Source: Gammaproteobacteria bacterium (GTDB lineage Bacteria; Pseudomonadota; Gammaproteobacteria; GCA-001735895). From it: a DNA stretch of 64,000 bases. The position numbers and the translations under genes were made by a program. The stretch lies in the NCBI GenBank assembly GCA_030595795.1, contig JAUVCH010000006.1:1-64000 (forward strand). The letters are read 5' to 3'. A model generated the notes under the pieces. That model did no database searches and was not told the origin of the DNA. It saw only the letters and a list, made by a program, of their open reading frames with translations. Shown piece by piece: positions 1 to 64,000 of this stretch; the stretch's first letter is position 1; every line of letters starts with the position of its first letter.

Positions 1-244
1 CGTTGATGCGTTCTTCCAGTCGCAAGTTACCGGGGTAGTGAGGCTGGTCTTCGACCGAGATGGTATTTTGATAGGGAGAGTATTTGGGCGCCTCGTGAAT
101 TAAACCGAGTTCCTTGGCGCGTCGATCGAGTGCTTCGAGAATGGTGACGGCAGCTTCAGGACCGCTAAATTCGATCACCGAATCCAGCGATTCAATCCAT
201 TCGTCCTGCTCGTCTTTGAATTCGCTAGGCGGGGAATCGGCCAT
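1..244 (-). CDS. aceE: Pyruvate dehydrogenase E1 component, N-terminal part (cut by window edge)
   Basis: Reading leftward from an ATG at 242-244 gives 81 residues that run off the window. They contain N-T-I-S-V-E-D-Q-P-H-Y-P-G-N-L followed by L-E-E-R-I, which is the N-terminal signature of the homodimeric thiamine-diphosphate E1 of pyruvate dehydrogenase (E. coli AceE has NTIPVEEQPEYPGNL at the equivalent place). The enzyme decarboxylates pyruvate and acetylates the lipoyl groups of E2 in the cytoplasm. The catalytic parts lie outside the window, so a paralogous 2-oxoacid dehydrogenase E1 of the same architecture cannot be excluded. The amidase gene ends just 6 bases upstream of this start on the same strand, so the two may be co-transcribed. 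Confidence 0.85.
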   Translation of the reverse strand, partial: MADSPPSEFKDEQDEWIESLDSVIEFSGPEAAVTILEALDRRAKELGLIHEAPKYSPYQNTISVEDQPHYPGNLRLEERIN

Positions 245-250
245 GATGGT

Positions 251-1615
251 TTATCTGATTTCCTTGATTACGTGTTCAATCGCCGCCGAAATAGCATACA
301 AATCCTCGTCATCGCCATTCATCGCCGAGACCATCAAACCAACCGGTGCAATTCCGCTTTTATGGCAGGGCAGGCTGATCGAGCAACCGTCGAAATAGTT
401 GGCGGTCGCAGTATTACGCAGGCAACGAAGGTTTACTGCGCGGGCATCGTCAATATCTTCGGTTGTTGCAATAGCGGGCGGAATGCAGGGAACCGTCGGG
501 TAGAGTAAGGCGTCACCACCTGTAGTGCGAAACTGCTGGTTAAAATGCTCGATAATTCGGGCCTTTTCCTGGTATCTGGCTATTTGCTCCTGATCACTGA
601 TGGTGGCACCACCTGACATGCGTTGCTGAACAAAAGGATCGTATTGGTCACCGTGTAGCTCCAGCATTTGTCGATGATAATGGTAGGCCTCGTGGATGAC
701 GATTGCACGTTTGGCGAACATGTCGATACAGTCGTCGAGGGATGACATATCAGCTTCAATAATACTGATCCCACTCGCGCGTAAAGCTTCGAGCGACCGA
801 GCGAAAGCAGTTTGAACTTCTTCATCCAGCTCATCGAGGACTCCTGACTGAGGTACAACCAGTTTCAATGATTCGACCGATGGTAATTCCAGAGTAGGCA
901 AGGGAGCGGAAGGCGATAAGCGACCGCTCATGAGCTGGTCTAATATATAACAGCTATCGACATCATTGGCCAAAGGCCCCGGTGCATCAGAGGTGGGCGA
1001 GAGCGGATAAATGCCGGTTAGTGACAGGCGTCCATAACTCGGTTTGACGCCGACGATGGCATTAAAAGCGGCTGGAATCCGGCAGGAACCAGCGGTGTCT
1101 GAACCGAGTGTGGCAACTACAATACCCTCTGCGACGCTAACGGCGCTGCCCGACGACGAACCACCCGGCAGGCGCCTGGTTTTTCTATCCCAAATCGAAA
1201 GAGGCGTACCGTAATGCGGATTTTTACCCATGCCGGAAAAAGCGAATTCGCTCATGTTGGTTCGGCCAGCAAAGAGTAAACCGGCTTCGCGTAATGGTTT
1301 GATGACTTCGGCATCCTCATCTTCGACATCGCACAAAGCTTGGCGAACAATCGAACCCGCTAACGTTTTCTCACCTTTTAGATTAAACAGGTCTTTAGTG
1401 CTAATCGGTATGCCTGCCAGAGGCGGCAGCGAATCACCACGTTTTCGAGCTTCATCGACGGTGTTCGCCTGACTGGCTAAAGCGTCATTCAGTGCTATAA
1501 ATACTGAATCCGACTGTTTGGCACGGTCAAGCGTCTGCTGCGCCAGTTCGACAGCGCTAAGTTCAGTATTTTCGAGTGCCTGTGAGAGTGCTCGCAAAGA
1601 GGTTAATTCATTCAT
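251..1615 (-). CDS. Amidase signature family hydrolase
   Basis: A 454-residue protein of the amidase signature family, which hydrolyses amide bonds through a Ser-cisSer-Lys triad. All three residues are visible: Lys74 in S-T-K-D-L-F, the cis-Ser around 153 in the G-G-S-S-S-G-S-A stretch, and the nucleophile Ser177 in D-T-A-G-S-C-R-I-P. Length is typical for single-domain family members. No signal peptide is seen, so it is probably cytoplasmic. It does not sit next to gatB or gatC, and the substrate cannot be told from sequence; allophanate hydrolase-like or aryl-amide activity are both possible. The gene ends immediately before the aceE start on the same strand. Confidence 0.85.
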   Translation of the reverse strand: MNELTSLRALSQALENTELSAVELAQQTLDRAKQSDSVFIALNDALASQANTVDEARKRGDSLPPLAGIPISTKDLFNLKGEKTLAGSIVRQALCDVEDEDAEVIKPLREAGLLFAGRTNMSEFAFSGMGKNPHYGTPLSIWDRKTRRLPGGSSSGSAVSVAEGIVVATLGSDTAGSCRIPAAFNAIVGVKPSYGRLSLTGIYPLSPTSDAPGPLANDVDSCYILDQLMSGRLSPSAPLPTLELPSVESLKLVVPQSGVLDELDEEVQTAFARSLEALRASGISIIEADMSSLDDCIDMFAKRAIVIHEAYHYHRQMLELHGDQYDPFVQQRMSGGATISDQEQIARYQEKARIIEHFNQQFRTTGGDALLYPTVPCIPPAIATTEDIDDARAVNLRCLRNTATANYFDGCSISLPCHKSGIAPVGLMVSAMNGDDEDLYAISAAIEHVIKEIR

Positions 1616-1691
1616 GTGGCTATCTAACCAAATTAAAGCTAATGGCGCCAGTGCCGTTAACGGTATTGTTTAGTATGAAACCTGTATTCTA

Positions 1692-2600
1692 ATGAGATTA
1701 AAACCAGCTTTTGCGATGGTGGCGGTTCTTCTGGTTATCTGTTCGAATACCCAGGCGCAAACCGAAATACGTGATAATAATCATATTTATGAAGTCGCCG
1801 AGCTTGGCATTATCAAACTTGAGTTACTCGCGCAGACTTCTGGTATTGCCCTGGGTAAGCTGACGGTACCAGAATTTAAAAACAAGCGGTCAACCGATCT
1901 TTATCAACAGGCCCTGGCAGTGTTTGGATTGTTACGCCAGCTACAGCAGAAGTCCTCGGTGGCTGTTCTGGCCGGGGTGAAGCCTCTGGCGCGACCAGTA
2001 ATTTACGATGACAGCTTTGATCTGCTCGATTATATCAACCAGGGTCTTGATGTTTTACTGGAGCAGCAAAATCTGGAGCGACCGCTGGGGCCGGAGTCTC
2101 TAGTCGGTAAATCTGCTAATGATAATTATGGTCAACTCTGGTATCTGAAACAGTTGTTAGTTGAGTTAAACTCGCCGCCAGATAGCCGCTCGGTGCAGAC
2201 ACAACTGGCGTTTATTAAAATATCACTGGATAGCATCGCCAGACATAGATCGTTGAATCTGGCTGACCCGCTTACCCAGCAATTCGAGCAGAAAAGTTAT
2301 CGGGATGTGATGCTAGTGGCTTATCAGAATCTACATTTACTGGGTCGATTGCAACGTGTGTTAAATGTCAAACCGGTGATACCGGGGATCATGAAAACCG
2401 GCGCAAAACAACTAATTGATATTTTCGAACTCACACGATCGACTATTGGTGATTTGTACCGCACCCGGATTAATTTGGGACTGCCCGACCCAGGTTCCGT
2501 TGCCGCAGAAACTGAAGATAGTAGTGTTGAAGATATATACATGCGGATGCGTGAAATTCACGCGCAGCTTGTCGCTATGACCAGGAGTCAAACTTTATGA
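1692..2600 (+). CDS. Secreted protein of unknown function, coupled to a chemotaxis receptor
   Basis: 302 residues with a clear Sec signal peptide: a basic start, a hydrophobic core at about residues 7-20 and a probable cleavage after T-Q-A near residue 23. The mature part is predicted helical and hydrophilic, without a domain I recognise. Its last codons overlap the start of the next gene as ATGA (2597-2600), so the two are translationally coupled. That coupling suggests, as inference only, a periplasmic partner of the chemoreceptor, for example a ligand-binding or membrane-stress-sensing subunit. It is divergent from the amidase gene, with 76 bases between them for both promoters. Confidence 0.75.
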
Positions 2601-4627
2601 ATACCTTTGACCGACTACCTTTACTGGCCAGAATCGCATTGCTACCGATTAGTGTAATGATACTGTTGTCCGTTGCTATTGTGCTGGGCTGGTCATTACT
2701 TGATCGACAACCCGAAGCGGTTCAGTCCGAGCCGGTTCCAAATCTAACTCTGGCGCAATTCGAGCAGGCTGAAGCCCGTTCACCGCTATTAACCGAGTGG
2801 CTATTTAACTGGCAAACGCGGTTAGAATTGATTGCACGGTATTCGCCTGAAGTCGATTCCGACATTCAAACGCAATATGAAAAGTTGGCAACCCAGGCGA
2901 CACAAATGCTGGCCGACACTAAACTATCAGACCTCGGCGACTTATCGCAGATAAAGCAGGTTAACGATGACCTTGATAGTCGATTTTTACAATACCGGGT
3001 GTCAAACTCGAGCGAGCGCGCGGCTAAAGTTAAAAATCTGTATCAAAAACTAATGCCGGAAATGCTCGATCTCGCACGGCAGTTAAAAGTCGATTTAAGC
3101 ACGCATGACCAGGAGCCGACTCGGCGCCAGAGTCAGGCACTGTTGAGTCATCTGCAGTTCGCGATGTCGACTCTCAGCGGCTATACCAGCGATGCCGGTA
3201 GTAGCCAGCGTGATGCCTTTCTGTTGGAGTTATACGCTGCGGAAAATGCGCTACAGGATTTGCTTGTATCCTTAACAGTGGCACCGTATCAGGACAGGCT
3301 AAATCGGCTTGAAATATTAATGCCTACATTTCGCGAGGCTGCCGCAGACGTATTTAAAGGAAGCGATAAATTAAGGGCTCTCGTTATGGAACCGATCAAA
3401 ATGCCGGATCCAGCCTGGTTTAATCGCCAACAGCAAATTGATCAGCAATTGCTTAGTCGTCACATCGAGGAAATTCGCAGTGAAGTTAATCGGTTTAATG
3501 CTGCGCTTGCAGAGCCAAAAACTGCTTCAGTAGTCAACACCCAATCTGGGAGGGAGGATTTACTAGGCCAACTGTTGGGGTTGCTTGCCATTGCTGTGGT
3601 TGTCGTTCTGATATTAAGCGGCTTACTCGCTGCCAGTATTCGGCGCCCGATCATGGCTATCTCCAAACCCCTGCAATCAATGACGGACACGGATAGCGTG
3701 TTAAACCACCGACTCGATGAAAACACCTCGCCAGAGTTGAAGCCTGTTGTACAGGCGTTTAACCGTTATGTGGATTTAATCGGTGAGACACACGCTGAAA
3801 TGGATCAGTCTGTACAGGGAATCAATCAGGTTAGTAGTCAGCTCGAACAGCAAAGTAGTCAAGGTGGTCAGGTATTGGAACTTCAACGACAGGCTTTACA
3901 TACAGCATCCGATGCCTCTCATGCGCTATCGTCTATTTTTGAGACGGTTAATAGCAGTAGGATAGCGCTTGGCAAAGATGCAGAACATATTCAGCAGGAG
4001 TCTATAAACGGAGAGAAGCAGTTAGAAAAAACCACGGTGCAACTACGCGAATTAGTCGCTCAGGTGGCTGATTCAGTCGAGAGTATGGGCATGTTGTCGG
4101 AAAACAGGCGCAAGATTTCCGATGTGCTTTCAGTGATTACCAGTATTTCTGGTCAAACTAATTTGTTGGCCTTGAATGCTGCTATCGAAGCGGCGAGGGC
4201 GGGAGAGCATGGCAGGGGATTTGCTGTGGTAGCCGATGAAGTACGGCAGTTGGCAACACAAACGCAAGGCTCAACCGAAGAAATTCGCGACATTATGGAA
4301 AGCCTGGAAGATAGAGCGGGTAAAACCGAGGCTTTGATGGCTGTTAGCAATGAAATGTCGCGACAGTCTCTCGCCGAAATTGAACAACTCGCAGTAAATT
4401 TCGAAAACATGCGTGGCATTGTCTCGCAGGTTTCGAAATTAATTCAAAGCGTTGAAACCGCCGCTACCCAACAAGGTCTGACCTCGACCGAAATTGTAAA
4501 TCACATCGAGCAACTGGATAATTTGTTACAGGATAGTCAGGAACAACTGAACGAAACTAGCAGTCAGTCGAAAGCCCTGGAGGCTTTGTCGGATCAATTT
4601 AACCAGCAATTGAAGCGGTTTGGCTGA
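2597..4627 (+). CDS. Methyl-accepting chemotaxis protein
   Basis: A 676-residue inner-membrane receptor. Transmembrane segment 1 lies at about residues 12-35, a helical periplasmic domain of about 280 residues follows, then transmembrane segment 2 near 322-347, a HAMP-like region to about 400 and a long cytoplasmic coiled coil. The conserved hairpin tip that contacts CheA and CheW is present at about residues 518-552, around the [16 protein letters not shown] core. It ends without a CheR-tethering pentapeptide. It overlaps the upstream secreted-protein gene by four bases. No other che genes are in the window, so it must act through an array encoded elsewhere. The ligand is unknown. Confidence 0.9.
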
Positions 4628-4723
4628 GGTGTAAATACACCGAATTAAATAATGGAGCACTACTACTGGCGCGGAAGCCAACAGTTTTATATTCTATTCG
4701 CCCGAATAACGAAGGCATCACTC

Positions 4724-5275
4724 ATGGCATCCCTACAGGATCAACTGCTCAAGGCTGGATTGGTTGATAAAAACAAGGCCAATAAAGCCAAAAAGGAAAA
4801 ACAGAAGCAGACAAAAAACCATCGAAAAATGGGTGGGAAAACGGTCAACGAAGCACGTGAAGCAGCACAACAGGAAAAGACTCGCAAGCTTGAACGCGAT
4901 CGTGAATTGAACCGTCAGAAACAAACGCAGTCAAATCAAAAAGCATTGTTGGCGCAGATAAAGCAGCTCATCGAATTAAATCGCATCGACAGGAAAGGTG
5001 GTGAAATTAATTACAGCTTTGTCCATAACGACAAGGTGAAAAAAATATCAGTCCAGGCATTGGTACAAAAGCAGTTGGTATCGGGTCGGTTAGCAATCGT
5101 TACCATCCTTAAAGACGGCGACGACAGCTACGAGCTGGTACCTGCGATAATTGCGGAAAAGATAGCGCAAAGGGACGAAAGCTCTGTTGTGCAATTGAAT
5201 CAGATTAGCGAGACAGAAGTCGACGAGGATGATCCTTATGCGGATTATCAAATACCGGATGATTTAATGTGGTAA
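4724..5275 (+). CDS. YaiL-like DUF2058 protein
   Basis: 183 residues from ATG 4724, beginning M-A-S-L-Q-D-Q-L-L-K-A-G-L, the characteristic start of the DUF2058/YaiL family of gammaproteobacteria. The open frame extends 24 codons further upstream, but those residues do not fit the family, and GAAGG at 4711-4715 sits 8 bases before ATG 4724. The first third is very rich in Lys, Gln and Arg and is probably a helical nucleic-acid-contacting arm; the second half is a small mixed domain ending in an acidic tail. E. coli YaiL is described as nucleoid-associated but its role is unclear. It stands alone, downstream of the chemoreceptor. Confidence 0.85.
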   Translation: MASLQDQLLKAGLVDKNKANKAKKEKQKQTKNHRKMGGKTVNEAREAAQQEKTRKLERDRELNRQKQTQSNQKALLAQIKQLIELNRIDRKGGEINYSFVHNDKVKKISVQALVQKQLVSGRLAIVTILKDGDDSYELVPAIIAEKIAQRDESSVVQLNQISETEVDEDDPYADYQIPDDLMW

Positions 5276-5353
5276 ACCAACAGCGACTCGGGAGTGGCGG
5301 CAATAGTCGCAATAGCGGATAATCTGACCGAACAGGAATAAAGCGAATGCTGC

Positions 5354-6199
5354 TTAGCCAACCGGATTACGCAATACCCCAACACTAGATACTTCCATTT
5401 CCAGTACATCTCCCTCGCGCAGAAAACGCGGCGGCTGACGACTGCCGCCCGCGCCTTCGGGTGAACCGGTAGCGATTAAATCTCCAGGGCGTAAATCGAT
5501 GGTGTGCGAGATATAGGCGATGACTTCGGGAATCGAGAAAATCATTTCGGCAACTGTGGTGTCCTGCACTGTTTCACCGTTTAGTCGCGTGCTCAATCGC
5601 ATGGCGGTTAAATCGTTAATTTCATCCGCAGTCACCATCCAGGGGCCGCAGCCGCCCGATTTGGCAAAATTTTTGCCGGCGTGAATACTGTGTTTTTGCC
5701 AGCCACGTACGGAACCATCGTTAATGATGGTGTACCCGGCAATATAATCTAAGGCGTCTTTTCCATCGATATGGCGACCGGCTTTTCCGATCACCAAACC
5801 AATTTCACCCTCGTAATCAAAGGTATCGGATGCCTCGCCTTTGGGGATTTCGAGCCGTTCACCGTGACCGACTAGCGTACCGTCGAGTTTGGCGAACAGG
5901 ACGATATGTTCTGGCAGTGGCGCCGGGTTATCCAGCGGGTATTTTTTGGGATAGTTAATTCCGACACAGAATATTCTGCGTGGATTGGTGATGGGGGGTA
6001 AGAGTTGCGCCTCGTCGAGCGGCACATCGGTATCGCGATCCTGGGTATCCTGGGCCAATTTGTCCAGTGCATCATCATCGAGTACATCGCGTAGACTGGG
6101 GTAACGATTGCGAAAGTCATCGCTCACGGTAATGATGCCATCGGTAGTTACTACGCCATAGCGGGTGATACGGTCGTGTCTAAAGCTGGCTATTTTCAT
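5354..6199 (-). CDS. Fumarylacetoacetate hydrolase family protein
   Basis: A 281-residue protein of the FAA hydrolase/2-keto-4-pentenoate hydratase superfamily: a small N-terminal domain (about 1-70) and the catalytic fold from about 75. Seen are the conserved G-I-N-Y stretch near residue 82, metal ligands in D-Y-E-G-E-I-G-L-V-I-G near 130, the following N-D-G-S-V-R-G-W-Q motif, and the G-D-L-I-A-T-G-S-P-E-G near the C terminus. Family members cleave or decarboxylate beta-diketo or oxo acids with Mg2+ or Mn2+, often in aromatic catabolism. No aromatic pathway genes flank it, so the substrate is open; oxaloacetate decarboxylase or acylpyruvase activity is equally possible. Confidence 0.87.
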   Translation of the reverse strand: MKIASFRHDRITRYGVVTTDGIITVSDDFRNRYPSLRDVLDDDALDKLAQDTQDRDTDVPLDEAQLLPPITNPRRIFCVGINYPKKYPLDNPAPLPEHIVLFAKLDGTLVGHGERLEIPKGEASDTFDYEGEIGLVIGKAGRHIDGKDALDYIAGYTIINDGSVRGWQKHSIHAGKNFAKSGGCGPWMVTADEINDLTAMRLSTRLNGETVQDTTVAEMIFSIPEVIAYISHTIDLRPGDLIATGSPEGAGGSRQPPRFLREGDVLEMEVSSVGVLRNPVG

Positions 6200-6466
6200 G
6201 AATGCCCCATCGAGGGTTTAGGTAGGCAAATATTGAATTGCGCGCGTAGTTTATCATCGGTATCCGTTGGGATATGTTTCGGGGAGTAGGTATAGAGAAT
6301 TATAAGCTGCGGTACCGCCCGAGCCAGCATAGTTGATTACGAGTGTTATCTTGTCGAATTATGAATTGACAGACAAGCAATAAATAGGGAATCTCTAGTT
6401 ATATATTTTTTCATCAAATAAAGGAGAATATGGGAACGAATTCTCTTTTCAACGTCTCTAATTTAT

Positions 6467-7009
6467 ATGAAACATAAACGTCCAATATTAGTAGTTCTGT
6501 GCCTTGGTATGGTGATGGTGTTGATAGCCTGTAGCTCGAATATCCCGCCCGATATCCGAGAGCCTGTCGAGGCTGCGGCAGACTTCGCCGCAGTACAGGC
6601 CAATGCGCAAGCTTACCAGTCGAACAAATTCCGCTGGGCCGGGGTAATTCTTGGTACGGAAAATAAACAGAGCACTAGCTGGATGACCGTTATCGCGTTT
6701 CCTACGGGCGATAACGGCCGTCCTCGAATTTTAGCTCAAAGTCCTGGGCGTTTTATCGCGGTCGTTAATGAATTTCTGGAACCATTGGTGTTTAGTAAAG
6801 AGCGAGAGATTACCGTGATCGGTAAGCTGATAAAAACCGAGACTTTGAAAATCGGCGAATACGATTATGAATACCCTGTGATTGAGGTTGAAAATTATTA
6901 TCTCTGGCCCCCACGGCCCGAACGGGTAGATATGCAGACGCCATATTACCGGCCTTATCATCCTTTTTACGGCAGGCCTTACTATCCTTACCCCTATTAT
7001 TATCGTTAA
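6467..7009 (+). CDS. Slp family outer-membrane lipoprotein (first of tandem pair)
   Basis: 180 residues with a lipoprotein signal peptide and lipobox ending L-I-A-C near residue 22, followed by the Slp-type domain, recognisable by R-W-A-G-V-I-L-G, a middle S-P-G-R-F, and the closing Y-P-V-I-E-V-E-N-Y-Y-L-W-P. Slp proteins are outer-membrane lipoproteins induced by starvation or stationary phase in enterics; their molecular job is unknown. Odd here is a C-terminal tail of about 25 residues made almost entirely of Tyr, Pro, Arg and His, absent from the second copy. TTGACA at 6366-6371 could be a -35 element, although no good -10 sits at standard spacing. Confidence 0.85.
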   Translation: MKHKRPILVVLCLGMVMVLIACSSNIPPDIREPVEAAADFAAVQANAQAYQSNKFRWAGVILGTENKQSTSWMTVIAFPTGDNGRPRILAQSPGRFIAVVNEFLEPLVFSKEREITVIGKLIKTETLKIGEYDYEYPVIEVENYYLWPPRPERVDMQTPYYRPYHPFYGRPYYPYPYYYR

Positions 7010-7023
7010 TCTAATAGCTGGAA

Positions 7024-7509
7024 ATGTCGATGCAAAATAGCCATTGGTTAATAATTTTTAGTTTACTGTTCACAGCATGCGCCAGTAACTCTGTTTTCGA
7101 TGCCTCGCAGGTTGATGGGGCGATAACGCCGACTAGTGTTATCGCAAACCCCGTTGATAGCCGCGGAAAACTGGCTCTGTGGGGTGGCACAATTCTCGAT
7201 GTACAGAATTTAAAAGATGCAACGCAAATTGAATTGCTAGCTTATCCACTGGGCAGTTCGCAGCGTCCCCAACAAAATGAAAAACCACTGGGACGATTTC
7301 TGGTATTACAGCCGGGTTTTCTCGAACCGACCGTTTATACTCTGGGGAAGTTGCTGACTGTGTTTGGTGAGGTAGGCGATAACCAGCAGGGTCAGGTAGG
7401 TGAAACTAGCTATAGTTACCCGGTTATTTTGGCGCAGAAAATTCATCTGTGGTCTCCGAAAGACGCCAGTCGGACTCAATTTAGTTTCGGTATAGGTATT
7501 GTTTTTTAA
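7024..7509 (+). CDS. Slp family outer-membrane lipoprotein (second of tandem pair)
   Basis: A shorter paralogue of the preceding gene, 14 bases downstream. It has a lipobox at L-F-T-A-C (Cys about 19) and the same pattern of L-W-G-G-T-I-L-D, L-G-R-F and Y-P-V-I-L-A-Q-K-I-H-L-W. It lacks the Tyr/Pro tail. ATG 7030 fits the GGAA at 7020-7023 better than ATG 7024, so the true start may be six bases later. Tandem slp genes are common in gammaproteobacteria and presumably come from a local duplication. Its stop overlaps the stop region of the convergent PDZ gene by four bases. Confidence 0.83.
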   Translation: MSMQNSHWLIIFSLLFTACASNSVFDASQVDGAITPTSVIANPVDSRGKLALWGGTILDVQNLKDATQIELLAYPLGSSQRPQQNEKPLGRFLVLQPGFLEPTVYTLGKLLTVFGEVGDNQQGQVGETSYSYPVILAQKIHLWSPKDASRTQFSFGIGIVF

Positions 7510-8354
7510 CCACCTGGTGTCACACTGATAGAGTTCATTCGTATTCCCAGCGGGCCACGGCTCAGGTAAAGCTCCATAATCGCACCATCGCGTTCAACTT
7601 CGACTGCCACGGATTCATTGATATCGCCACCAGTGGTTGCAGATCTTAATTCGAAGCCGCTGTAAACACGTTCATTATCATAACTAATAATGCGATCACC
7701 TGACTGGATACCCGCGCTACTAGCCTGCGAACTGTCAAGGACATTGGTGACTTCAACCCGGTTGGATTGGCCTGATGCATAGAGATAGGCGTCGTAAGTG
7801 CTGTCGTTAAGCTGGTTTAAAAACGCCTGACTGCTTTCTTCGATTTTCTGTAATTCTTCGCGATATTTTTGCCTGTCCCAGCCTTCGCGTATCGACTGGT
7901 CGCGCATATACATCTGATCCATTTCCTGTTGTTCGAAAAATACTTTTAAATCATTGGCTTCGGCACTACTGAGCCCACCGTCGATCAGCGCCTGGGTATT
8001 AAACCAGTCTCTTTCAGTGTTATCAGAATGTGAATTGATATTCGATTGCTGACTGGATTCCTCAGTCGCTTGCTGTTGCAAATTTTTCTCTAAAGCCGCG
8101 AGCTGACTGCCCAGGTTATCTAGTTGTTTTTGCAACGATTGGCGTGCGGAAATTTCATCCTGAAGTTGTTGTTGGAGTTCCTGAATCGCCGGGTCATTGG
8201 TTGCCTGTACGGTTTTGGTGTTGTCGAGTAATGCTGATTTTTGGGTATTAGATGTCTGAACTGGTTCAGGTTCATCGGAACCGTCTTTAATCAGTAGGCC
8301 AACTGCCAGGCCGATTGTCAGGCTTGCCAGAATAATTAACAGGGGAGATTTCAT
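7506..8354 (-). CDS. Membrane-anchored coiled-coil PDZ protein
   Basis: 282 residues. An N-terminal hydrophobic helix at about residues 4-21 either anchors the protein or is an uncleaved signal. A Gln-rich coiled coil runs over about 50-95, a charged region follows, and the C-terminal part from about 195 reads as a PDZ domain (S-S-A-G-I-Q-S-G-D-R-I-I-S-Y near its centre). There is no protease domain, so it is not a DegP-type enzyme. The layout recalls GspC-like periplasmic PDZ proteins that recruit partners, but no type II secretion genes are nearby. Function unknown. Confidence 0.75.
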   Translation of the reverse strand: MKSPLLIILASLTIGLAVGLLIKDGSDEPEPVQTSNTQKSALLDNTKTVQATNDPAIQELQQQLQDEISARQSLQKQLDNLGSQLAALEKNLQQQATEESSQQSNINSHSDNTERDWFNTQALIDGGLSSAEANDLKVFFEQQEMDQMYMRDQSIREGWDRQKYREELQKIEESSQAFLNQLNDSTYDAYLYASGQSNRVEVTNVLDSSQASSAGIQSGDRIISYDNERVYSGFELRSATTGGDINESVAVEVERDGAIMELYLSRGPLGIRMNSISVTPGG

Positions 8355-8419
8355 ATCGACATAATAGTCGATGATTAGTTCGCTAACCAGTTTGTTGAAC
8401 GGACGAAAGGTGTTACTGA

Positions 8420-9703
8420 TTAACTACTATCTTGCAGCAGCAATGTCGTCCACGGCATCAGTGCTACCAGTGCCCATGCTACTAACAGAGGAATCAGCAG
8501 CTTGAATATATTTCTCACTACCTGCGCGTAGGGTACATTCATCACACCCGAAACAACGAACAAATTCAAACCATAAGGCGGGGTGACGAAGCCGATGGTA
8601 GTGCCTAAAACAAAGACCACACCCCAATGTACGGGATCGATGCCGAACCCAGCGGCGACAGGCGCGAGGATAGGCCCCAGGATTAGCACCACGGCGATAG
8701 ACTCTGTTATCGCACCGACCATGAGGATTAACAGCATCATCAAAGCGATAGAAAATGCCGGTGCAATATTAGTCCCTACAGTTTGCAAAAAACCCTGCAG
8801 CGTTTCCTGCAAACCCATGACAGAAGCGACCTGTTGAAACTGCACTGAGAATGCCACCAGTGGCATGATCATTCCGGTTAACGCGGCACTTTGCAAAAGT
8901 ATACTGCGCAACTGACGAAACTTGATTTTCCGTGTAATCAGCCACCCGGCGAGGAAGCAGTAGATTGTCACCACCCCGGCCGCTTCAGTCGGACTAAAAT
9001 AACCCCAGTAAATGCCGAAGAAAATAACCCCGATTGCGATAAAGCCTATCCAGGCCTCTGCGGCCTTTCTGGCGATATTAGAAAAACTGAAGGACGCTAA
9101 GCCCTCGGATGGCTCCACTTTGCGCGTCAACCAGATGGCGGAAGCAACCAGACAAAGGACGAGTAAGGCCCCTGGGATAAGACCACCAAGAAACAAGTCG
9201 ACCGAAGAGACACCAGCAGTGACACCATAGACGATGAAGATGACGCTCGGTGGGATAATCACACCAACCGTGCCGCCAGCGGCAACCAGTGATGCCGCGA
9301 GGCCCGGAGGGATGCCCCGGTTCTTCAATTCTGGGCCGAGCAGGCGCCCCATGGTTGCGGCAGTCGCCGAGTTCGATCCGCTCACCGCAGCAAACAGTCC
9401 GCAGGACACCATAGTCGTCGCCGCAGTTGAACCCGGAAAGATCGATACCAGGCTTCTCGAAAAAGCTACCAGACGTTGAGAAATTCCGCCTGCGGTCAAA
9501 AAATCCCCGGTAGCGACGAACAGTGGCACAGCGAGGAATACATAGACTTTTATCGTGTCGGTGGCACCTATGCCGATATGCGCCATCGGATAATCGATGA
9601 CAAAATGCGATGTAGCGGCGACCCAGAGCCCGATAATCAATAGGATCGGCGTGCCGGTTAAAAACAGGACTATCGCCAGTAACGAAATTATCCAGATGGC
9701 CAT
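8420..9703 (-). CDS. dctM: TRAP transporter large permease (DctM type)
   Basis: 427 residues, almost wholly hydrophobic with about 12 predicted membrane segments. It contains the DctM signatures, including the early G-x-P-I-L-L-I-I-G-L region, S-G-S-N-S-A-T-A-A-T-M-G and G-G-T-V-G-V-I-I-P-P-S. This subunit carries the Na+-coupled elevator transport path. It lies 23 bases downstream of dctQ and completes a dctP-dctQ-dctM operon read leftward. Substrate specificity resides mainly in the binding protein, so it is not determined here. Confidence 0.93.
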   Translation of the reverse strand: MAIWIISLLAIVLFLTGTPILLIIGLWVAATSHFVIDYPMAHIGIGATDTIKVYVFLAVPLFVATGDFLTAGGISQRLVAFSRSLVSIFPGSTAATTMVSCGLFAAVSGSNSATAATMGRLLGPELKNRGIPPGLAASLVAAGGTVGVIIPPSVIFIVYGVTAGVSSVDLFLGGLIPGALLVLCLVASAIWLTRKVEPSEGLASFSFSNIARKAAEAWIGFIAIGVIFFGIYWGYFSPTEAAGVVTIYCFLAGWLITRKIKFRQLRSILLQSAALTGMIMPLVAFSVQFQQVASVMGLQETLQGFLQTVGTNIAPAFSIALMMLLILMVGAITESIAVVLILGPILAPVAAGFGIDPVHWGVVFVLGTTIGFVTPPYGLNLFVVSGVMNVPYAQVVRNIFKLLIPLLVAWALVALMPWTTLLLQDSS

Positions 9704-9726
9704 TTTATTCCCTCATGCACTCCGGC

Positions 9727-10266
9727 CTAGGCCGAGTGATCCCGTACATGATGGACGACTCTTTTCCTTTCGCCGTTGCAGATACTCCAGAATTTCTGTA
9801 ACACACGAATCATAGAAAAAGACCATCCGATCGGGACTGCCACTGTTGCTATCCACAGCGGAATATCGGTACCAAAAATAACCTGTTCGAAACGAATGTT
9901 ATTCTGTACGATGCCAGCCGAAACTTTGATGATGACAAAGCCTAATATCAGCCAGAAAATACAATCGAGAGATTCGAAGAAGGCTCGTACTGGCCACGGG
10001 AATCGATCACGGTATTCGTCAAAGGACAGGTGCAGACCTAAATTGATGTTGCTGGACATAGCAAACCAGGTGAGCCAGACGAAGGCGTAGAGTGATACTT
10101 CGGGTCCCCAGGCGGCCTGTTCCGTGGTGATCATGCGACGCAGAGCTTCTACCCCGACCAGCACGATGAGAGTGATGTAGCTCACCAGCATCACCCCATT
10201 TTCGACGGCGGTCACGACCTTGTTGAATCGCTCTCTCATATCAGCAACCTCGGGATTTCGAATCAA
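9727..10266 (-). CDS. dctQ: TRAP transporter small permease (DctQ type)
   Basis: 179 residues with four predicted transmembrane helices (about 18-38, 55-75, 95-118 and 138-158), the size and layout of DctQ. The W-F-A-M-S-S-N-I-N-L-G-L-H-L stretch between helices 2 and 3 fits the family. DctQ scaffolds DctM and is needed for transport. It lies between the binding-protein gene (34 bases upstream) and the large permease gene (23 bases downstream). Confidence 0.9.
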   Translation of the reverse strand: MIRNPEVADMRERFNKVVTAVENGVMLVSYITLIVLVGVEALRRMITTEQAAWGPEVSLYAFVWLTWFAMSSNINLGLHLSFDEYRDRFPWPVRAFFESLDCIFWLILGFVIIKVSAGIVQNNIRFEQVIFGTDIPLWIATVAVPIGWSFSMIRVLQKFWSICNGERKRVVHHVRDHSA

Positions 10267-10300
10267 ATAAGGAAATAGCGCAGCTGCGCAATGTCTCTAT

Positions 10301-11509
10301 CTATGTCCACCATTTCTCGGCTATGAGCGGCTTGCCCGAAATCTTTGCCTCGTACTCCTGTAGCGCGCCGAAAATATCCAGGCCAGCCAGTTTGTCGAGT
10401 TTTTTACGAATACCTGAATAGAGTTCGGGGCGTCGGTCGGCTGCAGACAGGGCCTTGAATGGCTCCAGTTCTTCCTGTGTGAAGCGCACATTCTTTATGT
10501 TGGCGGCAAGAAAGTCGCTATCGGGTGCCGGATCTGGCCCTACGCCTACCAGTTTATTATTGGCTTCCAGAACACCGGTAAAGCCTTCTTTCATTGCCTG
10601 CCAGGCAGCTTCGTAGAATATTTCCTTAATGCGATCAGGAAATTTATCGAACACCGCACTGGAGATGAAGCACAGCTCGAATCCAGGGCCGAAGTCGAGC
10701 GCGAGCCATTGCGAACAGACCTTCTGCATACCGGCCATAGTCGCCGGTGCTGCCCAGATCTCGGCAGCATCGACGATACCTGATTTCAAGCCTTCCAGGG
10801 TTTCGACAAAAGCTAAAGGAATGGGATTCATGCCGATTCCGGCACCAAAGGCACGAATTGGCTCGCTGTTAGTGATGCGCAGTTTGGCACCTTTAAGCTG
10901 CTCTGGTGATCTGATCGGCGGGTGATCCTTGTACTTGAGGCCCATAAAAAGACCCCGCATATCACCATTGCCGAACAGAGGTTCGATGCCATAACGACTG
11001 CGGAACACGCCACGATAGAGCTTTTCAGACTCCTTGCTGAACAGCATGTTGTAAAACCCGGTTCTATCCTTCCATAAATAGGGGAAATCGAGCGCGATGG
11101 CGTAAGGCAACACCGCCGCCAGATTTTGTGCCGATGAATTACCCATATCGAGGACGCCGTTGGCAACCCGGGTGCCACAATTGGGTTCCGCACAGGCACC
11201 TCGGGAATCTATGACCTGGATCGAAACTTCGCCATCCGACATTTGCTCGACCAGTTCCACAAAACGATAAGCCTTGGTCTGGAAACGCGGTTCGTTGGCT
11301 TTACTGATAACCGTGGCACCGTATCGCAGATTATATTTTGCCTTGGCCGCAGCGTTGGCGTCATTCATCACGAATTTTGAAAGCGATGGGACGAAGCCCA
11401 GAGTCGCCTGCGCAGAAATGGCATAAAGAGCCGCTTTGGCTCCGTATTTACCTGTAATACCCAATAGTTCTCGACGAGATAATTCCCGCTCTAATTTTTC
11501 CTGTTTCAT
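10301..11509 (-). CDS. dctP: TRAP transporter substrate-binding protein (DctP type)
   Basis: 402 residues. The N terminus carries S-R-R-E-L-L-G at about 11-17 before a weakly hydrophobic stretch, which fits a twin-arginine rather than a Sec signal. The mature part is a DctP-type bilobal binding protein. Visible are the L-K-G-A-K-L-R-I-T-N-S motif and the Arg that in characterised family members salt-bridges a substrate carboxylate. The ligand is therefore probably a carboxylated compound. An HCCA isomerase-like gene lies 58 bases upstream and could share the promoter, hinting at an aromatic or ring-cleavage acid; this is inference. Confidence 0.9.
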   Translation of the reverse strand: MKQEKLERELSRRELLGITGKYGAKAALYAISAQATLGFVPSLSKFVMNDANAAAKAKYNLRYGATVISKANEPRFQTKAYRFVELVEQMSDGEVSIQVIDSRGACAEPNCGTRVANGVLDMGNSSAQNLAAVLPYAIALDFPYLWKDRTGFYNMLFSKESEKLYRGVFRSRYGIEPLFGNGDMRGLFMGLKYKDHPPIRSPEQLKGAKLRITNSEPIRAFGAGIGMNPIPLAFVETLEGLKSGIVDAAEIWAAPATMAGMQKVCSQWLALDFGPGFELCFISSAVFDKFPDRIKEIFYEAAWQAMKEGFTGVLEANNKLVGVGPDPAPDSDFLAANIKNVRFTQEELEPFKALSAADRRPELYSGIRKKLDKLAGLDIFGALQEYEAKISGKPLIAEKWWT

Positions 11510-11567
11510 TACTGTCCTCCGAAGTAAATTTTATAAAAGATACTGATTGTTATAATGATCGATACAG

Positions 11568-12203
11568 CTACTCTGTACCTGGCCGCTCACCGGGCGGAAT
11601 GGTGTCAATTCGAAGCATTTCCTCAGTGCTTAAAATGCCTGGGTCAGCCAGGGTCTGGAGCACAAAATCGGTTTCATCGGCTCCCCAGAAAATAACCTTG
11701 TCGTAAACAAAAGTAGGTACGCCAAAAACACCGGCTTCGATAGCCCGGCGGCCGTTCTCTATCAGTTGTTCCTTTACCTCAGGTTGCTGAATACGGGTAT
11801 CAGCATCTTCGACCGCCAAAGCCTCGACGATACCTTGCCAGCCCAGTTCGTCTTCAGGTAGTAGCCCGTCCTGCCAGATACAACGGAAAATTGTTTCGAT
11901 AGTTTCGCGGTCTGAACCTAGCGATACCGCCAGGCGCAATGCCTTAAGAGGATTAAACGGAAACTTTGGCGGCAAATGACAGGGTATACCCTGCTGTTTC
12001 GCCATCCATAGTGTATGTCGTAGAGTTTGCAGGCGCTGTGGTGGTATTTGCCCCGGCCCTTTGGTTTCCCAGTGGGCGATCAGACCACCAAACAGTAAGG
12101 GGCGATGGATAATTTCGGCATTTTTTGGGAACTCACCGAGGCGCTGCGATTGCAGGTAGGCAAACGGCGACAGGAAATCAAAATACCACTCGATAGTTTT
12201 AAT
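11568..12203 (-). CDS. 2-hydroxychromene-2-carboxylate isomerase/kappa-GST-like protein, apparent ATT start
   Basis: A DsbA-fold protein of the HCCA isomerase family (glutathione-dependent isomerases of naphthalene-type pathways, related to kappa GST). A conventional start at 12003-12005 gives only 145 residues and lacks the thioredoxin-like N terminus. Read upstream in the same frame, the DNA is open to 12203 and encodes I-E-W-Y-F-D-F-L-S-P-F-A-Y-L, the family's N-terminal strand with its catalytic Ser in F-L-S-P. No ATG, GTG or TTG lies between the preceding in-frame stop and this motif. ATT at 12201-12203 is seven bases after GAGGG, giving 211 residues, the usual family length. Later F-G-V-P-T-F-V-Y is the conserved cis-Pro segment. 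Either ATT initiates, or the start codon has mutated. Confidence 0.8.
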   Translation of the reverse strand: MKTIEWYFDFLSPFAYLQSQRLGEFPKNAEIIHRPLLFGGLIAHWETKGPGQIPPQRLQTLRHTLWMAKQQGIPCHLPPKFPFNPLKALRLAVSLGSDRETIETIFRCIWQDGLLPEDELGWQGIVEALAVEDADTRIQQPEVKEQLIENGRRAIEAGVFGVPTFVYDKVIFWGADETDFVLQTLADPGILSTEEMLRIDTIPPGERPGTE

Positions 12204-12215
12204 TGTTCAGCCCTC
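12201..12215 (-). promoter_or_regulatory. Shine-Dalgarno GAGGG plus ATT start codon
   Basis: On the minus strand GAGGG (12215-12211) is followed by seven bases and then ATT (12203-12201), which opens the frame of a complete HCCA isomerase domain. The previous in-frame codons are ACA and then a TGA stop, so no standard start is available upstream of the conserved N-terminal strand. Good Shine-Dalgarno spacing argues for real initiation here. Confidence 0.6.
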
Positions 12216-12378
12216 AATGCTATGACTAGGATCGTTTTTTAAGACCAATATATACTGAATGAAATTCTTTCGCTACTCGAATATGTTTCTCTGACTAAAT
12301 CTTATAGAGCGTATATTCACTTTTCTGGGAGCGATTTGTTTGGTCTCCGGTCACATCATCGTCGGCAAAGATAATCCG

Positions 12379-12732
12379 CTACGAAGTCAGCGAAATGAGG
12401 AATGGTATCCAGAAAGCCAGCATTACAATAATTAATATTGTATCGACTCGACTAACCATTCTGTACAGATCGCCCGAACTAGTGTGATCATCCGACGCTC
12501 GAACCTTTGCCATAATGACATCTAACAGCATTACCACGATTAACATTGGTGCCATGACTGGCGCGATCAATCCGGCACTTAACGATAATAATGAGTCATC
12601 CAGACGTTCCTCGATCAACTGGATTGCTATCCACTCAACCATGGGTAATAGCATGGAAACTATTGCCAGGCCGATTAGTCCCAGCCGTAAGAATCCAAAT
12701 GATGCCAAATTAGATTTCAAGGTAGAGGTCAT
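12379..12732 (-). CDS. Small integral membrane protein, unknown
   Basis: 117 residues with three hydrophobic segments at about 14-34, 50-71 and 92-114, joined by short polar loops. I do not recognise the family. The D-D-H-T-S-S-G-D-L-Y-R-M loop between helices 2 and 3 is the most polar part. It lies between the isomerase gene and a TauD-like fragment, both on the same strand, with about 175 bases before the isomerase gene, so it may have its own promoter. No function is proposed. Confidence 0.6.
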   Translation of the reverse strand: MTSTLKSNLASFGFLRLGLIGLAIVSMLLPMVEWIAIQLIEERLDDSLLSLSAGLIAPVMAPMLIVVMLLDVIMAKVRASDDHTSSGDLYRMVSRVDTILIIVMLAFWIPFLISLTS

Positions 12733-12807
12733 GGAGATTCCTGATCAATGAATTAAATGCGTGCGAGCATAGCAATAAAATTGATCTTTAGCTCTAGCCA
12801 CGATTTC

Positions 12808-12981
12808 TCAGAATTTTGAACCTCCTGAATTCGTATGATTAGTGCGATTTACAAACATCAAAACCTGGTGATGGTGTAGCGCTAAACGAATTTCATCCAC
12901 TGCATCTTTGTCGAGGTTGGCGCAATCGAAATCTGCAACAGTTGCGCCAAACGGAGAATCATTAATTGACTGAATAATCAT
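12808..12981 (-). pseudogene. N-terminal fragment of a TauD/TfdA-type dioxygenase
   Basis: A 57-residue open frame from ATG 12979-12981 reads like the first strand-helix-strand of TauD/TfdA Fe(II)/2-oxoglutarate dioxygenases: a G-A-T-V-A-D-F-D-C-A-N-L core, a helix ending in L-A-L-H-H-H, and Q-V-L-M-F-V. The His-x-Asp...His iron ligands and the rest of the fold (about 200 residues) are absent; the frame stops at 12808 and the unrelated membrane-protein gene follows. I read it as a deletion remnant. The similarity is to a family pattern recalled from memory, so a profile search is needed. Confidence 0.5.
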
Positions 12982-13099
12982 GGTTTAATAGAAACTGAAA
13001 GGGCAGCAATTTCCATCGGGCCTGGCTATAGGCTAAGATTATCTCCTGACGAATATGTTTTTCTATACTATGAAGCCTAGATAATTAACGGCCTCTCAC

Positions 13100-13115
13100 G
13101 AGGGATACTTCAATT
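13100..13115 (+). promoter_or_regulatory. Shine-Dalgarno GAGGG plus ATT start codon
   Basis: GAGGG at 13100-13104, eight bases, then ATT at 13113-13115, which begins the first beta strand of a receiver domain. Between the in-frame stop at 13086-13088 and the first standard start (GTG 13170) there is no ATG, GTG, TTG or CTG in this frame. Starting at 13170 would remove the strand carrying the acidic pair needed for Mg2+ binding. Confidence 0.6.
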
Positions 13116-15059
13116 CCACACATCCTATATATAGAAGACCAGAAAAGCATCGCAGATATTTTTAAATCCGTGCTGGAAGATCGTGGCCACAGCGTGGATA
13201 TCGCTGCTACAGGCGAAGAAGGTCTTGCTTTGTTTGCATCCTCGACTTACGACGTAATTGCAGTCGACTACCTGCTTCCAGGCATGAACGGCATTGACGT
13301 ATGCCGGAAACTGCTTGCCGATGACCCGGAGCTTCCCATCGTGATGGTGACTGGTGCGGGCGACCAGAATTTGATGATTGAGGCTCTCGATCTCGGTGTT
13401 TCGCAGTATGTGGTTAAGGACGATCAGTCGGTATACCTCAAATTACTGCCAAGCGTTATTGAGAACCTGTCACGACGCACTACCGCAAATCGGCAATTGC
13501 GCCTGGCGGAAGAGACTCGTCAAGATACCATGGAGCAAGCAAAGAAACTGGAGGAGGCGAGGAGCCTTTTCGACACCTTGTCGAACGCGGCACCTATCGG
13601 AATTTTTTACTCCGACAACGACGGGATCGCCCAGTATGTTAACGAGGCTTTGGCCGCTGTTACAGGGCATACGGTCGAAGAACTGACTGGCGAGCCGTGG
13701 CATTCAAAAATACATCCTGAGGATCGCAATACGGTTACGGATAATTGGTTGGAGAATGTTCATAGCGAGGAAGACTGGAACATAGAATTCCGATTTCTGA
13801 GGTCCGACGGAACCGTAGCCTGGGTGTCAGGGCATGCTAGTCCCCAGATTAGTGCAGATGGTAAAGTAATTGGTCACGTTGGTACGATTATGGATATCAC
13901 CGGTCGCAAAAACCGGGAAGCAGGACTGGAGCGGCGAATTGGAGAGCGCTCCAGGGAGCTGGATTTTCAGAAGACTGCGCTTGATGAACACGCCATCGTT
14001 AGTACCACCAACATAAAGGGCGACATCGTCCAGGTCAATGAAAAGTTTTGCGAAATCAGTGGCTACACCCGGGATGAACTGATTGGCCAGAACCACCGAA
14101 TGCTGAAGTCGGGCGAACATTCGATAGAATTTTATCGAGACTTATGGGGCACCATTACCAGTGGAAGACCGTGGCACGGTGAAATAAAGAATAATAAGAA
14201 AGATGGCGGACACTACTGGGTCAAGGCCACTATCGTTCCCTTCCCGGACGAGAATGGAAATCTCTTCCAGTATGTTTCCATTCGCACCGACATCACCGAA
14301 CGTAAACAGGCCGAAGCGGCACTATTGCAATCGAAGGCAATGGCTGAGGAAGCCAGCCTCGCCAAATCCAGATTTCTCTCATCCATGAGCCATGAACTGA
14401 GAACACCGCTAAATGCGATACTCGGTTTCGCGCAAATTTTGGAAATGAATAATGAGAAAACACTGAGTAAATCACAAATGGAGCACGTCGATCACATCAT
14501 GAGTGGCGGTAACCATCTGTTGGAGTTGATTAATAAAGTTCTTGATCTAACTAAAATTGAGTCTGGAAAGACAGTTCTATCTATCGAACCGGTTCAGATT
14601 AACGAACTCTGCCTCGAATGTCTGTCACTGATTGATTATCAGGCGAAGCATCGAGGGCTAAGAATCAAAAGGGAACCAGGTACCCACATTTCCATCAGCA
14701 CAGACTGCACCCTGTTAAAACAAATCCTGATTAATTTGTTATCCAATGCAGTCAAGTACAACCGGGAAGACGGATCAATAACGCTGTCCTGTGCGATGAC
14801 CCCTGATAACCAGATTAAAATAACGGTAACCGATACCGGAAAGGGTATCGCCAGGAACGACCAGGACAAATTGTTCGAGCCGTTCGACCGACTTGGCAAA
14901 GAAGCGAGTACCATCGAGGGAACCGGTATTGGCCTGACTATTTGCAAAAAACTAACTGAAGTCCTGGGTGGTCGTATCGGAGTCGAAAGCGAGGTTGGAA
15001 AAGGATCAACATTCTGGATAGTGATACCGGACAAAGAGACCGCGGAAAATTCAGGGTAA
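13113..15059 (+). CDS. Receiver-PAS-PAS histidine kinase, apparent ATT start
   Basis: 648 residues if ATT 13113 is used. The receiver domain (about 1-120) has its acidic pair in Y-I-E-D near residue 7 and the phosphoacceptor Asp52 in I-A-V-D-Y-L-L-P-G. Two PAS/PAC modules follow (about 150-265 and 280-400), then HisKA with phospho-His427 in S-H-E-L-R-T-P-L-N-A and a complete HATPase with N-box near 540 and glycine boxes to about 640. No membrane segment is seen, so this is a cytoplasmic phosphorelay kinase. An N-terminal receiver commonly lets another kinase gate its activity. Using GTG 13170 would delete the first strand of the receiver, so the upstream ATT is preferred. It is monocistronic. 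Confidence 0.85.
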   Translation: MPHILYIEDQKSIADIFKSVLEDRGHSVDIAATGEEGLALFASSTYDVIAVDYLLPGMNGIDVCRKLLADDPELPIVMVTGAGDQNLMIEALDLGVSQYVVKDDQSVYLKLLPSVIENLSRRTTANRQLRLAEETRQDTMEQAKKLEEARSLFDTLSNAAPIGIFYSDNDGIAQYVNEALAAVTGHTVEELTGEPWHSKIHPEDRNTVTDNWLENVHSEEDWNIEFRFLRSDGTVAWVSGHASPQISADGKVIGHVGTIMDITGRKNREAGLERRIGERSRELDFQKTALDEHAIVSTTNIKGDIVQVNEKFCEISGYTRDELIGQNHRMLKSGEHSIEFYRDLWGTITSGRPWHGEIKNNKKDGGHYWVKATIVPFPDENGNLFQYVSIRTDITERKQAEAALLQSKAMAEEASLAKSRFLSSMSHELRTPLNAILGFAQILEMNNEKTLSKSQMEHVDHIMSGGNHLLELINKVLDLTKIESGKTVLSIEPVQINELCLECLSLIDYQAKHRGLRIKREPGTHISISTDCTLLKQILINLLSNAVKYNREDGSITLSCAMTPDNQIKITVTDTGKGIARNDQDKLFEPFDRLGKEASTIEGTGIGLTICKKLTEVLGGRIGVESEVGKGSTFWIVIPDKETAENSG

Positions 15060-15064
15060 TCGGG

Positions 15065-15455
15065 CTAGCTCGGATAATTAATCTGGGTCGCAATAAATGC
15101 CGTGCCCCAACATTGCAAGACTTTTCTCGCCGGAGCATGAATAACCAGTAAATGTTGCTGCGGGATGCTTAAAGTCCCAATCGACGAAGCGTTAACCTCT
15201 AATTCGCCTTCAACAACATAGACTAATATTACCCCGGCATCGACGCTGATTTTTATGTTTTCGGGTTGATTGCAGACAGTAATCGCTGAAATTTGAAAAT
15301 TCACCGTCGCTGGTGACATCCGCCATGCTTAAGCGCCAGGCAAATCCATCACGATTTGGCAAATCCTCCTTCAACAGTTCGATCGTATTGCCTTTGCCGT
15401 TGCGCCAGGGCATGGTTTTGAAGTCCGTGGGGGTGAGTATTTTTAGATCGGGCAT
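15065..15455 (-). pseudogene. Broken HutD/Ves-family gene
   Basis: Two overlapping frames encode the two ends of a HutD/Ves cupin. The first (from 15455) has the typical start with M-P-W-R-N-G-K-G-N-T and W-R-L-S-M-A-D-V-T-S-D-G-E-F-S. The second (ending 15065) has the C-terminal V-Y-V-V-E-G-E-L-E-V strand and what follows. The switch of frame falls near 15300, and roughly 50-70 residues of the middle of the usual protein of about 190 are missing. This indicates an internal deletion that also changed frame. HutD is linked to histidine utilisation in other proteobacteria; no hut genes are in the window. Confidence 0.65.
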
Positions 15456-15538
15456 TTATTTAATTTTTTGGATAGTTATTATGGGCTTTATATTCCGTGA
15501 CCAATAGTGCGAGTTGAAATACTATCTATCTTACCGTG

Positions 15539-15754
15539 ATGCTGAATAAGATACCCTTATCCCTGATAATTGTCCTGTGCCTTACTTTGGGTTTGGCTCC
15601 ATTCAGGCCAGAACCACATGTTTGGCAAAAATTGTCCATGCTGGTGTCTGGCGAACTGATCAGGCCCGTGGATATGTTTGATCTGGTATTGCATGGAACA
15701 CCATGGATATTACTGATCACCAGATTGGCTTTAATGCTGAAAGCCAGGCCATAA
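15539..15754 (+). CDS. Small two-helix membrane protein
   Basis: 71 residues with a hydrophobic N-terminal helix (about 5-22) and a C-terminal hydrophobic segment (about 50-66), separated by F-R-P-E-P-H-V-W-Q-K. It belongs to a short conserved proteobacterial family often labelled 'RND transporter' in databases, a name not justified by size. ATG 15539 is preceded immediately by an in-frame GTG at 15536. It converges on the cytochrome-like gene with only 16 bases between stops. Role unknown. Confidence 0.6.
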   Translation: MLNKIPLSLIIVLCLTLGLAPFRPEPHVWQKLSMLVSGELIRPVDMFDLVLHGTPWILLITRLALMLKARP

Positions 15755-15770
15755 TCAGTCACGACAGCTA

Positions 15771-16337
15771 TTAAAGGCCTCTGGCCAGACTGAAAGCGCC
15801 TCGAATTTGGCCCAGGGTATATCCGCGCGCCATATCCTGAGGGTATTTTTCCTTAAGCACCGCTTCGATTTCCGGTTTGATATCAGCGGCATGGCAATTC
15901 ATGCAAACAGGCTCGACACCCTGTGCTTTCATGAAGCGATACTTACCATCCACTACTTCAGCAAAGGCCATCTTTTCAGCGGATTCACCCTTGGCCTGGC
16001 GTTGGTCGAACTGTTCCAGTACCTTTCTTTCCCAGGCATCAGGGATAGCCGTTTGCTGATTGCGTGCCTTGAGACTGACTCGCTTTACATACCAGCCGGT
16101 TTCATTGTGAAGGCTTTTGGCGATGGCCGGGGCTCTTTCAGAGCAAACGGAAATTGCATGCGCTGGACCACCTGTTTTGATCGCTTGCTTTAGTTCGGGT
16201 TTAAGAGTGCCACCGAACTTCTTCACGATATTGACCGCTTCTTTTTTCAGTTGGGCTTTGTCGATATCTGCTTGCGCTAGCGGAAATGCTAATAGACTCA
16301 CAGCAAAGAATGTTATCGAAACAAGTTTACGTCGCAT
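15771..16337 (-). CDS. Periplasmic Tll0287-like (DUF3365) c-type heme protein
   Basis: 188 residues with a Sec signal peptide cleaved after A-Q-A near residue 23. The rest matches the Tll0287-like/DUF3365 domain: an I-S-V-C-S-E-R-A-P motif near 65, an aromatic-rich R-V-S-L-K-A-R-N near 90, and one c-type heme site C-M-N-C-H near 145. Tll0287-like domains are PAS-related heme modules that sense redox or gaseous ligands; here the domain stands alone as a soluble periplasmic protein. A second, membrane-bound version with HAMP is encoded at 56335-57240. It is not in an operon. Confidence 0.82.
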   Translation of the reverse strand: MRRKLVSITFFAVSLLAFPLAQADIDKAQLKKEAVNIVKKFGGTLKPELKQAIKTGGPAHAISVCSERAPAIAKSLHNETGWYVKRVSLKARNQQTAIPDAWERKVLEQFDQRQAKGESAEKMAFAEVVDGKYRFMKAQGVEPVCMNCHAADIKPEIEAVLKEKYPQDMARGYTLGQIRGAFSLARGL

Positions 16338-16633
16338 AAGAAATCTCCTTTATTACGTTCATTAATGCGAAATAAGTTTAAACTATTTAAGTGTTTACTA
16401 ATACACCTATCCTGGGTTAAAGAAAATGGAAACACCATGGATATTCCCGCTAACTTCCTCTGCCCCAGCTTTTTTTGCCGCACAATATTCCTAATCTATT
16501 TGGCGTTCTTCCGAATAGGGCGACCCCAGCTTGCTCGGATTATCTCGATCCTATAAAATCATTGTCATGCTTCCAGGTTTCTCAGCATTCCTAACCCAAT
16601 TTCGCTCAAGTTTGAAGCGTAGAAGCCACTGAT

Positions 16634-17809
16634 ATGGTACGGCTAATCGACGTACCCGAGCCCGAACGTACGGTCATCACCGACCTCCAATGTCCGACCT
16701 ATAATCAAACGCCCTTTACTACGCCGGTACCGGCCAGACAACGGCATGTTGCTATCGTCTCGACTGCCGGATTAATCGTTCGTGGTGAGCGGCCCATGCT
16801 GTCGAGCGAAACCGGTTATCGCTCGATTGCGGCCAGTGTTAACGATAACGACATTCTCTGTAGTCACGTTTCCACCAATTTCGATCGTACTGGTTTTCAG
16901 CAGGATACGAATGTACTGCTGCCCCGTGACCGGCTATTGGAGCTGGAGCGCGATGGTCATATAGGCAAAGCAGCCGATACGCATTACGCGTTCATGGGTG
17001 CGACCAGTCCTGTGGCTCTGGAAGACAAGGCGCGGGAACTAGGTCGTTCAATGCTGGCACTTGGAGTAAACACGGTCGTCCTGGCACCGGTATGACCCGC
17101 CTGTACGCGCGCCGTGAGCGGGCTGGCCCATTACCTCGAAGATGAAGGCTTAGCAACCACCATTGTTGCACTAGTGCGCGAGCACATTGTGAGCATGCAT
17201 CCTCCAAGGGCTTTGTGGGTGCCCTTCGAGTTAGGTCGTCCATTTGCGGAGCCTGATCAAGCTGCCTTACAACGACGGATATTAGAGGCTGCGCTAGCCT
17301 TGCTGGACAAGCCCGTATCATCCCCGTTTCTGCAAGATTTTACCGAACAAATGCCGTATCAACCGAGCGATGCTAGCTGGTCTCCCCCCGGGAGTCTGGA
17401 TAGCAGGAGTGCCACTGCCGAAGCTTCGAGCCTGTTACCAATCTGGCAAAAGGCTCAGTATCGAGTAGGTAAAACGACAGTGGGTATTAGCGGGTTAACT
17501 CCAGACATCGCAGTCGAGTATATCGAACGCTATCATTTACCCGACCCAATGCCGAATCCAAAAGGTATGGCGGCGGTTTCACGGGCTCGCTTCGCGATTG
17601 ATGATATTAAGGCTTATTATTCTGAAGCAGCATTGGCGTCTGGTGGCTATCCTTCTTCGCATCAATTGCACGAATGGTTCTGGAACCATACGATGGCTGG
17701 AACCATGATCCGAGATTTTCAGGACATAGCGCGCCTAAGTGATGACAGTAATTTGCAATTAATTTCGGGTTCGCTGGTTCCAGCGGAACGCACTTACGAA
17801 TATTCATAG
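16634..17809 (+). CDS. GrdB/PrdB-like selenoprotein, in-frame TGA read as selenocysteine
   Basis: A standard reading gives two pieces (16634-17095 and 17114-17809), but they are in one frame interrupted only by TGA 17093-17095. Reading it as selenocysteine gives 391 residues with Sec154 in V-U-P-A-C-T-R, the UxxCT redox motif at the same place as in selenoprotein B of glycine/sarcosine/betaine reductase. The piece before it has the family's H-V-A-I-V-S-T-A-G and V-N-D-N-D-I-L-C-S-H, and the piece after it A-L-W-V-P-F-E-L-G-R-P-F. selA lies 2.3 kb downstream on the same strand. Clostridial homologues form the substrate-specific part of amino-acid reductases; no grdA, grdC or thioredoxin partner is present, so the substrate in this organism is unknown. 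The conserved Cys157 and continued coding after the TGA argue against a pseudogene. Confidence 0.85.
17093..17122 (+). promoter_or_regulatory. Sec TGA codon and candidate SECIS hairpin
   Basis: Right after TGA (17093-17095), CCCGC at 17096-17100 pairs perfectly with GCGGG at 17118-17122. Inside it, TACG (17104-17107) pairs with CGTG (17113-17116, including one U-G pair) around the five-base loop CGCGC. A GC-rich hairpin abutting the UGA is what bacterial SelB needs. The apical loop is only 12 bases from the TGA, closer than in E. coli fdhF, and a bulged U is not evident, so the exact functional fold is uncertain. Confidence 0.55.
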
Positions 17810-17894
17810 AATCTGCTAGCATTTAGTTCCTTTTCCATATTGACTGTCTATACTCTATATGAAGACCAATCCTGTAGTAATGCCCTAGATTTTA

Positions 17895-20060
17895 ATGAGT
17901 AATCCCTCCAAACTCGCCAGTTTACAATCCTTATTACAGGAAAAAAATGATGAAATCGAGCGCCTGCGTGAGCAATTGGCTGGGAATGAAGCGGCGTCGG
18001 AGTTTAAGCAGGAACTTCATCAAACTTTGTCCAGAGCCGTTAATATCGGATATTGGGAATGGGATGAAATAGCCAATAAATCTGCTTATTTCTCCGAGGA
18101 GATGGCGGCTATTATGGGGATGAGCCTGGAGTCACTCTATGAGCAATACCAATGTGAGGAAGATTATTTTCGTTTTGTTCACACGGATGATTTACAGCGC
18201 TATATCGATAACCTGGGTGCTATCCTGCATCCCGATCATCCGCGGGGCAGTGCACACAAATTTCATTATCGAATTATCAGGCCCAATGGCGAAGTGCGAC
18301 ATTTGCTTGAGCTAGAATATGGAAAGCAGGTGGAAGATGGTGTTATTACACGCACCTACGGTGCGATCCAGGATATTACCGATATCGAGGAATCGACTCG
18401 CTTGCTCGAAGAAAGCGAACAGCGCTATAGCGCTCTGTTTTCTAAATTACCCCTCGGTGTGATGGAACAGGACTGGTCAGAAATAAAAATGAGGGTTGAT
18501 AGACTACGATCCGAAGGAGTTGATGACTTTATCGAATATTTTCAACAAAACCCTCTGGTGTTAAAGGAACTGGCGGGAACGATTATTATCTCTAGCGTCA
18601 ACGATAGATTAATGGAAATTTACGGTGCTGGTTCCATTGACGACTTTATCGATTCCGAAGAAGATACATCTGACTGGTGGGATGATGAATGGGCAAATCT
18701 ATATGCATCAGAAATTGCAGGGCTTGCAGGTTCTGAAAAGATAAGTTTCAGTGAGGCCACAGAAACTCGAATGGATGGCTCTGAATTTTATGTCCGCTTG
18801 ATTACCAGCCTTGTCAAAGGCGATGAGGATAGCTGGCAGAGAATTCTTACCATTATTGAGGATGTAACCGAACGAAAAAAGTACGAAGTGGATTTAATCG
18901 AAGCCAGGAACATAGCTGAAGAAGCCAGTAAGGCAAAGACTGAGTTTCTCTCGAACATGAGTCACGAACTGCGTACGCCATTGAATGCAATACTCGGCTT
19001 TTCGCAACTATTCGAATATGACATGAGCCTCGGTGAACAGCGCCAATCGAGAGCACGCGCCATTAATAATGCCGGGAAACACCTGTTAAATCTAATTGAT
19101 GAAATTCTGGATTTATCTCGCGTAGAAGCCGGTAACATCGAGCTCTCGATGGAACCCGTTCGACTAGGGCCGGTTATAAAAGCGAGTGTATCCTGGGTGG
19201 CCGAGATGGCAAAAGGCCGCGGTATCAGCATCGAATTCGACCCGGGGGTTTATAGCGGGGTAATGGTGGAGGCGGATGCAGGCAGGTTGAAGCAGGTATT
19301 TTTGAATCTGCTCAGCAACGCGGTGAAATATAACTGTGAGAACGGCAAGATCAGCATCGATTATCAGTTGGATGAACAGGGAATAGCAAGAATTAGTATT
19401 ACAGATACTGGAATCGGTATATCACCCGATCAGCTAGACGATTTGTTTAAGCCATTTAATCGTCTCGGCGCAGAGTTCATGGGTATCGAAGGTACCGGTA
19501 TTGGTTTGGTGATTACCAAACGACTGGTTGAACTCATGCAGGGCGAACTCAAAGTTGATAGTAAGCCGGGGCAAGGCAGCACTTTTACGGTACAGTTTCA
19601 GACCATACAAGGCTATCGAGACGGGATCGAGGTATCTAATGCGGCCGAAGTTGAAATTGATAGTTCCGTTATCAATAGGCCCGATATACTGGTTGCTGAA
19701 GATAATCTGGCGAACCAGGTCTTGATGGAAGCACAACTGGAAGCACTTGGTTACAGTGCGGACTTTGCCGATGACGGTCTTGAAGCGCTGGAGTTGTGGA
19801 AAACTGGAAACTACCAGCTATTACTCACCGATATTCGTATGCCGAAGATGAATGGGAATGAATTAATCAGGCAGATAAGAGTCGAGGAATTAAGCACCGC
19901 TCCGATTCCTATCATCGCCGTGACTGCGAACGCTATGGAAAGTGATACCAAACAATGTCTTGAAGCAGGGGCAAACGATGTCTTATCTAAGCCCTTTACT
20001 TTAGAAGCCTTAAAGCAGATGTTGGAGAAATGGTCACCACTACAGGGAAAGTCTGTATAA
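17895..20060 (+). CDS. PAS-containing hybrid sensor histidine kinase
   Basis: 721 residues without clear membrane segments. A short coiled coil (about 1-35) leads into a PAS domain (about 48-168), a second PAS-like domain enlarged by an acidic insertion (about 175-325), HisKA with His357 in S-H-E-L-R-T-P-L-N-A, HATPase (about 465-580) and a C-terminal receiver with phosphoacceptor Asp646 in L-L-T-D-I-R-M-P-K. It lies between the selenoprotein gene (85 bases) and selA (68 bases), all on the same strand. Whether it regulates selenium use or is just a neighbour cannot be told. It resembles the kinase at 13113 and is probably a diverged paralogue. Confidence 0.9.
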   Translation: MSNPSKLASLQSLLQEKNDEIERLREQLAGNEAASEFKQELHQTLSRAVNIGYWEWDEIANKSAYFSEEMAAIMGMSLESLYEQYQCEEDYFRFVHTDDLQRYIDNLGAILHPDHPRGSAHKFHYRIIRPNGEVRHLLELEYGKQVEDGVITRTYGAIQDITDIEESTRLLEESEQRYSALFSKLPLGVMEQDWSEIKMRVDRLRSEGVDDFIEYFQQNPLVLKELAGTIIISSVNDRLMEIYGAGSIDDFIDSEEDTSDWWDDEWANLYASEIAGLAGSEKISFSEATETRMDGSEFYVRLITSLVKGDEDSWQRILTIIEDVTERKKYEVDLIEARNIAEEASKAKTEFLSNMSHELRTPLNAILGFSQLFEYDMSLGEQRQSRARAINNAGKHLLNLIDEILDLSRVEAGNIELSMEPVRLGPVIKASVSWVAEMAKGRGISIEFDPGVYSGVMVEADAGRLKQVFLNLLSNAVKYNCENGKISIDYQLDEQGIARISITDTGIGISPDQLDDLFKPFNRLGAEFMGIEGTGIGLVITKRLVELMQGELKVDSKPGQGSTFTVQFQTIQGYRDGIEVSNAAEVEIDSSVINRPDILVAEDNLANQVLMEAQLEALGYSADFADDGLEALELWKTGNYQLLLTDIRMPKMNGNELIRQIRVEELSTAPIPIIAVTANAMESDTKQCLEAGANDVLSKPFTLEALKQMLEKWSPLQGKSV

Positions 20061-20128
20061 AAAGAATCCAGGCTCCTGTCAAAACCAGTTAAAATCTCCC
20101 GATCTCCGTTTCTAGAGAGCCAACCCCG

Positions 20129-21532
20129 ATGGGTAAACCGGGACTATCTGCGCTTGCACAACTACCGTCGATTGATCGACTATTAAATTCGCCTTCCTCC
20201 AGTGAATTGATACTCTCCTATGGCCGTAAAGAAATTAAACATGTCGCACAGGAAGCGCTTGAATCCATGCGTATTGCAATTAAGCAGGGAGGAATTGTCG
20301 ATACGAACGAAGCCGCTATCTGTTCCTTGATTGAGCAGAAGATAACGCGAGACGCGAATGGCCAGATTCGACGAGTCATTAACCTGACAGGAACCTTGCT
20401 TCACACCAATCTGGGGCGGGCAATCTTGCCACAGGAATCTATCGACGCGGTGCTCGGGGTACTGCGTGATGCGTGCAATCTTGAATACGATCTCGAAAGT
20501 GGGGAACGCGGCAATAGAGATGAATTTATTGAAAAACAAATTTGTCGATTAACCGGTGCTGAAGCCGCGACGGTAGTAAACAATAATGCCGCCGCAGTTA
20601 TGCTGATACTGAATACTCTGGCTTTGGGCAAAGAAGTTCCGGTATCGCGTGGAGAGCTGGTAGAGATCGGCGGTTCGTTTCGCATACCCGAAATCATGTC
20701 ACAATCCGGCTGCAAACTGATTGAAGTTGGATCGACTAATCGAACTCATCGGGGTGATTTTGCTAAAGCGTTTAATTCACAGACGGCGATGATCATGAAA
20801 GTGCATCAAAGTAATTATGTCATCCAGGGTTTTACCGCATCGGTTGATGATAAAGACCTGGCCGGGCTTTGTGCTGAATCGGATATTCCACTGGTGATTG
20901 ATTTGGGTAGCGGCACTCTGGTCAATCTCGAAGATTACGGATTACCGCATGAGCCGACGCCAATGGGGGCATTGAAGTCGGGTGCCGATATTGTCACCTT
21001 CTCGGGCGACAAATTACTCGGCGGCCCGCAGGCTGGCATCATCGTCGGGTGTCGTGAATTGATCGATAAATTAAATGCCAATCCGATGAAACGCGCATTG
21101 CGTTGCGACAAAATGACTATCGCAGCCCTGTCTTCGCTATTGCAGCTTTATAACCATCCAGATCAATTGACAGAAAAGCTTCCGGTGTTAAGGATGATGA
21201 TACGTAGTATCGATGACATTAGGCAGCTGGTAATACCGTTGGTGGCAATGCTGACTGGACGATTTGCTGGCAAGGCGAATGTAGCGTTGGTTGAGTGCAA
21301 TAGCGAGATTGGTTCGGGCGCTTTACCTGATCGACTCATACCAAGTGTTGGCATTGCGATTCGACCGTTGCAGACCCGAGTTAATGTCGATGCCATTGCC
21401 AAAGCATTTCGAAGTTTACCGATTCCTGTTATTGGTCGAATTCACAATGGCGAATTTCTGCTGGATTGCCGTTGCCTTGAGCATTCGGAAGAATTTTCGG
21501 CACAGCTTTCCGAACTTAAAATCAACGAATGA
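20129..21532 (+). CDS. selA: L-seryl-tRNA(Sec) selenium transferase
   Basis: 467 residues, full length for SelA, the PLP enzyme that converts seryl-tRNA(Sec) to selenocysteinyl-tRNA(Sec) using selenophosphate. Landmarks include N-L-T-G-T-L-L-H-T-N-L-G-R, N-N-N-A-A-A-V-M-L, and the PLP lysine in S-G-D-K-L-L-G-G-P-Q, which falls at residue 295, the same number as in E. coli. The usual partner selB is not downstream; the next gene is on the opposite strand. selB, selC and selD must therefore lie elsewhere. Its presence supports reading TGA 17093 as selenocysteine. Confidence 0.95.
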   Translation: MGKPGLSALAQLPSIDRLLNSPSSSELILSYGRKEIKHVAQEALESMRIAIKQGGIVDTNEAAICSLIEQKITRDANGQIRRVINLTGTLLHTNLGRAILPQESIDAVLGVLRDACNLEYDLESGERGNRDEFIEKQICRLTGAEAATVVNNNAAAVMLILNTLALGKEVPVSRGELVEIGGSFRIPEIMSQSGCKLIEVGSTNRTHRGDFAKAFNSQTAMIMKVHQSNYVIQGFTASVDDKDLAGLCAESDIPLVIDLGSGTLVNLEDYGLPHEPTPMGALKSGADIVTFSGDKLLGGPQAGIIVGCRELIDKLNANPMKRALRCDKMTIAALSSLLQLYNHPDQLTEKLPVLRMMIRSIDDIRQLVIPLVAMLTGRFAGKANVALVECNSEIGSGALPDRLIPSVGIAIRPLQTRVNVDAIAKAFRSLPIPVIGRIHNGEFLLDCRCLEHSEEFSAQLSELKINE

Positions 21533-21570
21533 TTCCCGTCCTTTTCCGCCAACCGCAACACCCATTGGGT

Positions 21571-22329
21571 TTATGGGTTAAACAACCTGTAAACAGCTTT
21601 GGCAGTTTGGTTGAGATGAGCTTTGCTTGCGGTCGCAGTTAACGCATAGGCTAGTCCATTATCCACCCAGTAAACAATTCCAAGTTCGTTATTTTCAGTA
21701 TGTAAAAATGCGGTCTCTGGCGTATTCACGGCTTGCCGAATAAAAATCGTCATTCTCTCGCCTGTGGAATCTTCGTACATGAATTGGGCCGCCGCTCGGT
21801 GTTCATCGGGTAATAATCGACCACCAATCAGCAGGTAACCTTCGTTGCGCAAGTCGGGTGCCGTTATCGGCTTATCCAGACGTTTGGATAACCAGGCGTT
21901 TAGATGATCGCGTTGTTTCGCATTGACTTCGACAGGGTGCAATACTTCTGGAACATAAACCGTGTGCGCAAATGCGGCATCGACTGCTATCGGCCTCTCA
22001 TAGTCGCTACTCGAAAGCTGGTTGTTCAATGAAAATCCCAATATTCCGCCAATGCCCATCAAAAGCAGGGATGCGGCAATATTTCGTATGGCCTTTCGGC
22101 CCCGGCCAGGGTCGATCAATAGCAATCGATTCTGGACTGGCTGTAATCGCCTGACATCAAAGGCGTCGGCCAGTTTTCGGTTTATTTCCTGATAGCTCGC
22201 GATTTTTTCCCGGAGTGCTTCATCGTTTGCCAGGCAATTGGCAACTATCAGCCTACGCGCTTCGCTTAACTCGCCATCGACAAATTGCTGCAATTCGATG
22301 TCAGTTATTTCTGTTTTGTTACCATTCAT
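21571..22329 (-). CDS. Anti-sigma factor, first ECF pair
   Basis: 252 residues. The N-terminal cytoplasmic part has the zinc-less anti-sigma pattern I-E-L-Q-Q-F-V-D-G-E-L-S-E-A and a sigma-binding helix; one membrane helix lies at about 80-98; the rest is periplasmic, ending in a domain with Y-E-D-S-T-G-E-R-M-T-I-F. The start overlaps the stop of the upstream ECF sigma gene by four bases (22326-22329), standard for a cognate pair. It would hold the sigma factor inactive at the membrane until a periplasmic signal arrives. The inducing signal is unknown. Confidence 0.85.
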   Translation of the reverse strand: MNGNKTEITDIELQQFVDGELSEARRLIVANCLANDEALREKIASYQEINRKLADAFDVRRLQPVQNRLLLIDPGRGRKAIRNIAASLLLMGIGGILGFSLNNQLSSSDYERPIAVDAAFAHTVYVPEVLHPVEVNAKQRDHLNAWLSKRLDKPITAPDLRNEGYLLIGGRLLPDEHRAAAQFMYEDSTGERMTIFIRQAVNTPETAFLHTENNELGIVYWVDNGLAYALTATASKAHLNQTAKAVYRLFNP

Positions 22330-22838
22330 TTTATACGCCTGATATGAGAGACCTGCGGTTCACCATCCAGGTTTTTACTCAATTGTTCTCTTGCGCGAGA
22401 AAGTCGTGACATGATTGTGCCGACCGGCACACCGGCGACCTTTGCAGCCTCTTTGTAAGACAATTGCTCCATGCCCACCAGCAGTAGCGATTCTCGCTGA
22501 TCGACTGGAAGCTGGTTCAGGGATTGTTCGAAGTCCGATAGTACACACATCGAGTCTGCATCGGCCGCAGATATCGCCGAGTTTTCATAATCCTCTAGCG
22601 AACTGTTATCTACAGCGTCACTCGCTCGCCGTATTGTATTGATGAAAATATTATGCAATATCGTGAATAACCAGGGTCGTATACCCTTTTGGCTAATCCA
22701 GAGCTTACGCCGACTGATTGCCCTGGTAAGACACTCCTGCACCAGATCATCGACCTGATTTGAGTCCCCGCTCAACGCCCAGGCGTAACGTCGCAACGAC
22801 GGTATTTCCTCAACTAACAGGCTTTCAAATCGATTCAA
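22326..22838 (-). CDS. ECF RNA polymerase sigma factor, first pair
   Basis: 170 residues with sigma region 2 (about 5-75, including the D-D-L-V-Q-E-C-L motif) and region 4 (about 110-162, with L-S-Y-K-E-A-A-K-V-A-G-V-P-V-G-T-I-M-S-R, the recognition helix-turn-helix). No other sigma regions are present, as expected for an extracytoplasmic-function factor. It is translationally coupled to the anti-sigma gene at 21571. The small secreted-protein gene at 22870, 31 bases upstream on the same strand, is probably in the same operon and could be a regulon member or sensor. Confidence 0.9.
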   Translation of the reverse strand: MNRFESLLVEEIPSLRRYAWALSGDSNQVDDLVQECLTRAISRRKLWISQKGIRPWLFTILHNIFINTIRRASDAVDNSSLEDYENSAISAADADSMCVLSDFEQSLNQLPVDQRESLLLVGMEQLSYKEAAKVAGVPVGTIMSRLSRAREQLSKNLDGEPQVSHIRRIK

Positions 22839-22869
22839 AAGATTAGACCCGATGCAGGAGATGAATTAA

Positions 22870-23121
22870 CTACTGGATGCCAAGCAACTTCATTGCTTCA
22901 GCCAGATCGTCGACCGAGTCCTGGTGGCCGCCAGACTTGTGCTGTTTCTCGCCGGATGCTCGCAGCGCCGTAACACGAGACATATTCTCGGCACTTAGCG
23001 AGGTGTTATTTCCTAACGCCGCATCGATTTTTTTCATATCCACCGGACAATGATATGCTAACACTGGAAGGCTAAAAAGCGTCAATATCATGGCAGCAAG
23101 GCCTTTTTTGAGATTTTTCAT
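22870..23121 (-). CDS. Small periplasmic protein upstream of the ECF pair
   Basis: 83 residues with a Sec signal peptide cleaved after V-L-A near residue 22. The mature part begins Y-H-C-P-V-D-M-K-K-I-D and is otherwise helical and polar. I recognise it only as a short conserved hypothetical. The single Cys flanked by His near the mature N terminus might bind a metal, as inference only. It is the first gene of the likely operon with the ECF sigma and anti-sigma genes. The 238 bases upstream hold the divergent promoters for this gene and the dehydrogenase at 23360. Confidence 0.65.
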   Translation of the reverse strand: MKNLKKGLAAMILTLFSLPVLAYHCPVDMKKIDAALGNNTSLSAENMSRVTALRASGEKQHKSGGHQDSVDDLAEAMKLLGIQ

Positions 23122-23325
23122 ATCGTTTGATTCCTAATTTAACGGGTTTATTTTAAGTCATATTTTAGGTTTACACCTGGTTATACATACAATTGTATCG
23201 GTGATTTATTCCACGAAATTCAAAAAAGCGGAAATTTATTTTAAACGGTAGGGTTAGACTAAAGCGCGGAAGGCGGATTGGCAATTTTGAAATGACTAGC
23301 CTGCCTTTTCTCAGGAAACTTGCGT

Positions 23326-23331
23326 TATAAT
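23326..23331 (+). promoter_or_regulatory. Consensus -10 box before the dehydrogenase gene
   Basis: TATAAT at 23326-23331 is a perfect sigma-70 -10 hexamer 29 bases before the ATG at 23360. No good -35 is found at 16-18 bases, so the promoter may be weak or activator-dependent. Confidence 0.4.
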
Positions 23332-23359
23332 TCTCCCCCTATTTTTCCTGGAGTTCAAT

Positions 23360-24181
23360 ATGCCTCGCTTTAATCGAATTTTAATCACTGGTGCCGCCGG
23401 TAACCTCGGCAAGATATTACGCGAGGGGCTCGCACCGCTGGCGACGACTATACGTCTTACCGATCGCGGGAATATGGGCGAGGCAGCAGGACAGGAAGAA
23501 ATTATGCCCTGCGAACTAGGCGATTTCGATGCTGTAATGAAAGTAGTCGAAGGCTGCGATGCTATCGTGCATTTTGGCGCGGCGCCGGTAGAGCGTCCCT
23601 GGGCCGAGGTATTAGAGTCGTCGATAGTCGGTGGTTACAACATTTACGAAGCGGCGCGCCAGCACGGCGTAAAACGAATCATCTATGCTAGCTCGATCCA
23701 TTCGGTGGGTTATGAACGCCGAGAAAATGGTGCCGATACCGATACTGCGCATAACCCCGATACGCTATACGGGGTCTCCAAATGTTTTGTCGAAGACCTG
23801 GCCAAGCTTTATTTTAACAAATGGGGTATAGAGTCTGCCTGTTTGCGCATCAATTCCTGTTTCCCCAAACCGGTTGACCGCCGTCATATGGCGACCTGGT
23901 TAAGTTTCGACGATCTGATTCATCTGGTCGAGCGCTGCCTGGTGTCTGAGCGAATCGCGCATACCGTCGTCTATGGTATCTCGGATAATCAGGAGTCATT
24001 CTTCTCGAACCAGAAAGTAGCGCATCTGGGCTATCGCCCAAAGGACAACGCCGAGGTTTATCGCGAAGAAGTCGAGGCCAAAGTGCCCTCCGGTGACCCT
24101 TTCGATCCAGCGGTTGAATATGTCGGTGGTTTTCTCTGCGCCTATGGTCATCCTGACGAGGAAGAAAGACTGGAGTCCTGA
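23360..24181 (+). CDS. NAD-dependent uronate dehydrogenase-like epimerase/dehydratase family protein
   Basis: 273 residues of the extended short-chain dehydrogenase fold. The NAD-binding G-A-A-G-N-L-G lies at about 11-17, the catalytic Ser in the S-S-I-H-S-V-G stretch near 113, and Tyr-x-x-x-Lys as Y-G-V-S-K near 136-140. The short length and the S-S-I-H-S-V-G and L-Y-G-V-S-K-C-F context resemble uronate dehydrogenase (Udh), which oxidises galacturonate or glucuronate to the aldarolactone. No other uronate genes are nearby, so a different sugar acid is possible. It sits between two ECF loci. Confidence 0.78.
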   Translation: MPRFNRILITGAAGNLGKILREGLAPLATTIRLTDRGNMGEAAGQEEIMPCELGDFDAVMKVVEGCDAIVHFGAAPVERPWAEVLESSIVGGYNIYEAARQHGVKRIIYASSIHSVGYERRENGADTDTAHNPDTLYGVSKCFVEDLAKLYFNKWGIESACLRINSCFPKPVDRRHMATWLSFDDLIHLVERCLVSERIAHTVVYGISDNQESFFSNQKVAHLGYRPKDNAEVYREEVEAKVPSGDPFDPAVEYVGGFLCAYGHPDEEERLES

Positions 24182-24229
24182 GGTGGGAGTTTTTGCCCCA
24201 TTTTTAAGTTTCTACTGCTACAATAAATA

Positions 24230-24769
24230 ATGCACAGGCGACTCGAAAATCAGTTGGATGGATTGAGCAGGTATGCCTACTGTCTGACGCGTAACTACGA
24301 GAACGCCCGTGACCTGGTTCAAAATTGTGCCGTCAAGGCGCTCGTCGCCAGGAACGTGCCTTCTGACGAGAGAGCTTTTCGTGCCTGGCTATTCAAAATT
24401 CTGAGGAATGTTTTTTTCGATAACCTGCGCAAACAGGCTACCGAAGACAAGCTTCTTCGTGAATTAATGAACGATTCTCTGATTGAAGGGAATAACTCGC
24501 AGGGACTGGACGTTTATTCTATAGAGCAACGGAAAATTAATATTTTAGCGGTGCATGAGGGGCTGGCAAAGCTAAAAACCAGTCAACGGGAAATTTTGGT
24601 TTTAATCGATATGATTGGTTTTAGTTACAACGAAGTTGCAGGGTTGCTAAAGGTACCTGTCGGTACGGTGATGAGCCGTCTCAGTCGCGCCCGTAATGCA
24701 TTACTGAATCAAATCGATGAGGCCGACTCGGAGATGGCCACGGTGACACAAATAGGGAAAAGGAAATGA
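24230..24769 (+). CDS. ECF RNA polymerase sigma factor, second pair
   Basis: 179 residues with region 2 (N-A-R-D-L-V-Q-N-C-A-V-K-A-L near 25-40) and region 4 (I-G-F-S-Y-N-E-V-A-G-L-L-K-V-P-V-G-T-V-M-S-R near 125-150). It is clearly related to the sigma factor at 22326 but diverged. Its stop overlaps the next start as ATGA (24766-24769). It is transcribed in the opposite direction from the first pair. Confidence 0.9.
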   Translation: MHRRLENQLDGLSRYAYCLTRNYENARDLVQNCAVKALVARNVPSDERAFRAWLFKILRNVFFDNLRKQATEDKLLRELMNDSLIEGNNSQGLDVYSIEQRKINILAVHEGLAKLKTSQREILVLIDMIGFSYNEVAGLLKVPVGTVMSRLSRARNALLNQIDEADSEMATVTQIGKRK

Positions 24770-25566
24770 GTTTTGAATATAGCTCGGAGACTCTGAGCGC
24801 CTACGTAGACGGTGAACTTTCCGCCAATGAGAATGCGGAAATCGCGAATGCCATTGCTGTCAACGCTGAACTGGCTCAGCAGGTAGCCATTCTGAGTTCG
24901 TTGAAGGCGGCTGTGGCGGCTGGTGACTGTGGGCTTAAAGAGTCTTTCGATATCGATCTGGATGGGCCTGTTAATAAACAAAGGAAATTCACCTGGGTCG
25001 CAGCGGTTGCTAGCGTCGTGACCGTGAGCATCTTACTAGCTACCATGATATTAAGTAGCGATTCATTGCTACCCAATCAGGGGATACAGCTCGCGGAGGA
25101 GGTGCATGAGGCCTGGCTCGAAGGGCAGTCCAAATCGTTTAGCCTTGAATTTCAAAGATCATCTTTCGTCGCCCTGGATCGCCTTCAAATCGATGCTTAT
25201 GTGCCAGACCTGACTAAAGTGAACCTGGCATTTAGTGGTATACGGAAGATTTCATCGGGGAAATCTGAAGGTATGCATATTGGCTATCAGGGGCCCAGCG
25301 GTTGCATGGTAAGTCTGGTCTTGCTCGATAATACCGTTGGACTATCCCCGGAACTGGCCTATTTCGAAAAAGGCGAACATTTGTTATACGGCTGGCAGGT
25401 TGAAAAAACCGGGTTTTATCTATTGGCCTATAAAATGGATCCGTCACGACTGGCGAAGGTGGCGAGGGTGGTGAATCGGCTCACGCGAGAAAGATTGCCA
25501 CTCGACCCCGAATCAATCATCGCATTAAAAGATGCTCGTTCCACGAGCCAACCCTGCCTGGCCTGA
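24766..25566 (+). CDS. Anti-sigma factor, second ECF pair
   Basis: 266 residues: an N-terminal cytoplasmic part with S-E-T-L-S-A-Y-V-D-G-E-L-S-A, one membrane helix at about 78-97 and a periplasmic domain of about 165 residues. The layout matches the anti-sigma protein at 21571, although the periplasmic domains differ, suggesting different signals. It is translationally coupled to the sigma gene. No operon partner follows; about 200 bases of non-coding DNA separate it from the transporter gene. Confidence 0.85.
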   Translation: MSFEYSSETLSAYVDGELSANENAEIANAIAVNAELAQQVAILSSLKAAVAAGDCGLKESFDIDLDGPVNKQRKFTWVAAVASVVTVSILLATMILSSDSLLPNQGIQLAEEVHEAWLEGQSKSFSLEFQRSSFVALDRLQIDAYVPDLTKVNLAFSGIRKISSGKSEGMHIGYQGPSGCMVSLVLLDNTVGLSPELAYFEKGEHLLYGWQVEKTGFYLLAYKMDPSRLAKVARVVNRLTRERLPLDPESIIALKDARSTSQPCLA

Positions 25567-25770
25567 CCCACTGTTAGTAGCGGGGAAATGATGTTTTCCC
25601 AGTTTTTTTCAGTGGAAAGGGAATAAATTACCGTTCGACTTCGTTTAATTAATGTAAGAAGGATTATTTTCGACACCATCACTAGGCTGCTGGTTCGGAG
25701 GAAATCTTCGATAGTGACCTGATATTGCGTAAGACAATACGGTCAAAAAATAAAAACTTAGGGGGAAACA

Positions 25771-27333
25771 ATGGTATATACAAAAAAGCATCCTGCCTTA
25801 TTGATAATGGGCATTATATTCGTGGCAATCGCTTACCTGGCCGAGTCTGGTGGCATGTCGGGAATGATCGATTACCTGAAGGCCGGAAAGTATGCCGGTG
25901 AAATGGTTGGAATGGGTTACGCCTTTGGCGCGATTGCCGTTCTGGTCGGGCTCTGGCATCTAATTGGTAGCCATAGCGAGGGTAATCTGGATTATTACCT
26001 GTCTTCTGTCGCTGGTGCAATTTTCATTCTGCTGATAGCAATGCTGATACGCTGGTATCTGGCACCGCTGGTGGCTGTAATTAGCAAAGGCCTGGGGCCG
26101 GTTATGGGGGCTAAATATCTGCATCAGGTGCTCGGACTCAATTATGTGGTACTGGGTATAGTCGCCGGAATTATCATTGTTAATGTGTTCAGAATTCCCG
26201 TATGGGCCGAAAATGGTGTTCGTCTATCGCGCCTTGGGCTGAAAACCGGTGTAATTCTGCTCGGTACTCTGTACAGCCTGGCCGAGCTTCAATCTCTCGG
26301 CAAGCTCTCAGCCATCATGGTTGGATTTTTCGTACTTGGTTCCGTCGGTCTCGTGTTATTTCTGGGTAAACGAAAAAATATCCCGAATTCTATGGGTGGT
26401 GTGCTATCGGCTGGCATGGGTGTCTGTGGTGTATCTGCCACAGTCGCAGCAGCTCCAGTAGTGCAGGCCAAGGCGGTCGAAATCGCATATACCATCGGTA
26501 CTATTCTGATCTGGGGTGTCGGTTGTATGTTCCTGTTCCCTGTCGTCGGGCATATGCTGGATCTAGGTCATATTCAATTTGGTGCCTGGGCCGGAACCGG
26601 TATTCTTAACTCTGCTCAGGTCGCGGGTGCTGCACTGGCTTATCAGCCAGATGGTATCGAGACCCTTAAAGTAGCCGAGATATTCAATATTACCCGCGTA
26701 CTGTTCTTGCCGATTATCGTGCTGTGGCTAGCCGTCTGGTATGTCAAACAAGAAGGCGGGGATGAGACTCAAAAGGTTAACGTCGGCAGAGTGGTATTCG
26801 AGAAATTTCCCGTTTTCGTACTCGGCTTTATCCTCATGTTTGCGATGTCGTCTACGGGTGTGTTTGCACCGGCACAGCATTACAAGGGTAAGTATTTCGA
26901 CAATAACGTGAAAGAGTCGAAGTTACTGAAAGATGAGCAGGTCGCAGTCATCAGCGGCGAAGCTGGAAAATTGCAAAGGGAAGATCGCAAGAAAGCAATT
27001 AATAGCATGCTGGAAAACAGGAAGATAATGAGCATCGATGACGAAACATTGATTCGGGGTATCTATAACGCCAAGATATTCTCCAAAGGTGCCAACAAGG
27101 TGCTTAAAGGAGCTACTAAAGCAGTTAGGCATACGGCGAAGAAAATCAAAACGTTCCGCCAGTGGATAACACTGTTGTTCGCATTCGGTTTAACCGGTCT
27201 GGGTATGCAGATAACCTTTGCGTCGATGAAACAGGCTGGAGGCGAACCGCTTATAATTGGTGGTATCGTTGGTACGGTTAAGGCTGTTCTATCACTCATA
27301 GTGATAGTACTGTTTGTCAGTGAATCTATTTAA
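25771..27333 (+). CDS. YeiH-like putative sulfate exporter family transporter
   Basis: 520 residues, mostly hydrophobic. It carries the YeiH (Cons_hypoth698) signature G-M-G-V-C-G-V-S-A-T-V-A-A near residue 215 and a later N-I-T-R-V-L-F-L-P. It is longer than typical YeiH proteins of about 340 residues: there are extra N-terminal helices, and a charged hydrophilic stretch of about 75 residues lies at about 375-450 before the last two helices. Substrate is unproven for the family; 'sulfate exporter' is only a database name. GGGGG at 25761-25765 precedes the ATG. A 55-residue membrane protein gene follows in the same operon. Confidence 0.82.
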   Translation: MVYTKKHPALLIMGIIFVAIAYLAESGGMSGMIDYLKAGKYAGEMVGMGYAFGAIAVLVGLWHLIGSHSEGNLDYYLSSVAGAIFILLIAMLIRWYLAPLVAVISKGLGPVMGAKYLHQVLGLNYVVLGIVAGIIIVNVFRIPVWAENGVRLSRLGLKTGVILLGTLYSLAELQSLGKLSAIMVGFFVLGSVGLVLFLGKRKNIPNSMGGVLSAGMGVCGVSATVAAAPVVQAKAVEIAYTIGTILIWGVGCMFLFPVVGHMLDLGHIQFGAWAGTGILNSAQVAGAALAYQPDGIETLKVAEIFNITRVLFLPIIVLWLAVWYVKQEGGDETQKVNVGRVVFEKFPVFVLGFILMFAMSSTGVFAPAQHYKGKYFDNNVKESKLLKDEQVAVISGEAGKLQREDRKKAINSMLENRKIMSIDDETLIRGIYNAKIFSKGANKVLKGATKAVRHTAKKIKTFRQWITLLFAFGLTGLGMQITFASMKQAGGEPLIIGGIVGTVKAVLSLIVIVLFVSESI

Positions 27334-27347
27334 CAGAGGGTCGAATA

Positions 27348-27515
27348 ATGACAGATCAAAAACATGATTCGCAGGATATCGACCTGCAGGAAGAAGCGGG
27401 TGCCAAGTTTCATCGTGGCTCTGCTTTATCGGTTTTTCACAGTGATCGTGCCGAGGACTTTATCGCGCTGCTCGCAGCGATGTTAATAGCGCTTGGTGTC
27501 TACATCATGGTTTAA
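27348..27515 (+). CDS. Small single-helix membrane protein, likely transporter partner
   Basis: 55 residues, short enough to be missed by length-limited gene calling. AGAGGG lies eight bases before ATG 27348, 14 bases after the transporter stop, and a strong terminator follows, so it closes the operon. The N-terminal 37 residues are polar with acidic runs, then one hydrophobic helix (F-I-A-L-L-A-A-M-L-I-A-L-G-V-Y-I) to the end. Such tails next to transporters are often accessory subunits; that role here is inference. Codon use looks like that of its neighbours. Confidence 0.7.
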   Translation: MTDQKHDSQDIDLQEEAGAKFHRGSALSVFHSDRAEDFIALLAAMLIALGVYIMV

Positions 27516-27547
27516 TCGGACTGTACTACTCACTATACAACTGATAT

Positions 27548-27581
27548 ACCTGGCGCTCTTTATGAGTGCCAGGTTTTTTTT
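27548..27581 (+). terminator. Rho-independent terminator
   Basis: ACCTGGCGCTC (27548-27558) pairs with GAGTGCCAGGT (27564-27574), with one G-U pair, around loop TTTAT, followed by eight T. It ends the transporter-small protein operon. Confidence 0.9.
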
Positions 27582-27619
27582 GAATTCGTTTAACCGATAT
27601 TTAGCGATTACAGTATTCC

Positions 27620-28087
27620 ATGAAAGTTAAAAAAATTATACTTGCCAGCCACGGTACCGCTGGTGCTCGGTCAGCTGAGCAATTCGCACTCGATCACTGT
27701 CTTGAAAATGATGCCAGCCTGCATCAGTTGCTGGTGGTACCGGACTTCTGGAAAGGCATGATGGGGGACGACTGGCTCAACAATGCCATTACTCAAAGTC
27801 GGTTCGGGGATTATGTGGAAAGCCAGTTGGCACGCGAAGCGGCCGATGAGCTGGATCGTCTAACGCAAATCTGTGAGCAAGCAGGTGTCAATTATTCCAA
27901 TACTGTGCGCCTTGGTAAACCTGCCGCCTGTCTGACCAGCATAGCGGAACAGGGTGAATTTGATCTCGTCATTATCGGATCACCAAGGCCTAAGGGTATT
28001 TCGGGATATCGTTCCCGCATGGATCTGGAGTTATTAGCGCGTTCCCTGACAATACCATTGATGATTGTTCCTTATCCGCAACGATGA
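27620..28087 (+). CDS. Universal stress protein family (UspA) domain protein
   Basis: 155 residues of one Usp domain. It starts K-K-I-I-L-A-S-H-G-T-A-G-A and ends with the nucleotide-loop pattern V-I-I-G-S-P-R-P-K-G followed by R-S-L-T-I-P-L-M-I-V. The G-S-P spacing resembles ATP-binding Usp proteins, though the usual GxxGxS/T is not exact. It overlaps the next gene by four bases and lies just after the transporter terminator. Usp proteins often sit with ion transporters and tune them, which fits the neighbourhood but is inference. Confidence 0.8.
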   Translation: MKVKKIILASHGTAGARSAEQFALDHCLENDASLHQLLVVPDFWKGMMGDDWLNNAITQSRFGDYVESQLAREAADELDRLTQICEQAGVNYSNTVRLGKPAACLTSIAEQGEFDLVIIGSPRPKGISGYRSRMDLELLARSLTIPLMIVPYPQR

Positions 28088-28701
28088 GTGAAACCCCTAC
28101 TCCAGACAATGAAGATGCTGCCTGGGTTAGTATCGATACGCCTTTCAATCCCAAAGAATTACGTGCTTTTCTCGACGATATAGAGCGTTTGTATCGGATT
28201 AATTCGATGCTGGTGTTCGAAAGCTGGGAGGAGGCCAACGAGGATGAGTATCGAGTCAAGTTAAAAAATCTCAGTAACGGCAAGCTGCTGGAAACGGCGC
28301 TCAATGTAGAAAGCTCGGATGATGGCATTGCTGTTAGCTACCAGCGCGGCTTGCGTACCGCTAGCTCATTCCGTGTCGAGCCAAAGGACGATGGTAAAGC
28401 CAGGCTAGTGGTAACCGACGATTACTCGGGCACCCCGGTTAGTGAGCGCGAAATGCGTATCGACGAGGTTGATAAGAGCCTGGTTAACTGGGGTAATGAC
28501 CTGTATCGTTATCTACGTCAATGGAAGCGCTGGTCATGGGTTCCCGGTTGGCAGTGGTATATGAGAAAAATCTGGCAACCGATGAAACCCATGGGCCGTC
28601 GTATCGCCTATATTTTGTTTGCTATTTCAGTGGCGGAAATGATTTTATTTTTACTCGTATTTACCGTATTTAATCTTGAGCTGAGTAAATACCTGTATTG
28701 A
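28084..28701 (+). CDS. Conserved protein with SRPBCC-like domain and C-terminal membrane helix
   Basis: 205 residues. Residues about 15-125 look like a mixed alpha/beta lipid- or ligand-binding domain; the part about 140-165 is rich in Trp and Arg (R-Q-W-K-R-W-S-W-V-P-G-W-Q-W); and one hydrophobic helix lies at about 176-198. The SRPBCC assignment is a guess from strand pattern. It is coupled to uspA by a four-base overlap and probably works at the inner membrane with it. Family not named with certainty. Confidence 0.65.
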   Translation: MSETPTPDNEDAAWVSIDTPFNPKELRAFLDDIERLYRINSMLVFESWEEANEDEYRVKLKNLSNGKLLETALNVESSDDGIAVSYQRGLRTASSFRVEPKDDGKARLVVTDDYSGTPVSEREMRIDEVDKSLVNWGNDLYRYLRQWKRWSWVPGWQWYMRKIWQPMKPMGRRIAYILFAISVAEMILFLLVFTVFNLELSKYLY

Positions 28702-28714
28702 GCTAAGGGCTGTC

Positions 28715-29092
28715 GTGCGTGAGTTGTTAATACTCTGCTTTGCTTATGCTATCAGCCTTTTCTACCGAGGTATGATTTCTGTCTTCGCGCCTGAAATCTC
28801 GGCTGATTTATCGCTCAATGAAAGTGGGCTTGGTCTGTTGTCATCGACGTTTTTCATTAGCTTCGCCATCGCGCAATTACCCGGTCGGCTGACGCTTGAT
28901 CGGTTTGGTACCCGGCTCACCATTGGGGTATTTATGTGGCTTGCAGTGCTCGGTACCGCGTTGTTTTCGATGGCAGCGAATGCGGACCTGCATTTGTTGG
29001 TCAGGCGCTCATCGGTATTGGCTGTGCACCGATATTTACAGGATCGACTACTTAAGGGCATCTCTAAAAATTGCATCGATGCCCAAGATTGA
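28715..29092 (+). pseudogene. N-terminal fragment of an MFS transporter, frameshifted
   Basis: The first 95 or so residues are a normal major facilitator N terminus, including Y-R-G-M-I-S-V-F-A-P-E-I and the loop D-R-F-G-T-R, covering about three helices. Near 29006 the frame is lost: the expected continuation G-Q-A-L-I-G-I-G-C-A-P-I-F-T-G-S-T-T is encoded in another frame and ends at about 29063. Nothing of the other nine helices remains. The DNA then runs into the tail of a TraB/GumN gene. Confidence 0.75.
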
Positions 29093-29210
29093 AGCAATGT
29101 TAAAGTCGAAGGAGGTTGAATTCGTACTGGTTGGTGCTTTGCATCTTGTCGGCGAGCAGGGTTTGTTGGCGCAATTAAAGTCTCGTGGTTATACGCTAGA
29201 GCAGAATTAA
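29079..29210 (+). pseudogene. C-terminal remnant of a TraB/GumN-family protein
   Basis: Forty-three residues containing V-L-V-G-A-L-H-L-V-G-E-Q-G-L-L and ending R-G-Y-T-L-E-Q-N, the conserved C-terminal motif of TraB/GumN (PF01963) proteins, which normally have about 290 residues. Everything before it is gone and MFS sequence is joined instead, marking a deletion junction around 29063-29079. Confidence 0.7.
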
Positions 29211-29214
29211 CGTC

Positions 29215-29301
29215 TTAATCAGGCCACGGCCTCTGCCTCTCAGCTTCGATCCAGTCTTCCAAACCATGATTATTAATATCTACTCTCCACAGTAATAGAC
29301 G
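29215..29301 (-). pseudogene. C-terminal remnant of a thioesterase gene, related to the gene at 37100
   Basis: The minus strand encodes D-W-I-E-A-E-R-Q-R-P-W-P-D before a stop at 29215-29217. This matches the last residues of the thioesterase at 37100-37624 (A-W-I-E-A-E-G-Q-R-P-W-P-S). The DNA is also alike: a 16-base block, ggccacggcctctgcc, is shared, with ttcgatccag close by in both. Only about 15 codons are recognisable and no start exists. It is a leftover of a duplicate or of an exchange between the two loci. Confidence 0.6.
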
Positions 29302-29447
29302 CTTATATTACGGAAAATAAGAAAAAATCTTTAAAATCTCACGCTAAACTAACTTTAAATTTACCCCGACTTATTACAATTCTTAACCAGTAGCAGAATA
29401 AAGCAGTCAAATCTCTGCTTGTAATATCCTATTTGATGGGGTTAAAA

Positions 29448-29918
29448 ATGAAAATTTCAAATTTTGTATTATTTCGAGATCTACCCGAAAAAGAGGTTCA
29501 TAGTCTCGCCGAATATGTTCGAATATTTAAGTTTCAACAGGGTGGTGCGATCATTTCTAGAGGATCAAATATAGATTTTGTGTATTTTATCCGCTCCGGC
29601 CGGGTGAAAGAGTCGACTTATAATCAAGCAGGTACAGAAGTTGCTTTTAATACGTTATCGGTAGGTGATTGTTTCGGACTGGTATCAAATTTTAGTAACG
29701 AAATATCAAAATATGAGTTTATTGCGATTACAGATTGTGAAGTCTATGCCATTCCGGTGACCCGATTTCTTTGTTTAATGGGTACCAATTCTTCGTTTAC
29801 AGAGTCTGTTTTAAGCGCGTTTCCGAAAGTTTCTGAAATACTTTCAGGAAATCTTTACGAAAATCGGGCTTTCGATGTTTCGGCGCGAACACGGGAAGAA
29901 CTCTTACGACATGCTTAA
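29448..29918 (+). CDS. Crp-like cyclic-nucleotide-binding domain protein without DNA-binding domain
   Basis: 156 residues from ATG 29448; GGGG at 29438-29441 gives good spacing, so the earlier TTG 29433 is less likely. The protein is a single cNMP-binding beta barrel (about 5-120) with G-D-C-F-G-L-V in the phosphate-binding cassette region, and then the start of the long helix (V-S-A-R-T-R-E-E-L-L). It stops where the helix-turn-helix of a Crp/Fnr regulator would begin. The Arg that contacts cAMP phosphate is not at its usual place, so the ligand is uncertain. It stands just upstream of the BTAD regulator, same strand. Confidence 0.75.
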   Translation: MKISNFVLFRDLPEKEVHSLAEYVRIFKFQQGGAIISRGSNIDFVYFIRSGRVKESTYNQAGTEVAFNTLSVGDCFGLVSNFSNEISKYEFIAITDCEVYAIPVTRFLCLMGTNSSFTESVLSAFPKVSEILSGNLYENRAFDVSARTREELLRHA

Positions 29919-30005
29919 ATGCAGTGCTATCTATTCAAGTATCTTCTTGACAAACACAGCGGATATAGAGCTAAATTGAGGGAAATTTATTAGCAATAAT
30001 CCCAT

Positions 30006-32036
30006 ATGTCGAACTGGAAGTTTCAATTGTTAGGCAATTTTATTGCCTTCACACCTAAATCTAACGAACTACAGCTTCCCGGTAGAAAGCATCAAGCGTT
30101 AATTGCTATGGTGCTTTTATCAGAAAATAAATCAATTCCTCGAGATCGTGTTCTAGATATGCTTTGGGGGTCTCGGTCTGAGGATCAGGCTCGAGCGAGT
30201 TTGCGAGGAGTGCTTAGTGAGATTAAACGAGTCTGTCGTCCATTTGGGCCTTGCCCAATAGAGGCAGATCGTTCCCACATTTTCGTTCCTGACTCAACCA
30301 CCGTGGAAGTCGATATTGACGCTTTGCTAAGGAATGAAAACGATATGTCGATTGATTCGTTAGCTGTTGTTAGTACGTTAAGTGGCGGTGATCTTTTAGC
30401 TTCTCTTAAGATAAATGAAAGCGCCTTCGAACAGTGGAAAACCATAGAACAGGAGCAAATGAAGCGAGCTTATCGAAGAATACTGCAACTATATATGAGC
30501 GAACTTCGAGAGACGGAAAATCCAATTGAGATTGAATTAACGGCAAACCGTATGTTAGACCTGGATGATGCGGATGAAGATGCACATCGAGCATTGATGC
30601 AGTTATATTATCAACAGAACAGCAGATCTCGGGCATTACATCAGTTTGAACTGTGTAAGGAGAAAATCCGTAAGCAATATAATTCAGCCGTGTCAGAAGC
30701 CACGGCAAACCTGGCAATATCTATTCAAGCTGGCTTAGGAGAAGGCGATAAATATCAAAGCAAGCCCATCTATAAGTATGCCAACACTACGACCGCAGGA
30801 GTAAATGAAATTTCACTGGCAGTTATGTTGTTTAGGCAGCCAGAGGGTTCGGGTATTGATAGAAATTTTGCAGGAGAAATCGCCGAAGGGATATCTTTTC
30901 GGGCGAGATATTTCAAATGGTTCCGAGTTATTTCAACCAAGGAATCGTTTAGAGTACAACTAAAGGAGTTGGGGCCATCTGGAGTGACTGAAACGATTGG
31001 TGCTAAATATATTCTTGACGGCGAAATTTATTTAAGCAAGAACTCCTACCATCTTAAGATTGAACTGATCGATGGTATCAGTTCGAACATCGTTTGGAGT
31101 GATGTAGTAAAGCTCAATAACCAGATATTTGATAATCCCGAAATTATTTATGAGCAAATTTTAGGGCGACTTGATGTTAACTTGCGAGCCCACGAAATCC
31201 AGCATGCGCTTAGCCTTAAAAGGAAACCAGCAACCGGCTATGAATTTACATTACTAGCACTTTCCAATATGACCGAACTAGAGTCAACTCGGTTAGATGA
31301 AACTAAATCTTATTTTCAAAAGGCAGTCGAGTTAAGCCCTAAGGCGTCGTGGATACATTCATACTGGTCTCTATGGAAAATGTTTTGTCTTGGGCAAGAT
31401 TGGCTGGTAGACAAAGAGCAGGGTTTTAGAGAGGCGAATGAATTGGCGAGAACGGCCTTTAATATAGATCAGGAAAATGCTATTGCACTAGTGATTGCCG
31501 GACATTTTCAGTCCCTATGGGAACAGAACCTTGAACTAGGCCAGATTCTGGTGGATAGAGCGAGAAAAGCGAATCCTTATTCCGCATTTACCTGGATGTT
31601 GAGTTCAGCAACTTATTCGTATATGGGTGAGCCCTCGGTTGCTTTGCAGCAGCTCGAAAGAGCGCAGACCTTAAGTAGTACGGAAACCCATTTCCAGTTT
31701 ATGCGTCCTACCGCTTTATGCCTTGCACACCTTTTCAATAGAGATTTAGAACAGGCCGAAGTATACGGAAAGCAGCTACTTTTTTATGCGCCTGGTTTTA
31801 CCAATGGCCATAAACTACTACTGGTTGCTCTGGGGCATTTGGGTAAGGTCTCGGAAAGCAATCGCTACCTGCATGATTTACTCGAAATGGAACCAGATTT
31901 TAATATCCGTAGTTTTCTAGACAAATACCCGTTTGGGAAAAGCGAGGATCGAGATTTTTTCCGAGAGGGGTTTGAGTTAGCCGGAGCCCCCTCAGGCCGA
32001 AATGGTAGCAAGACCAGGCTGTCAGCCGTAGAATAA
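30006..32036 (+). CDS. SARP/BTAD-type regulator with TPR-like C-terminal region
   Basis: 676 residues. An OmpR-type winged helix (about 1-95, with L-P-G-R-K-H-Q-A-L-I-A-M-V-L-L and D-M-L-W-G-S-R) is followed by a bacterial transcriptional activation domain (about 105-245, A-L-H-Q-F-E-L-C). A middle alpha/beta segment (about 270-390, E-I-S-L-A-V-M-L-F) resembles the FlgO/TolB-like region seen in related regulators, and TPR-like helices run to about 650. Such proteins integrate protein-protein or nucleotide signals and activate nearby clusters. The gene precedes the methyltransferase and zincin genes, which are plausible targets. Confidence 0.8.
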   Translation: MSNWKFQLLGNFIAFTPKSNELQLPGRKHQALIAMVLLSENKSIPRDRVLDMLWGSRSEDQARASLRGVLSEIKRVCRPFGPCPIEADRSHIFVPDSTTVEVDIDALLRNENDMSIDSLAVVSTLSGGDLLASLKINESAFEQWKTIEQEQMKRAYRRILQLYMSELRETENPIEIELTANRMLDLDDADEDAHRALMQLYYQQNSRSRALHQFELCKEKIRKQYNSAVSEATANLAISIQAGLGEGDKYQSKPIYKYANTTTAGVNEISLAVMLFRQPEGSGIDRNFAGEIAEGISFRARYFKWFRVISTKESFRVQLKELGPSGVTETIGAKYILDGEIYLSKNSYHLKIELIDGISSNIVWSDVVKLNNQIFDNPEIIYEQILGRLDVNLRAHEIQHALSLKRKPATGYEFTLLALSNMTELESTRLDETKSYFQKAVELSPKASWIHSYWSLWKMFCLGQDWLVDKEQGFREANELARTAFNIDQENAIALVIAGHFQSLWEQNLELGQILVDRARKANPYSAFTWMLSSATYSYMGEPSVALQQLERAQTLSSTETHFQFMRPTALCLAHLFNRDLEQAEVYGKQLLFYAPGFTNGHKLLLVALGHLGKVSESNRYLHDLLEMEPDFNIRSFLDKYPFGKSEDRDFFREGFELAGAPSGRNGSKTRLSAVE

Positions 32037-32064
32037 ACCCTTTTCAGCTTCGGTGGATCGACAA

Positions 32065-32967
32065 GTGGCAAGTAAACAGGTAGCAATAATAGATGGTGGT
32101 GTCGGAACAGAAATAAGCCGAAGAGGTATTCCTTTACATCCTGTTTATTGGAGCGCGGCAGCGCATGTCGAGCACCCTGACATAGTCAGTGCAATCCATC
32201 TTGACTATATAAATGCCGGCGTTGATATAATATCGACAAATACGTTTATGACTGGACGACACGTACTTGAAGCTGGCGGTCGAAACGATTTTAAAGAAAT
32301 CAACTTAAAGGCCATTGAACTAGCAAAGATGGCCAGGCAACTAAGTGGTAAAGACCACCTGAAAATTGCTGGTACATTATCCCCAACAGCAAGAATGGAC
32401 CAGGCAAATGGCTTGCCTCGCGGGAAGGAAATCGAAAATAATTTCCGCGACCAGGCTTCTTTACTCGCCGATAGTGGCGCTGATGTATTACTCGTTGAAA
32501 TGTTGTTTGATAGCGAAAGTGCGGCTAGTTTACTTGACGCCTGTTGTGATACGGGCCTCCCTGTCTGGGCAGGTCTAAGCGCAACAAAGATGCCGGGTAA
32601 AGAAACCTTAATGACGTTTCGTCAACCAGGGAAACATGAAAGTCTTGCGCACGAAACTTTTGATAACCTGATAAAAACGGTCATTGAATTTCCAATTGAA
32701 GTATTAGGAGCGATGCACACCGACGTAAAATTGATGCCCGAAGCTTTGCGTAGCATTCGAAATCATTGGTCGGGGACTATCTTGGCTTACGCAAAAACGG
32801 GAACCGCTACCGACCATGACTGGGAGTTTTCTGACGTCATCAATGAAATAGAGTACGCTGATATAATATCTGATTGGGTCGATGAATTTGATATCTCTAT
32901 AGTTGGAGGTTGCTGTGGCACTAGCCCTGCCCATATAAAAGCGCTAGTGAAAAGGTTGAATCGTTAG
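32065..32967 (+). CDS. Homocysteine S-methyltransferase family protein with altered zinc site
   Basis: 300 residues from GTG 32065, which has GGTGG nine to thirteen bases before it; GTG 32053 is an alternative. The fold is the homocysteine methyltransferase barrel: I-I-D-G-G-V-G-T-E-I at the start, and V-G-G-C-C-G-T-S-P-A-H near the C terminus supplying two zinc Cys. The third Cys, normally in a G-x-N-C motif about 60-80 residues earlier, is replaced by G-A-M-H, so His may be a ligand or zinc binding may be lost. MmuM-type enzymes use S-methylmethionine or betaine as donor. The neighbourhood gives no clue to donor or acceptor. Confidence 0.8.
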   Translation: MASKQVAIIDGGVGTEISRRGIPLHPVYWSAAAHVEHPDIVSAIHLDYINAGVDIISTNTFMTGRHVLEAGGRNDFKEINLKAIELAKMARQLSGKDHLKIAGTLSPTARMDQANGLPRGKEIENNFRDQASLLADSGADVLLVEMLFDSESAASLLDACCDTGLPVWAGLSATKMPGKETLMTFRQPGKHESLAHETFDNLIKTVIEFPIEVLGAMHTDVKLMPEALRSIRNHWSGTILAYAKTGTATDHDWEFSDVINEIEYADIISDWVDEFDISIVGGCCGTSPAHIKALVKRLNR

Positions 32968-33002
32968 CGAAGAGAATTTTAAATTACCATAGTCCCATTT
33001 TG

Positions 33003-35153
33003 CTAACCTGATTCGGATAGAGGTCGGAACTGACCAGAGAGGTTTCGTTCTTTGCGCTTTTCCAAATGCTCTATTCTAGTAATTCGTTCAGCATGTGTTT
33101 CCAGGCTGCGTTTGGGAAATTCGATTACTGGTTTAATGGTTTCATAATCGATTTTTTCTATTCGAAAACCTGAAGTGAAAATCACCCTGTACTCTAATGT
33201 ATCTTCGAGTCGTTCTCGTATAGGCCGAGATCTCCGAGGAATAAATGAACGCGGGGGAGTAAGGCGTTCGCCGCCATCAGGTGTCATAGAAAGAAATTTC
33301 GGGCTAATCCAGACTTTCCCTTTAATGCGGGATGTGACCAGGACTGTTTCCCACAAGTTATTAGAAGGATTTTTGCACTGAAAGGTAGTGAAAATTTGAG
33401 CCTTAAAAGAACAAATCAGATTTCTATTATTACCACCAGCCCAATTATAGCGAATATGGTATTCATCTTTTTCTACCGAATAAGCAAATACTAGTATGTG
33501 CTTTTTTAACTGTTCTTCCAGGTACTCGCGGCTATGTTCTATTGTATTGGTTTCGTGCTTATTGGCTATGTTCGTTTTTACCCCGGTTACTATTCTTTGA
33601 TATCCGTTAGCTGTGGTATCGGAGATATCTTCATAGCTGCTTACCACCCTGCCAGATATATCCAGTTCGATTTTTTCTAAGCCATTAACATTAAGACTAA
33701 CCTGGAAAACACCATAGTTCGGCATATCCCTTTTTTCACTTGTGTTGATATAGACAGGTATAGAGGGAACTTTATTTCCGTCTATTCGGACAGGATTAAT
33801 TTGAATCGGTGTCTTTTCACGAGCCACGGGCCTTCGTGGAACTTGCGTTTTATAAGCAGTGGGAAGTACGTAGAGTATATTCCCGCTTTTTCTGTCGAGG
33901 TCATATTCGCCAATCACTAACCATGTATCAACATTGGCCCTAAATTTATCCGTGTTGTTGCCATTGATTTCTGTCAATCGATCCAGAATACCGCTATAGG
34001 TATAACTCGAAACCCACTTTGGATATCGGTATGTCATTAAGTCGAACCACCGATTATATTCATATAGTTTTGGCTCAGCTGAGCGGGGGTCAACATGCAA
34101 ACCAATACATTTGTTTCTGTCTTTTGAGAGAAAACCAAAATCCGATATAGTCGAATGACTATCTTCCTGTCTTTGGCCAATTTGTGGTCCATAAATATCT
34201 GTATTGGGGACTCCTGGGTGCCCACGTCCAAGTAGGTGAGCAATTTCATGGGCACCGGTTTCGCCGTTCTCGTCTATGGATGCGACACCGACAATGTTGT
34301 GACAACCAATTGCTGGCGAGTCGATAGCTGCACCTCCAAGTCGATTACTGGGATCCACGAAAACTCCAAGATACAAAGTGCGAATATCTTGCCCTCCCTT
34401 GTCTCCATTGTTAAATAAATTCTGATTACGATGCAAAGCGGTTTGTAACAGCAAGTTCATGAGTTCCCGGGTCACAGCTTCATCTTGATCGTTGTTGCTA
34501 TTATTAGTTTTATTGAGTGAGCGAAATTTTTCTGTAACTCGAACATGTGTTGTATTCCAGGTTACCTTAGATACAGGAAAAGCGGCTTCAACAAACTGTC
34601 GAATAGGATCCACTTGCTCGGGTCTGGGTTCGATATACTCCTCAGCGTTTGAGTCCCAGGAATTGAAAACTAATGCGGTGATAGATAAACTCGGTGATTT
34701 ATAAATTTCCAAATTAAGGAAATAACCTTTATCTTTACCAGGCGACAGTGATTTTATTATCCGATCGTTCCACTCAACTTTAAGCTTATGTGATCGAGAC
34801 TCGGTTTTACCGTAGAGGTAAAAATGACCAGGAAAAATGGCTGATTTATTCTGGTTGATCTTTATACAACTGGTAATGTCAAAATTAAGTGATGATTTCC
34901 AGTTTGATCTGTGATGATCTAAATTATCTTTTCTTTGGCCAGAGACCAGGGATACCGAATTCTGACTTATGAATTCTTTTCCATGAAGTTTTATTTTTCC
35001 GCTAATTTCAAAATTTTCTTTCTTACCGCTATTTACAGACTGAAAAAATACTCGAGCAAAAGTTTTCTTCCCCTCTATCAATGGAACGCAGTTGTTAATA
35101 TCCTGGATAACTTGAATCACTTCAATATGCGATACCGTAATTGTAGTTGCCAT
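33003..35153 (-). CDS. Large zincin-type metallopeptidase, family not recognised
   Basis: 716 residues. The zinc motif H-E-x-x-H-x-x-G-x-x-H is complete (His302, Glu303, His306, Gly309, His312), so it belongs to the metzincin-like zincins. N-terminally (about 1-150) is a beta-rich domain beginning I-E-V-I-Q-V-I-Q-D and containing V-P-L-I-E-G-K-K-T-F-A-R-V-F, a pattern of Ig-like adhesive modules. The part after about 430 is beta-rich, then Arg-rich. No signal peptide is seen, so export would need another route or the protein is intracellular. GC is lower than in the housekeeping genes. Substrate unknown. Confidence 0.7.
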   Translation of the reverse strand: MATTITVSHIEVIQVIQDINNCVPLIEGKKTFARVFFQSVNSGKKENFEISGKIKLHGKEFISQNSVSLVSGQRKDNLDHHRSNWKSSLNFDITSCIKINQNKSAIFPGHFYLYGKTESRSHKLKVEWNDRIIKSLSPGKDKGYFLNLEIYKSPSLSITALVFNSWDSNAEEYIEPRPEQVDPIRQFVEAAFPVSKVTWNTTHVRVTEKFRSLNKTNNSNNDQDEAVTRELMNLLLQTALHRNQNLFNNGDKGGQDIRTLYLGVFVDPSNRLGGAAIDSPAIGCHNIVGVASIDENGETGAHEIAHLLGRGHPGVPNTDIYGPQIGQRQEDSHSTISDFGFLSKDRNKCIGLHVDPRSAEPKLYEYNRWFDLMTYRYPKWVSSYTYSGILDRLTEINGNNTDKFRANVDTWLVIGEYDLDRKSGNILYVLPTAYKTQVPRRPVAREKTPIQINPVRIDGNKVPSIPVYINTSEKRDMPNYGVFQVSLNVNGLEKIELDISGRVVSSYEDISDTTANGYQRIVTGVKTNIANKHETNTIEHSREYLEEQLKKHILVFAYSVEKDEYHIRYNWAGGNNRNLICSFKAQIFTTFQCKNPSNNLWETVLVTSRIKGKVWISPKFLSMTPDGGERLTPPRSFIPRRSRPIRERLEDTLEYRVIFTSGFRIEKIDYETIKPVIEFPKRSLETHAERITRIEHLEKRKERNLSGQFRPLSESG

Positions 35154-35178
35154 GTTTATCTGCCGATTCCTGTCAGGT

Positions 35179-35940
35179 TTAGCGGTGCGAATTTAACTGG
35201 CCCTGTTTGGCAGTTAACATTTCGAGAATAAAGTTGGAATTTTCTAATTGGATGGGTTGTCGCATCCATTTAGAATCAGGCTTGACGATTGTGCTGAAAC
35301 AGTCGCTCAAAACCTCCTGGATATCCCAGTTTATACATTCTTGTTGTATAGCTACCAGATTATTTTGTTGAGCAGTGAGTTGTAAAACTCTAGCGCCCAC
35401 AGATACATCTCGATAAGCAGCTAGTAACTGCATACTTTTATTGGACTCGGCTGATTGAGGGTCATAATATTCGGCCGAATTTGAGTGATGAATAAAAGCG
35501 ACTCCATCCTTTTGTAGCACCCGATCAAATTCAGACAGGTAGTTATTTATAGTATCGATGTCTGTATCGACCAGGGAATAAAAGCTAATGATTAGATCGA
35601 CACTGTGGTCCTTAACACCAGCGAGGACCTGACCATTGGTTCTTTGGCAGATTACTCTATCGTCGTTTGCAAATCGGTCGTGACAAGCCTGCACACAAGT
35701 GTCTATTATGTCGGTTAAAATTAGCTGAGTTTCAGCATGCTGAGCGAGTAGTCTGGATAAACGGCCGTACCCGCAACCAATTTCAACAATTGTGCTGGCG
35801 GGTAAGAACTGCTTGATACGTGGGTAAATAGTCGATTCCCACATTGCCGCGTCACCACCCCAGTAATGCGACCATTCGGCACCAGCGTTCGACCAGTCCC
35901 AATCCTGGTAGTAAGCGATATTTTCAGCTATAGAGGCCAT
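35179..35940 (-). CDS. SAM-dependent methyltransferase, class I
   Basis: 253 residues with the Rossmann-type motif I: I-V-E-I-G-C-G-Y-G-R-L-S-R near 50-62, motif II acid in L-I-L-T-D-I near 75, and a D-L-I-I-S-F-Y-S-L-V-D motif IV region. The substrate is unknown. It overlaps the start of transcription of nothing else but shares 13 bases with the upstream phosphatase/haloperoxidase gene, so the two are coupled, and it ends 26 bases before the zincin start. The three minus-strand genes form one operon. Confidence 0.82.
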   Translation of the reverse strand: MASIAENIAYYQDWDWSNAGAEWSHYWGGDAAMWESTIYPRIKQFLPASTIVEIGCGYGRLSRLLAQHAETQLILTDIIDTCVQACHDRFANDDRVICQRTNGQVLAGVKDHSVDLIISFYSLVDTDIDTINNYLSEFDRVLQKDGVAFIHHSNSAEYYDPQSAESNKSMQLLAAYRDVSVGARVLQLTAQQNNLVAIQQECINWDIQEVLSDCFSTIVKPDSKWMRQPIQLENSNFILEMLTAKQGQLNSHR

Positions 35941-36896
35941 TCTTTTTTTGCCAGTTCCAGAAAAGCTTTACCATGACCTTTATATGCTTTCCAAATTTTT
36001 CCAGCCAGGATTTTTCCCGCTTCTGTATCGGATGCATAGTGCACACCGGCCCATTCTCGATTGACTGCAATTTCATTAGTTTCATGTCGAATACGTTTTT
36101 CCTGGGATTCCTCGATCGCGGTGCCTTTGAAGATATGGTTTAGCGCTTTCTCAATCAAATGCGCTTCGGTTGAGTGGCCACTTGGATAGGAGTAGTGCGC
36201 TGGCACCAGGATTGCCGGTTCGATATAACGATCAACCTGAGACGGTCTTGGGCGTTTATGATGGGCTTTCCAGGGCATGACCACCAGGGTTGCGATAAAG
36301 CTCATAGTATTGATTAGCCGAAAAGTTTGTGGATGCTGATGCGGATCGATACCCAGTGAATGAAGATACCGGTAGGTGTAGTCATCCGCCTCTTCGACTA
36401 TTGCATCCAGGCGCTCCTCTCTTTCCGGGTGAAATTGTTTCCATAAAAGCTCTTCGATTTCATCGTCTACCTTTACTGTCTTACCGGGCCATTTTTCAAT
36501 CTTTTCCTTCATATTATGGGGGAAGATCTTCGGTGAAGAAGTTAAAAACTCAACAGCCCGCACATAATCCATCCAGCCCTGATTGGTTCGTGTGATTTGC
36601 ATTGTGTGGTAACCCTGTGAGCCGCTATCCTCTTCCTCTTCGTCATAATCTGTACGCGACATGGACATGGACATCGACATCGACATCGACATCGACATAG
36701 ACATAGACATCGACATAGATCTCGGTATCGAACGGTCAAATGCAGCGATATCGTCTCGACCTACGACGCCATTCTCTTCGAGCTGCGCGGCCATCACCTC
36801 GAACGCGGGTAATTCCAGGGTGTCAGTACGATTTTCACTTTGATCAGGTTGCTGATTATTCGGTTCTTTGAGCGATTTTCGAATGCTTTCCTTCAT
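35928..36896 (-). CDS. PAP2/vanadium haloperoxidase-like protein with (Met-Ser) repeat
   Basis: 322 residues. The C-terminal half has the three-part PAP2/vanadium-haloperoxidase site: K-A-H-H-K-R-P-R-P, P-S-G-H-S-T-E, and R-E-W-A-G-V-H-Y-A-S-D (the usual SR pair reads N-R). All catalytic His, Arg and Asp positions are present. The N-terminal half is unusual: a run of ten Met-Ser dipeptides at about 60-80, then an acidic D-Y-D-E-E-E-E-D segment. No signal peptide or membrane helix is seen. Such proteins are phosphatases or halide oxidases; sequence alone does not decide. First gene of the operon with the methyltransferase and zincin genes. Confidence 0.78.
   Translation of the reverse strand: MKESIRKSLKEPNNQQPDQSENRTDTLELPAFEVMAAQLEENGVVGRDDIAAFDRSIPRSMSMSMSMSMSMSMSMSMSMSRTDYDEEEEDSGSQGYHTMQITRTNQGWMDYVRAVEFLTSSPKIFPHNMKEKIEKWPGKTVKVDDEIEELLWKQFHPEREERLDAIVEEADDYTYRYLHSLGIDPHQHPQTFRLINTMSFIATLVVMPWKAHHKRPRPSQVDRYIEPAILVPAHYSYPSGHSTEAHLIEKALNHIFKGTAIEESQEKRIRHETNEIAVNREWAGVHYASDTEAGKILAGKIWKAYKGHGKAFLELAKKEWPL
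36658..36717 (-). repeat. Ten-unit hexanucleotide repeat encoding (Met-Ser)10
   Basis: Ten tandem units of GACATN on the plus strand, read on the minus strand as alternating Ser and Met codons. The only differences between units are at the third base of the Ser codon (TCC, TCG and TCT), so every change is silent. Unit length is a multiple of three, so copy-number change would lengthen or shorten the linker without shifting the frame. Confidence 0.95.
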
Positions 36897-37099
36897 GTTG
36901 TTCCCCGGGTGCTGGTTTTTTTGTATCTGTATTTGTTTTTATGGCGGTTCTTTTGTGTTTAGTTTTATCGGACTGCGTATCGAAAATCAAATCAACAGGA
37001 CTTTTATTGTGGCGAAGTTACGATAAAATCATGATAGGTCAGGTTTTACTATCAACTAGCATAGAAAAACCGTGAATCGATCATCAGCAAGTAGCGTCT

Positions 37100-37624
37100 C
37101 TAGCTCGGCCACGGCCTCTGCCCTTCGGCTTCGATCCAGGCTTTCACCCATTCTGGCATTACTTCACCCCAGCCTTCTTTATCCAGTGCGATGGCAACTT
37201 CAGTCGCGGGAACGAGCCCGTTCTTCGAAGTGACTCCGGCCTTAACCAGCGCGGATGAGCAGATCTTGTCGCCGATATAAGTCTCCTGCAAAAAGTAAAA
37301 CCAGCGGTCATCGTGGCAAAGTATCCCAGTGTTGAGGATGAATTTTTTCAGGAAAGGAATGCGCCTGCGGTAACGGATGCTGGCCCCACCGACGGCTATG
37401 CCCCATTTATTGCGTCGCATTAGATCGACAAAACCAACACGGTAGGAGTAATCCCATCTGCCTAGTTCCATCATATTAAAATATCGGGCGTTGTTCAGTT
37501 CTCCAAAAAAATCGATGTCGGTAATGCCAGCACGCAAGTGTAAAACGCTCTTGTCCTCGATTTCGAGTTTCGGGCGATTGCGAGCCTTTATCAAGGTGGT
37601 GGCGAGTTTGAGGTATGGATACAT
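37100..37624 (-). CDS. Hotdog-fold acyl-CoA thioesterase-like protein (THEM6-like)
   Basis: 174 residues with the 4HBT-type hotdog fold: D-I-D-F-F-G-E-L-N-N-A-R-Y-F near 34-47 is the active-site strand-helix of 4-hydroxybenzoyl-CoA thioesterase relatives, and R-I-P-F-L-K-K and the R-R-R before it fit the following strand. Mature length agrees with the eukaryotic THEM6-like and proteobacterial group. The N terminus has a slightly hydrophobic start that may be a membrane anchor. A remnant of a similar gene lies at 29215. It is divergent from the dehydrogenase at 37684. Confidence 0.78.
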   Translation of the reverse strand: MYPYLKLATTLIKARNRPKLEIEDKSVLHLRAGITDIDFFGELNNARYFNMMELGRWDYSYRVGFVDLMRRNKWGIAVGGASIRYRRRIPFLKKFILNTGILCHDDRWFYFLQETYIGDKICSSALVKAGVTSKNGLVPATEVAIALDKEGWGEVMPEWVKAWIEAEGQRPWPS

Positions 37625-37683
37625 GTTTGTGCGGTTAATCTTTATAGGGTAAGTTTAACATGAATAAATTAATAGAATGATTC

Positions 37684-38619
37684 ATGGCATTATTAATCGA
37701 CATTAAACAACCAGAGTGGATGGAAGATGAGGTATTACGGCAGCAATTACTAGCTATCGATCCTGATGCCGATATCCGCTGCGGTGATAATCCTGGAGAT
37801 CCTCTGGATATAGAAATGCTAACCACCAGCACCTATTTACCCGGCGAAGCCTTAAAGTATCCGAATCTAAAACTGGTGCAGAAAACAGGCGCTGGAGTTG
37901 ACGCGATCATGGTCGATGAGTCACTGCCAGCATCGATCCAGGTGACGCGTTTACGTACAGATACTTCCGGGCAGGAGATGGCGGAATACGCACTGGCCTA
38001 TGTCTTACAGGAGCAACGACAATTACGCCAATATCAACAAAACCAATCGCAAAACTTATGGGAAGCCTATGCACCTCATCGAGCCTGCGAAACCACCGTC
38101 GCTGTTCTGGGGTTAGGGCGCATTGGTAATCTGGTAGCTGAAAAATTTATTAGCTGCGACTTCAAAGTGCTGGGCTGGAGTCGTAGTCAAAAAAATATAG
38201 CGGGAGTGGTTTGTTATGCAGGCGGTGATCAATTAGCAGATGTTCTCGGAAAAGCCGATTATGTGGTTTCGATCCTGCCTTCGACGCCTGAAACTACTCG
38301 ATTATTTAATCACAAAACCTTTGGCTTAATGAAGCCTTCGGCTTTTATTATTAACCTCGGCCGAGGCACCTTGATTGATGAAGATGAGCTGATTCAGTCG
38401 TTAGATGAAGGCCTGCTCGCTGGGGCAATCCTCGACGTCATGCAAGCCGAGCCTTTACCAGAAGCAAGTCGGTTATGGACGCATCCCAAAGTGATCCTGA
38501 CACCGCATGTTTCAGGCTGGCATCTGGGTGATGCGGTGACCGATATTGCCGAGAACTTTAGACGGCTAAAAGCGGGTGAAGTATTATTGAACCAGGTAAA
38601 TAGGGAATTGGGTTATTAA
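37684..38619 (+). CDS. D-2-hydroxyacid dehydrogenase, NAD(P)-dependent
   Basis: 311 residues. The nucleotide-binding G-L-G-R-I-G lies near 145, the catalytic Arg in N-L-G-R-G-T-L-I-D near 227, the Glu in Q-A-E-P-L-P near 258 and the catalytic His in T-P-H-V-S-G near 277. The family reduces 2-oxoacids, for example glyoxylate or hydroxypyruvate, to D-2-hydroxyacids. The thioesterase gene follows after three bases, so they are co-transcribed, and lhgO (L-2-hydroxyglutarate oxidase) converges on the pair. The exact substrate is not clear from sequence. Confidence 0.87.
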   Translation: MALLIDIKQPEWMEDEVLRQQLLAIDPDADIRCGDNPGDPLDIEMLTTSTYLPGEALKYPNLKLVQKTGAGVDAIMVDESLPASIQVTRLRTDTSGQEMAEYALAYVLQEQRQLRQYQQNQSQNLWEAYAPHRACETTVAVLGLGRIGNLVAEKFISCDFKVLGWSRSQKNIAGVVCYAGGDQLADVLGKADYVVSILPSTPETTRLFNHKTFGLMKPSAFIINLGRGTLIDEDELIQSLDEGLLAGAILDVMQAEPLPEASRLWTHPKVILTPHVSGWHLGDAVTDIAENFRRLKAGEVLLNQVNRELGY

Positions 38620-38622
38620 TCG

Positions 38623-39060
38623 ATGTCGTTATCAGCAAGCGAGTTACAGGAAAAAATCAGGTCGAATATACCTCTGAGCGAGAACATGCAATTTAGCATT
38701 GTCGGGCTCGATGAAAATTCGATTCACGTCCATGCGCCATTGGCTCCGAATGTGAATATTCATGGCACTGGGTTTGCGGGTAGTATTTATTCGCTGGCGG
38801 TTTTGACTGGCTGGGCGATGGTGTCACATATTATGGAATTGAAGGGAATCGAGGGTGATCTGGTGGTCGGCAAAGCCGAAATAAGATATCGCCTGCCGGT
38901 TGAATCTGATATTAATTGCTATTGTCAGGTGTCAGATAAGCATGTAAATGAAATGGTTGGGCGGCTTGCACAGTCGGGTAATGGTCGGCTAAAGCTCGAT
39001 ATTGTGATCGGCGATAAGGCTGCTGTTCTTTCTGCAATGTATGTTGTTGTGGGGGTGTGA
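38623..39060 (+). CDS. YiiD C-terminal-type thioesterase
   Basis: 145 residues of a hotdog-fold domain: P-L-S-E-N-M-Q-F-S-I at the start, N-I-H-G-T-G-F-A-G-S-I-Y-S near 45-57, and V-V-G-K-A-E-I-R-Y-R-L-P-V near 85. This is the pattern of the thioesterase domain otherwise fused to an acetyltransferase in E. coli YiiD; here it stands alone. It lies three bases after the dehydrogenase gene and its stop abuts the convergent lhgO. Substrate unknown. Confidence 0.78.
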   Translation: MSLSASELQEKIRSNIPLSENMQFSIVGLDENSIHVHAPLAPNVNIHGTGFAGSIYSLAVLTGWAMVSHIMELKGIEGDLVVGKAEIRYRLPVESDINCYCQVSDKHVNEMVGRLAQSGNGRLKLDIVIGDKAAVLSAMYVVVGV

Positions 39061-39061
39061 T

Positions 39062-40267
39062 TTAACCGCTCTTACTCACCAACTCACAAATATACTTGCC
39101 AATCGGTATCGCCGATGTTGCTGCGGGAGACGGCGCATTGCAGACATGCAAACTGCGTGGGCTCTCGGCAAATAGAAAATCGTGTACCAGCGAACCATCC
39201 GCCATCACCGCCTGCGCGCGGATACCAGCCGGATATTCTTCGAGATCGGATAACTCCAGCTGCGGGCAATATTTCTGTGCCAGTTTGAGATAACGTATGG
39301 GTTGCCAGGAGTTTTTAAACTCTTCCCTTGCGCTGCGCCAATGCTGTTTGGCAAGTTTCCAGAATCCTGGGAAACTGGCAGTTTCCCAGCTGTCTCGCAG
39401 GTCAAAGTTATATTGTTCATAGCCTTCCCGTTTGAAGCCGAGTACGGCGTTCGGACCGATGGTTATCGAGCCATCGATCATGCGGGTTAAGTGTACACCG
39501 AGGAATGGCAATTCCGGGTCGGGTATCGGGTAGATCAAATGTTTAACCACGTTATTACAACGGCTGGATAAACGGTAATACTCGCCTCGAAATGGGATAA
39601 TTCGAAAATCGATTGGCAGCTCCATGAGCCGGGTAATTCGGTCGGCAGCGAGACCCGCGCAGGCTATGAGATAACTGGTGTTGATACTCAACCGCCCAGC
39701 GTTGCTATTGATATCGACGCGGATATGGTCGTCGTGTTCATCCAGTCCAGTTACTTCATGTCCGAGTCTGAGGTCACCACCCGCTTTAACGAATTGCTGC
39801 GCCATGGCTTCGGTAACCTGGCGATAATTGACAATGCCAGTTTTTGCTACATGGATCGCGGCAACACCAGATATCTGTGGTTCGCGTCGAAGTAATTCTT
39901 TGCTGTCGAGCAACTCATGTTCTATACCGTTTGCCTGACTGCGTTCGGCGAGTGCGAGCATGCGATGATATTCCTCTCGGTCGGTTGCTACCAGAAGCTT
40001 ACCGCATTGTTCAAAAGGGATGTCGTTGGCTTTGCAGAAATCCATGGTGGCATCGGCTCCCTGCTGACAAAATTGAGCTTTCAAACTACCCGGTGTGTAG
40101 TAAACACCCGCGTGAATGACTCCGCTATTGTGCCCGGTTTGATGCTGGCTTAGAGCGCTCTCTTTTTCCAGCAGCAGGACCTTCTTTTTGGGGTATCGTG
40201 ACTGTAATTGCCAGGCGGTGGAAACACCGACAATGCCACCACCTATTATTACGAAGTCGTATTGCAT
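39062..40267 (-). CDS. lhgO: L-2-hydroxyglutarate oxidase, FAD-dependent
   Basis: 401 residues from ATG 40265-40267, beginning M-Q-Y-D-F-V-I-I-G-G-G-I-V-G, the FAD-binding GxGxxG strand that opens E. coli LhgO. An in-frame TTG 11 codons further upstream adds residues that do not fit the family. Further landmarks are H-N-S-G-V-I-H-A-G-V-Y-Y near 45 and R-G-E-Y-Y-R-L near 230. LhgO oxidises L-2-hydroxyglutarate to 2-oxoglutarate and feeds electrons to the quinone pool. It converges on the dehydrogenase-thioesterase pair. Confidence 0.9.
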   Translation of the reverse strand: MQYDFVIIGGGIVGVSTAWQLQSRYPKKKVLLLEKESALSQHQTGHNSGVIHAGVYYTPGSLKAQFCQQGADATMDFCKANDIPFEQCGKLLVATDREEYHRMLALAERSQANGIEHELLDSKELLRREPQISGVAAIHVAKTGIVNYRQVTEAMAQQFVKAGGDLRLGHEVTGLDEHDDHIRVDINSNAGRLSINTSYLIACAGLAADRITRLMELPIDFRIIPFRGEYYRLSSRCNNVVKHLIYPIPDPELPFLGVHLTRMIDGSITIGPNAVLGFKREGYEQYNFDLRDSWETASFPGFWKLAKQHWRSAREEFKNSWQPIRYLKLAQKYCPQLELSDLEEYPAGIRAQAVMADGSLVHDFLFAESPRSLHVCNAPSPAATSAIPIGKYICELVSKSG

Positions 40268-40306
40268 AGAGTGTAATTTACCGTTGGCCGCGACTGGCAA
40301 AGACTA

Positions 40307-40999
40307 TCATTTATCCGATAATCGCGGGCGTCCCCGCGGTAGTGGAGATACTCTACGGTTACTGGATTTTTCGATTTTCGCCAGAAATTTCGCGTCGCCG
40401 AGCGCCCAGCCTTTCAATGCCGAATTATAAATTAAAGCTTCATCGTCACCGCTAATTTTCTTTTTGAACATGGCGCGATAATTTTTATTACGCTCCTTCG
40501 GAGTGTCTCCCAGAGCTTTGTATATCCGGTGATCGGTCATTAAAGGGTCCTCTTCGCCCTTCGCGTTGTATCCATAGCTACTCCAGTAATAATCGCGTGG
40601 ATGTTTTGCCAGTCCTTCGCGCACCGCCTGGGTTTCGATAAAGCGACTACAGAGCAATAAATAATTCTTGCTGTCGAGGATTGTTGCTCGATATCGACCT
40701 TCCCACAGGGTACCTTCGTGGTCGTAATTTTTGTTGAAGTAATGAACATAGTTGCGACCTAGCGATTGTAGCGTCTTGGAGATACTATCTTCTTTGCCGG
40801 GGCTCGCCAATAGCTGGACATGGTTTGGCATCAGGATGAAGGCGTGAACTTTTAGCTGGTAATAGTCCGCCGCCATTTGAAGCCATTCGTAGTAATTCAA
40901 ATAGTCGTCTTCGTTGCGGAAAATCTCGTTCCCATTGATACCGCGTTGAATAATGTGTTGAGGTTGATTCTTTATATAATATCTGGGCAGTCGTGCCAT
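40307..40999 (-). CDS. REP-associated tyrosine transposase (RAYT/Y1-type)
   Basis: 230 residues of the TnpA_REP/Y1 transposase family: Q-H-I-I-Q-R-G near 14-20, F-I-L-M-P-N-H-V near 55-62, and the tyrosine region N-Y-V-H-Y-F-N-K near 83-90. In the usual H-U-H metal motif (HVH) the second His is Gln (H-V-Q), so activity is doubtful or the metal site differs. RAYTs are single-copy domesticated transposases that spread REP palindromes. I saw no REP hairpins in the short flanks. It is not bounded by inverted repeats I can find. Confidence 0.85.
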   Translation of the reverse strand: MARLPRYYIKNQPQHIIQRGINGNEIFRNEDDYLNYYEWLQMAADYYQLKVHAFILMPNHVQLLASPGKEDSISKTLQSLGRNYVHYFNKNYDHEGTLWEGRYRATILDSKNYLLLCSRFIETQAVREGLAKHPRDYYWSSYGYNAKGEEDPLMTDHRIYKALGDTPKERNKNYRAMFKKKISGDDEALIYNSALKGWALGDAKFLAKIEKSSNRRVSPLPRGRPRLSDK

Positions 41000-41042
41000 A
41001 ATTTTCAGGTCTCTTGCTTAAATGTTTGAAGATACAAAACAG

Positions 41043-43043
41043 CTATATCAAGTCACGCTTGATAGTCTTCATCCATTGACGCTGATTCACTTGCTTGTCG
41101 GACTCGTACGCGGTAACGGTTGCTTCGATATAAAAATTATCGCCATCACAGCTAAATTTGCTCACCGATTCGGTTCGAATCGACCAGTCGCCGCGAGTCA
41201 TCCAACAGATATATTCGCTGCTAGCTCGGCAACTGAGCGGGTCGTCGGCCATAATCGACCAACAGTCGTGATGATAATGACGCGTCCGCAAGCCATGTTC
41301 TGGCATTTCGGATTCGCCGGTATCATCGATTAAATGATAATGGGTCTCGCTGGTTTGTAAATCCCGATCGACCCAGCGTTTATTTTGCGCCGGGCTATGG
41401 CTGGCATAAACCGGTAAAGGCTCGGGATTTTCGGGTTCGGTAACTGCAATGCTATCGCGCCCAGCTCGAATCGGCAAGCTTACCGCCGTCTTTGGCCCTA
41501 AATCGATCTGAGCGGTGACAATTTCAGGCGGTGGAATCACCATAGGCCAGTAGTTGGTAGAAACAGCGATGCGTATTTTGTGCCCAGGTAGAAATCGATA
41601 GCCGCACTCGTCGAGGTCGATTTCCACTGCCACTCTATGCCCCGGAATCATCGCTTCGGGGTGTTCATTGCCGTTACGATGGGACAGGTTTAGCACGCCC
41701 CAACTAACCCGAGTGACGACACTATCCGCATGAATGTCGTTCAGGCGCACGATAATATTAGCGAGCGGTTTATCGACCGAAACTTTAAGACGTAACTTTG
41801 GCCGACCCAGAATTTCTACGGGTTGTTCGAGCTCTGGAGTATCAAATACTAGCGAACCGGCATCGTCGAGACGTTGATCGCCGGGTAAGCTGGAATCAGG
41901 CTTCAGCGTAAAAATATCGCCGCTGGCGGTGCCGCAATCGAGCGGAGATCGTAAGCTTAGGTTGTCTGAGTCATCCGGGGCTTGTCCGAGCAATTGCCGA
42001 TTGGCTGCCAGGAAGTAATCTCGTTTTTCGATGCCTTCCGAAGGCAGGTTGTTTTCGGCGATCCAGCGACCAGGTTCGTTTTCGCGGAGTAATAAAGGGC
42101 GAACATTCTCGGAGATATAGGCACGGTAGTCAGGCAGGTTCTCGACTCCATTATCGGTGCCCTTAAGCCATTTATCCCACCAGCGAATCGCCTCGCCGAG
42201 GAAATCCATACGCGGTTTTGGCCAGGCGAAATGTGGATATTTATGAATCCACGGGCCGTTAATGGCTTTCGAATTACTGTTCAGGTTTTGCGCTGCAGCG
42301 GGCGGCGCGTTCACGTAACCATCCCCCCATCCCGAAATAACTAGTGCGGGAATCTCGACCGCATCGTAGTTTTCGCTAATCGAGCCGTGTTTCCAGTAAT
42401 CGTCTTTGCGTTGATGCGCAAGCCAGGTTTCCAGCGGGAAAGGCTGAGTGTTAAGCCGGTGCAACCAGATATCTTTCCAGCGCTCACCCACCAGTTCCGG
42501 GTCGGGCGGTCGTGATGCGAAGCAGAGCATGACCGAAGACCAGTTGAAATTCGATGACAACAAACAGCCATTCTTGTAATGGATGTCATCGTTATAACGG
42601 TCCACGGTCGATCCTATCGAAATCACGGCTTTTAGCGCCGATGGCTGAAGAGCTGCTACCTGCAGACTATTAAATCCGCCCCAGGAAATGCCCATCATGC
42701 CGAGGTTACCGTCGCACCATTTCTGTTCGGCTATCCAGACGATAACGGCACAGGCATCTTCCAGTTCTCTGGGCGAATATTCATCATCAAAATCGCCATC
42801 GGACTCTCCGGTGCCGGAGATATCCACACGTACACCAGCGTAGCCAGCCTCGGCAAAAGCGGGGTAGGTGCTTTCGTCGCGTGGTGCAGTGCCATCGCGT
42901 TTTCGATAGGGTAAATATTCCAGAATCGCAGGAACAGGTTGTTCACTGGACTGAGTTGGTAACCATATACGAGCCGCCAATTTGCGACCGTCTGGTAGGG
43001 GAATCCATTCGTTTTCAAGCACCTTAATAGAAGGTTTGGTCAT
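41043..43043 (-). CDS. CocE/NonD family X-Pro dipeptidyl-peptidase-like hydrolase
   Basis: 666 residues: an alpha/beta-hydrolase domain with nucleophile Ser120 in M-G-I-S-W-G-G-F and the oxyanion Tyr in Y-L-P-Y-R near 46, followed by the beta-jelly-roll C-terminal domain of X-Pro dipeptidyl peptidases and cocaine esterase. The acid and His are probably D-G-Y and W-I-H-K-Y-P. No signal peptide is seen. Family members hydrolyse esters or acyl-prolyl bonds; substrate not determined. It follows pckA by 78 bases on the same strand. Confidence 0.88.
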   Translation of the reverse strand: MTKPSIKVLENEWIPLPDGRKLAARIWLPTQSSEQPVPAILEYLPYRKRDGTAPRDESTYPAFAEAGYAGVRVDISGTGESDGDFDDEYSPRELEDACAVIVWIAEQKWCDGNLGMMGISWGGFNSLQVAALQPSALKAVISIGSTVDRYNDDIHYKNGCLLSSNFNWSSVMLCFASRPPDPELVGERWKDIWLHRLNTQPFPLETWLAHQRKDDYWKHGSISENYDAVEIPALVISGWGDGYVNAPPAAAQNLNSNSKAINGPWIHKYPHFAWPKPRMDFLGEAIRWWDKWLKGTDNGVENLPDYRAYISENVRPLLLRENEPGRWIAENNLPSEGIEKRDYFLAANRQLLGQAPDDSDNLSLRSPLDCGTASGDIFTLKPDSSLPGDQRLDDAGSLVFDTPELEQPVEILGRPKLRLKVSVDKPLANIIVRLNDIHADSVVTRVSWGVLNLSHRNGNEHPEAMIPGHRVAVEIDLDECGYRFLPGHKIRIAVSTNYWPMVIPPPEIVTAQIDLGPKTAVSLPIRAGRDSIAVTEPENPEPLPVYASHSPAQNKRWVDRDLQTSETHYHLIDDTGESEMPEHGLRTRHYHHDCWSIMADDPLSCRASSEYICWMTRGDWSIRTESVSKFSCDGDNFYIEATVTAYESDKQVNQRQWMKTIKRDLI

Positions 43044-43121
43044 GGAGCGCCGATCACGAAATTGAGCAAACCGATGTTTTACCCTGTGATTGGCATTGGC
43101 GCAAGTTTATTGCCAATTTGT

Positions 43122-44750
43122 TTACGGTTTTGGTCCTGCTTCAACCAGCGCCTTACCTTTGTCATTGTCGGTATATTGTACAAAGTTATCGATAAACAAT
43201 GACGCCAGGTTCTGTGCTTTGGTTTGCCAGTCGGATCCATCGGTGTAACTATTACGTGGATCCAGAATATCGGCATCTACATTAGGTAATTCGGTAGGAA
43301 TTGCCAGCTTGAACACTGGAATCTCAGCGTTTTCGGCTTCATCGATGGAGCCATCGAGAATAGCATCGATAATCGCGCGAGTGGCTTTGATCGAGATTCG
43401 CTTGCCGCTGCCATCCCAGCCGGTATTGACGAGGTAGGCCTTGCTATCGTGTTGCGCCATTCTGTGATTGAGCACATCGGCGTACTGCGTGGGGTGTAAA
43501 CTAAGGAAAGCCTTGCCGAAGCAGGCCGAGAATGTCGGGGTTGGCTCGGTTATACCCCGCTCTGTTCCGGCCAGTTTGGCGGTGAATCCAGAGAGGAAAT
43601 AATATTGCGCCTGTTCAGGGGTCAGGCTCGAAACCGGTGGCAGTACGCCGAAAGCATCCGCAGTGAGGAATATCACACGTGAAGCGTGGCCGGCTTTTGA
43701 AACGGGCTGTACGATGTTATCGATATGGTAAATCGGGTATGACACCCGTGTATTCTCGGTCTTCGAGCCATCCGCGTAATCGCAACTGCCGTCTTCATTC
43801 ACGACGACATTTTCCAGCAAAGCGTCACGGCGAATGGCGCGGTGAATATCCGGCTCGTCTTCGGCACTGAGGTTGATCACCTTGGCGTAGCAGCCGCCCT
43901 CAAAATTGAAAATCCCGCTATCGTCCCAGCCGTGCTCGTCGTCACCGATAAGCTTGCGTTTAGGATCGGTAGACAGGGTGGTTTTACCGGTGCCAGACAG
44001 ACCGAAGAAAATCGCAACATCACCGTCTTCACCGACGTTGGCCGAGCAATGCATTGAGGGAATGCCTTTCAGCGGTAACAGATAGTTCATCATCGAGAAC
44101 ATGCCTTTTTTCATTTCACCACCGTACCAGGTGCCGCCGATGATTTGCATGCCTTCGGTCATATTGAAGGCAACGAAGTTTTCAGAATTTAGGCCTTGCG
44201 CCTGCCAGTCCGAGTTCGAAGTTTTTGAACCATTGAGGACGACGAAATCGGGCTCGTAGTTTTCAAGTTGTTCGGCACTAGGGCGGATGAACATGTTGGT
44301 GACAAAATGAGCCTGCCAGGCAACTTCGGTGACGAACCGTACTTTTAGCTGAGTATCAGGATTGGCACCACAGAAGGTATCGACGACAAACAGTCGCTTG
44401 CCGGAGAGCTGATCGACGACCTGTTGTTTTAAAGAGTTCCAGACTTCAGGTTCTATAGGTTTGTTGTCGTTTTCGCCCTGATCCGACCACCAGACTGTGC
44501 CACGAGTCGTATCATCACGCACCAGATACTTATCCTTCGGCGAGCGACCGGTAAAATCACCGGTATCGACCGAAATAGCACCCGATTCGGTTATAAAACC
44601 TTTCTCAAATCCCTTTAAATCAGCCTTGGTTTCTTCAGCATAGAGTATTTCGTATGACGGGTTGTAGAGAATTTCCGAAGTATCGAAAATACCGTAAGGA
44701 TCGAGGTTTAAAGGTAAATTTATGGCGCTCTGGGCTTGGTTCGTTGGCAT
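43122..44750 (-). CDS. pckA: Phosphoenolpyruvate carboxykinase (ATP)
   Basis: 542 residues, full length for the ATP-dependent enzyme that decarboxylates and phosphorylates oxaloacetate to PEP in gluconeogenesis. The P-loop [11 protein letters not shown] lies near 250, with kinase-2 D-D-E-H-G-W near 270 and the substrate-binding R-S-P-K-D-K near 70. It is preceded by about 100 bases of non-coding DNA with a TATACT on its strand. PckA together with lhgO and the TRAP transporter fits growth on organic acids. Confidence 0.97.
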
Positions 44751-44794
44751 GAAATTCTCGCTGGGGACAGGGGGGGGTTAAGACCAAAGCGGGG

Positions 44795-44800
44795 AGTATA
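44795..44800 (-). promoter_or_regulatory. Possible -10 box of pckA
   Basis: TATACT on the minus strand (44800-44795), about 45 bases before the pckA ATG. No clear -35 hexamer lies at 16-18 bases, so this is a weak prediction. Confidence 0.3.
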
Positions 44801-44853
44801 AAGGATTGCAAAAATATGGACTTAATATATATCTCTATAAGGATATAAAAAAA

Positions 44854-47800
44854 TCACGAAAGTTTGTGGCGAAAGGCGTAATACATGACGGGGATCACCA
44901 CCAGAGTCAGTAAAGTGGAGATGAGTATGCCAAAGATCAGTGCTATCGCCAGACCGTTAAATATCGGATCGTCGAGTATGAAAAAAGCGCCGAGTATGGC
45001 GGCCAGCGCAGTCAGGGTGATCGGTCGGGCGCGTACTGCCGCGGCCTGTATGACGGCCTGTTTTAAGTCGATACCACGAGCCAGTTCATGGTTGATAAAA
45101 TCCACCAGCAGTATTGAATTTCGTACGATAATCCCGGCCAGAGCAATCATGCCTATCATCGAGGTCGCGGTAAATTGCGCGCCCAGCAGCGCGTTACCCG
45201 GCATGACTCCGATTACCGTCAGTGGAATCGGTGCCATGATAATCAGCGGCACAATATAAGATCGAAATTGCGCGACCACCAGCAGATATATCATCAGCAG
45301 TCCCACCGAATAGGCCAGCCCCATGTCGCGGAAGGTTTCGTAGGTTACCTGCCATTCGCCATCCCATTTCAGACTGTATTGATAAGTGTTTTCCGGCTGG
45401 TTGATTAAATATTGCTCGATAGGCTGAGAACTGAGTTTCCCAAATAGATCAAACATGCCGTAAAGCGGACTGTCGAGATCACCGGCCATATCCCCGGTGA
45501 CAAAAACCACGGGTAATAAATCCTTGTGGTAAATGCTGTGTTCGCGTTGACCTTGAATCACCTCGACTACCTCAGAGAGGGCAATCAGTTGCTGGTTGGA
45601 TGAACGTATTTTGAGGGAGAGAATTCTGCTTAAGTCAGATTTATTCTCGGCTGAAAATTCGAGTCTCAGTGGCACGGGATACTTTGCATTGCCAGTATGT
45701 AAATAACCGATATCGCTACCGCTTAAACTGGTGGTGATGGCGTCAGCAATCGCTTGCTGATTCAAACCAAGACGCGCGGATTTCTCTCGATCAACCTTCA
45801 GTATCCATTTCGGAGACGGCGTCTCGACGCTGTCGTCGATATCGACGATATCGACGGTTTGTTGAAATTGGTTGCGAACCTTCTTCGCAAGATCTATTTG
45901 ACCCTGGTAATCAATACCATAAATCTCGGCCACCAGAGGAGCCTGTACGGGGGGACCCGGCGGTACTTCGACGATTTTTACATTGGCTTCATATTTCAAT
46001 CCTATGGTTTGTAGCGGTTTACGCAGGGATGAGGCAATATCGTGACTCTTGCGATCGCGTAGTGCTTTGTCGCGCAGATTAACCTGTATGTCGGCCACGT
46101 TCGCCCCGTCGCGCAGATAATATTGGCGTAGCAATCCATTAAAGTTAATCGGTGCTGCGGTGCCGATATAGGTTTGATAATCGGTGACTTCTGGTACGGT
46201 CGCGATAAATCGGCCGAGTTCGTCGGTGACTCTGGCGGTTTGCTCGAGACTACTGCCTTCGGGCATATCGATGACGATCTGGAATTCGGACTTGTTATCG
46301 AAAGGCAGCATTTTTAAAACCACTAGCTTCACGCCTGCCAGGCCAACCGAGGCCATAATTAATATCAAAATGCCGAGCGTTAGGAGCCAGCGATTTCTAC
46401 GCCCTCGCTTATCATCGAGTAGTGGACGAAACAGGCGGTCGAAGACCCGATAGATAAACGTGGTGTTATTTTCGGATTCGTCAGTATGAGCATGTTTTTT
46501 ATTTCGCAACAGTTTCAGTGTCATCCAGGGCGTCACAATGAAAGCCACCGCCAGAGAAATGATCATGCCGATGCTGGCATTGATCGGAATCGGGCTCATA
46601 TACGGCCCCATCAACCCGGTGACGAAGGCCATTGGTAGCAGTGCAGCGACTACCGCGAAGGTGGCTAAAATGGTCGGCCCGCCGACTTCATCGACGGCGA
46701 GTGGAATAGCTTCGGCTAGCGACTGTTTGCCGAGTTGCATGTGGCGATGAATGTTTTCAACCACGACGATTGCATCATCGACCAGTATGCCAATGGAAAA
46801 TATCAGGGCGAATAACGAAACACGGTTGAGGGTGAAACCCCATGCCCAGGAGGCGAACAGCGTCATCGCCAAAGTAATACCGATGGCGACGCCGACGATT
46901 AGGGCTTCTCGAAAACCGAGCGTCACCAGTACCAGTAAAACCACGACACCAGTAGCGAAAAACAGCTTCTTGATTAGTGTGGTGGCTTTTTCGTTGGCGG
47001 TGGCACCATAGTTTCGGGTCACCGTGGTTTCGACGCCGTCGGGAATGACGATGCCTTTCAGCGCTTCGAGGCGTGAAATGACCTGATCAGCGACATCGAT
47101 GGCGTTAGTGCCAGGCTTCTTGGCGATTGCTAAGGTGACGGCGGGATACTGACCTTTACCCTCTATGTTCTTATCCGCCGCAGCCGGGCCTGTGCCAAAC
47201 CAGACAAACTGCTCACCCCTGTAATGCCCCGACTCTACCGTTGCGACATCGCGTAAATAAACCGGTAGGCCCTGGGACAAACCGATGATAAGGTTTTCAA
47301 CTTCATCGGCTGTACTGAGAAAATTGCCCGCCTGAATGCTGATTTCGTGGTTATTTTTAACCAGGTTTCCGGCATCGCGTGACACATTAGCAGCAGCAAG
47401 GCCTTGCTTGATTTGTTGTAAATCGATATCGTAGCCAGCGAGTAATTGTGGATCGAGTAATATACGAACCACCTGTTCGGTACCACCGATACTGTAAATA
47501 TCGCGCGTACCCTTGACGCGTTTCAATTCGGCTTCGATGGCGTGGGAAACCTGTAGCAGATCGTAGCCCGCACGTTGTTCGTCCTTCGTCCACAATGTGA
47601 TTGAGACGATGGGTACATCGTCGATACCCTTGGGCTTGATGATCGCCTGACCGACGCCCATAGTCGGCGGTAGCCAGTCCTGGTTCGAGTATATTTTATT
47701 GTAAAGTCGGACGAGCGCTTTTGAGCGTTCTTCGCCGACTTTAAACTGTACCGTGAGAATAGACATGCCGGGACGCGAAACCGAGTAAACGTGTTCGATG

Positions 47801-48048
47801 CCGGTAATCTCCGATAAAACCTGTTCAGCAGGTGTGCTGATTACCTGCTCGACTTCGACCGCGCTGGCACCCGGAAAGGGAATAAACACATTGGCAAAAG
47901 TAACATTAATCTGCGGTTCTTCCTCGCGCGGGGTTACCATGACCGCAAATACTCCTAACAGAAATCCCACCAGAGCAAGCAAGGGCGTGATTTCGGAATG
48001 CAGGAATAACTTTGCAATCGAGCCCGAAATTCCCAACTGCTGGCTCAT
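44854..48048 (-). CDS. RND efflux transporter permease
   Basis: 1064 residues from ATG 48046-48048, which overlaps the stop of the upstream gene as ATGA. The architecture is that of an RND pump: a first helix near 20-40, a large periplasmic loop, helices 2-7 around 335-560 with I-L-V-D-D-A-I-V-V-V-E-N-I in helix 4, a second periplasmic loop, and helices 8-12 to the end. The start T-P-R-E-E-E-P-Q-I-N-V is typical of a group distinct from AcrB, sometimes placed with CusA-like or heavy-metal/organic efflux; the substrate is not clear. An outer-membrane factor gene is not next to it. Confidence 0.92.
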   Translation of the reverse strand: MSQQLGISGSIAKLFLHSEITPLLALVGFLLGVFAVMVTPREEEPQINVTFANVFIPFPGASAVEVEQVISTPAEQVLSEITGIEHVYSVSRPGMSILTVQFKVGEERSKALVRLYNKIYSNQDWLPPTMGVGQAIIKPKGIDDVPIVSITLWTKDEQRAGYDLLQVSHAIEAELKRVKGTRDIYSIGGTEQVVRILLDPQLLAGYDIDLQQIKQGLAAANVSRDAGNLVKNNHEISIQAGNFLSTADEVENLIIGLSQGLPVYLRDVATVESGHYRGEQFVWFGTGPAAADKNIEGKGQYPAVTLAIAKKPGTNAIDVADQVISRLEALKGIVIPDGVETTVTRNYGATANEKATTLIKKLFFATGVVVLLVLVTLGFREALIVGVAIGITLAMTLFASWAWGFTLNRVSLFALIFSIGILVDDAIVVVENIHRHMQLGKQSLAEAIPLAVDEVGGPTILATFAVVAALLPMAFVTGLMGPYMSPIPINASIGMIISLAVAFIVTPWMTLKLLRNKKHAHTDESENNTTFIYRVFDRLFRPLLDDKRGRRNRWLLTLGILILIMASVGLAGVKLVVLKMLPFDNKSEFQIVIDMPEGSSLEQTARVTDELGRFIATVPEVTDYQTYIGTAAPINFNGLLRQYYLRDGANVADIQVNLRDKALRDRKSHDIASSLRKPLQTIGLKYEANVKIVEVPPGPPVQAPLVAEIYGIDYQGQIDLAKKVRNQFQQTVDIVDIDDSVETPSPKWILKVDREKSARLGLNQQAIADAITTSLSGSDIGYLHTGNAKYPVPLRLEFSAENKSDLSRILSLKIRSSNQQLIALSEVVEVIQGQREHSIYHKDLLPVVFVTGDMAGDLDSPLYGMFDLFGKLSSQPIEQYLINQPENTYQYSLKWDGEWQVTYETFRDMGLAYSVGLLMIYLLVVAQFRSYIVPLIIMAPIPLTVIGVMPGNALLGAQFTATSMIGMIALAGIIVRNSILLVDFINHELARGIDLKQAVIQAAAVRARPITLTALAAILGAFFILDDPIFNGLAIALIFGILISTLLTLVVIPVMYYAFRHKLS

Positions 48049-49100
48049 TGTGCAGAATTCCATTGAGCTTTTAGTTGAATACCAGCAGCCACAGGGTCGA
48101 GTGCTACCGATTCACCGGCGTCGAGCCCGGCAATGATTTCGACCTTATCGCCCTGATAAATACCGCCTCGTACCTGTCGAAATATAACCTGCCGTTTTGT
48201 GTTCACCAGGTAAACGCCGACGACTTCGCTACGTTGAACCAAAGAAGAGACTGGAATCATCAGTCGCTGGATCTCACCAGTAACAAAAGCGACCTTAACC
48301 AGCATACCGGGAAACAGATTAGAAGCGATCTCTGGTAAATCAAGCCGAACCTTAAATGAGTGATTTTTCGGATCGGCAAACGGGAAAACGGTAAGTTTAC
48401 GGATTTCGATTGGTGATTGTTTTTTATCAATCACCAAAGTCGCATCCCGATGTTTGCGAACTGCACTGATAATTGATTGCGGCACATTGACATTCACGCG
48501 TAGCTTACCGGCGGCGTAACCGCTCATAATAGGCTGGCCTGTATTAGTGAATTCGCCGAGTTCGATGTGGCGTTCGACTACGATGCCGCTGTAAGGCGCT
48601 CGAATAATAGTATTATTGAGTTGCTCCTGAGCTTGGTTGACACTGGCTCGGTTGGCCGCAACACGTGCCCGGGTTGATTCAAGATTAGCGCTAGCTTTAT
48701 CAAAACCGGCCTTCGAGATCACCTTGTCTTTATATAGCCCGTTAACCCGCTTGAATTCGCTTTGTGCATCGTCGAAACCAGCCTGCGCCTCTGCTAGTGT
48801 CGCCTTTACCTGCTGTAAACGCGCTCGATATTCGTTATCACGAATATGAACGATAACGTCGCCTTTGTTAACTCTGTCGTCGACATCGAAGTTAATGGCC
48901 TCAATCCGCCCTGATACTTGAGCCGAAAGTGTGGATTGTTTAGCCGCTTCGATAACCCCGTCGAGTCGATATTCCTGGGGCATGGTTACCATTGTTGCAT
49001 TAGCAGTTTCCAGGTCTGGTTGCTGGGCCAATAACGGCAAAGATAGTAGCGATAACAGGAAGAATATTTGGGCTTGGAGGATGGGTTTTGTCTGAGCCAT
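48045..49100 (-). CDS. RND efflux periplasmic adaptor subunit
   Basis: 351 residues from ATG 49098-49100. The longer open frame upstream adds 21 residues with no signal character. From this start a hydrophobic segment (Q-I-F-F-L-L-S-L-L-S-L-P-L-L) ends at A-Q-Q, a normal export signal. The body has the adaptor halves: lipoyl-like strands (V-S-G-R-I-E-A-I-N-F-D-V and R-A-P-Y-S-G-I-V-V-E-R), a coiled coil (about 70-150) and a barrel. It couples the permease to an outer-membrane channel. Coupled to the permease gene by ATGA. Confidence 0.9.
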   Translation of the reverse strand: MAQTKPILQAQIFFLLSLLSLPLLAQQPDLETANATMVTMPQEYRLDGVIEAAKQSTLSAQVSGRIEAINFDVDDRVNKGDVIVHIRDNEYRARLQQVKATLAEAQAGFDDAQSEFKRVNGLYKDKVISKAGFDKASANLESTRARVAANRASVNQAQEQLNNTIIRAPYSGIVVERHIELGEFTNTGQPIMSGYAAGKLRVNVNVPQSIISAVRKHRDATLVIDKKQSPIEIRKLTVFPFADPKNHSFKVRLDLPEIASNLFPGMLVKVAFVTGEIQRLMIPVSSLVQRSEVVGVYLVNTKRQVIFRQVRGGIYQGDKVEIIAGLDAGESVALDPVAAGIQLKAQWNSAQ

Positions 49101-49372
49101 GGCAACTCGGTGTTCTTGTAAATGAATAGATTCTAGTATGTTAGAATTTTCTAATATATGCAAATTTAGAGAGCTCGCAGACTAGCCGTGGTCAGATGCA
49201 ATGATTAAAAAAATAAAGGGCATATCAAACATTAAACCAAGCGAATGCTCAGCTATACATATTCACGGTAGTCATCTAAGAAAAACGGCATTTGTCATCT
49301 ATACTAAATGGATAAATAAAATAATAAACGAACTAACCGGAAGCCGGGAATATTCGAAATGAGGTGGATGTT

Positions 49373-51277
49373 TTGAGTCAAAATAAAGTTGCGGACAATA
49401 GGGAATCTGAAAAATTTTCGGCTTCCTGGAATATTCGGCGAAAATTGGCTGTTGGGTTTTCGGCGTTAATCCTGATTACCGTGGTCTCCGGCATCGCTAT
49501 CTGGTCACAGCTTCAGGCGGTTTCAGAAATTGCTGATGCACTCAGTTCCCTCAACCCCATGGCTAAAAATACCCAGTATCTGGTGCATGACGTCAATGCC
49601 TATTTGCTCGGACATAAAGAGCATCGCGAAGAATTTGACCAACACTCACAGGACTTTAAAAACGAATGGCAGGATTTTGTTGCGCATCAGGTAAAACATG
49701 GCGGCACTCCCGAAGATGAACAGGCGATAATGGATGAAATTCAGGCCCTGAGTGAGGTTTATTTCGAGAACGGTGAAGGTCTATTTAATACTTACGACAA
49801 ACAAAAGTTGTCTCAGCAACAACTTTCACAGATTGTAGCTCAAACTTTAGAAGCATTAAATGACCTTGTAGTCGCTCACCAACCGCAATATTCGGGCCAT
49901 GAGGCAACACCGGCTATTGAAGTAGATGGTTCTAGTGAAGCAGGCTCTGACACCGAGATATTTCACAGCCCGTGGATTGATTTAAAGGACTTGATTACGG
50001 TCATGCAAAGTTATCTTTTAGGTACTAACAATAATATCGATTTGATAAATCAGAGGGTTGACGCATTTCTATCTTCTGTTGAATTGTTGTTCGCACACAT
50101 CGTCGAAGAACCCGATGCAGTCAATAAGTTTGTACCGCAGGTCGAAATTATCCGGTCAAATTATTTGGAAATAGTCGAGCGAGTGCTGGGCTTGATAGAA
50201 CTGCGCAACGATTTAAATAATCGATGGAAGCAGGTAGATGTTACTGGCGATAATCTCGATGACCGAGTATCAGATCTGGTCAGGGTTCATAATGAAGAAA
50301 TTGAGTCTACCCGCATCGAATCTACCAGCTTCGCATTATTCGTCATCATCGCCGCAGTATTGGTTGGATTAGGGGCCGCTATCTTTTTTGGTAATATGAT
50401 TACCGTTCCGATTAACGAACTCATTAGTGCGGTACGTAGTTTCGGCGAGGGCCGAACCGATCAAAGGGTTAAAGTATCTTCTGGCGATGAGATTGGTGAA
50501 TTAGGCAAGGCTTTTAATCAGATGGCAACTGATATCAACGAATACCAGACAGAGATAGAAACCGTACAGGGCGATTTGTTACGCAGCGAACGACTAGCGG
50601 TCCTCGGGACTCTTATCGCCACCGTAAGTCACGAAATTCGCAATCCTTTAGGCACTATTAGAACGGCTATATATTCGATTGATAAACGGCTTGCCGGTCA
50701 AAATGTCGGTATACAGAAAACGATTGATCGTGCCGAACGTAGTATTGACCGATGTGACAATATTATTGAGGAGTTGCTGGATTTTACTCGTGATCCCAAA
50801 CTTGAGGTAAAGCGAACCGAAATCGACCAGTGGATTAAGAAAGTTCTGGATGATCAAAGCTTCGATCCTTTAATAAATTTGACTGTTGAGTTGAATGCAG
50901 GAGAGGCCACTCAACTAGACCAGATACGTTTCCAGGGCTGCTTGCTCAACGCGGTTAATAATGCCTGCCAGGCTATGATCGAAAGTGAAGCAGAACTGTC
51001 GACTTATAATCTTTCGATAAAGACCTCCTCTAACGATGATCAAATTCTAATCAAGATTGCAGACTCGGGTCCCGGAATAAGTCCGGAGAATCTCGAAAAA
51101 ATATTCGAACCTATGTTCAGCACCCGTGCCTTTGGTGTAGGATTAGGCGTGCCGATTATGAAGAAAGTGATTGAGCAACATCACGGTAGAGTGAAAATAG
51201 ATAGTCAGTTAGGGGAAGGAACAACCGTAACCTTGTGGCTGCCAATTGATAAACCAGAGGAAAAACTGAGTGAATAG
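49373..51277 (+). CDS. Membrane sensor histidine kinase with HAMP domain
   Basis: 634 residues from TTG 49373, with GAGGTGG at 49361-49367 as Shine-Dalgarno; an upstream GTG at 49364 overlaps that site and is less likely. Membrane helices lie at about 25-45 and 318-342, bracketing a large helical periplasmic domain. HAMP follows (P-I-N-E-L-I-S-A-V-R), then a HisKA with His420 in S-H-E-I-R-N-P-L-G-T and HATPase with G-x-G boxes ending in G-L-G-V-P-I-M-K-K. First gene of a three-gene signalling operon read away from the RND genes. The promoter region before it is 272 bases shared with the efflux operon. Confidence 0.9.
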   Translation: MSQNKVADNRESEKFSASWNIRRKLAVGFSALILITVVSGIAIWSQLQAVSEIADALSSLNPMAKNTQYLVHDVNAYLLGHKEHREEFDQHSQDFKNEWQDFVAHQVKHGGTPEDEQAIMDEIQALSEVYFENGEGLFNTYDKQKLSQQQLSQIVAQTLEALNDLVVAHQPQYSGHEATPAIEVDGSSEAGSDTEIFHSPWIDLKDLITVMQSYLLGTNNNIDLINQRVDAFLSSVELLFAHIVEEPDAVNKFVPQVEIIRSNYLEIVERVLGLIELRNDLNNRWKQVDVTGDNLDDRVSDLVRVHNEEIESTRIESTSFALFVIIAAVLVGLGAAIFFGNMITVPINELISAVRSFGEGRTDQRVKVSSGDEIGELGKAFNQMATDINEYQTEIETVQGDLLRSERLAVLGTLIATVSHEIRNPLGTIRTAIYSIDKRLAGQNVGIQKTIDRAERSIDRCDNIIEELLDFTRDPKLEVKRTEIDQWIKKVLDDQSFDPLINLTVELNAGEATQLDQIRFQGCLLNAVNNACQAMIESEAELSTYNLSIKTSSNDDQILIKIADSGPGISPENLEKIFEPMFSTRAFGVGLGVPIMKKVIEQHHGRVKIDSQLGEGTTVTLWLPIDKPEEKLSE

Positions 51278-51989
51278 TTTAAAAATATTTGTCGTAGAAG
51301 ATGACATGGATTTTGCCGAAGGCCTGGCTGAAACCCTGGAGATAGAGGGTCACGAAGTTGAAATTGCTAATTCTGGCGAGGAAGCGATTGCCAGGTTTCA
51401 GGAAAAAGATTTCGATTTAACTTTTATGGATGTCAAATTACCAGGTAAAAATGGGGTTGAAAGCTTTCTCGAAATTCGATCGCTTAAACCTGAGGCCAGA
51501 GTAATGATGATGACGGGTTACAGCCTGCAACACTTACTTGATGAAGCAATGGATGGTGGCGCGTTAGGCGTACTTAAAAAGCCTTTCGACATAAATGTGA
51601 TTATCGATCTTGCCAGCTCCCTGGGAAAAGGTTCCAGGGTTCTGTTAGTCGAAGACGATGCCGATTATGGTAGTTTGGTAAAAGAGATGCTTGAGAAAAA
51701 TGGGCATTGGGTAAAGCATTGTGTTAATGGTTCCGATGCGATAGAAAAATGTCGTGGTGGTGGTATCGATGTCGTGTTTCTTGATCTAAGGCTTAATGGA
51801 ATTACCGGACTGGACGTTTTTAAAGAAATTAGAGCGGTAGATGAAAACTTGCCTGTCGTTGTAATAACTGCTTTTGCTGACGAAGAGTTTAAAGCAATCG
51901 CCGAAATGAAATCGATGGCGCTAACAGATATTATCAGTAAACCAGTTCACCCGGACAAATTGCTAGATTGCATTAAAAACTTAAGGTAA
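51270..51989 (+). CDS. Response regulator with two receiver domains
   Basis: 239 residues in two tandem receivers. The first has D-D near 10-11, phosphoacceptor in F-M-D-V-K-L-P-G near 55 and K-K-P near 105; the second repeats the pattern with V-E-D-D, F-L-D-L-R-L and a late I-S-K-P. There is no output domain. Such proteins route phosphate between kinases, as in sporulation-type relays. It starts at GTG 51270 inside the end of the kinase gene and precedes a hybrid kinase gene by 25 bases. Confidence 0.9.
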   Translation: MNSLKIFVVEDDMDFAEGLAETLEIEGHEVEIANSGEEAIARFQEKDFDLTFMDVKLPGKNGVESFLEIRSLKPEARVMMMTGYSLQHLLDEAMDGGALGVLKKPFDINVIIDLASSLGKGSRVLLVEDDADYGSLVKEMLEKNGHWVKHCVNGSDAIEKCRGGGIDVVFLDLRLNGITGLDVFKEIRAVDENLPVVVITAFADEEFKAIAEMKSMALTDIISKPVHPDKLLDCIKNLR

Positions 51990-52014
51990 TCGAGACCAGA
52001 AGGATATATTCGAT

Positions 52015-54210
52015 ATGAGTTTGGCTTCAGCTGTCTGTGACCCGGTATCAGGTACAGGGTCCAGAATTTTAGTCATCGATGATGATCGCGACTACAATGA
52101 AGGTATCTGTGAGTCACTCGAACTCAATGGATTTCAAACGGCAGCAGCCTATAGTGTCAAAACCGCGCAGGAAATAATTCAAAATTTTGATGCTGATATT
52201 GCATTGATTGATGTGCATTTGGGCCCCGACAACGGTATAGATTTAATATCTGACATTAGACGGATTCGACCTGATGTTCGTTGTGTTATGGTGACTGGCC
52301 AGGCGGATGTGAACACAGCGATTCAGGCGGTCAAAAAAGGCGCTTATGATTACCTGCGCAAACCCATCAATATGGAAGATTTGCTCGCGACACTCGAACG
52401 TTGCTGGGATCTGCAAAAGTTGGAAAACGGGAAAAAGCAGGCAGAAGAATTACTCAGACAACGCAATCAGGAGCTCGAAGCACTTAACGAACGCTTACGT
52501 ACCATGGTTGATACTACGCGCAAAATTGTAGGCTGCACTGGACTAGAAGAAATGGCACCGCAACTATTGGAAGAATTTGCGAGAAATATGGGCGCCGAGG
52601 GTGGCAGTATGTATCTGGCGGAAAAAACAGGCCTGAAACTGGCGCATACCCTGGATCCGGGGCACGCATTGGAGTGGATTGATTTTCCGTTACGCAAGGG
52701 CTCTATTATCGAACAGGCCTTTGAGGGTGGTGCACCTATTCTAGTGCAAAGTATTGATTCTAATAGTAACCTGTCTGAAAGTGGTTGGTCTGGATATAAG
52801 GATGGCTCGCTACTGGTTATGCCTCTACCCGGCGCATCAGGAAATATGTTGGGGGTTGTCACGTTTCATAACAAGACGTCTCCACCATTTACGACTCAGG
52901 ATAAAGAAATCGGAACCATCCTGGGCTCGTTCAGTTATGAGGCAATTCGAGCAGCTCGAGCTGCAGAACAGCTGCGCGATACGTTGGAAAGACAGCGACA
53001 GTACCTGGAAGAACAGGTTAATGAGCGAACCGGAGCACTGCTTGTAGCCAAGGAGTCAGCGGAATCAGCGAACCGGGAAAAGAGTCGGTTTCTTTCTTCT
53101 ATGAGTCACGAATTGCGTACACCACTTAACGCAATTATCGGTTTTACAGACCTAATTAGTCAGAAAATGGCTGATCCCTTAACAGATAAGCAGCGCGAAT
53201 ATGTCCAATATGTTAATGAAAGTGGTAACCACCTGCTCGAATTAATTAACGACCTGCTGGATGTGTCGAAAATTGATTCGGGAGCTATCGAATTAGTATT
53301 TGAACCCGTTACTCTTGGTATGTTGTTTGATGCCGCTGGTACCATGGTCAGAGATAAGGTTGTCGGCAGGAAGCTCGACTTGATAATTCCGACGGATATA
53401 GATTTGACCGTAAACGGTGATCATCGACGCTGTCTACAAATATTACTGAACCTGCTAACTAATGCACTTAAGTTTACTGATGACGGGGGTACTGTCGAAC
53501 TTAGCGCCTCCAGGCATGATAATTCATTTATAAAAGTTCTTGTGAAAGATACTGGTGAAGGGATTGATGAGGAAGATCAGGCACATATTTTCAAGGAATT
53601 TCACCAGGTCGACCCTATACGAGATGGAGAGCTCGGCGGGAGTGGCATTGGGCTTGCTCTCACAAGCCGTTTAGTCGAGTTACATGGTGGTGATCTAGGC
53701 GTTGAAAGTATAAAAGGTGAAGGCAGTACTTTCTGGTTTACGCTGCCAATATATGATGCAAAATCAAAATCAAAATCAAAACCAGATACAGATGCGTTAA
53801 AGCTGCTAGCCTCGGATTTGCCCGGTCGCTGCAAGATACTTGTATTTGAGGACGGTGAAGCCAATATCGCATTGGTACAAGGTTTTTTTGGTGAAGTTCA
53901 CGAAGTAAAAATAGCTGAAAATGGAGAACTAGGTATAGATATGGCGCGTAGTTTTATGCCCGATATTATTCTAATGGATACTCGAATGCCGATTATGGAC
54001 GGAATCGAAGCGACTAAAATATTAAAATCCGACGATACTCTGAAAGGCGTCCCGATCATCGGATTGAGCGCCAGTGCCGATCCTGAGAGCGTCCAACTAT
54101 GTTACGATGCCGGGGCCGATGGGCATGTATCTAAACCGATCCTGTTTGATGAGTTAATTGTTACGATGAAGCGACTGCTAAATAGCCATATCAGCAAGCG
54201 CGCTAATTAA
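52015..54210 (+). CDS. Receiver-GAF hybrid histidine kinase with C-terminal receiver
   Basis: 731 residues: receiver (about 15-135, phosphoacceptor in A-L-I-D-V-H-L-G near 66), coiled coil, GAF-like domain (about 170-315), HisKA with His365 in S-H-E-L-R-T-P-L-N-A, HATPase (about 475-580), a K-S-K-S-K-S linker and a last receiver (about 600-725) with L-M-D-T-R-M-P. Third gene of the operon. The order kinase, double receiver, receiver-kinase-receiver is that of a multistep phosphorelay whose final output lies elsewhere. The gene overlaps the end of the convergent pirin gene by four bases. Confidence 0.9.
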   Translation: MSLASAVCDPVSGTGSRILVIDDDRDYNEGICESLELNGFQTAAAYSVKTAQEIIQNFDADIALIDVHLGPDNGIDLISDIRRIRPDVRCVMVTGQADVNTAIQAVKKGAYDYLRKPINMEDLLATLERCWDLQKLENGKKQAEELLRQRNQELEALNERLRTMVDTTRKIVGCTGLEEMAPQLLEEFARNMGAEGGSMYLAEKTGLKLAHTLDPGHALEWIDFPLRKGSIIEQAFEGGAPILVQSIDSNSNLSESGWSGYKDGSLLVMPLPGASGNMLGVVTFHNKTSPPFTTQDKEIGTILGSFSYEAIRAARAAEQLRDTLERQRQYLEEQVNERTGALLVAKESAESANREKSRFLSSMSHELRTPLNAIIGFTDLISQKMADPLTDKQREYVQYVNESGNHLLELINDLLDVSKIDSGAIELVFEPVTLGMLFDAAGTMVRDKVVGRKLDLIIPTDIDLTVNGDHRRCLQILLNLLTNALKFTDDGGTVELSASRHDNSFIKVLVKDTGEGIDEEDQAHIFKEFHQVDPIRDGELGGSGIGLALTSRLVELHGGDLGVESIKGEGSTFWFTLPIYDAKSKSKSKPDTDALKLLASDLPGRCKILVFEDGEANIALVQGFFGEVHEVKIAENGELGIDMARSFMPDIILMDTRMPIMDGIEATKILKSDDTLKGVPIIGLSASADPESVQLCYDAGADGHVSKPILFDELIVTMKRLLNSHISKRAN
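53761..53778 (+). repeat. Three-unit AAATCA repeat in a linker
   Basis: Three copies of AAATCA, encoding K-S-K-S-K-S between the ATPase and the last receiver. A short in-frame microsatellite, length-variable without frame loss. Confidence 0.8.
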
Positions 54211-55040
54211 AACTGTCCGGACTGATAATCCGCATAGGCCTGTTGCAATTCTTCACGTGTATTCATCACAAACGGTCCGGCGCGTTGCACGGGTTCTCCG
54301 AGGGGTTTTCCAGCGATTAACAAAAATCTGGCACCTTCATCACCACTATCGAGTTTAAGGAAGTCACCGCTACCTAATACGGCCAGCTGGTCGCGTGTCA
54401 ATTTGTTTGAATCAAGGCTTAACGAACCCTTTATGACGTAAACAAAAGCGTTATGTGATTCGGGTAATGTCTCGCTAAATTCGGTGTTTGCTTCTAGCGT
54501 GACATCCAGGTATATCGGGGCAGTCAGGGGCTGGTTGACCGGCCCTTTGGTACCCTGTGAAGTTTCCCCGGTAATAACCCGTATTACGGTGCCTGGTCTT
54601 GACTCGACTGGAATGCCAGCGGCGCTGTGTTCCTGATACCCCGGCTCCGTCATTTTGTGGCTGGCGGGCAGGTTGATCCAGAGCTGGAAGCCTTCGAGCA
54701 TTCCATCTTCCTGTTCGGGCATTTCAGAGTGCACAATACCTCGGCCTGCGGTCATCCACTGGATGCCACCGGGTTCGATCACGCCGTCATTACCAGCATT
54801 ATCCTGATGACGCATCCGACCGTTTAGCAGATAGGTCACAGTTTCGAATCCGCGATGCGGATGGGATGGAAACCCGGCGATGTAGTCATCCGGGTTATCC
54901 GAGCGAAAAGCATCGAGTAGCAGAAAGGGGTCGAGTTCCATAAGCCTGGGTTGGCCAATAACGCGCACTAGCTCGACACCTGCGCCATCGGTGGCCGGCA
55001 TTCCGGTTACTAATTGTTCAACTTTCCTGACTGTGGTCAT
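54207..55040 (-). CDS. Pirin family protein
   Basis: 277 residues of the double cupin fold. N-terminal metal ligands are visible in H-P-H-R-G-F-E-T-V-T-Y near 61-70 and the later H-x-E pair in I-V-H-S-E-M-P near 103. Pirins are iron-binding proteins; bacterial members have quercetinase or regulatory roles. The gene lies after a shortened azoreductase-like frame and doxX on the same strand, a grouping seen in redox or quinone-response operons, possibly under the LysR regulator at 57361. Confidence 0.9.
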   Translation of the reverse strand: MTTVRKVEQLVTGMPATDGAGVELVRVIGQPRLMELDPFLLLDAFRSDNPDDYIAGFPSHPHRGFETVTYLLNGRMRHQDNAGNDGVIEPGGIQWMTAGRGIVHSEMPEQEDGMLEGFQLWINLPASHKMTEPGYQEHSAAGIPVESRPGTVIRVITGETSQGTKGPVNQPLTAPIYLDVTLEANTEFSETLPESHNAFVYVIKGSLSLDSNKLTRDQLAVLGSGDFLKLDSGDEGARFLLIAGKPLGEPVQRAGPFVMNTREELQQAYADYQSGQF

Positions 55041-55067
55041 CTCTCTATCCTGTTAATTTATCGGTGA

Positions 55068-55172
55068 TCAGGCGGCGAAGCGGTTTTCGATTTGTGACTG
55101 TGCGCTATTATAACTGGCTTCGGCGTCCACACTGGCACTGGCGTCGAGGCGTAGAATATTTAAAGATTTCAT
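55068..55172 (-). pseudogene. Azoreductase-like N-terminal stub
   Basis: 34 codons from ATG 55170-55172 with AGGGAA five bases before it. The protein opens M-K-S-L-N-I-L-R-L-D-A-S-A-S, the first strand and phosphate loop of FMN-dependent azoreductases (AzoR), and then stops; the other 160 or so residues are missing. It lies between doxX and pirin, where an intact azoR would fit. I read it as a deletion remnant that still has its ribosome-binding site, although a functional small protein cannot be excluded. Confidence 0.5.
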
Positions 55173-55183
55173 GTAGGTTCCCT

Positions 55184-55570
55184 TTAATTTTTTGAGTTAA
55201 CCGCCCACTGGCCCGGGCCATGGACGAAAAGAAGTAGGAATGCACCGCTGATGGCGAGATTTTTCATGAATAAGGTCATTTCCATTTGCTGACTGAAATC
55301 GCTGTGGAACATAATCGCCGTCAGGAAGGTGAAACCAGCCAATAGAAAAGCAGCGATTTTGGTCTGGTAGCCGACTAGCACTGCGATGCCACCGAGTAAT
55401 TCAAGCGCGATGACCACCGGTAATAGCATCCCCGGTACACCCATCGATTCCATATAGCCCTGTGTTCCTTCGAAGCCGCCGATTTTGCTGTAGCCGGCCA
55501 TGATAAACATAATGGCAATTAAGGATCGTCCGGCGAGAGTCGACAGGTTGTTAATTATTTCTTTGTTCAT
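55184..55570 (-). CDS. DoxX family membrane protein
   Basis: 128 residues with four hydrophobic helices and the family's G-R-S-L-I-A-I-M-F-I-M-A-G-Y-S-K-I start and G-M-L-L-P-V-V-I-A-L-E-L-L-G-G-I motif. DoxX/DoxD-like proteins are thought to act in quinone or thiol redox chemistry at the membrane. First gene of the leftward group doxX, azoreductase stub, pirin. About 158 bases upstream are non-coding. Confidence 0.88.
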   Translation of the reverse strand: MNKEIINNLSTLAGRSLIAIMFIMAGYSKIGGFEGTQGYMESMGVPGMLLPVVIALELLGGIAVLVGYQTKIAAFLLAGFTFLTAIMFHSDFSQQMEMTLFMKNLAISGAFLLLFVHGPGQWAVNSKN

Positions 55571-55728
55571 TTTGTTTGTCTCCTGGTTAAGAACGAGGGT
55601 ATTATTATTGTGTTTGTATTCTGGATAAATATGTCTATTATGAAAATACTATTGCTAAAACTGGGATAATCATTACCAGATGGAAGGGACTGGGGTATCG
55701 CTATCTTCCGTAAGATCGGAGGCTGGAA

Positions 55729-56301
55729 TTAAATTCTTTCTTTTACTTTTTCGAGAAACTGCATGGCAGCATCGAGATTACCGATATCGCGTGACAGGGT
55801 ATTCAAGGCGTCAATCAGTCTGGTGTTATCATCTAGTTCATCGACTAGAATGCCTGCTAATGGGCCTAATTGCTCGGTTAATTCTTCGGCTATGATGATT
55901 TTTGTTTCGACGGTTAAAGGCGCTTCTAGTCTCTCGTCTCCCGAAAGTTGGGCGAGTGAGGATATATCGACCAGGGACTCGTACTCTGTCTCGGTTACCT
56001 GGAGAGAAGGTGGTTCAGCATTTGGTGAGGTTAGGCTTATATCGCTCTCGCCTTCGGCTAACGTGACAAGGTTCTGATCACGGTTAAATCTTAGTGACAC
56101 CAACAGGCTTTCATTAATCAGGTCAATTGCTTCTTTTCCCTGCAAGTTGCGGCACCTGGCGAGTTCGGGCTGGCCTTCGCGGAAGAAAATACGACCCTGC
56201 AATTGATTTTCATTGACACAGACCAGCGTGCCCGTGCTTGCTTCATTGGCAAGCTTTTTGAAGACTGAAGATAATTTATATTTTTTATGCTCGGCGGTCA
56301 T
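55729..56301 (-). CDS. PATAN/DUF4388-like protein
   Basis: 190 residues. The first 70 look like a PATAN/DUF4388-type domain (L-S-S-V-F-K-K-L, G-T-L-V-C-V, G-R-I-F-F-R-E-G-Q-P-E-L-A), a module found in response-regulator networks of gliding or twitching bacteria. A spacer is followed by a C-terminal helical part with E-E-L-T-E-Q-L-G-P-L-A-G. It is 33 bases downstream of the heme-type sensor gene and so probably part of the same signalling unit. Function unknown. Confidence 0.65.
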   Translation of the reverse strand: MTAEHKKYKLSSVFKKLANEASTGTLVCVNENQLQGRIFFREGQPELARCRNLQGKEAIDLINESLLVSLRFNRDQNLVTLAEGESDISLTSPNAEPPSLQVTETEYESLVDISSLAQLSGDERLEAPLTVETKIIIAEELTEQLGPLAGILVDELDDNTRLIDALNTLSRDIGNLDAAMQFLEKVKERI

Positions 56302-56334
56302 TTCATTTCTATCGGAGTAAAAATGATAAGTTGG

Positions 56335-57240
56335 CTACTTTTTTTCCGCGCGCATTTTTTTAACGATTCCAATCAGGCTTCGGCGCATTAATTCGAAAGA
56401 GTGGGCCAGTTCGCCGATTTCATCATTTCGATCAACATTGATGGATTCGTTGATCTTTCCGCGACTGACTGCCTGTGCGGCTTCTGAGATGGTTAACAAT
56501 GGCGTGATGATTGAGCGCTTCACCAGGACGTTTATCGTTAGGAAAATAAAGGCAAATAGTCCCGTCAATATAGCCATGATATAGAGACTGCGAGTCAATA
56601 CCAGTTCGTTCAAGTTAGCTAGCGGAACGCCGACAACGCTAGCGCCAACAATGTCTCCTATCCTATATCCGAAGCCACTATCGCCTCCATATTGTTTGAC
56701 TATTTCAGTCGGTGCAGCGGCTACCGTGCCGTGGCATACCAGGCAACCCTTTTTTGCAGCTGCTGGTGCTGCTGAGATTAGATAATCCTGATTCCGTAAA
56801 ATCCCGGTTTCAATAATTTTCTCGGGCTTGTCGCTAGCCCGAAAGCGGGCGAGAATATTGTTTTCTACACTATTGGGCAGATTTTCCTTGTTCAGTGGAT
56901 TGTCGGAAATAATTCTGATGTAGTATTCAGGACGAAGCTTGGCAAATTTGCTGGCAACGGTTTTCGCCATAACCGTCGAAGATACAACCGGTGGGTAAAA
57001 CACGCCCTGAGGTAGAAAATGCGGTCGAGTATCTTCTCTGACAACGTTCCTGACCGCGCGTATCATGTCGACCAGTAAAGATAATTCGCTATTCGCCTGT
57101 TCGTTTATCTGTTGCTCAGTTATAAAATATGTAGATGGTATTGATAACAGGATAATGACGAGGTAAAGGAAAAATAACAGGGAGTTAAATTTTCTGGCGA
57201 TCCTGGAGCCTTTCTTTTTACCCTGGGTCGAATCATTCAT
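56335..57240 (-). CDS. Membrane sensor with Tll0287-like heme domain and HAMP
   Basis: 301 residues: a first membrane helix at about 20-42, a periplasmic Tll0287-like (DUF3365) domain with one heme motif C-L-V-C-H near 164-168, a second membrane helix at about 212-236, and a HAMP domain ending at the C terminus. There is no kinase, cyclase or chemoreceptor output, so it must signal through a partner, perhaps the PATAN-like protein downstream. The soluble version at 15771 shares the heme domain. Divergent from the LysR gene. Confidence 0.85.
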   Translation of the reverse strand: MNDSTQGKKKGSRIARKFNSLLFFLYLVIILLSIPSTYFITEQQINEQANSELSLLVDMIRAVRNVVREDTRPHFLPQGVFYPPVVSSTVMAKTVASKFAKLRPEYYIRIISDNPLNKENLPNSVENNILARFRASDKPEKIIETGILRNQDYLISAAPAAAKKGCLVCHGTVAAAPTEIVKQYGGDSGFGYRIGDIVGASVVGVPLANLNELVLTRSLYIMAILTGLFAFIFLTINVLVKRSIITPLLTISEAAQAVSRGKINESINVDRNDEIGELAHSFELMRRSLIGIVKKMRAEKK

Positions 57241-57360
57241 GATAGATAACCGTAGTTTTCGGAATTTAATTCTTAATAATAATTTTTTCTAACTCTAAGG
57301 ATTATAAACAAATTATGTTGATACGTGTGAACTATTATTTCCTGATTAAAAAGGAGGTGT

Positions 57361-58254
57361 ATGAATAAATTTGAGGAACTCGAAGCTTTTGTCGCCGTGG
57401 TCGATCAACATGGTTTTAGCGCCGCCAGCGAGCGTAGCGGGGTTGCCAAATCGGTATTGAGTCGGCGGGTTAGCGATCTGGAGAAACGCCTGGGCGTTCA
57501 GTTGATGCAGCGAACCACCCGCAAGTTATCACTAACCGATGCGGGGCAGCACTTTTATCAACGCGCCGTGGGCCTGCTATCGGATTTAAGCGATGCTGAG
57601 CAGGTGGTGTCCGACTCACAATGCGATTTGTCTGGTCGCATAAAACTAGCTGCTCCGCTGGGGATGGGTATTGGTCATCTAGCAGAACCGATAGCGGCGT
57701 TTATGGCCGAGCATAGCAATCTCGAAATCGTCGTTGAATTGAATGACAGGCAAATGGATCTGGTCGAAGAGGGTTATGATATGGCGATACGGATTGGCGA
57801 CTTACAGGATTCCAGCTTGATTGCGCGTAAGCTATCCACCGTCAACATGGTTATTTGCGCGAGCCCCGACTATTTACGAAAACAGGGTGAGCCGCTGCAT
57901 CCGACTGAGCTATCTGACCACGAAGTGTTGGTCTACAGCAATTTGACACCGGGCCGACAATGGTCGTTCAAATATCGTGGAGAACGTGTCAGCCCGAGCG
58001 TGAAATATCGCATCAGTGCGAATAATGGCGAACTACTGGCAAAAATGGCCGCCAATGGCCTTGGTATTACGGCGGGGCCGTTGTTTTATTTGCAGCCTTA
58101 TATTGATCGTGGGGAATTGGTACCGGTACTCGGCGAGTGCACCAGACCTTCAGTCGGTATGTATGCAGTTTACCCACCTGGTAGAATGGTTTCCCGTCGC
58201 GTGAAAATGTTAAGTGACTATTTGTTTGAATATTTCCGCGACAAACCAATTTAG
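57361..58254 (+). CDS. LysR family transcriptional regulator
   Basis: 297 residues with the winged helix (about 1-60, [18 protein letters not shown]) and the effector-binding domain (about 90-290). It resembles the large DhcR/AaeR-like group ([10 protein letters not shown]). AAGGAGGTG at 57351-57359 is complementary to the whole anti-Shine-Dalgarno, an exceptionally strong site placed only three bases before ATG from its GGAGG core. It may regulate the doxX-pirin group. Confidence 0.92.
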
Positions 58255-58291
58255 CGATATACTGCCGCAAATTTTTATACAGGAAATATTT

Positions 58292-58858
58292 TTGAGTATT
58301 AAATCAGATAGCTGGATTCGGCGCATGTCCGAGTCGGAAGGTATGATCGAGCCGTATGAACCGGGACAGGTGCGAGAGTTGGACGGTGGTCGGATCATTT
58401 CCTATGGCACTTCGAGCTACGGCTACGATGTGCGTTGTGCGAATGAATTCAAGATATTCACGAATATTAACTCGGCCATCGTTGATCCGAAGAATTTTGA
58501 TGATGATAGCTTTGTCGATGTCGAATCCGATGTCTGTATCATCCCGCCGAACTCGTTTGCGTTAGCGCGTACGGTTGAGTATTTTCGCATTCCGCGCAGC
58601 GTCTTAACGGTTTGTCTGGGTAAATCGACCTACGCGCGCTGCGGTATTATTGTCAACGTAACGCCACTGGAACCCGAGTGGGAAGGTCACGTCACGCTGG
58701 AATTTTCCAATACTTCGCCCTTACCTGCGAAAATCTATGCCAACGAGGGCATCGCGCAAATGTTGTTTTTTGAGGCCGACGAGGTTTGTGAAACCTCGTA
58801 CAAGGATCGTGGTGGTAAGTACCAGGGGCAAAAAGGCGTTACGCTACCGAAGGCTTAA
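58292..58858 (+). CDS. dcd: dCTP deaminase
   Basis: 188 residues from TTG 58292, which has AGGA seven bases before it and begins [12 protein letters not shown], the normal start of this longer dCTP deaminase group. The open frame extends further but overlaps the LysR gene. Conserved are [10 protein letters not shown] near 40, G-K-S-T-Y-A-R-C-G near 110, and the V-T-L-E-F-S-N with the catalytic Glu. The enzyme makes dUTP from dCTP for dTMP synthesis. Confidence 0.94.
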
Positions 58859-58860
58859 GG

Positions 58861-59517
58861 TCAGGCGCGTAAATCCAGTATTGGCCAGTTACGTTGGTTT
58901 GCTATCTGGCTTAGGGGCTCATCAGGGTTAACCGCGACTGGCTGGCTGACCTGTTCCAGTAACGGTAGGTCGTTAATCGAATCGCTATAAAAATAGCTGT
59001 CATCCAGGCTATGATCGCGTGATTCTAACCACTGTGCTAAAACGGTTACCTTACCTTCTTTGTAAGTCGGTGTACCGAGGTAGTTGCCGGTATAGCGGTT
59101 GTCGATAATCTCGGGTTCGGTAGACAGGATGTTAGGAATATTGAGCAGTTCGGCGATCGGTGCGGTAATAAATAGATTGGTCGCGCTGACAATAATCAAT
59201 TCATCACGCTGTTGGCGATGTTTTTTGAGCAAATCAGAGGTGCCTGTCGCTATTCTGGGTTTTATCCAGTTCTCGATATAATCTTGCCGCCAGTCATAGA
59301 GTTTCTCAATCGGATGCAGGGTAAGGGGCTGCAGGGCAAATTGTAAATATTGATGGTTGTCGAGCTCACCGCGTTGATAATCTTCGAGAAATAACTGGTT
59401 AAGTCGCTGATATTCCGCTTCGTCGACAATATTATTGGCGACCATATACTCGCCCCAGAGGTAGTCGCTATCGCCGTTTAACAGCGTGTGGTCGAGATCA
59501 AAAATTGCCAGTGCCAT
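58861..59517 (-). CDS. HAD-superfamily phosphatase, subfamily IB
   Basis: 218 residues with the catalytic D-L-D-H-T-L at 7-12, Ser in I-V-S-A-T near 109, and Lys/Asp motif near 155-190 (D-S-I-N-D-L-P). The cap and length match the HAD-IB hydrolases found next to rppH in many gammaproteobacteria, with SerB-like or phosphoserine/histidinol-phosphate activity. It is divergent from rppH with 96 bases between, and convergent with dcd with two bases between stops. Confidence 0.88.
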   Translation of the reverse strand: MALAIFDLDHTLLNGDSDYLWGEYMVANNIVDEAEYQRLNQLFLEDYQRGELDNHQYLQFALQPLTLHPIEKLYDWRQDYIENWIKPRIATGTSDLLKKHRQQRDELIIVSATNLFITAPIAELLNIPNILSTEPEIIDNRYTGNYLGTPTYKEGKVTVLAQWLESRDHSLDDSYFYSDSINDLPLLEQVSQPVAVNPDEPLSQIANQRNWPILDLRA

Positions 59518-59613
59518 TGCCTAAGTAAGTCCCCAGTTTGAGTTGGTGTGCGGGTTTTTCTATGTCAGAATATCGATCACAGAATACTATAGGAATCGGG
59601 ACAGGTTGGCGAC

Positions 59614-60114
59614 GTGATTGACAGTGATGGTTATCGGGCAAACGTAGGCATTATCCTCTGCAATCAGCAGGGGCAGGTGATGTGGGCGCGCCGTGTAAGG
59701 CAGGATGCCTGGCAATTTCCGCAAGGTGGAATCAGTCCGGGAGAGACCGCCAACGAGGCTATGTATCGCGAATTATGGGAAGAGACCGGTCTGAAACAGA
59801 CCGATGTCGGCATGCTCGCCTCGACCAATAGTTGGTTACGCTATAAATTGCCTCGACGTCTAATCCGTAAAAATTCATCGCCGCGTTGTATCGGACAAAA
59901 GCAAATCTGGTATTTGCTGGAGTTGCGTGCCGACGAAAATGCGTTTGATTTTGCTGTGTCCGACAAACCAGAATTCGACCACTGGAAATGGGTTGATTAC
60001 TGGCATCCCGTCGAAAATGTTGTATTTTTCAAACGTCGAGTCTATCAATGTGCGCTTGCACAGCTCGAATCTCGCTTGCCAATGGCTGATAATCTTGCTA
60101 ATACTGGCGTTTAG
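59614..60114 (+). CDS. rppH: RNA pyrophosphohydrolase
   Basis: 166 residues from GTG 59614, beginning [14 protein letters not shown], the usual RppH start. The Nudix box is complete at about 38-60 (G-G-I-S-P-G-E-T and R-E-L-W-E-E-T-G). RppH removes pyrophosphate from mRNA 5' ends and starts decay. It precedes ptsP by 107 bases, a classic gammaproteobacterial order. Confidence 0.95.
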
Positions 60115-60221
60115 ATATTGCCATACTCAGGTTCGATTCGAATCTGTCATCAATTTATAATCTGCCGGGTTAACAATAAATAACCAAAGGGCCTGAGGAA
60201 TATGCCGGGAGTTCGTCACTA

Positions 60222-62501
60222 GTGTCAACGATGATCCATAGATTGCAGAGTATTATCCAGGAAGTCGGTCGCTCGCCCGATACCCAACATGCTCTCGATT
60301 TGATCGCCGGACGCCTCATCAAGGACCTGGTCGCAAACGCCTGTACTATCTTCCTCGCCACAAATACTGAGCCACCGGTGTTGGTATTAAAGGCCAGCTA
60401 TGGCCTTAACCCGGAAAATATCAATCAGGTGCAGCGGCGTTTCGGTGAAGGCTTGATCGGCGTAGTTGCCGAGCGTGCCGAACCGATTAATTTGGTTAAC
60501 GCCACCGAACATAAAAATTTCATCCTGGTTCCCGATTCTGGTGAAACCAGCTTCCCGATTTATCTCGGTGTACCGATTGTTTCACATCGGAAAGTACTCG
60601 GCGTGATCGCGATTCAACGAGCTGAAAATGCCTTCAACGAAGATGATGAAGCCTTCCTGGCAACGCTGGCGGCGCAATTAGCTACTTCGATAGAGCATGT
60701 CGAGAGTCAGGGCCGCTTCAAACTTATCGGTGAGACCAAAAGCGAACCAACTACCCACATTGTTAAGGGCGTTGCAGGGTCGCCGGGTATGGCGATTGGC
60801 GAGGCTATCGTGCTTAATCGTGGGGTCAAACTGGAATCTGTACCGGATAAAAAAGTAACAGATCAGGCGCCGGAACTACGCAGTTTTAACGATGCGATTC
60901 GCAAAGTTCACGATGATTTAACCGATCAGGCCGATCGCATGCGCGGCGCTCTGCCCGAGGAAGAATGTGCGCTATTTGTCGCCTACGCGCAAATGCTCAA
61001 TAGCGGTTCGCTCATCGACGATACGCATAAGCGAATTGGCGAAGGCAACTGGGCGCCAGCGAGCTGGCGTGACACGGTCGAGGATCATGCCTGTGTGTTC
61101 GATCAAATGGAGGACGAATATCTAGCGGAGCGTGCCAATGATATACGCGATCTGGGTCGTCGGGTACTACGTAAGCTGATGTTGGAGCAAAGCCCATATA
61201 TCGATTTTCCTGACCGCACCGTGCTAGTTGGTGATGAAATTACTGCCACCGATTTAGCCGATGTGCCACTGGAGTGTCTCTGTGCGATTCTTTCCGCGCA
61301 TGGCAGCGGATCCTCGCATGTGGCCATACTCGCGCATGCGTTGGGCATTCCGGCGGTCATGGGTATGTCGAATTTACCCGTGAAGCAGATGGATGGTTTA
61401 CAGGTGATTGTCGACGGTTACGGTGGTTTTGCCTACGTCGATCCAAACCGAAAATTGCTGACTGAATACGAAAAATACTTACGCGAAGAAGAAGAAATCG
61501 AAAAAGATCTGCTCTGTCTCAAAAATGAGCCTGCTATTACAACCGATAACCATCGAATATCTCTATACGTGAATTCAGGGTTAATGGCCGATCACACACC
61601 CTCTTTGCGCAGTGGTGCTGAAGGCGTCGGCCTGTATCGAACCGAAATTCCGTTTCAAATCCGTGATCGATTTCCAAGCGAGGAAGAGCAGTATCATATT
61701 TACCGTAATGTACTGGAAACTTTTAATGGTATGCCGGTCGTATTAAGAACGCTGGATGTCGGTGGTGACAAGCCATTGAGTTACTTCCCGATCAAAGAGG
61801 CAAACCCCTTCCTGGGCTGGCGTGGCGTGAGAATTACGCTTGACCATCCTGAAATATTCGTCACCCAGGTACGTGCGATGATGCGCGCAAATATCGGGCA
61901 GAATAATTTACAGATATTATTGCCAATGATCAGTGGCCAGAGCGAACTGGAAGATTCACTGAAACTGATACACCGAGTAAAGGATGAAATCGAAGATGAG
62001 CTCGGAGAGCCATTACAAATGCCCCAGATAGGAGCGATGATCGAAGTGCCTTCGGCGGTCTATCAGATAGAAGACATCTGTAGTCTGGTGGACTTTGTAT
62101 CGATCGGTACTAACGATCTGACGCAGTATCTGTTAGCGGTCGATCGTAACAATGAAAATGTGGCGGAACTGTTCTCATCGCTACATCCTGCCGTGTTAAA
62201 GGCGATGTGTCAGATTGTCGAAGGTGCGGCCAAGTCTGGTACGCCAGTCAGTGTCTGCGGTGAAATGGCAGGTGACCCGTTGGGAGTGATGGCGCTTCTG
62301 GGAATGAAAATCGAAAGCCTGTCGATGAGTGTCGGGAGTTTGCTAAAAGCCAAAAAAGTGATTAAAACCTTTAGTCTTGTGGAACTGGAATCGATGCTAG
62401 CCGAAGCTATATTGATGACCGATCCAGCGCATGTGCGGGAGCTGTATGCCAGTAAACTGGATCAAAGAGAACTGGGTGGGTTAATCCGTGCGGGAAAATA
62501 A
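60222..62501 (+). CDS. ptsP: PEP-protein phosphotransferase of the nitrogen PTS (Enzyme I-Ntr)
   Basis: 759 residues from GTG 60222. A GAF domain (about 15-160) precedes the EI core: a PTS-phosphohistidine at His366 in S-S-H-V-A-I-L-A, and a PEP-binding barrel with G-V-G-L-Y-R-T-E, L-G-W-R-G-V-R-I and C-G-E-M-A-G-D-P. It phosphorylates NPr from PEP and helps sense nitrogen and carbon status. No carbohydrate EII genes are in the window. The next gene starts seven bases on and is co-transcribed. Confidence 0.97.
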   Translation: MSTMIHRLQSIIQEVGRSPDTQHALDLIAGRLIKDLVANACTIFLATNTEPPVLVLKASYGLNPENINQVQRRFGEGLIGVVAERAEPINLVNATEHKNFILVPDSGETSFPIYLGVPIVSHRKVLGVIAIQRAENAFNEDDEAFLATLAAQLATSIEHVESQGRFKLIGETKSEPTTHIVKGVAGSPGMAIGEAIVLNRGVKLESVPDKKVTDQAPELRSFNDAIRKVHDDLTDQADRMRGALPEEECALFVAYAQMLNSGSLIDDTHKRIGEGNWAPASWRDTVEDHACVFDQMEDEYLAERANDIRDLGRRVLRKLMLEQSPYIDFPDRTVLVGDEITATDLADVPLECLCAILSAHGSGSSHVAILAHALGIPAVMGMSNLPVKQMDGLQVIVDGYGGFAYVDPNRKLLTEYEKYLREEEEIEKDLLCLKNEPAITTDNHRISLYVNSGLMADHTPSLRSGAEGVGLYRTEIPFQIRDRFPSEEEQYHIYRNVLETFNGMPVVLRTLDVGGDKPLSYFPIKEANPFLGWRGVRITLDHPEIFVTQVRAMMRANIGQNNLQILLPMISGQSELEDSLKLIHRVKDEIEDELGEPLQMPQIGAMIEVPSAVYQIEDICSLVDFVSIGTNDLTQYLLAVDRNNENVAELFSSLHPAVLKAMCQIVEGAAKSGTPVSVCGEMAGDPLGVMALLGMKIESLSMSVGSLLKAKKVIKTFSLVELESMLAEAILMTDPAHVRELYASKLDQRELGGLIRAGK

Positions 62502-62507
62502 GCGATT

Positions 62508-63383
62508 ATGAACTGGACCGATTGGCTTATTCAGAATGAAGTCCCGATCCGATTGAGCTTCTTCTTTGGCGCTTTTGCCGTTATTGCAATCTGGGAAATG
62601 CTTTCACCCCGGCGTTTGCCAACGATTTCGAAGGGCATTCGATGGGCTAATAATCTCGGGCTCGTATTTCTAAACACTCTGGTATTGCGGTTTTTATTTC
62701 CGGCTGCAGCGGTTGGTGTGGCACTTGTTGTCGACGAAAAGAGCTGGGGGGTACTAAATTATTACGAAGTGCCTTTTATGCTATCGGTTATTATTACCAT
62801 CGTGGCGATGGATTTCATTATTTATCTGCAACATGTCATGGTGCATGCCATACCTGCGCTATGGCGTTTGCACCGAGTGCACCATGCAGACCTCGACTAT
62901 GACGTCACTACCGGCTCTCGATTCCACCCGCTGGAAATTATCCTCTCCATGCTGATTAAGTTTGCCACGATTATGCTACTGGGTGCGCCTGTCGTGGCGG
63001 TTATTATTTTCGAGATAGTGCTGAATGCGACCGCGATGTTTAACCACGGCAACCTTAAAATTCCAAAAAAGTTCGATCGATTGCTACGCTGGGTAGTAGT
63101 GACACCGGACATGCACCGCGTACACCATTCGGTCGAAGACGATGAGGCCAACAGTAATTTTGGTTTTAGCCTGCCGTGGTGGGATCGGCTGTTTGGTACT
63201 TATCGTGCCCAGCCCAGGGGTGGTCACGAAGGCATGGTGATTGGTATTCATCACTACCGAGATCCTGCGCAGGTCGACCGCTTACCCGGAATGCTGATGC
63301 TGCCCTTTGTTGGTAAGATTAGTGGCTATGCCATTAATCGTCGGGAATGGCGCGGTAAAGATGAACCTGCAGATCCTTCTTAA
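62508..63383 (+). CDS. Sterol desaturase/fatty acid hydroxylase family protein
   Basis: 291 residues with membrane helices near 15-35, 50-70 and 85-105 and the di-iron histidine clusters H-V-M-V-H near 120, H-R-V-H-H near 136 and H-R-V-H-H near 205. The family hydroxylates or desaturates lipids in the membrane; bacterial members act on fatty acyl or hopanoid-type lipids. Its link to ptsP is only by distance. It converges on the cysteine desulfurase with four bases overlap. Confidence 0.88.
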   Translation: MNWTDWLIQNEVPIRLSFFFGAFAVIAIWEMLSPRRLPTISKGIRWANNLGLVFLNTLVLRFLFPAAAVGVALVVDEKSWGVLNYYEVPFMLSVIITIVAMDFIIYLQHVMVHAIPALWRLHRVHHADLDYDVTTGSRFHPLEIILSMLIKFATIMLLGAPVVAVIIFEIVLNATAMFNHGNLKIPKKFDRLLRWVVVTPDMHRVHHSVEDDEANSNFGFSLPWWDRLFGTYRAQPRGGHEGMVIGIHHYRDPAQVDRLPGMLMLPFVGKISGYAINRREWRGKDEPADPS

Positions 63384-64000
63384 CTAGTTATAGTTTGCCA
63401 GGCGCTAATCAGCGCTTCACTGGCCCGTTCAATTTCTAGCTCGGTGGAAGCCATGCCGAGTGTCAGGCGTACTGCGCCACGCGCGCGGTCTACTTCAATG
63501 CCCATCGCACCCAGTACTCCGCTCACCGTATCATCGTCCTCGTGGCAGGCCGACCCGACCGAAGCGGCCACTTCGTTCGCTGCATGAGCTAGTAGGTCCC
63601 GGCCGTTCACTCCCGGAAAGGAAAAATTAAGGGTATTGGGCAGCCGCTGTTCGGGATGACCATTCAACTGCATTCCGGGAATAGCTTCTGCCAGTCGATT
63701 GTGTAACTGGTCTCGCAGCAGGCGTAATTCCTGTATCTTTTCAGGTTCTCGTTCATAGGCGATGCGAGCCGCTTCGCCAAGACCAACGATGGCGGGTACA
63801 TTCTCGGTACCCGGACGTAACCCGGCTTCGTGACTGGCGCCCACTAATACCGGCAATAGCGGTGTATCCCGGCGTACGTACAGTGCACCTACTCCTTTGG
63901 TAGCGTAAAACTTGTGCCCAGCCAGGGTTAGAAGATCGACTCCGAGATCATCGACTGAAACAGGAATTTTTGCCATAGATTGAGCGGCGTCGGTGTGTAA
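63380..64000 (-). CDS. Cysteine desulfurase, C-terminal part (cut by window edge)
   Basis: The frame is open to the window end and already reads H-T-D-A-A-Q-S before the internal ATG at 63974-63976, so the gene continues to the right. The PLP lysine lies in A-G-H-K-F-Y-A-T-K-G and the catalytic Cys in G-S-A-C. After the Cys the usual short S-G is H-E-D-D-D-T-V-S-G. NifS/IscS-like enzymes take sulfur from cysteine; the same class can act as selenocysteine lyase, relevant but unproven given selA in the window. Convergent with the desaturase gene. Confidence 0.87.
   Translation of the reverse strand, partial: LHTDAAQSMAKIPVSVDDLGVDLLTLAGHKFYATKGVGALYVRRDTPLLPVLVGASHEAGLRPGTENVPAIVGLGEAARIAYEREPEKIQELRLLRDQLHNRLAEAIPGMQLNGHPEQRLPNTLNFSFPGVNGRDLLAHAANEVAASVGSACHEDDDTVSGVLGAMGIEVDRARGAVRLTLGMASTELEIERASEALISAWQTITS

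Follow-up and report, generated by a model that had tools for sequence, protein, structure and literature searches.

The stretch of DNA analysed here (64,000 nucleotides, hereafter the window) comes from a gammaproteobacterium and raises the question whether a TGA codon inside one of its genes is a stop or encodes selenocysteine (Sec) and, if the latter, what a relative of the reductase selenoproteins PrdB and GrdB could be doing in this organism. The original prediction held that positions 16634-17809 form a single frame which standard gene calling would split, with one TGA at 17093-17095 and a U-P-A-C-T motif at residue 154 of 391, and that selA follows 2.3 kb downstream on the same strand. 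All of these points were borne out. Reading of the frame on the plus strand gives exactly one in-frame stop, the TGA, ahead of the terminal TAG, and standard ORF calling cuts the gene into 16634-17095 (153 aa) and 17114-17809 (231 aa), which makes it a clear repair case for annotators; selA was found at 20129-21532 on the plus strand (TIGR00474 match). The peptide around Sec154 is ...VVLAPV-U-PACTRAV..., and the parts of the gene and its downstream neighbours are listed below.

16634..17809, plus strand: long-form PrdB/GrdB-like selenoprotein gene, 391 aa with the TGA read as Sec
16670..17317, plus strand: PrdB-equivalent catalytic core, about residues 13-228, from tblastn, alignment and structure model
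17093..17095, plus strand: in-frame TGA, the Sec codon (154) within U-P-A-C-T, conserved at this codon in all orthologues and paralogues
17103..17127, plus strand: predicted SECIS hairpin with its core stem at 17107-17123 and the apical loop CGUGA at 17113-17117, 17 nt after the UGA
17318..17806, plus strand: C-terminal extension, mainly helical, about residues 229-391, of no known family
17895..20060, plus strand: gene for a hybrid sensor histidine kinase, placed after the selenoprotein gene and before selA, from NCBIfam matches
20129..21532, plus strand: selA, L-seryl-tRNA(Sec) selenium transferase of the genus 'type B', TIGR00474 at 566 bits (cut-off 268)

We surveyed 57 related genomes for orthologues and found the gene in the window genome and in 10 others. 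The orthologues are 62-73% identical to the window protein, and TGA stands at codon 154 in all 11 same-genus orthologues covering that stretch (one is split over two contigs). The same codon was found in six of six closely related sequences from named genomes (63-72% identity) and, at the same place, in all four copies covering the relevant stretch in a paralogous family of about 40% identity. This family of long selenoproteins comprises L019, L020, L021 and L022 (genomes G003, G017, G015 and G028); in G015 and G028 the paralogue is divergent from an Fe-alcohol-dehydrogenase gene that adjoins selA. Since the TGA is kept in 11 orthologues and 4 paralogues, chance or sequencing error is excluded. 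For the orthologues, pN/pS is low to about the same degree on the two sides of the TGA, and dN/dS of close pairs is 0.08-0.29 upstream and 0.09-0.23 downstream of it; both sides are under purifying selection. A Cys version of the long protein itself was not seen among the orthologues and paralogues compared. The original prediction had named two kinds of evidence that would speak against it, a sense codon for anything but Cys or Sec at this position and a broken downstream frame in relatives, and neither occurred: orthologues and paralogues all carry TGA and, in a proteobacterial sister family of about 310 aa, 18 members have Cys at the aligned position and 2 have TGA.

A SECIS-type hairpin is predicted just downstream of the TGA. 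All 14 sequences retain its core pairs in the consensus fold, and ACGCGCGCCGTG (17105-17116) is identical in 13 of 13. The codon alignment of 12 genes holds 82 columns with an invariant amino acid, only 9 of which also have an invariant codon; four of these nine are codons 158-161 (ACG CGC GCC GTG), which are degenerate, consecutive, placed just after the TGA and fixed in all 12 aligned sequences. When the peptide was recoded synonymously, 97% of the variants folded less strongly than the native hairpin; folding of the single sequence against dinucleotide shuffles was not significant. Compensatory base changes were not seen in the 14 sequences because the core of the hairpin does not vary, and the predicted pairing rests on invariance and spacing. 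Both the 17-nt spacing and the presence of G-U in the loop agree with bacterial SECIS elements, for example that of E. coli fdhF.

One might argue that the TGA is a real stop, which either separates two proteins or marks a decayed gene, as standard ORF calling does yield two ORFs with possible starts. However, every orthologue and paralogue, even at 40% identity, has this TGA and no other stop in frame, purifying selection is seen on both sides of it, the UxxC motif spans it and the codons that follow are fixed, which makes this explanation extremely improbable. That TGA is read as some other amino acid (e.g. Trp), via a different code or suppression, has a practically negligible chance of being true. 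We found no supporting evidence for it; TGA normally terminates other genes here, such as a trimethylamine-dehydrogenase-like gene, the Sec system is present, and relatives have Cys, not Trp, at position 154. Our comparison of sequences leads us to conclude that the gene encodes a true selenoprotein in which residue 154 is the predicted Sec.

The window genome (4.12 Mb in 189 contigs, 92% complete, 0.3% contamination) contains a complete Sec set: selA lies in the window, selB directly followed by the tRNA-Sec gene lies on another contig, and selD is present as well. Among the 36 genomes of the family that were searched, selA was found in 10, all of which also carry the selenoprotein gene; put the other way, selA is present in 10 of the 11 gene carriers versus none of the 25 non-carriers. 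The eleventh carrier, in which selA was not found, is G023, where two contig ends each hold part of the selenoprotein gene. The order selA-selB-tRNA-Sec-selenoprotein gene occurs in five genomes, and in two further ones the selenoprotein gene adjoins selA-selB-tRNA-Sec. The histidine kinase gene separates it from selA in the window, with gaps of 85 nt (selenoprotein gene to kinase) and 68 nt (kinase to selA) and all three genes on the same strand, and the kinase is possibly co-transcribed with its two neighbours. The selenoprotein gene and the Sec genes are unlinked in G003 and sit on separate short contigs in G024. We considered whether the Sec system is there to serve formate dehydrogenase and rejected this, since an in-frame TGA is absent from every formate-dehydrogenase-like or molybdopterin-enzyme gene found in ten Sec genomes. 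A codon-based screen that covered one third of the window genome (1.38 Mb) gave no convincing further Sec genes and recovered the present gene as a control; the remaining candidates of high rank appeared to be adjacent genes lying in one frame. No viral or phage copies of the selenoprotein gene were found.

The Sec machinery of the genus is of two types, between which SelA is about 50% and SelB about 38% identical and the predicted tRNA-Sec is 96 versus 91 nt long (loci compared: window 20129-21532; L069 at 9456-11510 of G000:C105; L055, L059-L064 and L068). The window genome mixes type-B SelA with type-A SelB and type-A tRNA-Sec, and its selA contig and its selB/tRNA-Sec contig are each long enough to show that the usual partner is not adjacent. 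A binning error or the missing 8% of the genome could mimic such a hybrid. The SECIS core of the selenoprotein is identical under both SelB types and, given this constancy together with the hybrid genome, it seems that the Sec machinery has been exchanged around a constant selenoprotein gene.

The proposed kinship with GrdB and PrdB also held, with one refinement: the core of the protein is nearer to PrdB than to GrdB, and its last 160 or so residues resemble neither. The Pfam family GRDB (PF07355) matches with 39.7 bits against a gathering cut-off of 22, at profile positions 202-345 of 347 only. The best NCBIfam model is that of PrdB, TIGR04483, at 81.4 bits, which does not reach the equivalog cut-off of 300, and the GrdB-type models (TIGR01917/01918) give 45-57 bits and likewise stay below their equivalog or exception cut-offs of 602-800. 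The annotated PrdB of Terrisporobacter matches residues 13-224 with 25% identity in tblastn; true PrdB proteins on annotated plasmids show 25-27% identity over the same residues, and their Sec aligns with Sec154. Besides U/C154 and C157, the residues common to PrdB and the long family are A45, D91, P97, G108, E169, R192 and G201. The protein thus shares with PrdB of Terrisporobacter and Clostridium (TIGR04483) the aligned Sec of U-x-x-C and a similar core of about 220 residues. However, PrdB has about 240 residues whereas the present protein has 391 with a helical C-terminal extension, the score is far below the equivalog cut-off, and PrdA was not found here. With GrdB, GrdF and GrdH of the glycine, sarcosine and betaine reductases it shares the PF07355 match above cut-off and the Sec motif, but the match is confined to the C-terminal part of the profile and the partners GrdE and GrdA were not found here.

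Alignment shows that the C-terminal extension, about residues 229-391, is absent from PrdB and from the sister family, and no Pfam match above cut-off was obtained for it. Among 398 genomes sampled across the phylum, a full-length match to the protein was found in the window's own genome only. Our second structure model (pLDDT 83) places Sec at the turn from strand 147-151 to helix 155-170, at the N-terminus of the latter, and predicts helices 260-278, 290-298, 314-335, 342-367 and 372-381 in the extension. Sequence search gave no homologue of solved structure, and a fold search gave no significant match with either model.

The sister family, annotated as 'glycine/sarcosine/betaine reductase selenoprotein B family protein' (L074-L090, L105, L106), has the same core with Cys or Sec at the aligned position, but is only 20-27% identical to the long protein and differs from it by CxxCH (CPVCHQ) instead of UxxCT, by another N-terminus and by the lack of the C-terminal extension. 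The original prediction had proposed a check of position 154 for Sec or Cys in relatives, and the residue turned out to be Sec in PrdB and the orthologues and Cys or Sec in the sister family. Some sister-family matches with one TGA were merely terminal stops, and a real Sec codon was upheld in two. Both are in genome G192, in genes of about 300 aa (L087, L090) with TGA in UPVCHQ where most relatives have Cys, and they would represent an independent Sec/Cys exchange. Stickland partners were not found near sister-family genes in the annotated plasmid neighbourhoods examined.

Selenoproteins called 'PrdB' have been known as abundant in marine metagenomes since 2005: 42 sequences were reported from the Sargasso Sea, among the most abundant selenoproteins there (PMC1088965), and 235 from the Global Ocean Sampling survey, among the commonest (PMC2398784). 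They are PrdB/pfam07355 homologues with UxxC, as is the long protein, which probably belongs to this collection, but the available text of the two surveys contains no analysis of length, partners or operons. The PrdB selenoprotein family also appears in recent reviews (PMC9312934, PMC13188914). A GrdB-like protein serving outside amino-acid reduction is found in the fluoroacetate operon of Cloacibacillus (PMC10838667); that operon, however, has two GrdB-complex-related genes, an antiporter and a radical-SAM protein, a context that is not seen here. Therefore, the class of PrdB-like selenoproteins is already known, and what would be new is the long form, which is partnerless and usually lies beside Sec genes.

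The absence of amino-acid-reductase partners near the gene had been predicted, and it extends to the whole genome for GrdA and GrdE/PrdA. PF09338 (GrdE/PrdA) was not found in 11 genomes of the group by a search that does detect the control plasmid bearing PrdA, and PF04723 (GrdA) was not found in the group genomes searched, with the control plasmids detected. It follows that the long selenoprotein cannot be a Stickland reductase of known composition and, with the known partners missing, the enzyme must do a different job. It could still be supposed from its relation to PrdB and GrdB that the protein is an ordinary subunit of a Stickland-type D-proline, glycine, sarcosine or betaine reductase. 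This is highly improbable, as the equivalog cut-offs are missed widely (81 versus 300 bits for PrdB, 45 versus 602 for GrdB), PF09338 and PF04723 are not found although the controls are, and an additional domain of 160 residues is present. Thus the missed cut-offs and the partners not found support the earlier suggestion of a role other than Stickland fermentation. Judged by sequence, the long protein is a partnerless long-form selenoprotein of the PrdB/GrdB superfamily.

The neighbouring genes offer some hints of function. A trimethylamine-dehydrogenase-like gene lies within 10 kb of the selenoprotein gene in three genomes; such methylated-amine neighbours are not universal and occur also in genomes that lack Sec or the selenoprotein gene, so this link remains a hint. 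In the window genome, the trimethylamine-dehydrogenase-like gene has a TGA that proved to be simply the regular end of its frame. Functional hints come likewise from the surroundings of the paralogue, with a molybdopterin oxidoreductase in G003 and G015 and a glycine-betaine-type ABC transporter in G015. The window has a TRAP transporter and two-component genes at this place rather than methylated-amine genes. The transporter is complete (DctM, DctQ, DctP; 8420-11509, minus strand), is located some 5 kb upstream of the selenoprotein gene and is not kept at the other loci compared. A gene for a Tll0287-like domain protein (15771-16337, minus strand) is divergent from the selenoprotein gene and has sensor kinases at 13170-15059 and 17895-20060 near it, which makes a sensing cluster possible. 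A DSBA-like ORF resembling 2-hydroxychromene-2-carboxylate isomerase (11568-12209, minus strand) has no ATG, GTG or TTG at the expected start and is directly preceded by an in-frame TGA, which points to a change of start codon or decay.

What reaction the protein may catalyze depends on how its motif is read. UxxC is a common dithiol-like redox motif, similar to that of thioredoxin, and no substrate partner proteins were found; the PrdB-core selenoprotein could therefore act as a thiol-disulfide or peroxide-type redox protein and not as a reductase that cleaves a bond in a small metabolite. However, the kept core residues A45, D91, P97, G108, E169, R192 and G201 look like a conserved substrate pocket, and the order of elements in the structure model does not suggest a thioredoxin-like fold. 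We regard this explanation as unlikely, yet one to be taken seriously.

The explanation which we consider probable is that of a PrdB-type reductase subunit, decoded with Sec154, that acts without a pyruvoyl subunit (PrdA/GrdE) and without selenoprotein A. It builds on what we observed of the frame, its conservation, the SECIS-type constraint, the Sec machinery, the homology and the known partners, which were not found. The chemistry and the role of the C-terminal extension, which we infer, could be as follows. UGA-154 would be decoded as Sec by SelA, SelB, SelD and tRNA-Sec, aided by the SECIS hairpin just downstream. The selenolate of Sec154, at the N-terminus of the helix after the central strand, would attack a small substrate at an electrophilic carbon or sulfur atom, the cysteine of U-x-x-C, Cys157, would resolve the selenium adduct to a selenenyl sulfide, and a cellular dithiol system would re-reduce the latter. 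The C-terminal helical extension may provide the substrate binding or oligomer contacts that in clostridia are supplied by the partner missing here. Most likely, PrdB chemistry would be kept on a different substrate and without the pyruvoyl partner. Our best guess for this substrate, a weak one taken from the neighbouring genes, is a methylated amine or betaine-type compound. A bolder proposal, which is doubtful and should be taken as speculation, is that a lone PrdB-type selenium-dependent reductase takes a methylated amine or betaine-type osmolyte as its substrate, that it dispenses with the pyruvoyl and selenoprotein-A subunits on which every characterised relative depends, and that the genus keeps, and even exchanges, the whole Sec machinery for this reductase.

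To our knowledge, the function of PrdB-like selenoproteins outside clostridial proline reduction is untested. In this genus the use of Sec and the selenoprotein gene go together, and the gene is defined, conserved, partnerless and usually located beside the Sec genes. Therefore, the role of a lone PrdB-type Sec enzyme becomes a testable question.
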